Part shown: positions 1 through 35,699 of the stretch, one piece after another
How positions within the stretch are numbered: the stretch's first letter is position 1
Layout: every line of letters starts with the position of its first letter
From: Jiangella ureilytica
Lineage (GTDB): Bacteria; Actinomycetota; Actinomycetes; Jiangellales; Jiangellaceae
Assembly: GCF_004348545.1 (NCBI RefSeq)
Contig: NZ_SMKL01000063.1
Coordinates: forward strand, 1-35,699
DNA length: 35,699 nucleotides
Reading direction: 5' to 3'
Made by a program: the position numbers and the translations under genes
Notes under the pieces: model-generated
What the model was told of the DNA's origin: nothing
Databases searched by the model: none
Seen by the model: only the letters and a program-made list of their open reading frames with translations

Positions 1-118
1 CACCACCGGGAGGGACGAGTCTGCCGCTGGACCTCGAAGGTCACGCTGCCAAGGTCCTCTCCCAGTGGTGGAGGTGGACCAGCGGGAACTTCCCGCCGCT
101 GCTGATGTTGACGGATGA
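1..118. other. Foreign sequence fused to truncated IS256 transposase
   Basis: Homology of the neighbouring minus-strand transposase stops abruptly at about base 118-120, after a Gly-Trp-Gln-Arg that normally lies mid-protein. The remaining bases up to the window edge do not continue the IS256 reading frame. Read on the minus strand they give a short tail (GGKFPLVHLHHWERTLAA, then stop). This looks like the end of another element or the flank of a deletion, but I do not recognise the family. The window edge prevents further identification. Confidence 0.4.
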
Positions 119-874
119 GCGCTGCCATCCCGCGCCAATCAACACCGAGGCGATCGCGGCCTTCAGGCCGGTGTGGGCGTCGGAGATGACCAGCTGGACC
201 CCGGCCAGCCCGCGGGCCTTCAGGCCGCGCAGGAAGGCCGTCCAGAACGCGCCGTCCTCGCTGTCGCCGACATCGAACCCGAGCACCTCGCGGCGCCCGT
301 CGATGGTGACACCGGTGGCGATCACGACCGCTTGGGACACCACGCGGCGGTTCACCCGGGCCTTGCAGTAGGTGGCGTCGAGGAACACGTACGGATACGT
401 CGTCTCGGCTAGCGAACGGTCCCGGAAGCTGGCGACCTCGGTGTCGAGGTCGGCGCAGATCCGCGACACCTCGGACTTGGAGATCCCGCTGTCCGCGCCC
501 AACGCCTTAACCAGGTCGTCGACCTTGCGAGTCGACACCCCGTGCAGGTAGGCCTCCATGATCACGGCGAACAGGGCCTGGTCCACCCGTCGCCTGCGCT
601 CCAACAGACTCGGGAAGAACGATCCCGTGCGCAGCTTGGGGATCCGCAGTTCCAGATCCCCGGCCGTGGTCGACAGGGTCCGGGGTCGCGAGCCGTTGCG
701 CTGCGCGGTCCGATCCGCGCTGCGCTCCCACCGCTCGGCGCCGATCACCGCCGTCGCCTCGGTGTCGATCAACGCCTGATACATCGCCCGCGCCGCAGCA
801 CGGACCCGATCATCCACATCAGCGGCCCGCATCGCCTCGAGCACCTCAAGTAGGGCAGCATGGTCCAAGGCCAT
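41..874 (-). pseudogene. IS256-family (mutator type) transposase, 3' truncated
   Basis: This is the N-terminal two thirds of a DDE transposase of the IS256/IS1081 group. The open frame has 277 codons against about 400 for intact members. Typical features are the mutator-type N-terminal helical region, the segment ending LRTGSFFPSLLERRRR (about residues 81-96), the helix-turn-helix-like AYLHGVSTRKVDDLVKALG, the first catalytic Asp in FLDATY (D166) and the second in ISDAHTGL (D232). The third catalytic residue, a Glu in the missing C-terminal half, is absent. Family similarity ends at R252, and the last 25 codons are unrelated. The element therefore cannot transpose by itself. The start at 874 is supported by a family-like N-terminus. 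It sits beside a decayed esterase, which suggests insertion followed by deletion. Family call is firm; the exact cause of truncation is inferred. Confidence 0.85.
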
Positions 875-936
875 CGTGCGTCGTGTCCTCTCGTGAGAAT
901 CCCTAGTCAGGTCTCACTGACCCTCGCACGATGGCC
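869..936. repeat. 12-bp inverted repeat at transposase 5' end
   Basis: GGCCATCGTGCG at 869-880 (overlapping the transposase start codon) is repeated in perfect inversion as CGCACGATGGCC at 925-936. The 44-base interval contains CTAGTCAGGTCTCACTGACCC. It may form part of the left end or a regulatory hairpin of the IS256 element. The true terminal inverted repeat cannot be defined because the other end of the element is missing. Confidence 0.5.
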
Positions 937-1112
937 GCCCAACGCCACCGTCGACACGACGACGCTCCACAGCCAGGAACTCCACCACTCAGCGGGACGT
1001 CACCCCAACGGACCAACGAGGGTTGGCCCGACGAGTCAACGCGGGGGTGTGGCCCTCGACCCTTGACTAGCTCCACTCCGGCCCAGAGGCGGCAGTTGTG
1101 AGGGGGATGGCG

Positions 1113-1768
1113 CAGAGTGGCGAAGCGCCGGCCAGGCGATGCGGTTGTCGTCGTAGGACCAGATCAGGTACGGCTCGATCTGCGGCTCGGGGCCAACGGT
1201 GCGGTCGTCGAGCATCGGCATGAACAGGATCTGCCGTGCGATCACGGGGCCCCGCGTTCGCGGGCGAGGATCGTCAGGGCGGCGGCGAGTCCGACGCCGG
1301 CGCTGTCGCCCATCACGGCGATCCGTCCCGGGTCGACGCCGAGCTCGGGCGCTCGGTCGATCAGCCGGCTCAACGCTGCGTAGCCGTCCTCGACGGGTGT
1401 CGGATGCGGTACTCGGGCGCGCGACGGTACTCGACTGACAGGAACGGCACGCCGCTCTCGGACACGTAGCGGGCGACGGGTCCGTCGACCTGGTCGATGT
1501 GGCCGAAGATGTAGCCGCCGCCGTGGAAGAAGACCGCGCGGGTCAGCGGACCGTGATTCGAGCACCGTTGCCGGTCGGTACGTGGTGGTCGGTGACGGTC
1601 ACGTCGGCGGGGATCGGCAGGCGGCGCTTGCGGCGGCGAGGATCGGCTCCCACATGGCTCGGCGTCCGGTGATGTCGCCAACCGCCGGTGGGGTAGTCGC
1701 CGCCATGGCCTCGCCCATGGGGCGAGGGCCGCGGCGACTTCGGGATCGAGGTTCAGGGTCATGGTCAT
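1113..1768 (-). pseudogene. Alpha/beta hydrolase (HSL-type esterase), frameshifted and truncated
   Basis: This is the remnant of a hormone-sensitive-lipase-type esterase. Three reading frames must be joined to recover the family sequence. The start MTMTLNLDPEVAAALAP (1768 leftward) shifts near 1720 into a frame reading MGEAMAATTPPAVGDITGRR. The oxyanion motif HGGGYIFGH and the segment FLSVEYRRAPEYR lie in the first frame again. The nucleophile elbow GDSAGVGLAAALTILARERG lies in another, and MPMLDDRT with YDDNRIAWPAL in a third. The C-terminal part with the catalytic Asp and His is gone, and similarity ends at about 1113. It starts 32 bases after the oxidoreductase gene on the same strand, so the two probably once formed one MarR-controlled operon. 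At least three frame changes make a sequencing error an unlikely sole cause. Confident as a pseudogene. Confidence 0.85.
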
Positions 1769-1800
1769 CCTTGCGGGGTTGGCGAGTTGAGCCGGGAGTG

Positions 1801-2739
1801 TCAGACGGCGGGCGGGACGGCCACGACCTTGCCGTGGATCTCTCCGGTGGCGGCGTGTTCGTGAATCGCGGGCAGCTCGCTCAGCGGCACGCGCCGGGCG
1901 ATCTCGACGTGGAGGTCACCGCTGTCGATGAGGGCGACGAGGTTCGAGAGCACGTCTTCGTCGGGGTGGACGAAGATCGTGACCGCGCGCACGTTCCGCT
2001 CCTCGTCGCCGGGCGTTGTCACGGTCGGTGTCGTGGAGACGACCACGCCGCCATCACGGACCCGTGCCACCAGGGCGGCGAATCCGCCAGGGGTGATCGG
2101 GGCCAGGTTGAGCAGCACATCGACGGGCTCGGTCACCGCGTCGAGCACGGACGTGGCCGTGTGGTCGATGGTCTCGTCCGCACCGGCCGCCTCGACGATC
2201 TCTCTGCTGCGCGGGCTCGCTGTGGCGATGACGTACGCACCGGCGCGCTTGGCCAGCTGCACGGCGTACCCGCCGACCGGGCCGCCGGCGCCGTTGATCA
2301 GCAATCGCTGGCCTGCCCCGAGGTCACCAGCCTCGAACAGCGCCTGCGAGGCGGTGAGCCCGACCGACGGCAACCCGGCAGCGTCCGCCAGCGGGATGCG
2401 AGTGGGTGCCTTCACCAGTACGTTCGCCGGGGCGACGACGTACTGCGCTGCTGAGCCGTCGGCACTCATGGGGATGAGTCCGACGACGTTCTCGCCCACG
2501 GTGAGGCCTTCCACCCCCTCGCCGAGTGCGTCGATCGTGCCGGAGACGTCGTAGCCCGGAACGTGCGGCAGCGTGATCGGGATCGGCAGGAAGCCGCCGC
2601 GAATGCCGCCGTCGGCCGGGTTGTACGCCGACCCGGCGACCTGGATACGTACCTCACCCGCGCCGGGGACCGGCTGGTCGGCGTCTTCGTAGCGCAGAAC
2701 GTCTGGGCCGCCCGTTTCGTGGAACCGTACTGCCTTCAT
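1801..2739 (-). CDS. Zinc-less medium-chain dehydrogenase/reductase (quinone oxidoreductase type)
   Basis: A 312-residue NAD(P)-dependent oxidoreductase of the quinone oxidoreductase branch of the MDR superfamily. It has an N-terminal GroES-like domain (MKAVRFHETGGPDVL, then GYDVSGTIDALGEGV around residues 62-77). The Rossmann fold carries the nucleotide-binding motif GAGGPVGG at residues 150-157. The catalytic and structural zinc ligands of alcohol dehydrogenases are absent, as expected for this branch. Such enzymes reduce quinones or alpha,beta-unsaturated carbonyls in the cytosol; the substrate cannot be read from sequence. The ATG at 2739 is preceded by AAGGGAAAGAG. The gene diverges from marR, and three copies of one palindrome lie in the shared control region, so repression by that MarR protein is likely. 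The esterase pseudogene follows on the same strand. Confidence 0.9.
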   Translation of the reverse strand: MKAVRFHETGGPDVLRYEDADQPVPGAGEVRIQVAGSAYNPADGGIRGGFLPIPITLPHVPGYDVSGTIDALGEGVEGLTVGENVVGLIPMSADGSAAQYVVAPANVLVKAPTRIPLADAAGLPSVGLTASQALFEAGDLGAGQRLLINGAGGPVGGYAVQLAKRAGAYVIATASPRSREIVEAAGADETIDHTATSVLDAVTEPVDVLLNLAPITPGGFAALVARVRDGGVVVSTTPTVTTPGDEERNVRAVTIFVHPDEDVLSNLVALIDSGDLHVEIARRVPLSELPAIHEHAATGEIHGKVVAVPPAV

Positions 2740-2761
2740 GATCTCTTTCCCTTCGATGATG

Positions 2762-2837
2762 TGCTTCGAACTCGAAGCAACTGAGAATCACCGTAACACT
2801 GCTTCGAACTAGAAGCAAGTGCTTCGAATTGGAAGCA
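2762..2837. promoter_or_regulatory. Three MarR-type operators in divergent promoter
   Basis: Three near-identical 18-bp palindromes are visible: TGCTTCGAACTCGAAGCA (2762-2779), TGCTTCGAACTAGAAGCA (2800-2817) and TGCTTCGAATTGGAAGCA (2820-2837). For the minus-strand oxidoreductase, TTGCTT (2818-2813), 17 bases and TACGGT (2795-2790) make a plausible -35/-10. The middle operator fills the spacer and the 2762-2779 copy lies at the start of the transcript. For marR, TAGACT (2841-2846) sits only 6 bases before the ATG at 2853, which implies a leaderless message, and the third operator covers its -35 region. The palindromes are seen directly; repression is inferred from MarR family behaviour. Confidence 0.85.
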
Positions 2838-2852
2838 CGATAGACTCGGCTC

Positions 2853-3374
2853 ATGACCTCCTCGCCTCCCTCCTTGGATGCCACGCAACTGGGTGCATAC
2901 TTCGCTCTCATCGAGGCGAGCAGCCTGCTGAAGCACGCCGTGGAGCAGCAGTTGCGCGACGCCGGCGATCTCAGTTATGTGCAGTTCCAGCTCCTGGCCA
3001 CTCTCGGCGACTCCTCGACAGGCAGCCGGCGGATGACCGATCTGGCTGACGGCGTCGTCTACAGCCGCAGTGGGCTGACCTACCAGGCCCAGACACTGGA
3101 GAAGCGGGGCCTCGTGACCCGGACGCCGTCCACCGATGACGAGCGCAGCATCACCGTCACCATCACCGAGGAAGGACGTGCCGTGCTCGCGGGGGTCTTC
3201 CCGGGTCACGTGGCTGTCCTCGAGGACCTGCTGTTCGCCGTGCTGTCCCGCTCCGACATCGAGACACTGGCCGACATCCTGACCCGCGCGCGAGACCACA
3301 TGCGTCAGACGCCGCCGCGATCGGCGGAACCGCGGCGGCGCAAGAAGATGGCCGGCACCGACCAGGCTCCGTAG
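2853..3374 (+). CDS. MarR family transcriptional regulator
   Basis: A 173-residue winged-helix regulator of the MarR family. The DNA-binding part runs through RRMTDLADGVVYSRSGLTYQAQTLEKRGLVTRTPSTDDERSITV, about residues 62-108; the DDERS turn is the characteristic wing. MarR proteins bind as dimers to 16-20-bp palindromes and usually lose affinity on binding a small phenolic or oxidant ligand. The three matching palindromes between this gene and the divergent oxidoreductase are its expected targets and would give both autoregulation and control of the reductase. The C-terminus is basic (RSAEPRRRKK). No ribosome-binding site precedes the ATG, and a -10-like TAGACT lies just upstream, which fits leaderless translation. 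The ligand is unknown. Confidence 0.9.
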   Translation: MTSSPPSLDATQLGAYFALIEASSLLKHAVEQQLRDAGDLSYVQFQLLATLGDSSTGSRRMTDLADGVVYSRSGLTYQAQTLEKRGLVTRTPSTDDERSITVTITEEGRAVLAGVFPGHVAVLEDLLFAVLSRSDIETLADILTRARDHMRQTPPRSAEPRRRKKMAGTDQAP

Positions 3375-3611
3375 AACGCAACAGACGTTGAGGGGCCGGG
3401 TGTGATTCCCGTGTCGGCGGACACCCAGATGTCTCACGCCCGTGCAAACCCGGCGTCGATCTCCTCGCGTGCAGAGCGCGGTGACGAGGATCGCGGCGGC
3501 GATGTCCGGGGCCGATGCGTCGAGCCAGCATCTCAGCAGCGGCGTCACCGATCAGAAATCCTCCGCCACGTCGTCAGTTCTGTCAGCCCTCTCGCACCGG
3601 TGGAAGGATTG

Positions 3612-4625
3612 ATGACCATGACCGACGCCAGACCGCTGGACGCCGACGAGGCCACGTTCATCGCGGCGGTCCGCTCCAACGACACGGCGCGGTTCGCGCT
3701 CATCACGGAAAGCCACCGGCGTGAGCTGCAGGTGCACTGCTACCGGATGCTCGCGAACTACGAGGACGCCCAGGACCTGACGCAGGAGACGTTCCTGCGA
3801 GCGTGGAACAAGCGGGAGTCGTTCAAGGGCCACGCGGCCTTGCGGACCTGGCTGTACCGGATCGCGACGAACGCCTGCCTCGACTTCCTGAAGAAGCGCA
3901 ACAGCCGCACACCCGTACCGTCCGAGCTGCCGGACCCCGGCTCCGAGGTGCTGTTCCTGCAGCCGTACCCCGACCGGATGCTCCCCGAGGACCCGCAGGA
4001 ATCGGTGGTGGCGCGGGAGACGATCGAGCTGGCGTTCATCGTCGCCGTCCAGCACCTGCCGCCGCGACAGCGGGCGGTGTTCATCCTGCGCGACGTCCTC
4101 GGCTGGCCGGCGTCGAAGGCCGCCGACGCCCTCGAGCTGACCGTCGCATCGGTCACCAGCGCACTCCAGCGGGCCCGTGTCACGATGCGCGAGCAGCTGC
4201 CCGCCCGCCGCCTCGACTGGCGCAGCCCCGCCACCCACGAGCTGTCGAATGACGAGCGCGGTGTGGTGAAGTCGTACATCGACGCCCATGAGCGCAACGA
4301 CCTCGACGGGCTGATGTCCCTGCTGCGCGACGACCTGCGCTTCGCGATGCTGCCCGATCCGGGCACCGTGACCACGACGGCCAAGGGCGCGGTGGACGGC
4401 TGGGTCTCCGGTGGGCTCTTCCAGCGAGGCCACGACGACTGGCGCGGTATCACCACGACGGTCAACCGCATGCCTGCCGCCGTCCTGTACCTGCGCACCC
4501 CCGACGACCCCGAGTACCGGCTGTTCGCCATCGCGGTCCTGCACATCGTCGACGGGAAGATCGCCGAGCTCACCGGATTCGACGCCACCGACGCACCATG
4601 GCTGGACCTGCCCCCGACACTGTGA
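3612..4625 (+). CDS. RNA polymerase sigma-70 factor, ECF type with SnoaL-like domain (TIGR02960/SigX5 type)
   Basis: A 337-residue extracytoplasmic-function-like sigma factor. Region 2 spans about residues 28-96 (CYRMLANYEDAQDLTQETFLR and the -10-recognition segment RTWLYRIATNACLDFLKKR). The motif FLQPYPDRMLP (115-125) in the linker is typical of the TIGR02960/SigX5 group. Region 4 spans about 145-195 (LPPRQRAVFILRDVLGW, helix-turn-helix up to RARVTMREQLP). The remaining 140 residues form a SnoaL/NTF2-like domain (VVKSYIDAHERNDLDGLMSLLRDD onward) ending at W-L-D-L-P. In related factors this domain modulates activity in place of a classical anti-sigma factor. The ATG at 3612 is chosen because GGAAGG stands 5 bases upstream; an upstream in-frame GTG at 3402 adds residues unlike the family. 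No anti-sigma gene is adjacent. Confidence 0.9.
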   Translation: MTMTDARPLDADEATFIAAVRSNDTARFALITESHRRELQVHCYRMLANYEDAQDLTQETFLRAWNKRESFKGHAALRTWLYRIATNACLDFLKKRNSRTPVPSELPDPGSEVLFLQPYPDRMLPEDPQESVVARETIELAFIVAVQHLPPRQRAVFILRDVLGWPASKAADALELTVASVTSALQRARVTMREQLPARRLDWRSPATHELSNDERGVVKSYIDAHERNDLDGLMSLLRDDLRFAMLPDPGTVTTTAKGAVDGWVSGGLFQRGHDDWRGITTTVNRMPAAVLYLRTPDDPEYRLFAIAVLHIVDGKIAELTGFDATDAPWLDLPPTL

Positions 4626-4949
4626 TCACACATGTCCCCATCGTCGACGAGTCCAGCGCACGGGCCGGCCTCACCGAAGTCACCGCGGAATGAGCACCCG
4701 ACCAGCTGAACACCACTGCGACAACGCCAACACCACCGCCCCGCCGGCGTTGCCGGCGGGGCATCCTCATGCCCGACGACCATCGTCACGACCAACGAGG
4801 CCGTCGTGCTCATCTCCAGCGGGTCGGTCAACAGCTCGCTCGGACGCAAGAGGCGCCGGGGGAAGGTTCCCTCATGGCCGAGGGGTCCACGGTGAGCGCG
4901 CCAGGAAGGACTTCGACCTGGCCTCACGAGCCGAGCATCTGGCCCGCGC
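4626..4949. other. Gene-free interval with strong hairpin
   Basis: These 324 bases separate the sigma factor from the converging RibD-like gene. I see no coding frame with recognisable content on either strand. The only clear structure is the hairpin at 4738-4762. The stretch from about 4790 to 4940 looks like degraded coding DNA by base composition, but I cannot assign it to a family. Confidence 0.6.
4738..4762. terminator. Perfect 11-bp stem hairpin, putative bidirectional terminator
   Basis: GCCCCGCCGGC (4738-4748), loop GTT and GCCGGCGGGGC (4752-4762) form an 11-bp perfect, all but G-C-only stem. It lies between convergent genes (sigma factor on plus, RibD-like protein on minus), where a terminator is expected. 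No U-tract follows, which is common in high-GC actinobacteria. Function as terminator is inferred. Confidence 0.65.
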
Positions 4950-5534
4950 TCATCGCCTCGTCTCGTATCGGGTCAGCACCACGCCGCCGGGAAACGTCCG
5001 CGTCTCCACCAGGATCAGGTTCACCCAGGTGTCCAGGGCTGTGAAGAACGGCGGGCCGCCGCCCACCAGGACCGGATAGGTGACGATCGCGTACTCGTCG
5101 ATCAGCCCGGCCCGCATGGCCGCCGCGGCGAGTGTGGCACCGACGATGTCCATGGCGCCGCCGTCGTCGGCCTTGAGCCTGGTGATCTCGGTGACCGCGT
5201 CGCCGGTGACCAGGCGGGTGTTCCAGTCGACCGAACTGATCGTCGAGGAGAACACCACCTTCGGCATGTCCCGCCAGCGGCGGGCGAACTCGATCTCCGC
5301 CGGTGTGGCACCCGGCTGCTGGTCGGCCGTCGGCCAGTGGGAACTCATCGTCTCCCACAGCTTGCGCCCATACAGCGCCAGGCCCGTCGCCGCCACCCGG
5401 TCTGACCACCACTGGAACAGCTCGTCGCTCGACGACGAGTCCGGTCCCTCACCCCCACTCCAGCCGAGGTCGTCGCCGGGCGCGGCGATGTAGCAGTCCA
5501 GAGTCACATTCATCCCGAAGATCAATTTCCGCAT
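4950..5534 (-). CDS. Dihydrofolate reductase family protein (RibD C-terminal domain)
   Basis: A 194-residue stand-alone RibD-C/dihydrofolate-reductase-like domain. The N-terminal strand and signature MRKLIFGMNVTLDCYIAAPGDD are followed by LALYGRKLWETM (about residues 52-63), PKVVFSSTI, and the C-terminal block MDIVGATLAAAAMRAGLIDEYAIVTYPVLVGGGPPFF, which carries the family's LIDE and GGG motifs. Members bind NADPH and reduce small heterocycles, but most bacterial stand-alone copies have no assigned substrate. ATG at 5534 is chosen because GGGAGG lies 9 bases upstream and it matches the family start; the frame stays open further upstream without family similarity. Single gene converging on the sigma factor, with a hairpin between them. 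Confidence 0.85.
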   Translation of the reverse strand: MRKLIFGMNVTLDCYIAAPGDDLGWSGGEGPDSSSSDELFQWWSDRVAATGLALYGRKLWETMSSHWPTADQQPGATPAEIEFARRWRDMPKVVFSSTISSVDWNTRLVTGDAVTEITRLKADDGGAMDIVGATLAAAAMRAGLIDEYAIVTYPVLVGGGPPFFTALDTWVNLILVETRTFPGGVVLTRYETRR

Positions 5535-5636
5535 CGTGCCAGCCTCCCGTGAGTCGCTCTCACACGTACAGACGAGCGCGGCGCGGAAACCTGATCGGCG
5601 CGCGATCTGCGCCCGCAGGTCGTCCACGCGTTCCGG

Positions 5637-5671
5637 ACCCGGCACGGCGTACCCGGCACGGCGTACCCGGC
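5637..5671. repeat. 14-bp tandem repeat, 2.5 copies
   Basis: ACCCGGCACGGCGT occurs twice in direct succession (5637-5650, 5651-5664) and is followed by a seven-base partial copy. It lies in the 193-base gap between the RibD-like gene and the end of the hydrolase operon. No function is evident; it is too short and too few in copies to be a known repeat class. Confidence 0.6.
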
Positions 5672-5713
5672 GCGTTGGGTCGGCGGGACCGGCGACGATC
5701 ACGTGTTCGGGCA

Positions 5714-5732
5714 CATGACGACGCTCGTCATG
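5714..5732. terminator. 8-bp palindromic hairpin at end of hydrolase operon
   Basis: CATGACGA (5714-5721), loop CGC, TCGTCATG (5725-5732) is a perfect inverted repeat that overlaps the stop codon of the GH1-like gene, the last gene of the minus-strand operon. It could act as a terminator or an RNA-stabilising 3' end. There is no U-tract, and the overlap with the coding region makes the call uncertain. Confidence 0.35.
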
Positions 5733-6972
5733 GCGCTGTCGCCGCGCGGGCGTGCGCGTGGAATCGGTCGGCGACGGGGTTGCGGACCCGTCGCAGCACG
5801 CCGGCGCCGTCCTCGACGAGGTCCCACAGGCCCATGGCGAGGTGGTGGTCCATCGGCCGGCCGGTGCCCTCGCGGTAGGTCCACTCGACCATGTCGGTGA
5901 GCGGCCACCAGGTGTACCCGACCACGTCGAGGCCGTCCGACCGCAGCCGCCGGACCTCGGCGACCGACGCGTCCAGCCACGCCAGCCGTTCCTCGACCGT
6001 GCCGGTGACGCAGGTCTCGGTCAGGAAGACCGGGCAGTCGTACCGGCCGGCGAACGTCGTCAGGACGTCGGCCAGTCCCGCCGTCCAGTCGTTGCGCCGC
6101 GGCCTCGGGTCGGCGAACGAGCCGACGTGGTCGACCTCGTCGAGCAGTTCCGTCGACAGCAGCGGGTAGTAGTTCACGCCCATGACGTCGGGCTGCGCGG
6201 TGTTCGCCTGTGACCAGGCGAGGTCGTGGTCGGTGAAGCCGTTGGCGGTGAGGAAGCCGACCAGCGGGTGTGCGGCGTCGACCCGCCCGGTCACCAGGTC
6301 CTCGACCAGCAGGGCCCGGTGGCGCAGGAACTCCACCTCCGCGGCCCGCCCCGGCAGCGTGCTGTCGAACCGGAACGCGGCCTCCACATGGACGAACGTC
6401 GCCTCCGGCGACACCGCGGCGACGGCACGCTGGGTCTCGACGATGCCGCGCACGATGGCCCGCAGCAGCTTCACGAACCCGTCGGTCCCGGTCAGCGAGG
6501 GTGGCCACACGCCGTACTGCCCGCAGAACAGCACGTTGAGCATGGGCTCGTTCAGTGGGGTGAAGTCGCGCAGCACGTCGCCGTACCGCTCGGCGACTCG
6601 CGCCGCGTACTCCGCGACCAGCTCCGGGTAGGCGGCGTTGACGAACTGGTTGTCGAGCCACAGCGGCGTGCCGTAGTGCATGAGGTCGACGATGGTGACG
6701 AGCCCGAGGTCGTGGATGTGCTCGACCACCTGGTCCAGCCAGCTCCAGTCCCACCGTCCGCGCTCGGGGTTGACCCGGTACCAGGGGATGCCCCACCGGA
6801 TCATCGAGGCGCCGACGTCGCGGGCGTAGGTGAGGTCCTCGCGCCAGAAGTGGTAGTGCTGTGTCAGCTCGTACTCGTCGAGGGCGCGAGCGCCGGGCCC
6901 GGCCTGCGGCACGAACGTGTCCTCGAATCCGACGGCGAACCGGAGCTCGCCGTCCTGGTACCAGCGGGTCAT
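5728..6972 (-). CDS. GH1-like glycoside hydrolase
   Basis: A 414-residue retaining glycoside hydrolase related to family 1 (beta-glucosidase/beta-galactosidase clan A). Visible active-site elements are MHYGTPLWL (H99), the acid/base in TPLNEPMLN (E142), GVNYYP (residues 265-270) and the nucleophile candidate in FLTETC (E319); classical GH1 reads TENG at the last site. The usual N-terminal Gln motif is replaced by FAVGFEDTFVPQ, and the protein is shorter than typical GH1 enzymes (about 450), so it is a divergent branch. There is no signal peptide, so it acts inside the cell. The ATG at 6972 overlaps the stop of the GH51 gene (ATGA), showing translational coupling in the arabinofuranosidase operon. 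It may trim a non-arabinose sugar such as galactose or glucose from the imported oligosaccharide; that is inference. Confidence 0.8.
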   Translation of the reverse strand: MTRWYQDGELRFAVGFEDTFVPQAGPGARALDEYELTQHYHFWREDLTYARDVGASMIRWGIPWYRVNPERGRWDWSWLDQVVEHIHDLGLVTIVDLMHYGTPLWLDNQFVNAAYPELVAEYAARVAERYGDVLRDFTPLNEPMLNVLFCGQYGVWPPSLTGTDGFVKLLRAIVRGIVETQRAVAAVSPEATFVHVEAAFRFDSTLPGRAAEVEFLRHRALLVEDLVTGRVDAAHPLVGFLTANGFTDHDLAWSQANTAQPDVMGVNYYPLLSTELLDEVDHVGSFADPRPRRNDWTAGLADVLTTFAGRYDCPVFLTETCVTGTVEERLAWLDASVAEVRRLRSDGLDVVGYTWWPLTDMVEWTYREGTGRPMDHHLAMGLWDLVEDGAGVLRRVRNPVADRFHAHARAATAP

Positions 6973-9227
6973 GGCATCCTCGCCCACGTCACGGAGAACG
7001 GGGGCAGCGCGAGCCGGAGCCGTCCGTCCTCGATCGGTTCGTCCCGCTCGGCGAGCGGGAACGGTGCCGGGTCGGCCGGGGTGGCCCGGGCGGTGATGTC
7101 CGGATGCGCGAGTGTGCTCACGCGCGCGGCCGCGGCCGACGCCGTCGCGCCCAGCTCGATCCGCACCGGCAGGGTCTCGGTGAGGTGCCGGTTGACGACG
7201 GCGAGCGCGAGGCCGCCGGCCGCGGAGCGGACCGCGAGCACGTCCACGTACGGCACGTCCTGCTCCGGCGCTCCCAGGTCGACCGGCTGCGTCACGTCGA
7301 ACCCGGGCCCCTTCAGCTCGCATCTCAGCGGCACCGCCCCGGCGAAGTCGGCGTAGTACTGGATCAGGTCGAACTGCGGGTCCGTGTAGACCCGGCCGCC
7401 GGCCTTCTTGATCGCGCCACCGTGCATGAACCCGTTCGGGCTGGCCATCGGGATGCGGTCCGCGGAGCGCATGACGAAGTTCAGGAACGTGCCGCCATAG
7501 ACGACGGCGCCGAAGTTCTCGACCATCTGCCGGTTCGGATGCAGCCCGAGCACCCCCCATTCGGTGACGGCGATCCCGATCGGCCGGCGGCCGCTGCCGG
7601 CGGTCGCGGTGTCGCAGCGGGCCAGCAGCTCCGGGACGAACCGCCGTTCCGCGGTGACGATCTGCCCGATCAACGCCTCGTGCGCCTCCGCGTCGCTGAG
7701 CCGCTCGAGCAGCCGGTCGTTCGCCGGCAGGCAGTGCAGCGACACCAGATCGATGTCGTCCGGCGCCAGCCGGAGCAGCTCGTCGTGCCACTCGTGATCG
7801 GCGTGGACGTGGTCGTACCGTTCGTCGAGGTCGGCGAAGTCGAACCAGTTGCCGCAGGCCAGCAGCGTCAGCGGGACGGGGCTGGCGGCGCGCATGGCGG
7901 CGGCGAACCGGGCGAACCGGGCCGCGTTCTCGGTTGAACCGACGTAGCCGCCCTGCCAGGCGCCGAAGTTCTCGTTGCCGACCTCCCAGACCCGCACGTC
8001 GTAGGGCTCGGGGTGGCCGTTCGCCGCCCGCAGCGCACCCATGGGCGTGGTCACCGGGCCGTTGCAGTACTCGACCCAGGCGGCCGCCTCCTCCGGCGTG
8101 CCCGTGCCGGAGTTCACGGTGATGTGCGGCGTGAAGCCCACCAGCTCGGCCAGCCGCAGGTACTCGTCGGTGCCGACGAGGTGGTGCTCCAGCCCGCCCC
8201 ACGCGTGGTTCGGGTACACCGGGCGGTCCTCGACCGGGCCGACGGCGTCGCGCCAGTGGTGGTGGCTGACGAAGTTGCCGCCCGGCCAGCGCAGTTGCGG
8301 GATCGTCGAGCGCCGCATGAGCTCGACGACGTCGGGGTCGAAGCCGTCCAGGTGGTCCGACGGCAGCAGCGAGACCCGGTCGACCAGCAGGTCCGCCGTG
8401 GTTGCCTCGTCGGACAGCCAACGCACGAAGAAGTCGACCGGCTCGCCGCGTGCGACGGCGCCCGCCGGCACCATCAGCCGCAGGTCCACCCGCTGCCAGC
8501 CGCGCGCCTCGACCCGCGCCCGAGCGCGAACCAGCACCTCGCCGACGCGGTGCGCGCCATCCGGGCCGGGCAGCCGCCGCCGGATGCCCACCTCGACGGA
8601 GCCGGCGGCCGGGTCGTCCCGGCGAGTACGGAGCCACACGCTGACGTCGTACTCGTGACAGCGGCGCACGGGCAGGAACACTCCCTGGCGGACACCCGCG
8701 GGGACGTCGTCGAGGGCGACGGTGCCGAGGTCGCCGTCCGCAGTGCTCGCGGCCAGCCGGACCGCTCCGCCCAGCCGGCCGACCGCCGGCGTCGCGACGC
8801 CCGGCGGGCCGATCCGCGACCAGCCGAGCGGCAGCCCGTCGGCGGAGTCGTCGTCGAGGAGCGCGATGCCGAAACCGGACGCCAGCGGCGACGACACCCA
8901 GTGCTCGGCGACGGCGGTGGGGTCGCCGCCGGACGTGTACAGCGCGACCAGCGTGCGGGCGTTGGCGGCCAGCTCCGCGCGCTGCTCGTCGCCGAGGTGG
9001 TGCTCGCGGGAGAACGCCGGGTTGAGCACCAGCTCCGCGCAGACGCCGCCGAGCGTCGCGTACGACATGTGCTCGAAGAAGTTGCCGAGTACCTCGGCCG
9101 GGATCCGCGGCCCCGTGGTGCCGAGGTCGAGGGTCACGACCGTCTCGCGCGACGTCGTCCGCTGATAGCCGAGCAGCGGGTGGACGTCGGCCCGCAGGGC
9201 CGTGGTGTCCGCCTCCACCTGGGTCAT
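6969..9227 (-). CDS. GH51-type alpha-L-arabinofuranosidase with inserted domain
   Basis: A 752-residue clan-A hydrolase of the GH51 type. The barrel starts at IPAEVLGNFFEHMSYATLGGVCAEL (about residues 42-66). It resumes at LRWPGGNFVSHHHWRDAVGP (312-331), has the acid/base in VGNENFG (E419) and the nucleophile in AVTEWG (E556), and ends in the usual C-terminal beta domain. About 200 residues between the first strand and the WPGGN motif are extra compared with compact GH51 enzymes; their beta-rich character resembles a carbohydrate-binding insert seen in long GH51 proteins. There is no signal peptide. ATG at 9227 is preceded by AGGAGG and overlaps the GH127 stop (ATGA). The upstream in-frame ATG lacks a site. 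Expected role: removal of alpha-linked arabinofuranose inside the cell. Confidence 0.88.
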   Translation of the reverse strand: MTQVEADTTALRADVHPLLGYQRTTSRETVVTLDLGTTGPRIPAEVLGNFFEHMSYATLGGVCAELVLNPAFSREHHLGDEQRAELAANARTLVALYTSGGDPTAVAEHWVSSPLASGFGIALLDDDSADGLPLGWSRIGPPGVATPAVGRLGGAVRLAASTADGDLGTVALDDVPAGVRQGVFLPVRRCHEYDVSVWLRTRRDDPAAGSVEVGIRRRLPGPDGAHRVGEVLVRARARVEARGWQRVDLRLMVPAGAVARGEPVDFFVRWLSDEATTADLLVDRVSLLPSDHLDGFDPDVVELMRRSTIPQLRWPGGNFVSHHHWRDAVGPVEDRPVYPNHAWGGLEHHLVGTDEYLRLAELVGFTPHITVNSGTGTPEEAAAWVEYCNGPVTTPMGALRAANGHPEPYDVRVWEVGNENFGAWQGGYVGSTENAARFARFAAAMRAASPVPLTLLACGNWFDFADLDERYDHVHADHEWHDELLRLAPDDIDLVSLHCLPANDRLLERLSDAEAHEALIGQIVTAERRFVPELLARCDTATAGSGRRPIGIAVTEWGVLGLHPNRQMVENFGAVVYGGTFLNFVMRSADRIPMASPNGFMHGGAIKKAGGRVYTDPQFDLIQYYADFAGAVPLRCELKGPGFDVTQPVDLGAPEQDVPYVDVLAVRSAAGGLALAVVNRHLTETLPVRIELGATASAAAARVSTLAHPDITARATPADPAPFPLAERDEPIEDGRLRLALPPFSVTWARMP

Positions 9228-11161
9228 CGGTTCCTCCTGTCGTTCGTGTCCTCGTCGGCCGGGATCCACACGCGCATGGCACCAGCACCGCGGTTGCCCC
9301 AGGCGAAGTACGGCACCAGCCGGAACTCGATCTCGGCCACGTCGTCGCCGCTGTCGGCGACGGAGGACGCGGCGCTGTACAGCGGTCCCGGCGGCGGCGG
9401 GCGATGCCGCCCGCGCCCGGCCAGCACCACCGGCAGCACGTCGTCACCGGCGACGGCGACAGGTGCGGCCGCGCCCGGCGTCACCCGGACGTCCTCCAGC
9501 ACCAGGTCGCCCGGCAGATCGGCCTGCTCCAGGCAGTACACGACCGGACCCCGCGTGTACGCGACGCAGCCGCGCAGCGCGTCGACGCGCGGGTGTGGCC
9601 GCAGCGTCCGGACCGGCAGGTCGAGGGTGAGCGTCACCTCCCGCGGTCCCGGGCCCACCGCCACGTACCCGTCCTCCACCAGCGGCTCCAGTACCGGCGC
9701 ACCGTCCACCACCAGTGAGAACGACGAGCACCATCCCGGGACCCGCAGCCGCAGTCCACGTGTGCGCAGCCCCTCGTCCGGCGCTATCGTTACGACGCCG
9801 TCCCACGGGTAGTCCGTGGACACGTGCAGCACGCCGCCGTCCAGCAGGTACTCGCCGGCCGCGTACAGGTGCAGCTGGAGCTCCGTGTCCGACGTGGTCA
9901 CCACGTAGTCGTGCACCGACGCCATCAGCCGGGCCAGGTTGGGCGGGCAGCACGCGCAGCCGAACCACGGCAGCCGCCCGGACGGCGAGTCCTCCTCGCT
10001 GCCGTCGTGCCCGGTGCGCAGTTGCAGCGGGTTCGAGTAGGTGAAGCCGGCGCCGTCGGCACTGACCCCGACGGCGACGGCGTTGTAGAGTGCGCGTTCG
10101 AGCTCGTCGGCGTACCGGCCGTGTCCGGTGGCCAGCAGCAGCCGCCAGTTCCACATGACCGACGCGATGGCGGCGCACGTCTCGGCGTAGGCCCGCTCGG
10201 CCGGCAGCTCGTACCGGTCGCCGAACGACTCGTCGCGGTGCCGGGAACCCAGACCGCCGGTCACGTGCGTCTTGCCGTCCACCATCGACGCCCACTGCCG
10301 CTCCATCGCGTGCAGCAGCTCCGGCTCGCCGGTCTCGAGGTACACGTCGGCCACGCCGGTCAGTAGGTAGAGCTGGCGCACGGCATGACCCGTGACCTCG
10401 TCGGCCGCGCGCACCGGCTGGTGGTCCTGGAAGTACGACGACGAGAAGTGGTCGTGTCCGAGCCGGCCGTGGCCGCGAGCGTCGATCATCCGGGCGGCGA
10501 GCTCGAGGTGGCGCCGCTCGCCGGTGTGCCGGTACAGCTCGACGAGCGCGGTCTCGATCTCCGGGTGGCCGCAGATGCCGGCCGTCTCGCCCGACTCCAC
10601 CACCGACGACACCAGCGTCAGGAACCGGTCGGCGATCGCGAGCAGGTCGTCACGGCCGGTGGTGCGGTGCAGCGCCACCGCGGCCTGGACGAGGTGGCCC
10701 AGGCAGTACAGCTCGTGCCCCCAGCGCAGGTCGCTGAAGCGGTCCTCCGTCTTCACGCCCTGGAACCACGAGTTCAGGTACCCGTCGGCGTCCTGCGCCC
10801 GGGCGAGCAGCCCGGCGACGTCGTCGACGAACTCCCGCGGGTAGCGTCCGCCGGGTCGCCCGGCGTCCCAGCCGGTCGCCTCGAGCACCTTGTAGATGTC
10901 GGAGTCGGCGAAATGCAGCCCGCGATACGCCGCGTCGCTCTCGCCCACCAGCCGGCGGAGGTTGTCCAGGTTCCCGGCTGTCTCCAGCTGCTCGATGCAG
11001 TGCGGGACGGTCGCCTCGGTGTTGCGCCGCTGCCACCGACCGAGCAGGCCGCCGGGGGAGAGCCGGACGGCGTCGTGTGCCACCGGGCGCCAGCGGGCGT
11101 GCGGGCTGGCATGGGCTCCGACGGGGCCGCCAGGCGCCGTCGTGGCGGTGGCCGCCGTCAT
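9224..11161 (-). CDS. GH127 beta-L-arabinofuranosidase
   Basis: A 645-residue member of glycoside hydrolase family 127 (DUF1680), the zinc/cysteine-dependent beta-L-arabinofuranosidases defined by Bifidobacterium HypBA1. All key residues are present with correct spacing: the acid/base Glu in GGLGSRHRDESFG (E311), the zinc ligands in YAETCAA (E327, C329) and the Cys pair in CACCPPN (C404 nucleophile, C405). The N-terminal (alpha/alpha)6 part includes FADSDIYKVLEA and LRWGHELYCLGHL; C-terminal beta-sandwiches follow. There is no signal peptide. The start ATG overlaps the stop of the upstream GH51 gene by ATGA, and its own stop overlaps the next ATG in the same way. It should release beta-1,2-linked L-arabinofuranose from imported oligosaccharides. 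Family assignment is firm; the exact linkage is inferred. Confidence 0.93.
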   Translation of the reverse strand: MTAATATTAPGGPVGAHASPHARWRPVAHDAVRLSPGGLLGRWQRRNTEATVPHCIEQLETAGNLDNLRRLVGESDAAYRGLHFADSDIYKVLEATGWDAGRPGGRYPREFVDDVAGLLARAQDADGYLNSWFQGVKTEDRFSDLRWGHELYCLGHLVQAAVALHRTTGRDDLLAIADRFLTLVSSVVESGETAGICGHPEIETALVELYRHTGERRHLELAARMIDARGHGRLGHDHFSSSYFQDHQPVRAADEVTGHAVRQLYLLTGVADVYLETGEPELLHAMERQWASMVDGKTHVTGGLGSRHRDESFGDRYELPAERAYAETCAAIASVMWNWRLLLATGHGRYADELERALYNAVAVGVSADGAGFTYSNPLQLRTGHDGSEEDSPSGRLPWFGCACCPPNLARLMASVHDYVVTTSDTELQLHLYAAGEYLLDGGVLHVSTDYPWDGVVTIAPDEGLRTRGLRLRVPGWCSSFSLVVDGAPVLEPLVEDGYVAVGPGPREVTLTLDLPVRTLRPHPRVDALRGCVAYTRGPVVYCLEQADLPGDLVLEDVRVTPGAAAPVAVAGDDVLPVVLAGRGRHRPPPPGPLYSAASSVADSGDDVAEIEFRLVPYFAWGNRGAGAMRVWIPADEDTNDRRNR

Positions 11162-12672
11162 CGGTCAGCCGGGCCGAGCTGGATCGCCGTCCAGGAGACC
11201 GCCGGAAGCCGCAGCCGCGCCACCTGGTCGTGCTCGGCGACCTTCGCCGCGCCGGGCACGACGCGCAGCGGGTCGTCGGCACTGTTGGCCGCGTACGGGT
11301 CGGCGTCGCTCAGCGTCGTCGCGTCGATCACCCGGTCCAGCCCGAGCGGGCGCATGTCGATGGACACGACCGCCTCCTCGGCGGGGTGGCGGTTGACCAG
11401 GAAGACCGCCGCCGACTCCGTCGCGCGGTCCCAGGTGGCCACGGCGTCGACCGGGGCGACGTCGCCGTACTTCGCCGTCGCGAACGGCGGGCCGGCCGCG
11501 TCGAGCCGCAGCACCTCGCCGCGTGCCAGCCGGGAGGCCTGCGCGAACGGGTGGAAGATCGTCTGCCGCCAGGCCTCGCCGCCCGGCTTCGTCATGATCG
11601 GCGCGATGACGTTGACCAGCTGCGCCTGGCTCGCGGCGGTGACCCGGTCGGAGTGCCGGAGCAGCGAGATGAGGATGTTCCCGACGACGACGGCGTCGGC
11701 CACCGAGTAGCGGTCCTCCAGCAGCGGCGGCGCGACGGGCCAGTCGTCGCCGGCCGGCACGACGGACTCCGCCCGCGACTGGTACCAGACGTTCCACTCG
11801 TCGAACGACAGGTTCACCCGGTGGTTGCTGCGCTTCACCGCGCCGACGTGGTCGATGGTGGCGACGACGGCGTCGATGAAGTGGTCGAGGTCGGTCACCG
11901 AGGCGAGGAAGCTGGCCAGGTCTTGGTCGTGCTCCTCGTAGTAGCGGTGCAGCGAGACGTAGTCGACCAGGTCGTAGGCCTCGGTGAGCACCGCGCGCTC
12001 CCACTCGCCGAACGTCGGCATGTCCGAGGCCGAGCTGCCGCAGGCGACCAGCTCGAGGCCGGGGTCGACGGCGCGCATCGCCCGGGCGGTCTCGGCGGCG
12101 ATGCGGCCGTACTCGTAGGCGGTCTTGTGCCCGAGCTGCCAGGGACCGTCCATCTCGTTGCCCAGGCACCACATGCGCACGCCGTACGGCTCCGGGTGCC
12201 CGTTGGCCCGGCGCAGGTCGGCGAGGGCCGACGCGGCGGTGCCGTTGACGTACTCCAGCAGGTCGACGGCATCCTGGACGCCGCGGGTGCCGAGGTTGAC
12301 GGCCATCATCGGCTCGATGCCGGCCCGCTCGGCCCACCGCAGGAACTCGTCGGTGCCGACGTCGTTGGGCTCGAGGGTGTGCCAGGCGAGGTCGAGCCGA
12401 GCCGGGCGCTGGTCGCGCGGGCCGACGCCGTCCTCCCAGCGGTACCCGGACACGAAGTTGCCGCCGGGATAGCGGACGGTCGTCACGCCCAGCTCGCGTA
12501 CCAGCTCCAGCACGTCGCGCCGAAAGCCGGACTCGTCGGCCGCCGGATGGCCCGGCTCGTAGATGCCGGTGTAGACGCACCGGCCGAGGTGTTCCACGAA
12601 CGAGCCGAAGGTCCGCCGGTTGACGGGGGCGATGCGGCGCTCGGGGCTGAGGGTGAAGTCTGCCTGGATCAC
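11158..12672 (-). CDS. abfA: GH51 alpha-L-arabinofuranosidase
   Basis: A 504-residue compact GH51 enzyme of the AbfA type. The motifs follow in family order: FGSFVEHLGRCVYTGIYEPGH, VRYPGGNFVSGYRWEDGVGP, TDEFLRWAE, the acid/base in CLGNEMDGPWQ (E173), DYVSLHRYY and the nucleophile in SFDEWNVWY (E292); these positions agree with the well-studied Geobacillus enzymes. The C-terminal jelly-roll (FLVNRHPAEEAVVSIDM) is intact. It is cytoplasmic and removes alpha-L-arabinofuranose from the non-reducing end of short oligosaccharides. GTG at 12672 follows AAGGA. It lies 43 bases after the permease gene and is coupled to the following GH127 gene by ATGA, so transporter and hydrolases should be produced together. 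Confidence 0.93.
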   Translation of the reverse strand: MIQADFTLSPERRIAPVNRRTFGSFVEHLGRCVYTGIYEPGHPAADESGFRRDVLELVRELGVTTVRYPGGNFVSGYRWEDGVGPRDQRPARLDLAWHTLEPNDVGTDEFLRWAERAGIEPMMAVNLGTRGVQDAVDLLEYVNGTAASALADLRRANGHPEPYGVRMWCLGNEMDGPWQLGHKTAYEYGRIAAETARAMRAVDPGLELVACGSSASDMPTFGEWERAVLTEAYDLVDYVSLHRYYEEHDQDLASFLASVTDLDHFIDAVVATIDHVGAVKRSNHRVNLSFDEWNVWYQSRAESVVPAGDDWPVAPPLLEDRYSVADAVVVGNILISLLRHSDRVTAASQAQLVNVIAPIMTKPGGEAWRQTIFHPFAQASRLARGEVLRLDAAGPPFATAKYGDVAPVDAVATWDRATESAAVFLVNRHPAEEAVVSIDMRPLGLDRVIDATTLSDADPYAANSADDPLRVVPGAAKVAEHDQVARLRLPAVSWTAIQLGPADR

Positions 12673-12715
12673 GTGGTGTCCTTCGTGAGTGCGTGCGGGT
12701 GCGTCGCGTGCTGCG

Positions 12716-13600
12716 TCACTTGATGCCGGTGGTCGCGATGCTCTCGATGAACCTCCGCTGGACGACGATGAACGCGATGATCATGGGGATGAGCGCGAGC
12801 GTCGCCCCGGCCATCAGCGGGCCGTAGTCGACGGTGTACTGGCCGCGGAACATCGACAGGCCGGCCGGGAGCGTGGTGGTGTCCTGGTCCGGCATGACCA
12901 TCAGCGGCCAGAGCAGGTCGTTCCAGTTGTTCACCAGGTTGAAGATGAAGATGGTGACCAGCGCCGGACCGGCCAGTGGGAACATGATGCGCCGGAAGAT
13001 CTGGAACTCCCCGGCGCCGTCGATGCGTGCGGCGTCCTCCAGGTCGCGCGGCATCGCCAGGAAGAACTGCCGCAGGAAGAAGATGCCGAACGCGTCGGCG
13101 ATCCGCGGGATGATCAGCCCGTGCAGGGTGTTGATCCAGCCCAGGTCGACCAGCAGGTTGTAGACCGGCACGAACGTCACCTGGATCGGCACCAGCAGGC
13201 TGGCGATCAGCGCGACGAAGACGAACGTCCGGCCGCGGAAGCGGAACCGCGCCAGCGCGTACGCGGCCATCGAGTCGATCACCACGGACACGCACGCGAC
13301 GGTGAGCGCGAAGATCGTGGTGTTCAGGAACTGCCGGCCGAACGGGATCATGCTCCAGATGTCGACGTAGTTCTGGAGCGTGACCTCCGAGGGGATGATC
13401 GTCGACGGGTTGCCGGTCAGGTCGCCCTGGGTGCGGATCGACGCCGTCAGCAGCCAGACCAGCGGCAGCAGCGCGACGACGGCCGCGGCGCTGACGACGA
13501 ACAGGCTCAGCAGTGTCCCGACGGAGAGCCGCGGGCGCGGCTTCGCCGTGGGTGCGGGCGCCGGCGAAGCGGCGGTGGGCGGGGCGGTGAGAGTGCTCAT
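12716..13600 (-). CDS. ABC sugar transporter permease (MalG/CUT1 type)
   Basis: A 294-residue inner-membrane permease with six predicted helices (first about residues 28-55, VGTLLSLFVVSAAAVVALL). The ATPase-contact EAA loop EDAARIDGAG (188-197) is followed by FPLAGPALVT, and the protein ends RRFIESIATTGIK, a common ending of the MalG branch. The Pro/Ala-rich N-terminal 24 residues are unremarkable. The start codon overlaps the stop of the partner permease (TGATG), showing coupling. Together with that partner and the upstream lipoprotein it forms a carbohydrate-uptake CUT1 importer. No ATP-binding subunit is encoded nearby. Confidence 0.93.
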   Translation of the reverse strand: MSTLTAPPTAASPAPAPTAKPRPRLSVGTLLSLFVVSAAAVVALLPLVWLLTASIRTQGDLTGNPSTIIPSEVTLQNYVDIWSMIPFGRQFLNTTIFALTVACVSVVIDSMAAYALARFRFRGRTFVFVALIASLLVPIQVTFVPVYNLLVDLGWINTLHGLIIPRIADAFGIFFLRQFFLAMPRDLEDAARIDGAGEFQIFRRIMFPLAGPALVTIFIFNLVNNWNDLLWPLMVMPDQDTTTLPAGLSMFRGQYTVDYGPLMAGATLALIPMIIAFIVVQRRFIESIATTGIK

Positions 13601-14541
13601 CAGTACTCCACCGCCCGCTTGCCGAAGAACCGCACCTGGGCCAGGCTCAGCGTCAGCACGATGGCGACCAGCACCCACGAGATGGCGGTGGCGTAGCCGA
13701 GGTCGTAGTCGAGCACCGCCGTGCCGTAGATGAGCATGACCAGCGTCTCGGTCTGGAAGAACGGCCCGCCACCGGTCATCACGTAGATCTGGTCGAACGC
13801 CTGGAACGCGAAGATCGCCGCGATGACGACCACGAACATCGTCGTGTTGGCCAGCAGCGGCCAGGTGACGTGCCGGAACCGCTGAGCCGACGACGCGCCG
13901 TCCAGCAGTGCGGCCTCCTTCAGGTGCTGCGGGATCTGCTGCAGTCCGGCCAGGTACATGACCATGAAGAAGCCGACGTTGCGCCAGATGCCGACGAGCA
14001 TCACCGCCGGCATCGCGACCGACGGGTCGCGCAGACCGTCGCCGATCGAGATGCCGAGCGAGCTCAGCCACGACGTCAGCATGCCGATCTGCGGGTCGAT
14101 GAGCGCCGACCAGGCGATGGCGGAGATGCCCAGCGAGATGACCCACGGCAGGAAGATCGCCGCCCGCAGCAGCCCGCGGGCCGGCAGCCGCTGGTTCAGC
14201 AGCAGTGCCAGGCCCAGCGCCAGCAGCACCGACACCGGCGCCGTCACCAGCGTGTAGACGGCGGTGTTCTCGAGGGCGGTCCAGAACCGGTCGTCGTCGA
14301 GCAGCCGCTGGTAGTTCGCGAACCCGACCCAGTCGACGGTGTCGAGGTAGCGGTCGTTCGTGAACGACGTGATGAGCGCGCTGATCATCGGCCAGAACAC
14401 GAACACGCCGAGCACGGAGAACGCCGGGAGCAGGAACAGCAGGGCGGCCCGCGTGCGGCGGCGCTCGATGGACGAACGCCGCCGCCGAGCCGGAACCGGA
14501 CGTGCCGGCTCCTGGCTCACCGTTGGGGCGGAGGCGACCAC
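13600..14541 (-). CDS. ABC sugar transporter permease (MalF/CUT1 type)
   Basis: A 313-residue permease. An Arg-rich N-terminal tail (RRRRSSIERRRTR) precedes the first helix (AALLFLLPAFSVLGVFVFWP). The periplasmic-facing segment NDRYLDTVDWVGFANYQRLL is typical of MalF-type subunits. The EAA loop reads KEAALLDGAS (208-217), followed by FRHVTWPLL, and FDQIYVMTGGGP marks the conserved last third. The start is GTG at 14541, one base after the stop of the binding-protein gene, so translation is coupled. It pairs with the downstream MalG-type subunit. Substrate specificity comes from the binding protein. Confidence 0.93.
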   Translation of the reverse strand: MVASAPTVSQEPARPVPARRRRSSIERRRTRAALLFLLPAFSVLGVFVFWPMISALITSFTNDRYLDTVDWVGFANYQRLLDDDRFWTALENTAVYTLVTAPVSVLLALGLALLLNQRLPARGLLRAAIFLPWVISLGISAIAWSALIDPQIGMLTSWLSSLGISIGDGLRDPSVAMPAVMLVGIWRNVGFFMVMYLAGLQQIPQHLKEAALLDGASSAQRFRHVTWPLLANTTMFVVVIAAIFAFQAFDQIYVMTGGGPFFQTETLVMLIYGTAVLDYDLGYATAISWVLVAIVLTLSLAQVRFFGKRAVEY

Positions 14542-14542
14542 G

Positions 14543-15817
14543 TCAGGAGGCTCCCAGTTGCGCGTCGATCTGCTCCGCCGCCTGCTCCAGCAGGTCCTGG
14601 ACCTCGCCCTCGCCGGCGAAGATGCGCTGGAACGTCGGCGTGACGACGTTGCGTTCCAGATCGGCGAAGTCGAGCAGCCCGGCCTGGTAGAACTTCGGGT
14701 TCACCGCCTCGGTGAACGCGACCGACGTCGGGTTCTCAGCGAGGTCCTCGACCGGGATGTCCGACCGGTTCGGCGGGTACGACGTGCCGACGGCCCACTG
14801 CTGCTGCACCTCCGTGGAGTTCCAGTACTCCAGGAAGGCGTAGGAGGCCTCCTTCTCCGCCTCCGACGCGTCGGCGTCGAGGTGGATGTTCACGCTGACG
14901 GCGGGAGAGAACTGCCCCTCGGAGCCGGACGGCACCGGGACGACGCCATAGTCGATGCCCGCCTCGACCATGCCGCTGCTGAGCCACGGCCCGGCGATGT
15001 GCATGGCCGCGCGGCCACCGAGCAGCAGCGCGTCGGCGTCGGCGCCGGACAACCCGACGGGGGAGATGTGCTCGTTGCGGATCTTGTCGGCCCAGTACTG
15101 CATCGTCTCGACGGACTCGGGCTCGGCCAGCAGCGAGCGGCTGCCCTCGTCGTCGTAGATGCCGCCGCCCTCGGCCCAGAGCAGGACCGGCCACGGCGAC
15201 AGCGACTCGTGATCCGGCAGCGCGATGCCATAGACGCTCTTGGTCTCGTCGTTGGGGTCGATGGCGGTGATCTGCGCGGCGTAGTCGGCCATCTCCTCGA
15301 GCGTGGTGGGCGGCTCGGTGAGACCGGCGTTCGCGAACAGCGTCTTGTTCCAGTAGAGCATCCCGGCGCCGGCGCTCATGGGTGCGCCGTACTGGGTGTC
15401 CTCGTAGACCGTGGCGTCGATGCTGGCCCGCGGCAGGACCTCGGGATCGAGCGGGCCGTCCGGCGCGTAGAGATCGTCCATGGGTGCGAGTACGCCGCGC
15501 GAGGCGTAACCCGGCAGCCTGGCCGGGTCCATGGCGACCAGCGTCGGACCCTCACCTGCCTGGTAGGCGGGCATGAGCTGCTGATACATCGTGTCCCACG
15601 GGATGATCGTCATGTCGACGGTGTAGTCGTCCTGGGAGTCGTTGAACTCCTCGACCAGCCCTTCCAGCACCGGCCGGTCGGCGCTGGTGAAACCGTTCCA
15701 GAACGTGATGGTGACCGGCCCGTCGCCGCTCGCGGCGTCATCGGTGTCGCCGCCCGAACACGCGGCGAGCGATGCGGCGCCGAGCATGACGGCCGCGACC
15801 AGGGACTTCTTGCGCAT
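14543..15817 (-). CDS. Extracellular sugar-binding lipoprotein of ABC importer
   Basis: A 424-residue family 1 extracellular solute-binding protein. A lipoprotein signal peptide MRKKSLVAAVMLGAASLAAC has the lipid-modified Cys at residue 20, followed by an acidic Ser/Gly linker. The mature part has the CUT1 binding-protein pattern (VTITFWNGFTSADRPVLEGLVEEFN, GAPMSAGAGMLYWNKTLF, WAEGGG, SYAFLEYWNSTE). It is anchored on the outer face of the membrane and delivers oligosaccharide to the two following permeases. The ATG is preceded by AGGGGAG. It is the first gene of a seven-gene operon with four intracellular hydrolases, so its ligand is likely an arabinofuranose-containing oligosaccharide. Its promoter carries paired LacI-type operators. 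Confidence 0.93.
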   Translation of the reverse strand: MRKKSLVAAVMLGAASLAACSGGDTDDAASGDGPVTITFWNGFTSADRPVLEGLVEEFNDSQDDYTVDMTIIPWDTMYQQLMPAYQAGEGPTLVAMDPARLPGYASRGVLAPMDDLYAPDGPLDPEVLPRASIDATVYEDTQYGAPMSAGAGMLYWNKTLFANAGLTEPPTTLEEMADYAAQITAIDPNDETKSVYGIALPDHESLSPWPVLLWAEGGGIYDDEGSRSLLAEPESVETMQYWADKIRNEHISPVGLSGADADALLLGGRAAMHIAGPWLSSGMVEAGIDYGVVPVPSGSEGQFSPAVSVNIHLDADASEAEKEASYAFLEYWNSTEVQQQWAVGTSYPPNRSDIPVEDLAENPTSVAFTEAVNPKFYQAGLLDFADLERNVVTPTFQRIFAGEGEVQDLLEQAAEQIDAQLGAS

Positions 15818-15893
15818 CGAGGCTCCCCTTTGAGCTAGCGGCAGGTCCTTCGGCTGCCTGGGACGTCGTTCCCATCGACGGCCGGCAGTGCCG

Positions 15894-15954
15894 TTCTACA
15901 TCGATGAAGAACGAGAATGGACGCAATCCTTCATCGTTGTAGAAGGACTGTCAA
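15894..15954 (-). promoter_or_regulatory. Sugar-operon promoter with two LacI-type operators
   Basis: On the minus strand TTGACA (15954-15949), a 17-base spacer and AAGGAT (15931-15926) form a promoter about 100 bases upstream of the binding-protein gene. One operator, CTTCATCGTTGTAGAA (15929-15944), covers the spacer and -10. A second, TTCTACATCGATGAAG (15894-15909), lies at about +10 to +25. Each is an imperfect palindrome centred on CG, as LacI-family operators are. The two are inverted copies of each other with one mismatch, and their centres are 33 bp apart, about three helical turns on one face. The LacI gene ending at 15999 immediately precedes this promoter. Binding is inferred. Confidence 0.8.
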
Positions 15955-15998
15955 CCCGTTCGGCCGTTTCGTTACCGGTCTCGACACGGGAGGCCGCG

Positions 15999-17003
15999 TC
16001 AGCCCTCGGTGGACTCGCGGACGTGGATCTCGAAGTCGGCCAGCACCTCGACCGGGACGACGTCGCCGCCGGCGATGCGCGACTGGAGCAGCTCGATGGC
16101 CGTCCGGGCGATCTGCTCGCGGCCGGGAGCGACCGACGTCAGCGTGGGCACCGAGTACTGTGCCTCCTCGATGTCGTCGAAGCCGATCACCGCGATCTGC
16201 TCCGGGACGGCGATGTGACGCTCGTGCAGCACATGCAGGGCACCGAGTGCGAGCGCGTCGTTGAGCGCGAAGACGGCGTCGATCGCCACTCGCGAGTCCA
16301 GCAGCCGGTTCATCGCCGCCGCGCCCGTCGAGCGGTGCCACAGCCCGGCCTCGGCGATCAGGGCGGGATCGATCTCGATGCCGGCCGCCGTGATCGCTTC
16401 GAGGTAGCCGTCCACGCGCAGCCGGGCGGAGCCCATGAGCTCTCCGGGATGCGCTCCGATGACCGCGATGCGTCGGCGGCCGAGGCTCAGCAGGTACTCC
16501 GTGGCGGCCCGCGCTCCCTCGGCATTGCGCATCGTCACGTGGTCGAAGCCGCTGCGGAAGATCCGCTCACCGAGGAGTACCAGCGGGAAGTCGGCCTGGA
16601 ACGCCTCGCGGTCCTCCTCGCCCAGCGCCAGTGGTGAGAAGAGGGCGCCGTCGGTCAGATGGCGGTGCAGGCCCGACAGCACGCGCAGCTCCCGGTCGCG
16701 GTCGCCGTTCGTCTGCTGGATCAGGACGTTGAGGCCGGCCTCCTCGGCCGCCGTGATGACGGAGTCGGCCAGCTCGGCGAAGTAGGGAAGACGCAGCTCC
16801 GGCACGGCGAGCGCGATCATGCCGGTGCGGCCGGAGCGCAGGTTCCGCGCCGACACGTTGATCCTGTAGTCGAGCTGGTCGATCGCGGCCAGGACGCGGT
16901 CGCGCGTGGTCGCCCTGATGTAGGGGTAGCCGTTGATGACGTTGGAGACCGTCTTGACCGACACGCCGGCCAGCTTGGCAACGTCGTACATCGTTGCAGA
17001 CAC
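15999..17003 (-). CDS. LacI family repressor (sugar operon)
   Basis: A 334-residue LacI/GalR regulator. The N-terminal helix-turn-helix and hinge read MYDVAKLAGVSVKTVSNVINGYPYIRATTRDRV to NVSARNLRSGRTGMIALAVPEL. The periplasmic-binding-protein-like sensor domain has DGALFSPLA, PLVLLGERI, VIGFDDIEEAQYSVPTLTSV, the usual FDD and TSV landmarks. It should bind the paired CG-centred palindromes found between its 3' end and the binding-protein gene, and release on binding arabinose or an arabino-oligosaccharide. The frame starts with GTG at 17003; an ATG four codons later (16991) is an alternative. It follows the other LacI gene on the same strand by 64 bases and may share its transcript. Effector is inferred. 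Confidence 0.9.
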   Translation of the reverse strand: MSATMYDVAKLAGVSVKTVSNVINGYPYIRATTRDRVLAAIDQLDYRINVSARNLRSGRTGMIALAVPELRLPYFAELADSVITAAEEAGLNVLIQQTNGDRDRELRVLSGLHRHLTDGALFSPLALGEEDREAFQADFPLVLLGERIFRSGFDHVTMRNAEGARAATEYLLSLGRRRIAVIGAHPGELMGSARLRVDGYLEAITAAGIEIDPALIAEAGLWHRSTGAAAMNRLLDSRVAIDAVFALNDALALGALHVLHERHIAVPEQIAVIGFDDIEEAQYSVPTLTSVAPGREQIARTAIELLQSRIAGGDVVPVEVLADFEIHVRESTEG

Positions 17004-17067
17004 GCGCTCACCATACCGAATGCGCGCGCGATGATCGCCGGTGCGCGCCTGGCCGGCGGCGCGGGCG

Positions 17068-18111
17068 TCAGTCGGCGGCGACGTCGTTGCGGACGGTGGA
17101 GTCGCGGACGACGACGCGGACGGGGCGCAGGTCGAGGCCGGGCGCGACCTCCTCGCCGGACAGCGCGGCGAAGATGCGCGACGCCGCGTAGCGGCCGAGC
17201 TCCTGCAAGCCGAGGTCGACCGACGTCAGCTCGGGCCGGGTGTTCGTGACGATGATCGGCCAGTTGTCGAAGCCCATGACGGCGACGTCGTCGGGAACCC
17301 GCAGCCGCCGGTCGCGGAGCACGTCGAGTGCTGCCCGGGCCAGCATGTCGGACGCGGCGATGAAGGCGTCGATGCCGGGCTGCTCGTCCAGCAGGCGGGC
17401 CGTGGCCAGCCGGCCCCAGCGTTCGGTCCAGCTGCCGGCCGACATGGGGGCCGTGATGAGCTCGCCGCCGAGTGCGGCCAGTGCCGCCCGGGCGCCCTCC
17501 GCGCGTTCGCGGGACGCGTCGTACGTCGGGTCGCCGCCGATGTAGGCGATGGAGCGGCGCCCGATCGACCACAGGTGCTCGGCCGCGAGCAGGCCGCCGA
17601 GCCGGTCGTCGGCCGCGACGGAGACGTCCTCGGGGTCGGCCGACGGCGCGTAGGCGTACACCACGGGCAGCGGCAGGTCACGGCCGAGCGAGGGCCGCGG
17701 CTCCGTGCGAGCGCCGCCCACCACGATGAGGCCGTCGATCCGCCGCTCGAGGAGGGTGCGCAGGTGCCGCCGCTCCCGGATCGCGTCGCCGCGGGCGTCG
17801 CAGAGGATGACGGAGAGCTCGCCGGCGCCCAGCGCGTCCTCGGCTCCGGCGAGGATCGGGATGACGAACCTGCCCTCGAGGTCGTTGGTCAGGATGCCGA
17901 CGGTCCCGGTGCGGCCGGCGGTGAGCTGCCGGGCGACGGCGCTGGGGCGGAAGCCGAGCTTCTCGGCCACCTCGCGCACCCGCGTCCGGGTGTCGGCGCC
18001 GACGCCGTACTTGTCGCGCAGCGCCTTGGAGGCCGTGGACTTCGACACGCCGGCTGCACGGGCGACGTCGGCGAGCGTGACTTCCCGCCGTGGCCGGTCC
18101 GCGATCTCCAC
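17068..18111 (-). CDS. LacI family repressor (divergent to second sugar operon)
   Basis: A 347-residue LacI/GalR regulator, distinct from its neighbour. The DNA-binding segment is EVTLADVARAAGVSKSTASKALRDKYGVGADTRTRVREVAEKLGFRPSAVARQL, followed by the sensor domain (GILTNDLEGRFVIPILAGAEDAL, DGLIVVGG, VMGFDNWPIIVTNTRPELTSVDL). GTG at 18111 is chosen because AGAGGAG lies 5-6 bases upstream; longer in-frame starts run into the promoter and operator. Divergent transcription from the GH127-like gene with one strong palindrome between them argues for control of the plus-strand operon and itself. Two different repressors back to back suggest that the two arms respond to different inducers. Confidence 0.9.
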   Translation of the reverse strand: MEIADRPRREVTLADVARAAGVSKSTASKALRDKYGVGADTRTRVREVAEKLGFRPSAVARQLTAGRTGTVGILTNDLEGRFVIPILAGAEDALGAGELSVILCDARGDAIRERRHLRTLLERRIDGLIVVGGARTEPRPSLGRDLPLPVVYAYAPSADPEDVSVAADDRLGGLLAAEHLWSIGRRSIAYIGGDPTYDASRERAEGARAALAALGGELITAPMSAGSWTERWGRLATARLLDEQPGIDAFIAASDMLARAALDVLRDRRLRVPDDVAVMGFDNWPIIVTNTRPELTSVDLGLQELGRYAASRIFAALSGEEVAPGLDLRPVRVVVRDSTVRNDVAAD

Positions 18112-18125
18112 CGCTGCTCCTCTGC

Positions 18126-18175
18126 TTGACAGCCCGTCCGCGTCAGACGATAGCATTCGTCGAAACCGGTTTCGA
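18126..18175 (+). promoter_or_regulatory. Divergent promoter with 16-bp perfect LacI operator
   Basis: TCGAAACCGGTTTCGA (18160-18175) is a perfect 16-bp palindrome with the CG centre typical of LacI-family operators, and a degenerate half-copy (AACCGTTTCC) follows. Rightward, TTGACA (18126-18131) and TAGCAT (18151-18156, 19-base spacing; GATAGC at 17 is the alternative) place the start of transcription inside or next to the palindrome. Leftward, TATCGT (18152-18147) is a plausible -10 for lacI, with the palindrome in its spacer. One bound repressor could block both directions. The palindrome is seen; promoter hexamers are weaker evidence. Confidence 0.8.
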
Positions 18176-18205
18176 ACCGTTTCCAACCTCCGCGAAGAGG
18201 ACTTG

Positions 18206-19984
18206 ATGACCGCAACGACCTCCGGCCGGCCGGGCTCCGGCCCGGCCGCGGCCCTGACACAGCTCGAGCCGGTCGGCTACACCGGCGCGGTGACGCTGCA
18301 TGGCCGGCTCGGCCAGCGGGTCGCCCAGGCGATGGAGACCTACGGCGGTCTCAGCGACGACGATGTGCTCAAGGGCTTCCGCCGCGCCGCCGGGTTGCCG
18401 GCGCCCGGGAACGACCTGACAGGCTGGGCCGCCGAGACCAGCGCGATGACGTTCGGCCAGTGGGTCAGCGGACTGGCCCGGCTGGCAGCGGCGACCGGCG
18501 AGCGTGGCCTCGCGGCGAAGGCGTCCGGGCTGATCGCCGGGTACGCCGCGACGCTGGGCGCCGGCCACGACCCGCACCTGAACATCTACGCCTGGGAGAA
18601 GCTGGTCTGCGGGTTCGTCGACAGCGCGGTGTACGGGGGCGACGCAGGCGCGCTGCCGCTGCTGTCGAAGATCGTGCGCGCCGAGCGGTACGACCGGACC
18701 CGGGCGGCCGCCGTCGCCAACGACTTCTCCGGCGAGGAGCCGGACTTCACCATCGAGTGGTACACGCTGGCGGAGAATCTCTACCGCGGCCACTGGGCCA
18801 GTGGCGACGACGCCCTGGCGACGGCGGCGCGAGAGTGGCACTACGACGCGTACTGGGACCGCTTCCGCGAGCGTCCGGCGCCCGGCCGGCCCTGGGACAT
18901 CCCCGCGTGGCTGCACGCGTACAGCCACGTCAACACGTTCGCCAGCGCCGCCGCGGCGTACGAGATGCACGGCGACCCCGGCCACCTCGACATTCTCCGC
19001 AACGCCTACGACTGGCTGACCACCACGCAGACGTTCGCCACCGGCGGCTTCGGGCCGCACGAGTTCACCATGCCTCAGGACGGCACGCTGGGCCGCACGC
19101 TCGAGTGGATCACCGACAGCGCGGAGATCACCTGCGGCTCCTGGGCCGCGTTCAAGCTCTGCACCGCGCTGCTCCGATTCACCGGAGAGGCGCACTACGT
19201 CGACTGGGTCGAACAGCTGGTCTACAACGGCATCGGCGCGACGGTGCCGGTGCAGCCGGACGGCCGTACTCCGTACTACGCCGACTACCGGCTCGGGGTG
19301 GCGACGAAGCTGCCCTACTGGAACGCCTGGCCCTGCTGCTCGGGGACGTACGTCCAGGCCGTGGCGCACCTGCACGACCTGGTCTACTTCCGCTCGCCCG
19401 ACGGTCTGGCGGTCGCACTGTACGTGCCGTCGGAGTACAGCGGCGAGGTCGGCGGCGCGCGGGCGACGATCCGCCAGCGCACCACCTTCCCGGAGGCCGA
19501 CGACACCGTCGTCGAGATCGCACTGGACCGCCCGGCCGCCTTCACGCTACGGCTGCGGGTGCCGGGCTGGGCGGCCATGACGATCTCCGTCAACGACGAG
19601 CCGGTGCCGGTCACCGCCGGTGGCGACGAGTGGTTCGCGCTGGCCCGCACCTGGCGCGACGGCGACCGCGTCGCCGTCGGCCTCGGGCCGCGGCTGCGCG
19701 CGCTGCCCGTGGACGAGCAGCACCCGAACCGGGTCGCCATGGCCTACGGGCCCGTGGTGCTCGCCCAGGACGTCGACTGGGTCGTCCCCTTCGACGCCCC
19801 CGTGCCGTGGTCCATGCTCGACTGGGAGTCCCACCTGGTCCGCCAGGGCTCGCAGCTGCTCTTCCTGCCGGCCGAGCCGGGCACGCACCGCATGCCGCCG
19901 GGGCCCTTCCGGCCCTTCTACGAGGTGCCCGAACGGCGGCCCTACCGCATCTACCACGACCTCGGCTCACGCCGGATCGTCTGA
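18206..19984 (+). CDS. GH127-like (DUF1680) beta-L-arabinofuranosidase-related protein, divergent
   Basis: A 592-residue protein of the DUF1680/GH127 superfamily. It shares the fold landmarks (HLNIYAWEKLVCGFVDSAVYGG, FATGGFGPHEF, LYNG-like VYNGIG, a Cys pair in WPCCSGTY at C377-C378), but the motifs differ from the two other GH127 proteins here. The zinc-site segment reads SAEITCGSW (E307, C310), with one extra residue between Glu and Cys compared with the ETC of HypBA1. The Cys pair is followed by SGT rather than PPN, closer to GH146-type members. E286 in GPHEF is a candidate acid/base. No signal peptide. AGAGGA precedes the ATG. It is the first gene of the plus-strand operon and likely cuts a related but different arabinofuranoside. 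Confidence 0.8.
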   Translation: MTATTSGRPGSGPAAALTQLEPVGYTGAVTLHGRLGQRVAQAMETYGGLSDDDVLKGFRRAAGLPAPGNDLTGWAAETSAMTFGQWVSGLARLAAATGERGLAAKASGLIAGYAATLGAGHDPHLNIYAWEKLVCGFVDSAVYGGDAGALPLLSKIVRAERYDRTRAAAVANDFSGEEPDFTIEWYTLAENLYRGHWASGDDALATAAREWHYDAYWDRFRERPAPGRPWDIPAWLHAYSHVNTFASAAAAYEMHGDPGHLDILRNAYDWLTTTQTFATGGFGPHEFTMPQDGTLGRTLEWITDSAEITCGSWAAFKLCTALLRFTGEAHYVDWVEQLVYNGIGATVPVQPDGRTPYYADYRLGVATKLPYWNAWPCCSGTYVQAVAHLHDLVYFRSPDGLAVALYVPSEYSGEVGGARATIRQRTTFPEADDTVVEIALDRPAAFTLRLRVPGWAAMTISVNDEPVPVTAGGDEWFALARTWRDGDRVAVGLGPRLRALPVDEQHPNRVAMAYGPVVLAQDVDWVVPFDAPVPWSMLDWESHLVRQGSQLLFLPAEPGTHRMPPGPFRPFYEVPERRPYRIYHDLGSRRIV

Positions 19985-20004
19985 CCGACCAGAGAGGACC
20001 TGCC

Positions 20005-21297
20005 GTGTACACCAGACCGCAGCGTCGCGGCCTCGCATCGTTCGCCGTGGCCGGCGTAGCCGCCCTCCTCCTCGCCGCCTGCGGTGGCGAGTCCACCGAC
20101 TCGGGTGTCGACGGCGGCACCGTCACCCTCACCATGTGGGCCCGCTCCGACGACGAGGGCTTCCTGCCCGACCTCGTCGACGAGTTCAACGCCGCCCACG
20201 ACGACATCCGGGTCGAGCTCACTCTCGTCCCCGCCGCGCAGGTGGTGCAGAAGTACAGCACCGCGGCCAGCAGCGGTTCCGGGCCGGACATCGTCGCCGT
20301 CGAGATCGGGACGCTGCCGCAGTTCACCTCGACCGGGTGGCTGCAGGACATCACCGACTTCGTCGACGGGCTGGACTACAAGGACACCCTGAGCCCTGCA
20401 CACCTGAGCCAGGGCAGCGTCGACGACCGTGTCTACGGCGTCCCGCTGTCGGCCGACGTGTCGGTGCTCTACTGGAACAAGACGCTGTTCGAGGAGGCGG
20501 GGCTCGATCCCGAGGCGGCACCGGCCGCCTGGGCCGACATCCGGACCGCCGCGGAGGCCGTCACCGCACTCGGCGACGGCACGTCCGGCTACTTCTTCTC
20601 CGGCGGCTGCGCCGGTTGCATGGCGTTCACGATGCTGCCCTACGTCTGGGCCGGCGGGGGAGACGTGCTGGAGACGTCCGGCGACTCGGCGGTCGCGACA
20701 CTCGACCCGAACCCGGAGCTCGCGAGCGCCCTGGAGTTCCTGCGCGGCATGGTCGACGACGGCCTGGTCCCGGCGACCGCCCAGACGGAGAACGGCTCGG
20801 ACCAGTTCGGCCCCTTCTTCAGCCAGACCGTCGGCATGTTCGTTCAGGGCACCTACCCGTTCGCGCAGCTCAAGGCGAACTACCCGGACGTCGACTTCGG
20901 CATCACCCCGGTGCCGAGCGAGGACGGCGGCGCGTCGGCCTCCTTCGCCGGCGGTGACGACGTGGCGCTCACCGCCGACGCTGACACCGAGGCGGGACTG
21001 ACCGTGCTGGCCTGGCTGCTCGACGAGGGCCAGCAGTCGCTCGCGGACAAGGGCATCCTGCCGGTCCGGTCCGACATCGCGACCGACAGCTATGTCGGGC
21101 AGGACCCCCGGCACGAGGTCTTCGTGGAGGCGCTCGCCGTCGGGCACACCCCGAAGGCGGCCAAGGTGTCGTCTGTCTTCTTCGACAACAACGGCCCGTT
21201 CGGCGGCCTGGTCCAGCAGGCGATCTTCGGCGACCAAGCCGTCGACGACGCTCTCGCGGACGCACAGGCCGCCGCCGAGGCGGTCCTGAGCCAGTGA
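20005..21297 (+). CDS. Extracellular sugar-binding lipoprotein of second ABC importer
   Basis: A 430-residue family 1 solute-binding protein. The lipoprotein signal peptide has the basic stretch RPQRRG, a hydrophobic core and the lipobox LLAAC with the modified Cys at residue 26. The mature domain shows VTLTMWARSDDEGFLPDLVDEFNAAH, GVPLSADVSVLYWNKTLFEEAGLDP and MFVQGTYPF, the usual CUT1 binding-protein landmarks. The start is GTG at 20005 with AGAGGA 7 bases upstream; it lies 20 bases after the GH127-like gene. Its stop overlaps the next start by GTGA. It resembles the minus-strand binding protein only at family level, so the two importers probably recognise different oligosaccharides. Confidence 0.93.
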   Translation: MYTRPQRRGLASFAVAGVAALLLAACGGESTDSGVDGGTVTLTMWARSDDEGFLPDLVDEFNAAHDDIRVELTLVPAAQVVQKYSTAASSGSGPDIVAVEIGTLPQFTSTGWLQDITDFVDGLDYKDTLSPAHLSQGSVDDRVYGVPLSADVSVLYWNKTLFEEAGLDPEAAPAAWADIRTAAEAVTALGDGTSGYFFSGGCAGCMAFTMLPYVWAGGGDVLETSGDSAVATLDPNPELASALEFLRGMVDDGLVPATAQTENGSDQFGPFFSQTVGMFVQGTYPFAQLKANYPDVDFGITPVPSEDGGASASFAGGDDVALTADADTEAGLTVLAWLLDEGQQSLADKGILPVRSDIATDSYVGQDPRHEVFVEALAVGHTPKAAKVSSVFFDNNGPFGGLVQQAIFGDQAVDDALADAQAAAEAVLSQ

Positions 21298-22235
21298 GCG
21301 GCCTCCTGACCGGCGGCGTCGCGCCGTCGATCCGGCGCCGACCGGCGGCGACATCCCGCCGCCGGTCGGCGCGGGACCGGCGCACCGGGCTGCTGCTGGT
21401 CGTGCCGGCGCTGGCCCTGGTGGCCGTCGTCTTCGTCGCACCCCTGGCGCTGTCCGTGGTGATGTCGCTGAGCGACTGGCCGCTGCTGGGCGAGCGGACG
21501 TTCGTCGGGTTCGACAACTACACCCGGCTGTTCGCCGACCCGCAGGCCCGGCAGGCCATCGTCTTCACGCTCGGTTTCGCCGCCGTCGTCACGCCGCTGA
21601 CGCTGGTGGCCGGGCTGGTGCTGGCACTCCTCGTCCAGCACCGCCGCCGGGGCATCGGCCTGGTGCGCACCGCGGTCTTCGTGCCGGTCGCCATCGGCTT
21701 CGCGTCGGCCAGCTACCTGTTCCTGGCGCTGACGAACAGCTCGACCGGCGTGTTCGGGCGGCTGCTGACCGACCTCGGAATCACGGAACGGCCGGTCGAC
21801 TGGCTGCTCCGGCCGCGGCTGGCCATGCTGCTGGTCGTCCTCGTGACCCTCTGGAAGACGGTGGGCTTCGCGATGATCGCGCTGATGAACGGGCTGCACT
21901 CCGTCGGCCGCGACGTCGAGGAGGCGGCACGGGTCGACGGTGCCGGTGCGCTGCGCATCCTGCTGCAGATCAAGCTGCCCATGATGCGCGACTCGGTGGC
22001 GTTCGCGGCCACCTTCACCGCGATCGGCGCGTTCCTGGCGTTCGACCAGTTCTACATCCTCACAGGCGGTGGGCCGAGCAACTCGACGATCACCGCCGTC
22101 TACCGGATCTACAACACCGCGTTCATCCAGGGCCAGCTCGGCTACGCCGCGGCGATGTCGCTGGTGTTCCTCGTGTTCCTGCTGATCGTCACCGGCGCCC
22201 AGCTGGCGCTGTTGCGTCGCGGGAGGGTGACGTGA
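21294..22235 (+). CDS. ABC sugar transporter permease (MalF type), second importer
   Basis: A 313-residue CUT1 permease with an Arg-rich N-terminus (residues 14-30), a first helix TGLLLVVPALALVAVVFVAP and the MalF-type segment RTFVGFDNYTRLFAD. The EAA loop is EEAARVDGAG (209-218), and FDQFYILTGGGPSNST precedes the last helices. GTG start overlaps the binding-protein stop and its own stop overlaps the next GTG, both as GTGA, so three transport genes are translationally coupled. Its ATPase partner is not in the window. Confidence 0.93.
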   Translation: MSGLLTGGVAPSIRRRPAATSRRRSARDRRTGLLLVVPALALVAVVFVAPLALSVVMSLSDWPLLGERTFVGFDNYTRLFADPQARQAIVFTLGFAAVVTPLTLVAGLVLALLVQHRRRGIGLVRTAVFVPVAIGFASASYLFLALTNSSTGVFGRLLTDLGITERPVDWLLRPRLAMLLVVLVTLWKTVGFAMIALMNGLHSVGRDVEEAARVDGAGALRILLQIKLPMMRDSVAFAATFTAIGAFLAFDQFYILTGGGPSNSTITAVYRIYNTAFIQGQLGYAAAMSLVFLVFLLIVTGAQLALLRRGRVT

Positions 22236-23098
22236 GCGGTGTGGTCAGCGCGCCGGCGGGTCTTCGCGGTGCAGGCCGGCCGGGCGCGTGGACGTGGGCG
22301 CTCGTCGCGGCCATGGTCGCGGTGCTGTTCGCCTCGCCACTGATCGCCGTGCTCCTGGGCAGCTTCAAGTCGCCGGCCGAGGCGGCACGGACACCGCCCA
22401 CCTACGTGCCGGACGAGCCGAGCCTGCGCAACTACACGGCGCTGCAGGACAGCAGCGCCGGCGTGTGGACGGCCATCGGCAACAGCGCTCTCGTCGCGGC
22501 CGGTTCGGTGGTGCTGACCGTGGTGCTGGCGCTGCTGGCGGCGTACGGCTTCGAGCGGTACCGGTTCCGCGGCTCCGAGGCGGTCTTCGTGCTGATGCTC
22601 GCCGCGATCATGGTGCCGTTCCAGATCCTGGTGTCGCCGCTTTACGTCGTCCTCAACGCGCTCGGGCTGACGAACTCGCTGGTCGGCATCGTGCTCGTCA
22701 TCACGACGTTCCAGCTGCCGTTCTCGGTGTTCGTGATCCGCAACTCCTTCGCCGCCATTCCCGGAGAGCTGTACGAGGCGGCGGCCGTCGACGGCGCGGG
22801 GCTGTGGCGGACGCTTCGGGCGCTCGCGCCGCTGCTGCGCGCCGGGCTGATCACGGCGGCGCTGTTCACCTTCTTCGCGGCGTGGAACGAGTTCTTCGCC
22901 GCATTGATCCTGCTCGCCGACCAGGACAGGTTCACCCTTCCGGTGGTGCTGACGACGCTGATCAGCGGGGCGCGCGGCAGCGTCGACTGGGGCCTGCTCC
23001 AGTCAGGGGTCATCGTGACCGTCCTGCCCTGTGTCGTGATCTTCATCGTGCTGCAGAAGTACTACGTCAGCGGCATGACCGCCGGCGCCGGCAAATAG
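22232..23098 (+). CDS. ABC sugar transporter permease (MalG type), second importer
   Basis: A 288-residue CUT1 permease. The first helix (TWALVAAMVAVLFASPLIAVLL) is followed by FKSPAEAARTPPTYVPDEPSLRNYTAL, the typical MalG extracellular segment. The EAA loop is YEAAAVDGAG (181-190), and FFAAWNEFFAALILLAD and a C-terminal LQKYYVSGMTAGAGK complete the family pattern. It begins with GTG overlapping the partner permease stop. Nineteen bases separate it from the GH127 gene, whose own ribosome-binding site lies in that gap. Confidence 0.93.
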   Translation: MSGVVSAPAGLRGAGRPGAWTWALVAAMVAVLFASPLIAVLLGSFKSPAEAARTPPTYVPDEPSLRNYTALQDSSAGVWTAIGNSALVAAGSVVLTVVLALLAAYGFERYRFRGSEAVFVLMLAAIMVPFQILVSPLYVVLNALGLTNSLVGIVLVITTFQLPFSVFVIRNSFAAIPGELYEAAAVDGAGLWRTLRALAPLLRAGLITAALFTFFAAWNEFFAALILLADQDRFTLPVVLTTLISGARGSVDWGLLQSGVIVTVLPCVVIFIVLQKYYVSGMTAGAGK

Positions 23099-23117
23099 CC
23101 CCACTCGAGGAGTCTCC

Positions 23118-25016
23118 GTGACCCGACCGACGGTCTGGCCCGCACCACACGCTCGCCTCGCGCAACGCCCCCTCCCCGCTGGAGCCGTCACCGTCACCGG
23201 CGGTCCATGGCAGTACCGGCGGCGGACGAACGCCCGGGTGAGCCTGGCGCACGGGCTGGAGCAGCTCCGCCGGTCCGGCACCATCGCCAACTTCGCCCGG
23301 CTCGGTGCCGGGGGGAGCGGCGACGGCGGGCGGCACGGTCACCTCGACGCGTTCGACCCGGACACCAAGAACTTCGTCGACTCCGACGTCTACAAGTGGC
23401 TCGAGGCGGTCGCCTGGGCGAGGGTCGCCGAGCAGGTCCCCGCCGACGTGCTCGAGGCCGCCGACGAGATCGTCGAGCTGGTCGGCGGGGCGCAGGCGCC
23501 CGACGGCTACCTCAACACGTGGTTCCAGACCCTCGACCCGTCCGAACGCTTCAGCGACCTGCGGTACGGCCACGAGCTCTACTGTCTCGGCCATCTGATC
23601 CAGGCCGGCCTGGCCTGGCAGCGCGTGCGGGGCGACGACCGGTTGCTGAAGACCGGACGGCGGTTCGCCGACCTCGTCGTGGAGCGCTTCGGCGACTCCG
23701 ATGTGGTCTGCGGCCATCCGTGCGTCGAGATGGCGCTCATGGAGCTGACCCGCGAGACCGGTGAGCCGCAGTACGCCCGGCTGGCTGCCGCGATGATCGA
23801 CCGCCGGGGACGGGGCACGCTCGGCGCCGGGCGATTCGGGTCGGCCTATTACCAGGACGAGCGGCCGTACCGGGAGATGCGCACACTCGACGGACACGCC
23901 GTCCGGGCGCTCTACCTGGCGGCCGGCGCCACCGACGTCGCCACCGACAACGGGGATGGGGACCTGCTCGCCGCCGCCTGGCGGCAGTGGGAGGCGGTGC
24001 GCCGGTCGCGCGTGTACCTCACGGGCGGCCTGGGCTCTCGCCATCTCGGCGAGTCCTTCGGCGCCGACTACGAGCTGCCGCCCGACGCCGCCTACTGCGA
24101 GACATGCGCGGCCATCGGCCTGGTCATGTGGTCCTGGCGGCTGCAACTGACGCGTACCGACGGCGCGATCGGCGACCTGATCGAGCGCGCGGTGCACAAC
24201 GGACTGCTGTCCGGCGTCGCTCTCGGCGGCCGCTCGTTCCACTACACGAACCCGCTCGACGTGCACGATGCCCACCCGCGACAAGAGTGGTTCGAGATCG
24301 CCTGCTGCCCGCCGAACGTCATGCGGGCCATCGCGACCCTCGATCAGCTGGTCGCCACCGAAACGGACGACGGAGTCCAGCTGCACCAGTACGTGCCCGC
24401 GCGCATCGACGCCGGCCGCGGCCGGGTCCTGACGGTCGAGACCGGCTACCCGGCCGATGGCACGATCACCGTGCGCGTGCTGGCGGCGCCGGTGCAGCCG
24501 TGGGGGATGGCCGTGCGGGTCCCGGCGTGGTCGGCGCAACGGTTCGCGGTCGCGGTGAACGGCGCTCCGGCTCCGGCGGACGTCGCGGACGGGTACGCGA
24601 AGGTGCGGCGGGTGTGGCGGGAGGGAGACGCGATGACACTCACCCTCGACCTGGCCGTGCGGACCGTTCGCGCCGATCCGCGGATCAGCGCGGCGCGCGG
24701 CACCGTGGCCGTCGAGCGCGGCCCGATCGTCTACGCACTCGACGCGGCGGTCGCTGGTGGCGGCGACCCGGCCTTCGTACGGCTACAGGAGGACCTCGAC
24801 GCTCAGCCGGTGCCGTCCGCCGTGCCGGGATTGGTGGACCTCGACGTCGCCGTCCTACGCGAGCGGTTGCGGGACGCCGGCTGGCCGTACCTCGACACGG
24901 CCGATCCCGTCGCCGGGGTTGCCGCCCGAGTTCGGCTGGTCCCGTTCGCGCATGCCGGCAACGCCGGAGCGGGCCCCTTGCGCACCTGGCTCGGCGCCAC
25001 TCCTGCGGGTGGCTGA
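23118..25016 (+). CDS. GH127 beta-L-arabinofuranosidase, second copy
   Basis: A 632-residue GH127 enzyme with the full HypBA1-type active site: the acid/base Glu in GGLGSRHLGESFG (E312), zinc ligands in YCETCAA (E328, C330), and the Cys pair in ACCPPN (C396, C397). Other conserved blocks are FVDSDVYKWLEAV, FSDLRYGHELYCLGHLIQAG and the C-terminal RLVPFAHAGNAGAGPLRTWL. There is no signal peptide. GTG at 23118 follows CGAGGAG. It ends the plus-strand operon behind the importer. It differs enough from the minus-strand GH127 (no Ala-rich N-terminus, different loops) that recent duplication is unlikely. Expected to release beta-linked L-arabinofuranose in the cytosol. Confidence 0.93.
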   Translation: MTRPTVWPAPHARLAQRPLPAGAVTVTGGPWQYRRRTNARVSLAHGLEQLRRSGTIANFARLGAGGSGDGGRHGHLDAFDPDTKNFVDSDVYKWLEAVAWARVAEQVPADVLEAADEIVELVGGAQAPDGYLNTWFQTLDPSERFSDLRYGHELYCLGHLIQAGLAWQRVRGDDRLLKTGRRFADLVVERFGDSDVVCGHPCVEMALMELTRETGEPQYARLAAAMIDRRGRGTLGAGRFGSAYYQDERPYREMRTLDGHAVRALYLAAGATDVATDNGDGDLLAAAWRQWEAVRRSRVYLTGGLGSRHLGESFGADYELPPDAAYCETCAAIGLVMWSWRLQLTRTDGAIGDLIERAVHNGLLSGVALGGRSFHYTNPLDVHDAHPRQEWFEIACCPPNVMRAIATLDQLVATETDDGVQLHQYVPARIDAGRGRVLTVETGYPADGTITVRVLAAPVQPWGMAVRVPAWSAQRFAVAVNGAPAPADVADGYAKVRRVWREGDAMTLTLDLAVRTVRADPRISAARGTVAVERGPIVYALDAAVAGGGDPAFVRLQEDLDAQPVPSAVPGLVDLDVAVLRERLRDAGWPYLDTADPVAGVAARVRLVPFAHAGNAGAGPLRTWLGATPAGG

Positions 25017-25242
25017 ACGCCCAGGTCTCGAGGCGTTCGGTAGCCGCTGCTCTATCACCGGGTGGTCATGTGCTTCGCCACCGCCTCGCTCCGGACCAGC
25101 GTCAGCACCGGGCGCGGGGGATGAGGTGGACGAGGCGAGGAGCCGGCTGCTCTCGAACGCAAGATCAAGCGTGCACCCGCCGACCAGCAGGGGCAATGGG
25201 ACACGACGCCGCGCCCCCGGAGATGCGGGATCCCGCTCGCGC

Positions 25243-25273
25243 TTGACCTTGACACGGTGACAAGGTCTTCACT
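25243..25273 (+). promoter_or_regulatory. MerR-type promoter with 19-bp spacer
   Basis: TTGACC (25243-25248) and TTCACT (25268-25273) are separated by exactly 19 bases, the overlong spacing that MerR-family activators correct by twisting DNA. The spacer and -35 hold a 23-bp near-perfect palindrome (25245-25267) with arms GACCTTG and CAAGGTC. Transcription would start at about 25280, directly before the ribosome-binding site GAGGAGG of the HEAT gene. A MerR gene is second in the operon, so autoregulation is expected. Geometry is seen directly; activation is inferred. Confidence 0.85.
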
Positions 25274-25295
25274 GGGGTGAGAGGAGGTGGTCGTG

Positions 25296-25967
25296 ATGGC
25301 CCTGACGCAGGAGAACACGAACGAGAGCGGACTGCTCGAGGCCCTCGGGCATGCCCGGTCGTCGGTGCGGCTGAGGGCGGCGATGGCGGCGGGCACGCGG
25401 CCGGACCCTCGGTACGTCGAGAAGCTGATCGAGCGCTGCGCGGTCGAGCCGGACTTCTTCGTGCGCGACATGCTCACCTGGGCGCTCACCCGGCAGCCGC
25501 CGTCCGTCACTGTGCCCCGGCTGGTCGACGAGCTGGGGTCGGGCCGGGCCCAGGCACGGAGTCAAGCGTTGCACACGCTGTCCAAGATCGGCGACGGGGG
25601 AGCGTGGCCGGCGATCTCGCGGTCGCTCCTGATCGACCCCGACGATGAGGTGGCCCGGAGCGCGTGGCGGGCGGCCGTCGTGCTCGTGCCCGACGGTGAG
25701 AAGGGCGAGTTGGCCGCGGCGCTGGCGACGCAGCTCGGGCGGGGCGACCGCGACACGCAGCTGAGCCTGAGCCGGGCGCTGATCGCGCTCGGCGACGTGG
25801 TCGAGCCGGTCCTGGCGACGGCGACGGCGAGCGGACAGCCCCGGGTGCGCACGCACGCGATCGCCACCGAGCGGCTGCGGCGCGACCCGGACACCGGCTT
25901 CGAGGCCGCGATCGAGGAGGCCAAGCGCATCGTCGCGCTGGGTCCGCAGGAGGAGGGCGCTGCGTAG
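25296..25967 (+). CDS. HEAT-repeat protein of unknown function
   Basis: A 223-residue all-helical protein with HEAT/armadillo-type repeats, about five to six units of 30 residues (for example SVRLRAAMAAGTRPDP, FVRDMLTWALTRQPP, QARSQALHTLSKIGDGG, VARSAWRAAVVLVPDG, DTQLSLSRALIALGD). HEAT repeats form curved superhelices that bind proteins or nucleic acids; no catalytic motif is visible. No signal peptide or membrane helix. The ATG at 25296 is chosen because GAGGAGG stands 8 bases upstream. It is the first gene behind the MerR-type promoter and its stop shares one base with the start of the MerR-HEAT gene (TAGTG), so the two proteins are made together and may interact. Function not known. Confidence 0.85.
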   Translation: MALTQENTNESGLLEALGHARSSVRLRAAMAAGTRPDPRYVEKLIERCAVEPDFFVRDMLTWALTRQPPSVTVPRLVDELGSGRAQARSQALHTLSKIGDGGAWPAISRSLLIDPDDEVARSAWRAAVVLVPDGEKGELAAALATQLGRGDRDTQLSLSRALIALGDVVEPVLATATASGQPRVRTHAIATERLRRDPDTGFEAAIEEAKRIVALGPQEEGAA

Positions 25968-27028
25968 TGCTCATCGGTGAGGTCGCCCGCAGGTCCGGGG
26001 TCAGCGCGCGCATGCTCCGGCACTACGACGCGCTGGGCCTGGTGCGGCCGACGGGGCGTACGGTGGGCGGGTACCGCGAGTACACCGGCGAGGACATCCG
26101 CCGGATCCTCCACGTCGAGAGCCTGCGCTCGCTCGGCCTGTCGCTGCGCGACGTCGGGCGGGCGCTGGACGATCCCGGCTTCGACCCCGCCGGCCTCATC
26201 GACGACCTGATCGGCCGGACGCGGGAGCGCATCACGCGCGAGAAGGAGCTGCTCGCGCGCCTGCGCCTCATCGACGCCGCGGAGCCGGCCGACTGGGAGG
26301 AGGCGCTCGGGATCGTCGCGCTGCTGCAGGCGCTCGGCTCCGACAGCCCGAAGGTCCGCCAGCGCGCCGCGCTCTCGTCGATCGGCGACGCGCCCGTGGA
26401 ACTGCTGGTCGAGGCGGCGCTCATGGAGCCGGACCTCAACGTCGCGGGCGCCCTGCAGTGGGCGTTGAGGCGGTCCGACGGCGATGCGCTCGCCGTGCTG
26501 GCGGCCGCACTCCGGCCCGGCGACGGCGGCGGCGGCGACGACGACGACGGTGGTGGCGGCGGCGGCGCAGGCGTGCGCAAGCGGGCCGTCGCGTTGATCG
26601 CGCAGGTGCCGGGCGATGACGCGACGGACCTGCTCAGGGGTGCCCTGAACGACCCGGACGTCGGCGTCCGCCGGGCCGCGGCGCTGGCGCTCGGGGAGCG
26701 CGGCGACGCGGCCGCCGTCCCGACGCTGATCGACATGGTCGTCGACGGGGTCAACGACGTCGACGCCGGGGACGCGCTGAGCAGGTTGGCGCGGGAGCGC
26801 GACCTCGCGGACCGGATCGTCGCCGAGCTGGTCGCCCAGCTCGGCGACGACGGCGCCGGGACGCCCGTGCGGACCCGGATCGCGCAGGCGCTGGCGGATC
26901 TGCCGGGCGCCGCGGCGACCCGTGCGCTCACCGAGCTGGCCGGCAGCGATGAGCCGTCGATCGCGCTGACCGCCGCCTACGTGCTGCAGCGGCGCGAGGC
27001 GCGAGACGGCCCTCAACCCACGAGTTAG
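25967..27028 (+). CDS. MerR family regulator fused to HEAT repeats
   Basis: A 353-residue protein. Residues 1-70 are a MerR winged helix (LIGEVARRSGVSARMLRHYDALGLVRPTGRTVGGYREYT, then DIRRILHVESLRSLGLSLRDVGRAL). A dimerisation coiled coil follows at about 75-105. The rest is HEAT repeats (SPKVRQRAALSSIGD, LNVAGALQWALRRSD, VGVRRAAALALGERGD, EPSIALTAAYVLQRRE), interrupted at residues 185-202 by a Gly/Asp linker encoded by a GC-rich simple repeat. In typical MerR proteins the effector site follows the coiled coil; here HEAT repeats take its place, so the signal may be a protein, perhaps the partner HEAT protein. GTG start overlaps the upstream stop by one base. The 19-bp-spaced promoter upstream is the likely target. 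Confidence 0.85.
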   Translation: MLIGEVARRSGVSARMLRHYDALGLVRPTGRTVGGYREYTGEDIRRILHVESLRSLGLSLRDVGRALDDPGFDPAGLIDDLIGRTRERITREKELLARLRLIDAAEPADWEEALGIVALLQALGSDSPKVRQRAALSSIGDAPVELLVEAALMEPDLNVAGALQWALRRSDGDALAVLAAALRPGDGGGGDDDDGGGGGGAGVRKRAVALIAQVPGDDATDLLRGALNDPDVGVRRAAALALGERGDAAAVPTLIDMVVDGVNDVDAGDALSRLARERDLADRIVAELVAQLGDDGAGTPVRTRIAQALADLPGAAATRALTELAGSDEPSIALTAAYVLQRREARDGPQPTS

Positions 27029-27305
27029 GGGTCGTTCCGGCCACGCGGAAGCAACGATTCGCACACGGATGGGAATAGTCCGGCGGTCGAACCGCTTGAT
27101 TATGGGTAGTATCTCAACTGCCCTGTAGGGGACCCGCCGAGCGGGAATCACCTCACTGTCAGTGCCGCAGGGTAGAAATCTGGTCAGGGGTACGTGAACC
27201 AGGCGCAGTGCGTCCGGCGATCACGCGACCGAGCCGCCGCAGCGAAGAGCGGCCACCCCGACAGCCACGAGCACGTGTGCGTGGCACTCCGAAGGAGGAG
27301 AACGA
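27029..27305. other. Intergenic region before helicase
   Basis: No gene was found in these 277 bases. A TAGTAT at 27107-27112 within TATGGGTAGTATCTC is a fair -10 box for the helicase gene, without a convincing -35. The last bases carry AAGGAGGAG, the ribosome-binding site that fixes the TTG start of the helicase. The segment is slightly less GC-rich than its surroundings around 27090-27120. Confidence 0.45.
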
Positions 27306-29522
27306 TTGGCGAGAGACGCCAGGCGCCGGCCCAGCGCCAGTAGAACGGCCACGCGGACGAGAAGTCGCGCGCGGAGCCAGGACACCGAGGACATCATGTC
27401 CGTGCTCGCGCGTGCGGTACGCGAGGTCGAGTCCGCCGTCGAGCGCGGGTCGTCGACTCCCTCGATCCGCACGAAGTTCCAGGTCATCGCCCTGCTGGCG
27501 CGCGAGGAGCGGGCTCAGGTCAAGGGCGACACCAAGCGCAGCGAGGCCTACCGCGCCGAGCAGCTGAAGCGCCTCGACGGCATCGCCACCATCCTGGCGA
27601 AGGTCGCCGTCCGCGAGGCCCCGCTGCTCGAGCTGCTCGACGAGAACGCGGTCGTCACCGACGCCGCCCGGGCGCTGCGGCGCGACATGCTGATCGCGGC
27701 CGGGCGGGAACCGGGCGAGGACTCCTTCGGCGTCTCCGCCTCCGGCCCGGCCACGCAGACCGCGCAGACCCAGGCCACGACGGCGCCGAAGCGGCAGGTC
27801 GTCCCGCAGGCGGTCGTGGCCCGGCAGCTGGCCAACCCGTTCCTGGCGCCCGACTACGAAGCCTTCTCTGCCGTCGCGCCGCGCCCGGAGGCGCAGCGGC
27901 CGCGCCGGCTCGTGAACTGGGAGCTGATCGAGCCCCTGCTCAACTCGTTCGAGACCGCAGCCGACGGCAAGGCGGCCTCCATGACGCTGCCGCCGGCGAC
28001 CGACATCCGCGTTCCCGACGGCCGCGAGCTCATGCTGCACCAGGCCCAGCTGGTCGAGGCCGCCGAAGAGGGCCACCGGACCTTCCTGCTCGCCGACGAG
28101 CCGGGGCTGGGCAAGACCGCCCAGGCGCTGCTCGCGGCGCAGGCCGCCAACGCCTACCCGCTGCTGGTCGTGGTGCCCAACGTCGTCAAGACGAACTGGG
28201 CGCGCGAGGCCGCGCTGTGGACGCCCCAGCACCCGGCGACGGTCATCCACGGCGATGGCGACACCATCGACGGGTTCGCCGACATCATCGTCGTCAACTA
28301 CGAGGTGCTCGACCGGCACGTCGGCTGGCTCGGCGACCTCGGCTTCCGCGGCATGGTCGTCGACGAGGCGCACTTCATCAAGAACAAGAAGTCGCAGCGC
28401 TCGCAGCACGTCCTGCAGCTCGCCGAGCAGATCCGCACCCGCACCGTGCGCCCGCTGCTCATGGCGCTCACGGGCACGCCGCTGATCAACGACATCGACG
28501 ACTTCCGGGCCATCTGGCAGTTCCTCGGCTGGATCGACGAGAAGAAGCCGCGCGCCGAGCTCATGCAGGCGCTCGAAGAGACCGGCCTGACCCCGGCCGA
28601 CCACGGCTTCGCCACCGCCGCCCGGGCCAGCGTCATCGACCTCGGCATCGTCCGGCGCCGCAAGGTCGACGTCGCCGCCGACATCCCGGCCCGCCGGGTC
28701 GCCGACCTCCCCGTCGAGCTCGACGACGCCGCCGGCCGATCCATCCGCAAGGCCGAGCGCGAGCTCGCCGAGCGCCTCGTCGCTCGCTACCACGCCGCGC
28801 TCGAGGCACGCGCCGAGGCCCGCGCCGCCGGCACCGTCGACGTCGTCACGCCCGCCGCCACCGACGGCATCGATCACGACCTCGTCCGCCGCGTGGCCGC
28901 CGCCGAGCTGACCGACAAGTCGACGAAGACCGGCGAGAACGTGTTCCGCATGATCCGCCGCATCGGCCAGGCCAAGGCCGGGCTGGCCGCCGACTACGCC
29001 GCGCAGCTCGCCCGCAACGTCGGCAAGGTCGTCTTCTTCGCCAAGCACATCGACGTCATGGACGCGGCCGAGGCGATCTTCGCCGAGCGCGGCCTGCGGT
29101 ACTCGTCCATCCGCGGCGAGCAGACCACGAGGACGCGGCAGAAGAACATCGACGCGTTCGTCAACGACCCCGAGGTCGCCATCGCGGTCTGCTCGCTCAC
29201 GGCGGCCGGCGTGGGCATCAACCTGCAGGTCGCCTCGAACCTCGTGCTCGCCGAGCTGTCCTGGTCCGACGCCGAGCAGACGCAGGCCATCGACCGCGTG
29301 CACCGCATCGGCCAGGCCGAGCCCGTCACCGCCTGGCGCATCATCGCCGCGCAGACCATCGACACCCGGATCGCCGAGCTCATCGACAGCAAGGCCGGAC
29401 TCGCGGCCCGGGCGCTCGACGGCTCCGACGACGAGGTGTCGTCGGCCGCCGACGTGCAGCTCGAGGCGCTGGTGGCGCTGCTGACGGACGCCCTGGCGGC
29501 GCAGGCCCGCATTCAGGTGTAG
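27306..29522 (+). CDS. SNF2-type DEAD/DEAH-box helicase
   Basis: A 738-residue superfamily 2 ATPase of the SNF2/SMARCAL1-like group. A very basic N-terminus (ARDARRRPSASRTATRTRSR) and a helical region (31-135) precede an Ala/Thr/Gln linker. The ATPase core has Walker A DEPGLGKTAQ (264-273), VVVPNVVKTNW (motif Ia), the DEAH box (353-356), and LTGTPLIND (motif III). The second RecA domain shows RGEQTTRTRQKNIDAF, SLTAAGVGINLQ (motif V) and QAIDRVHRIGQ (motif VI). Such enzymes translocate on double-stranded DNA to remodel forks or DNA-bound proteins. The TTG at 27306 is preceded by GGAGGAG at proper distance; ATG at 27396 is the alternative. Its 3' end overlaps the converging VOC gene by ten bases. 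Stand-alone, no nuclease or methylase nearby. Confidence 0.9.
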   Translation: MARDARRRPSASRTATRTRSRARSQDTEDIMSVLARAVREVESAVERGSSTPSIRTKFQVIALLAREERAQVKGDTKRSEAYRAEQLKRLDGIATILAKVAVREAPLLELLDENAVVTDAARALRRDMLIAAGREPGEDSFGVSASGPATQTAQTQATTAPKRQVVPQAVVARQLANPFLAPDYEAFSAVAPRPEAQRPRRLVNWELIEPLLNSFETAADGKAASMTLPPATDIRVPDGRELMLHQAQLVEAAEEGHRTFLLADEPGLGKTAQALLAAQAANAYPLLVVVPNVVKTNWAREAALWTPQHPATVIHGDGDTIDGFADIIVVNYEVLDRHVGWLGDLGFRGMVVDEAHFIKNKKSQRSQHVLQLAEQIRTRTVRPLLMALTGTPLINDIDDFRAIWQFLGWIDEKKPRAELMQALEETGLTPADHGFATAARASVIDLGIVRRRKVDVAADIPARRVADLPVELDDAAGRSIRKAERELAERLVARYHAALEARAEARAAGTVDVVTPAATDGIDHDLVRRVAAAELTDKSTKTGENVFRMIRRIGQAKAGLAADYAAQLARNVGKVVFFAKHIDVMDAAEAIFAERGLRYSSIRGEQTTRTRQKNIDAFVNDPEVAIAVCSLTAAGVGINLQVASNLVLAELSWSDAEQTQAIDRVHRIGQAEPVTAWRIIAAQTIDTRIAELIDSKAGLAARALDGSDDEVSSAADVQLEALVALLTDALAAQARIQV

Positions 29523-29914
29523 GCGTCGGCGTACGAATCGTCGGGCGGGATGTTCGTGATGACGTCGACGAGGACGCCGTCCGGACCCGCGACGATGAAG
29601 TGCCGCTGCCCGAAGGCCTCGGACCGGATCGGCAGCAGCGCCGCCAGGGGTCCCTCGACGACCAGCCGCCGCCACTCGTCGTCGACGTCGTCGACCTCGA
29701 GGTTGACGAGGACGCCGCCCGCCACCCGGCCGTGACCGGCCGGAATGGTCCGATGGCGGTGGTCGAGTACGGCCAGCTCCCACGCCTCGCGGCGCAGGCT
29801 GACGTACCAGTCGCTGACGAACGTGACCTCGAAGCCGAAGTGCTCGGTCCAGAAGGCGGTCTGGCTCGGCACGTCGTCGGTCATGAGCACCGGATAGATG
29901 CTGGACACGGTCAT
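29513..29914 (-). CDS. VOC superfamily (glyoxalase-like) protein
   Basis: A 133-residue vicinal-oxygen-chelate fold protein with two beta-alpha-beta-beta-beta halves: IYPVLMTDDVPSQTAFWTEHFGFEVTFVSDWYVSLRR and VNLEVDDVDDEWRRLVVEGP to FIVAGPDGVLVDVITNIPP. This is the pattern of glyoxalase/bleomycin-resistance/dioxygenase relatives. The substrate is unknown; the usual acidic metal ligands cannot be assigned with confidence. ATG at 29914 is chosen for the GAGGAGGG 6-7 bases upstream; an upstream extension lacks family similarity. It converges on the helicase with a ten-base overlap. It may follow the membrane-protein gene on the same strand (44 bases apart). Confidence 0.85.
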   Translation of the reverse strand: MTVSSIYPVLMTDDVPSQTAFWTEHFGFEVTFVSDWYVSLRREAWELAVLDHRHRTIPAGHGRVAGGVLVNLEVDDVDDEWRRLVVEGPLAALLPIRSEAFGQRHFIVAGPDGVLVDVITNIPPDDSYADAYT

Positions 29915-29958
29915 GATGACCCTCCTCGTTGTCGAATCGTCCTCGATGGGGGACGGGG

Positions 29959-30372
29959 TCAGCCGCGGTTGCGCAGCGACCCGGCCTGCAGGACCGCCAG
30001 GCCGCCGACGACCATCGCCTGCAGCACCGCCCAGCCGCGGCCGGCGGCGGTGAGGTCGGCGGCGCCCAGAGCGAAGCCCAGCGAGGCGGCGACCCAGACC
30101 ACGTTCAGCGCTACCAGCGCCCACCCCGCCGCGGCGCCCGCCGTCCGGCGCAGCGCGTACAGGCCGACCAGAACGCCGAAGGCGAGCAGGCCGGCCCCGA
30201 TCGAGCGCAGCAGCCCGGCGCCGGCACCCAGCACGCCGTCCAGCAGGCCCGCCAGAGCGAGATAGCCGACGCCGTTCGCACAGGTCACCGCCGCGTCGGC
30301 GCCGAACCAGAGCCGGCGCCGGTCCACACCGGCCGCCAGCGGCCGCCGTCCGGCCAGCGTCCCGGCCGCCAT
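29959..30372 (-). CDS. Small integral membrane protein
   Basis: A 137-residue protein with four predicted membrane helices (about VTCANGVGYLALAGLLDGVLG, IGAGLLAFGVLVGLYAL, AAAGWALVALNVVWVAASLGFAL, GWAVLQAMVVGGLAVLQAG). A basic N-terminus RRPLAAGVDRRRLW suggests it faces the cytosol. I do not recognise an enzymatic motif. Its ATG overlaps the stop of the SnoaL-like gene (TGATG), so both are co-translated and likely serve one function under the divergent MmyB-type regulator. Confidence 0.75.
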   Translation of the reverse strand: MAAGTLAGRRPLAAGVDRRRLWFGADAAVTCANGVGYLALAGLLDGVLGAGAGLLRSIGAGLLAFGVLVGLYALRRTAGAAAGWALVALNVVWVAASLGFALGAADLTAAGRGWAVLQAMVVGGLAVLQAGSLRNRG

Positions 30373-30860
30373 CACGCGGCCCCGTCCGTGACGGCGCCGT
30401 CCGTGGCAGCGGACCCGCCCGTGACGGCGGCTCCCCCGGCCGGCCCGGCTGCCCCGGCGATCGCCGGCAGCGGCGTGAGGTCGCCGAAGAACCCGGTGAT
30501 CCGCTCGATCCGGCCGTCGGCGGCCAGCGTGGCGTGGTCGGTGCCGGTCAGGACGGCGGCACCGTCGGCGTCCCGCAGCTCCCAGCCGGCCCGGAACGCG
30601 TCGTGGTGCACGTCGACGGCGGTGGTGCGGACGAACCGGGTGCCGGGGTAGTGCGCCTGCAGGGTCCGCATGAGCGCGTCGATGCCGTCGTGGCCGTGCC
30701 CGTCGAGCGGCGGGTCGACGACGGCGCCGGTCGCGGTGAAGCACCGCTCGATCAGGGCGCGGCGGCGGCCGTCGTCGGGCTCGGTCCAGGCGGCCAGGTA
30801 CGCGTCGACCGTCGCCTCGACGGACGGCGCCTCGGGCGCCGCGGAGATCGTGGTGGTCAT
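30372..30860 (-). CDS. SnoaL/NTF2-like protein
   Basis: A 162-residue protein with an NTF2-like fold (VEATVDAYLAAWTEPDDGRRRALIERCFTATGAVVDPPLDGHGHDGIDALMRTLQ, then AGWELRDADGAAVLTGTDHATLAADGRIERITGFFGDLTPLP), the pattern of SnoaL-like polyketide-cyclase relatives and small ligand-binding proteins. The last 30 residues are a low-complexity Gly/Ala/Thr tail that looks like an unstructured extension. ATG at 30860 has GGAAGGA 8 bases upstream. It is divergent from the MmyB-type regulator and first of a pair with the membrane protein. In many actinobacteria such regulators flank the small gene they control, which fits. Substrate unknown. Confidence 0.8.
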   Translation of the reverse strand: MTTTISAAPEAPSVEATVDAYLAAWTEPDDGRRRALIERCFTATGAVVDPPLDGHGHDGIDALMRTLQAHYPGTRFVRTTAVDVHHDAFRAGWELRDADGAAVLTGTDHATLAADGRIERITGFFGDLTPLPAIAGAAGPAGGAAVTGGSAATDGAVTDGAA

Positions 30861-30954
30861 GCCGGTGTCCTTCCGTCGTGCCGCCGGATCGCCCGGCGGC
30901 TGGTGGACACCACTCTGGGCGGACCGGGCGGCGGCAACCACACTCCGGTCCGGC

Positions 30955-30971
30955 TATCCCTGACAGGGGTA
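30955..30971. promoter_or_regulatory. Palindromic operator between divergent genes
   Basis: TATCCCTGACAGGGGTA (30955-30971) is an imperfect palindrome (arms TATCCCT and AGGGGTA). It lies in the 186-base gap between the divergent SnoaL-like gene and the MmyB-type regulator. Sites of the form CCCTGNCAGGG are plausible targets for regulators of this family. Binding is inferred from position and symmetry. Confidence 0.6.
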
Positions 30972-31046
30972 GGCAGGCGCCGCCGGCGGGCGCCGCCGGG
31001 CGGCTAGGCTCGGCGGCACGGGCCGGCGAGGACGAGGGGAGGCGCC

Positions 31047-31898
31047 GTGGCCGAGCGCGACACGCAGGTCGGGGCGTTCCTGCGCGCCCGGCGAGAGCAG
31101 CTCGACCCCGACGAGGTGGGCGTGCTCTCCTACGGCACCCGCCGGGTGCGCGGGCTGCGGCGCGAAGAGGTCGCGCAGCTGGCCGGCGTCAGCCCGTCGT
31201 ACTACACCCGCATCGAGCAGGGCCAGGCGCAGGCCGTGTCGCCGGAGGTCCTGCACGCCATCGCCCGTGCGCTCCGCCTCGACACCGCCGACCGCGAGCA
31301 CCTGCTGCGGCTGTCGTCGCCGCTGACGGCGGTGGCCGGCGACCCGGGCGACGAGGTGGTGGGGCGGGCGCTGCGGGTGCTCCTCGACCACTTCGATCGC
31401 ATCCCGGCCGCGCTGCTGGGGCGCCGGCTCGACGTGCTCGCCTGGACCGAGCCGTGCCGGCTGCTGTTCGCGCCGTATGCCGCGCCCGACGCGCCGGATC
31501 ACCCGCACAGCCGGCCCAACTGGGCCCGCATGGTGCTGCTCGACCCCGACCTTCGCACCGCGTTCGGGCACTGGGACCGCAAGGTCGACGACGTCGTCGG
31601 CGTGCTGCGGGCGCACCGGGCCCGGTTCCCCGACGACGAGGTGCTCGCCGACCTGGTGGCCGAGCTGGTCGACGTCAGCCCGGTGTTCGCCGAGCGCTGG
31701 GCCGAGCACGTCCTGCGCGACCGCAGCCCCGCCGACGTCGTGTTCCGGCACCCGCTGGCCGGCGACCTCGAGCTGGTCCACCAGTCGATGCGGCTGCCCG
31801 ACCACGACGACTGGATCCTCGGCACCTACGTGGTGGCCCGCGGCTCGCTGTCCGAGCAGCGGCTCAGGGCCCTCATGGCGCCGCAGCGGGTGCCGTGA
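31047..31898 (+). CDS. XRE-type regulator with MmyB-like ligand-binding domain
   Basis: A 283-residue regulator. The N-terminal helix-turn-helix is RRVRGLRREEVAQLAGVSPSYYTRIEQGQAQAVSPEVLHAIARAL (about residues 32-76), the XRE signature with the LRREE motif. The C-terminal domain (RLDVLAWTEPCRLLF, WARMVLLDPDLRTAFGHWDRK, VFRHPLAGDLELVHQSMRLPD) matches the MmyB/MLTR ligand-binding domain, a PAS-like fold proposed to bind hydrophobic molecules. GTG at 31047 follows GGGGAGG. It is divergent from the SnoaL-like/membrane pair with a palindrome between, and its stop overlaps the start of the hydrolase gene (GTGA). Ligand unknown. Confidence 0.9.
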   Translation: MAERDTQVGAFLRARREQLDPDEVGVLSYGTRRVRGLRREEVAQLAGVSPSYYTRIEQGQAQAVSPEVLHAIARALRLDTADREHLLRLSSPLTAVAGDPGDEVVGRALRVLLDHFDRIPAALLGRRLDVLAWTEPCRLLFAPYAAPDAPDHPHSRPNWARMVLLDPDLRTAFGHWDRKVDDVVGVLRAHRARFPDDEVLADLVAELVDVSPVFAERWAEHVLRDRSPADVVFRHPLAGDLELVHQSMRLPDHDDWILGTYVVARGSLSEQRLRALMAPQRVP

Positions 31899-32797
31899 GC
31901 CGGTTGCATCCGGCGGCGGCAGCGGTGGTTGCGGCGCTGGCCGACGCCGGGCACTCCGATCCGCACCTGCTGCCGCTCGCCCAGGCGCGCCGGCTGCTCG
32001 ACGAGGCGTACGCGGCGTTCCCTGAACTGCCGGTGGCGACGGTGTCGGACCTGCGGATCGAGGGGCGCGACGGCGACCGGCTCGCGTTGCGCCGCTACAC
32101 GCCCGTGCCGGCCGACGGCGACCGGCGCGGCCCCGCCGTGCCCGGCCGGGTCGTCGTGTTCGCCCACGGCGGCAGCTGGGTCCGCGGCAGCCTCGACTCC
32201 CACGACCGCGTCTGCCGCGCGCTGGCGCGGGCGAGCGGGCTGCCGGTGGTCGCCGTCGGCTACCGGCTGGCGCCGGAGCATCCCGCGCCGGCCGCGCTGC
32301 ACGACGTCGTCGACGCCGCCGCGTGGGTGGCCGCGCAGCCGGCGACCCGCGAGCTGCTGCTGTGCGGCGACTCCGTCGGCGGCGGGCTGGCGGTGGCGGC
32401 CGCGGCAGCGCTGCGGACCGCAGGCGTCGCCGTCGTCCATCAGCTGCTGCTCTGCCCGATCGTGACCGCGGACCTCGACCGTCACTTCGACCCCGGCTAC
32501 GACGGCGTCCTGCTCTCGCGCGCCGAGCTCGAGTGGGGCCGCCGTCAGTACGGCGACACCGCGGCCGGCCCCGTCGCCGCGCTGGGCCCGTCATCCCCGC
32601 CGACGACCGTGCTGGCGGCCGAGTGCGACCCCGTCCGGCCGCAGTCCGAGCTGGTCGGCGCGCTGCTGGCCGGGGCCGGCGTGGACGTGCGGGTGCACGT
32701 CGCCCCGGGCATGGTGCACGGCTACGTCGGCGCCGAGGACGTCCTGCTGGGTGCGGAGCCCGCGCTCTCGCTCGGCGCCGCACGCATCACCGCGTGA
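31895..32797 (+). CDS. Alpha/beta hydrolase (HSL-type esterase)
   Basis: A 300-residue esterase of the hormone-sensitive-lipase group. Catalytic features: oxyanion HGGSW (91-95), nucleophile elbow GDSVGGG (S160), Asp in ECDPVRPQ (D245) and His in MVHGYVG (H275). YRLAPEHPAPAALHDV is the usual helper motif. Unlike the esterase remnant near the left edge, it is complete. GTG start overlaps the regulator stop, so regulator and esterase are co-translated. Substrates of such enzymes are short acyl esters; the natural one is unknown. It converges on the universal stress protein gene with 12 bases between. Confidence 0.88.
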   Translation: MSRLHPAAAAVVAALADAGHSDPHLLPLAQARRLLDEAYAAFPELPVATVSDLRIEGRDGDRLALRRYTPVPADGDRRGPAVPGRVVVFAHGGSWVRGSLDSHDRVCRALARASGLPVVAVGYRLAPEHPAPAALHDVVDAAAWVAAQPATRELLLCGDSVGGGLAVAAAAALRTAGVAVVHQLLLCPIVTADLDRHFDPGYDGVLLSRAELEWGRRQYGDTAAGPVAALGPSSPPTTVLAAECDPVRPQSELVGALLAGAGVDVRVHVAPGMVHGYVGAEDVLLGAEPALSLGAARITA

Positions 32798-32809
32798 CTC
32801 CGGCGCACC

Positions 32810-33625
32810 TCAGGGGGCGCGGACGACGGCGACCGGGCGCGTCGAGCGCTGGAGGACGGCGCTACTGGTCGAGCCGAGCAGGAGGCTGCGCACCTGGCCG
32901 CGTCCTCGCGACCCGACCACGATCATCGCCGCGTCCTGGCCCTCCTCGAGCAGGACGTCGGCGGGCCGGCCGGCGTCGAGGCGAACCGACACGTCGGGGG
33001 CGGTGAGGTTCGCCGCGCGGGCCCGTTCCAGCGCCGCGGGCACCAGCGTCTCGAGGTCGGCCTGGTCGTGGTGGGCATGCACCGCGACGACCTTCGCCGA
33101 TCGCCGTCCGGCCTCGGCGAGGGCGAACCGGAGCGCCGCGTCGCCGGGACTGGAGCCGTCGACCCCCACCACGATGGAGCCGTCGTCGGGCGCGACGACC
33201 GGCGGCACGACCACCGTCGGGCAGTGCGCCCGCGCCGCGACCCGGCTGCTGACCGAGCCGAGCAGCAGCCCGCCGACCGCGCCGAGCCCGCGCGTCCCGA
33301 CCACGATCATCGCCGCGTCGCCCGCCACGTCGAGGATCGCGTCGACGGCGCCGCGGAGGATGAGGAAGGTGTCGACGGCGACGCCCGGCTCGGCGGCGGC
33401 CACGCGCGTCCGCGCGGCGTCGAGCACGCCGGTGGCCAGCTCGCGCAGCTCCTCCGACGGCGGCAGCGCGGCGGCCGGGCCGAACGGGACGGCCGCGACC
33501 GGCATGAGCAGGCCGTAGACGATCGTGAGGCCGGCGCCGCGCAGGGCGGCCTCCTTCGCGGCCCAGTCGAGGGCGATGCCGCTGTCGGGCGATCCGTCGA
33601 CGCCGACGACGATGCTGGTGGTCAT
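32810..33625 (-). CDS. Universal stress protein, tandem UspA domains
   Basis: A 271-residue protein of two UspA domains. Each begins IVVGVDGS and ends in the ATP-binding loop G-x-R-G-x-G-x-x-x-x-x-x-G-S (first GTRGLGAVGGLLLGSVS, about residues 110-126; second GSRGRGQVRSLLLGSTS, about 239-255). Tandem UspA proteins are common in actinobacteria, where they bind ATP and accompany dormancy, hypoxia or oxidative stress. ATG start at 33625. Single gene, convergent with the esterase. Conditions of expression not visible. Confidence 0.92.
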   Translation of the reverse strand: MTTSIVVGVDGSPDSGIALDWAAKEAALRGAGLTIVYGLLMPVAAVPFGPAAALPPSEELRELATGVLDAARTRVAAAEPGVAVDTFLILRGAVDAILDVAGDAAMIVVGTRGLGAVGGLLLGSVSSRVAARAHCPTVVVPPVVAPDDGSIVVGVDGSSPGDAALRFALAEAGRRSAKVVAVHAHHDQADLETLVPAALERARAANLTAPDVSVRLDAGRPADVLLEEGQDAAMIVVGSRGRGQVRSLLLGSTSSAVLQRSTRPVAVVRAP

Positions 33626-33688
33626 GCGAGGGCTCCGTTCACGCGGTGACGAGGGGGCAGGGCCTACGATGACGACCGGATGCGAGCC

Positions 33689-34390
33689 TCAGACGTGACG
33701 GGCGTAGACCGGGACGGAGCGCTCGGTGCGCAGGACGATGAGCCGCTCGGCCCGGTCCTGGTTGCGCTGCCAGCGGCTGCGCAGCGGGTCGTCCGCCGGC
33801 AGGCCCGTGTGGCAGCTGGTCGCGGTCCGCTGGCGCTCGCGGTCGACGTCGACGACGAGGACCTGGTGGCCGCGGGCCGTCTGGCCGGCGCGCAGCGTCC
33901 ACGCGTAGAGCGTGCTGCCCTGCTTCGACGCCGCGCGGTAGGCGGCCCGCATGGCGCGGATGTGGTCCGGGTGGGCGTCGGCGCCGGTCGCGTCGACGGT
34001 GAGGATGGCGTCGGCGCTGTGCCGGGCGGTCAGGATCTCCTCGACGAGGTCGTCGAGCGTGACGACGGCGAGCGTGCCGGGCGCGTGGTCGAGCAGGGTG
34101 ACGTCGTCGGCGCCCAGATGGCGGGTGGCGCGGCCGAGGTCGCGGGCCCGGTCCAGCCGGTGCCGCGGCCGCGGATCGGCGTGCCGGCCGTGGGTGAGGC
34201 AGATGACGTGCACCGACGTCCCGGAATCGGCGAACGCCGCGATGACCCCGCCGAGCGCGAAGGTCGCATCGTAGGGATGCGCGCACACGACGACCAGGCT
34301 CCGGGTGGCCGGAACCGGCCGCATGTACTTCGTCATGCTCTCAAGGTCCGGGTCGGCGGTATACGGCCGTAGAGGCGGAAAGACCGTCAT
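33689..34390 (-). CDS. PIG-L (LmbE-like) deacetylase family protein with altered catalytic motif
   Basis: A 233-residue PIG-L/LmbE fold protein, the family of zinc-dependent N-acetylglucosaminyl deacetylases such as MshB and Mca. The N-terminal motif, AHPDD in active enzymes, reads AHPYDA (residues 37-42). The zinc-ligand positions His38 and Asp41 are kept but the first Asp, the general base in MshB, is Tyr40. The C-terminal zinc motif HPDHIRAM (140-147) is intact. Further landmarks are TGADAHPD and VICLTHGRHADPRPRHRLDRARDL, where active enzymes read GE. ATG at 34390 is chosen for GAAGG 8 bases upstream; GTG at 34414 is an alternative. Divergent from the SMP-30 gene. Substrate unknown; activity doubtful unless another residue supplies the base. 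Confidence 0.85.
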   Translation of the reverse strand: MTVFPPLRPYTADPDLESMTKYMRPVPATRSLVVVCAHPYDATFALGGVIAAFADSGTSVHVICLTHGRHADPRPRHRLDRARDLGRATRHLGADDVTLLDHAPGTLAVVTLDDLVEEILTARHSADAILTVDATGADAHPDHIRAMRAAYRAASKQGSTLYAWTLRAGQTARGHQVLVVDVDRERQRTATSCHTGLPADDPLRSRWQRNQDRAERLIVLRTERSVPVYARHV

Positions 34391-34512
34391 CTCGGGACCT
34401 TCGTCCCAATGCACGCTCTTCGGTGTAGGCGGCGCTGAGCTGCGGTACTGGCGGTCAGGGGAGGCCGTCGGGCATGGTGGTGGGGCCCCGACCCCCGTCG
34501 AACGGAGCGCCG

Positions 34513-35364
34513 ATGAAGGCCGAGCAGCTGACCGCGGCGGTGTGCGAGCACGGGGAGGGCCCGGCGTACTCGCCGCGCTGGGCCGGGCCGCGATGGGTCG
34601 ACATGCTTGCCGGCGAGCTGCTCGAGCTCGACGCCGCGGGGGAGGTCGCGCGCCGCCGGGTGGGCGAGGTCGCCGCCGTCGTTCGGGCGCGGCGGGGCGG
34701 CGGCTGGGTGGTGGCGACGCAGCGGGCGGTCGCGCTGGCCGACGGCGACGCGCTCGACTCGCCGCTCGACGAGCGTCCGCAGCTGTGGAGCGACCCGGGC
34801 CTGCGCTGCAACGACGGCGGCTGCGCGCCCGACGGCGCCCTCTACCTGGGCTCCATGGCCTACGACGAGACGCCCGCCGCCGGCACGCTGTACCGCATCG
34901 ACCCCGACGGCACCGCCGCGGCCGCCGTCGAGGGCGTGAGCGTCTCCAACGGCATCGGCTGGTCGCCCGACGGCGCGCTGGCCTACTACGCCGACACCGC
35001 GACCGGGCGTATCGACGTGTTCGACTGGTCCGCCGAGACGGGCTTGACCGGCCGGCGCACCTGGGCCGAGGTGCCGGGCGACCCCGACGGCCTCACCATC
35101 GACGCCGAGGGCGGAGTCTGGATCGCGACCTACTCGACGGGCGAGGTGCGCAGGTACGCCGCCGACGGCGGCCTCGACGTCATCGTCCACCTGCCGCTCA
35201 CGCACGCCACCGCCGTCGCGTTCACCGGCCCCGACCTCGACCAGCTGATCGTCACGACGTCCCGGCTGGGCGTCGACCCCGCGGCCGAGCCCGCCGCCGG
35301 TGCCCTGTTCGTCATCCGCGAGCCCGGCGTCCGCGGCCTCCCGCTGCTGGAGTACGGCGGCTGA
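34513..35364 (+). CDS. SMP-30/gluconolactonase/LRE family protein
   Basis: A 283-residue six-bladed beta-propeller of the SMP-30/gluconolactonase family. Metal-binding motifs are the N-terminal Glu in HGEGPAYS (E15), RCNDGGCAPDGALYLGSM, VSNGIGWSPDGALAYYADT and PGDPDGLTIDAEGGVW, which give the expected Glu, Asn, Asn and Asp ligands of the divalent cation. These enzymes open sugar lactones in the cytosol, for example L-arabinono- or gluconolactone. ATG at 34513 has GGAG 7 bases upstream and matches the family start; an ATG at 34474 preceded by GGGGAGG is possible. It is far from the arabinofuranosidase locus, so a link to L-arabinose oxidation is only a thought. Confidence 0.88.
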   Translation: MKAEQLTAAVCEHGEGPAYSPRWAGPRWVDMLAGELLELDAAGEVARRRVGEVAAVVRARRGGGWVVATQRAVALADGDALDSPLDERPQLWSDPGLRCNDGGCAPDGALYLGSMAYDETPAAGTLYRIDPDGTAAAAVEGVSVSNGIGWSPDGALAYYADTATGRIDVFDWSAETGLTGRRTWAEVPGDPDGLTIDAEGGVWIATYSTGEVRRYAADGGLDVIVHLPLTHATAVAFTGPDLDQLIVTTSRLGVDPAAEPAAGALFVIREPGVRGLPLLEYGG

Positions 35365-35389
35365 GGGCCCCGCCGGCCTCGGCTTCCGG

Positions 35390-35510
35390 CCGGCAGCTCC
35401 GTGCGCAGCCAGTCGCCGAGGCCGAACGCCCGGCAGGCATGGACGACGGCGTCACCCTCCATGTCGGCGAGGTCGGGACGCGCCGCGAGCCGGTCGCGCA
35501 CCTCGAGCAG
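35390..35510 (-). pseudogene. Remnant of a nucleosidase-like (phosphorylase superfamily) gene
   Basis: About 35 codons on the minus strand read VRDRLAARPDLADMEGDAVVHACRAFG. The DMEGDAVVHACRAFG part resembles the C-terminal substrate motif of purine or methylthioadenosine nucleosidases (DMEG followed by a helix with A-C-x-x-F-G). An in-frame stop (TAG) lies just upstream in reading direction and nothing of the N-terminal domain remains in this gap. If correct, it is a relic between the SMP-30 gene and the next gene. Assignment rests on one short motif. Confidence 0.4.
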
Positions 35511-35632
35511 CTACCCAGCGACGTGCCGGGGACGGCGCGAATGAGAGGGTTCTCAGCCCGTCCGAATGGCGGGCTCATGCGGCTTGTCGATCGTGGAGGC
35601 GTTCGCGCCCCCGACGAGAGGACCGCCGCGAG

Positions 35633-35699
35633 ATGGACGCCGGCCCGCTGCCCGGAACGCTCACCCGAGCCCCGGCACCCCCGCCTCCACCCCCACCTC
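35633..35699 (+). CDS. Start of a gene cut by the window edge, Pro-rich N-terminus
   Basis: ATG at 35633 has GAGAGGA about 10 bases upstream and opens a frame that runs off the window end: MDAGPLPGTLTRAPAPPPPP and on. A run of prolines so early is common in actinobacterial membrane or secreted proteins with a disordered cytosolic head, but only 22 codons are visible and no family can be named. Confidence 0.45.
   Translation, partial: MDAGPLPGTLTRAPAPPPPPPP

Follow-up and report, generated by a model that had tools for sequence, protein, structure and literature searches.

Among the PF07944 proteins related to the glycosidase families GH127 and GH146, there is a branch in which the glutamate of the presumed zinc motif is displaced by one residue, so that the usual E-x-C becomes E-x-x-C. 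This spacing is a trait of the whole clade and not a chance feature of one sequence, and from the alignments and trees, in which the rows are labelled by similarity, we read the branch as a third lineage beside GH127 and GH146. Its member studied here is a protein of 592 residues encoded at 18206..19984 on the + strand of the window, by which we mean the whole 35,699-nucleotide stretch of Jiangella ureilytica DNA analysed, a contig of a 6.35-Mb genome. We consider it reasonably probable that this uncharacterised lineage would use a zinc- and cysteine-dependent retaining mechanism with E307 at the metal, acting in the cytosol on imported arabino-oligosaccharides and releasing beta-L-arabinofuranose.

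Displaced glutamate in the presumed zinc motif

The open translation of 18206..19984 contains the PF07944 catalytic domain (residues 30–390; 88 bits against a gathering cut-off of 24.9) and the PF20736 middle domain (residues 401–493). It reads DSAE307-I-T-C310-GSWAAFKL at the shifted presumed zinc motif, whose four codons occupy 19124..19135 (+), and WPC377-C378-SGT at the cysteine pair (codons at 19334..19339, +), which presumably supplies the nucleophile and zinc ligands. An earlier sequence-only reading of the window had numbered E307, C310, C377 and C378 correctly, and its contrast between EITC here and E-T-C in the window's two further PF07944 proteins is true, as those proteins read CETC and AETC. 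Both are canonical GH127-type proteins with CCPPN after the zinc motif: the CETC protein (23118..25016, +; 356.7 bits to GH127 4qjy) and a second one with AETC in a neighbouring operon (9224..11161, − strand). Both match PF20737, the C-terminal GH127 domain, which Pfam did not detect in the 592-residue protein and which was not found in the four branch proteins scanned. The 592-residue protein scores 78.9 bits against the aceric acid hydrolase model NF049879, for which the curated cut-off is 950, and no hydrophobic N-terminal stretch was seen in it.

With a branch profile built from 11 branch members, we scored the open reading frames of the fetched loci. All 16 distinct branch members have E-x-x-C and score 720–1091 bits, and this spacing occurs in none of the 94 other PF07944 proteins compared, the best of which reaches 262 bits. 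After de-duplication on the sequence surrounding the last CC, 106 profile matches remained, and because all 16 best-scoring ones have E-x-x-C, the spacing is not ascribed to chance. The script called E-x-C in 88 of the 90 remaining matches; the two uncalled proteins (L104 and L107) and four CC-less proteins dropped by the de-duplication (L090, L105, L106 and L125) have E-x-C by alignment. Some rows gave several motif calls, for instance at E-T-C-C, and the aligned one was chosen for L065 and L021. The motif among the relatives is EITC, EIVC, EVVC, ETLC or ETPC.

The columns were checked in an alignment of 44 rows, comprising 16 branch, 13 GH127-like and 15 GH146-like rows. Glutamate stands at C−3 in 16/16 branch rows and in 0/13 and 0/15 of the GH127-like and GH146-like rows, respectively, and at C−2 in 13/13 and 15/15 of the latter two groups and in 0/16 branch rows, so that the shift holds when a normal E-x-C spacing is sought by alignment. 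The canonical glutamate position is occupied by Ile, Val or Thr in all branch rows. Lysine at C+7 is found in 16/16 branch rows, and the GH146-like rows have Lys in 13 and Arg in 2 of 15; this lysine keeps the helix in register, which argues that the glutamate has been displaced and not the cysteine. The cysteine pair reads CC[S/T]GT in 16/16 branch rows. The contrast between SGT and PPN, offered earlier as a peculiarity of this protein, is real but ordinary, since the GH146-like rows have CC-x-G-[T/S] in 15/15, and we rejected it as a distinguishing mark because it is the GH146-type state.

Position of the branch beside GH127 and GH146

Two trees were used for the placement. In the first, with 42 of 65 rows after 23 near copies or short rows were left out, a split at 100/98 separates the branch from the other rows. 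The second, of 68 hand-picked rows with the zinc motif masked and the root unknown, has the branch separate at 97/80.6 on the GH146 side, with the GH127-like rows apart from it at 100/100 and 40 GH146-like and Cys-Asp rows together at 100/98, the branch lying outside. The tree program rates the placement of L010 and L043, both of them long rows, as unsure. Rows were called GH146-like on similarity, L044 for instance scoring 418.5 bits to BT0349 (5opj), and none of the sequences in the tree carries a CAZy label. The branch profile matches BT0349 over nearly its full length at 124.9 bits and GH127 Ara127N almost equally at 118.5 bits, and the single 592-residue protein prefers GH127 (72.6 versus 57.6 bits), Ara127N being its best single-sequence match in the PDB. 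Because these scores are nearly equal and the single protein leans to GH127, we claim a third lineage rather than membership of GH146.

The proposal of a separate subfamily is supported by both trees, and the branch falls outside both groups of similarity-labelled rows, but the name "GH127-like" proved too narrow for a branch that lies on the GH146 side and carries CC-x-GT, a GH146-type feature. GH142 was rejected as close kin: GH127 and GH146 constitute clan GH-P (PMC10850190), and GH142 groups with GH121 and GH63 by structure (PMC7263609). GH142 BT_1020 was not among the matches listed, an absence that does not amount to exclusion.

As a separate observation, six actinobacterial PF07944 proteins (L104, L105, L106, L107, L125 and L090) show a further change at the presumed metal site: they have Asp for the second cysteine of the pair and keep E-x-C. 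They read C-D-H-G-T in five cases and C-D-T in L090, and five Cys-Asp proteins form one clade at 100/99 among the GH146-like rows.

The enzymes of GH146 (BT0349, 5opj; Bll3HypBA1, 8k7y) resemble the branch in CC-x-G-T, in being the nearest side of the tree, in a fold match at Z 28 and in having the acid/base Glu and the sugar-site Trp, Tyr and Glu in the same aligned places. They differ in their E-x-C spacing and in having Asn and Glu where the branch has Tyr239 and Gln384, and the branch protein is about 25% identical to the GH146-like L044. GH127 (HypBA1, 3wkw; Ara127N, 4qjy) shares PF07944, PF20736, the cysteine pair, H237, the distal cysteine and the fold with the branch, and differs in E-x-C, in CCPPN, in its separate clade and in PF20737, which the branch does not match. 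The DagA carrageenan enzymes, alpha-1,3-(3,6-anhydro)-D-galactosidases under a GH127 label, were compared by description and are evidence that a change of sugar is possible within the family (PMC5698469); their source organism was not among the 60 listed of 267 plasmid records. No E-x-x-C subfamily is named in the titles and abstract openings of the literature listings, which is no proof that none has been described.

Predicted structure and possible mechanism

An AlphaFold2 model of the 592 residues was computed from eight rows (pLDDT 71.6, pTM 0.77). It matches GH146 8qf8 with a Z-score of 28.0 over 526 residues and GH127 6ex6 with 27.9 over 504 residues, the next unrelated structure following at 16.5, and the branch protein is accordingly modelled with the barrel plus beta-sandwich fold of GH127 and GH146. 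The metal site is weakly predicted, with pLDDT of 62 and 63 for the blocks 301–310 and 371–380, and the acid/base loop (residues 281–300) lies under 50. The window's canonical GH127 was modelled as a control; a predicted helix covers the motif in both models, and, given the weak prediction of the site, comparing the two secondary structures was uninformative.

All three groups of the 44-row alignment have C310, C377, C378 and H237 without exception, and E307, E286, W74, Y128 and E184 are invariant in 16/16 branch rows. The column of E286 holds Glu in 15/15 GH146-like rows and other residues in GH127-like rows; W74, Y128 and E184 are identical in the GH146-like rows wherever the trimmed row reaches, namely in 6, 13 and 13 of 15. 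In the profile alignment, W74, Y128, E184 and E286 correspond to W429, Y526, E578 and the acid/base E694 of Bll3HypBA1, where mutation of any of these four residues or of a zinc ligand removed all or nearly all activity (PMC10850190). The suggestion that cysteine catalysis is still possible is therefore supported by the aligned catalytic residues kept in the branch. Tyr239, found in 16/16 branch rows, takes the place of Asn630, which matters for the activity of Bll3HypBA1 (PMC10850190), and this replacement makes the sugar site differ from that of GH146, which weighs against simply assigning the branch to that family. Gln384 is also present in 16/16 branch rows, with Glu in GH146-like and Arg in GH127-like rows at this position, and other states of the branch are W375 ahead of the cysteine pair and G311.

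It is unusual for a retaining glycosidase to attack with a cysteine (PMC10728902), and according to PMC10850190 the members of clan GH-P have the Cys3-Glu zinc site in common. In the mechanism that we propose for the branch, C377 would attack the anomeric carbon to give a thioglycosyl intermediate, as in the retaining mechanism of GH127 and GH146, and E286 would serve as the acid/base. A zinc ion, held by C310, C377, C378 and a glutamate, would make deglycosylation possible. E307 would be this glutamate, its distance to the cysteine being one residue greater than in GH127 and GH146. Since a helix is predicted from residue 306, residues 307 and 310 would share one face (i, i+3), which could let E307 reach the metal; such an arrangement would be a plausible compensation for the shifted glutamate. 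The enzyme would probably act in the cytosol on oligosaccharides taken up by the ABC importer of its operon, beside the canonical GH127. Because the importer operon brings in oligosaccharides and a canonical GH127 stands alongside, the removal of a furanosyl residue seems most likely, probably beta-L-arabinofuranose in a linkage that GH127 does not cut. We infer the metal ligand role of E307, the catalysis, the substrate and the cytosolic location alike.

Operons of the window

The branch gene leads its operon, as had been noted from the sequence, behind a divergent gene for a LacI-family regulator (17068..18111, − strand). It is followed on the + strand by the genes for the solute-binding protein (20005..21297) and two permeases (21294..22235 and 22241..23098) of an ABC importer, and then by that for the canonical GH127 at 23118..25016. 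A perfect 16-bp palindrome, TCGAAACCGGTTTCGA, lies between the divergent LacI and branch genes at 18160..18175; no further copy with one mismatch or fewer exists in the genome, and the palindrome is likely a LacI-type operator. A copy with three mismatches at 15969–15984, upstream of the neighbouring − strand operon with an importer and GH51/GH127 genes, may be a related operator. This − strand operon contains the GH127 gene at 9224..11161, a gene for the GH51 arabinosylfuranosidase ArfA (11158..12672, −; 705.6 bits against a cut-off of 625), a GH51-like gene and a GH1-like gene.

Elsewhere in the window, a gene for a separate HEAT-repeat protein (25287–25967) precedes one for a protein in which a MerR-type DNA-binding domain is joined to HEAT repeats (25967–27028), and a Mutator-family transposase gene lies near the contig end (41–784).

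Distribution and gene neighbourhoods

The branch is rare in the sampled genomes. At E 1e-40, 3/393 genomes in the class of the window are carriers, its own genome included; at 1e-60, 1/396 genomes of the phylum is a carrier, namely the same genome. There are 12 carriers among 396 genomes in the order of G359, all in the actinobacterial family f47, where branch members occur in 12/24 genomes with G359 included, and 2/392 in a further class sample. One genome-contig scan yielded three relatives at 54% identity, from a MAG and two Occultella species. A 38% relative is present in G008, of the same genus as the window, and a 33% relative on a Croceibacterium plasmid. Beyond Actinomycetota, the search covered collections of plasmids, phages and viruses: neither the branch profile nor the canonical GH127 of the window matched any viral contig, and eight phage records weakly match the 592-residue protein, none covering 80%.

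The f47 operon has the order GH127, solute-binding protein, permease, permease, DUF624 and branch gene, and it is kept in 12/12 carrier genomes. For ten of these genomes the operon was read directly (L048 and nine others); for G759 and G758, L040 and L041 were taken instead, the scores and motifs being identical. The DUF624 assignment comes from Pfam in L048 and from clustering in the other f47 loci. Directly downstream of the branch gene lies, in 4/12 cases, a cluster with the GH93-like L068 member (134.9 bits to exo-arabinanase 3a71; one member tested) and, in 4/12, a cluster whose L040 member is GH31. The GH127 of the f47 operon compares at 49–53% with the window GH127 at 9224..11161 and at 39–42% with that of the branch operon; given its closer match to the former, the f47 operon resembles both window operons taken together.

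The other neighbourhoods are more varied. The MAG member (L039) is accompanied by GH51, solute-binding protein and permease genes, with no GH127 within 6 kb upstream. The G008 member has DUF4185, GDSL and Gfo/Idh/MocA neighbours and is without such an importer. The Croceibacterium member is also without an importer operon and adjoins OiaX/OiaK-like, GH28, GH2 and fucosidase genes; a sialidase-like protein of Croceibacterium, considered as kin of the GH93-like protein, is not close (E 0.018). By eye, the G008 and Croceibacterium proteins start with a Tat-like signal. Given these divergent neighbourhoods and signals, both substrate and location may differ within the branch.

Substrate and alternative explanations

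The window and f47 operons point to arabinan-type oligosaccharides because of GH51 ArfA in the neighbouring operon and the GH93-like gene in f47 operons. Both arabinans and arabinogalactan proteins carry beta1,3-linked Araf termini (PMC10850190). These operons speak against the idea that the same cysteine and zinc chemistry acts, at least in part of the branch, on another furanose such as beta-D-apiofuranose. We regard this idea as unlikely, even though a GH127 in the same operon would be redundant if the branch enzyme cut the same linkage or sugar, and Tyr239 and Gln384 replace the Asn and Glu of GH146 throughout the branch. It also draws on Croceibacterium, in which the branch gene is directly followed by OiaX-like (452.6 bits) and OiaK-like (435.1 bits) genes, of a kind involved in oxo-isoapionate breakdown, with the GH28, GH2 and fucosidase genes nearby, but both matches score under their cut-offs of 700. 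Apiose genes were seen in Croceibacterium only and not among the proteins scanned around the window and f47 operons, and the literature listings on apiose name no apiosidase of the branch kind. The stretch at 10665–13201 of the Croceibacterium plasmid locus L043, with its OiaX-like (RuBisCO-like) and OiaK-like genes, is in itself a possible apiose or apionate locus.

Alternatively, E307 might not be on the metal, leaving a three-cysteine zinc site, or the zinc might have been lost and the chemistry changed. The canonical position holds Ile, Val or Thr in every branch row, and replacement of the canonical zinc Glu abolished the activity of Bll3HypBA1 (PMC10850190), but the glutamate at C−3 is itself invariant in 16/16 members down to about 34% identity, and we hold this alternative to be distinctly improbable. 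It is very improbable that the cysteine ligand hopped to a second cysteine (E-T-C-C to E-T-x-C) with the glutamate unmoved: E-T-C-C does occur in several GH146-like proteins, and in L010 and L043 the C-to-CC distance is 66, the value counted from the second cysteine of some E-T-C-C proteins, but the other 14 members have 67. The residues that follow C310, with Lys at C+7 and an aromatic one at C+3, are in register with the first cysteine in 16/16, which disfavours such an origin.

Implications

The full proposal is that the branch is a third family-level zinc/cysteine lineage whose metal site has been re-spaced and whose furanoside specificity is unlike those of GH127 and GH146, and that it has been kept to partner GH127 in an operon for the import of arabino-oligosaccharides. 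It is a tentative proposal, about which we are more doubtful than confident. The branch also shows that the automatic label "beta-L-arabinofuranosidase domain" covers at least three lineages. A natural branch with its glutamate moved by one residue would offer a direct test of the geometry that deglycosylation needs and probe the flexibility of the metal site, and the branch might provide a possible new furanosidase for plant arabinans.
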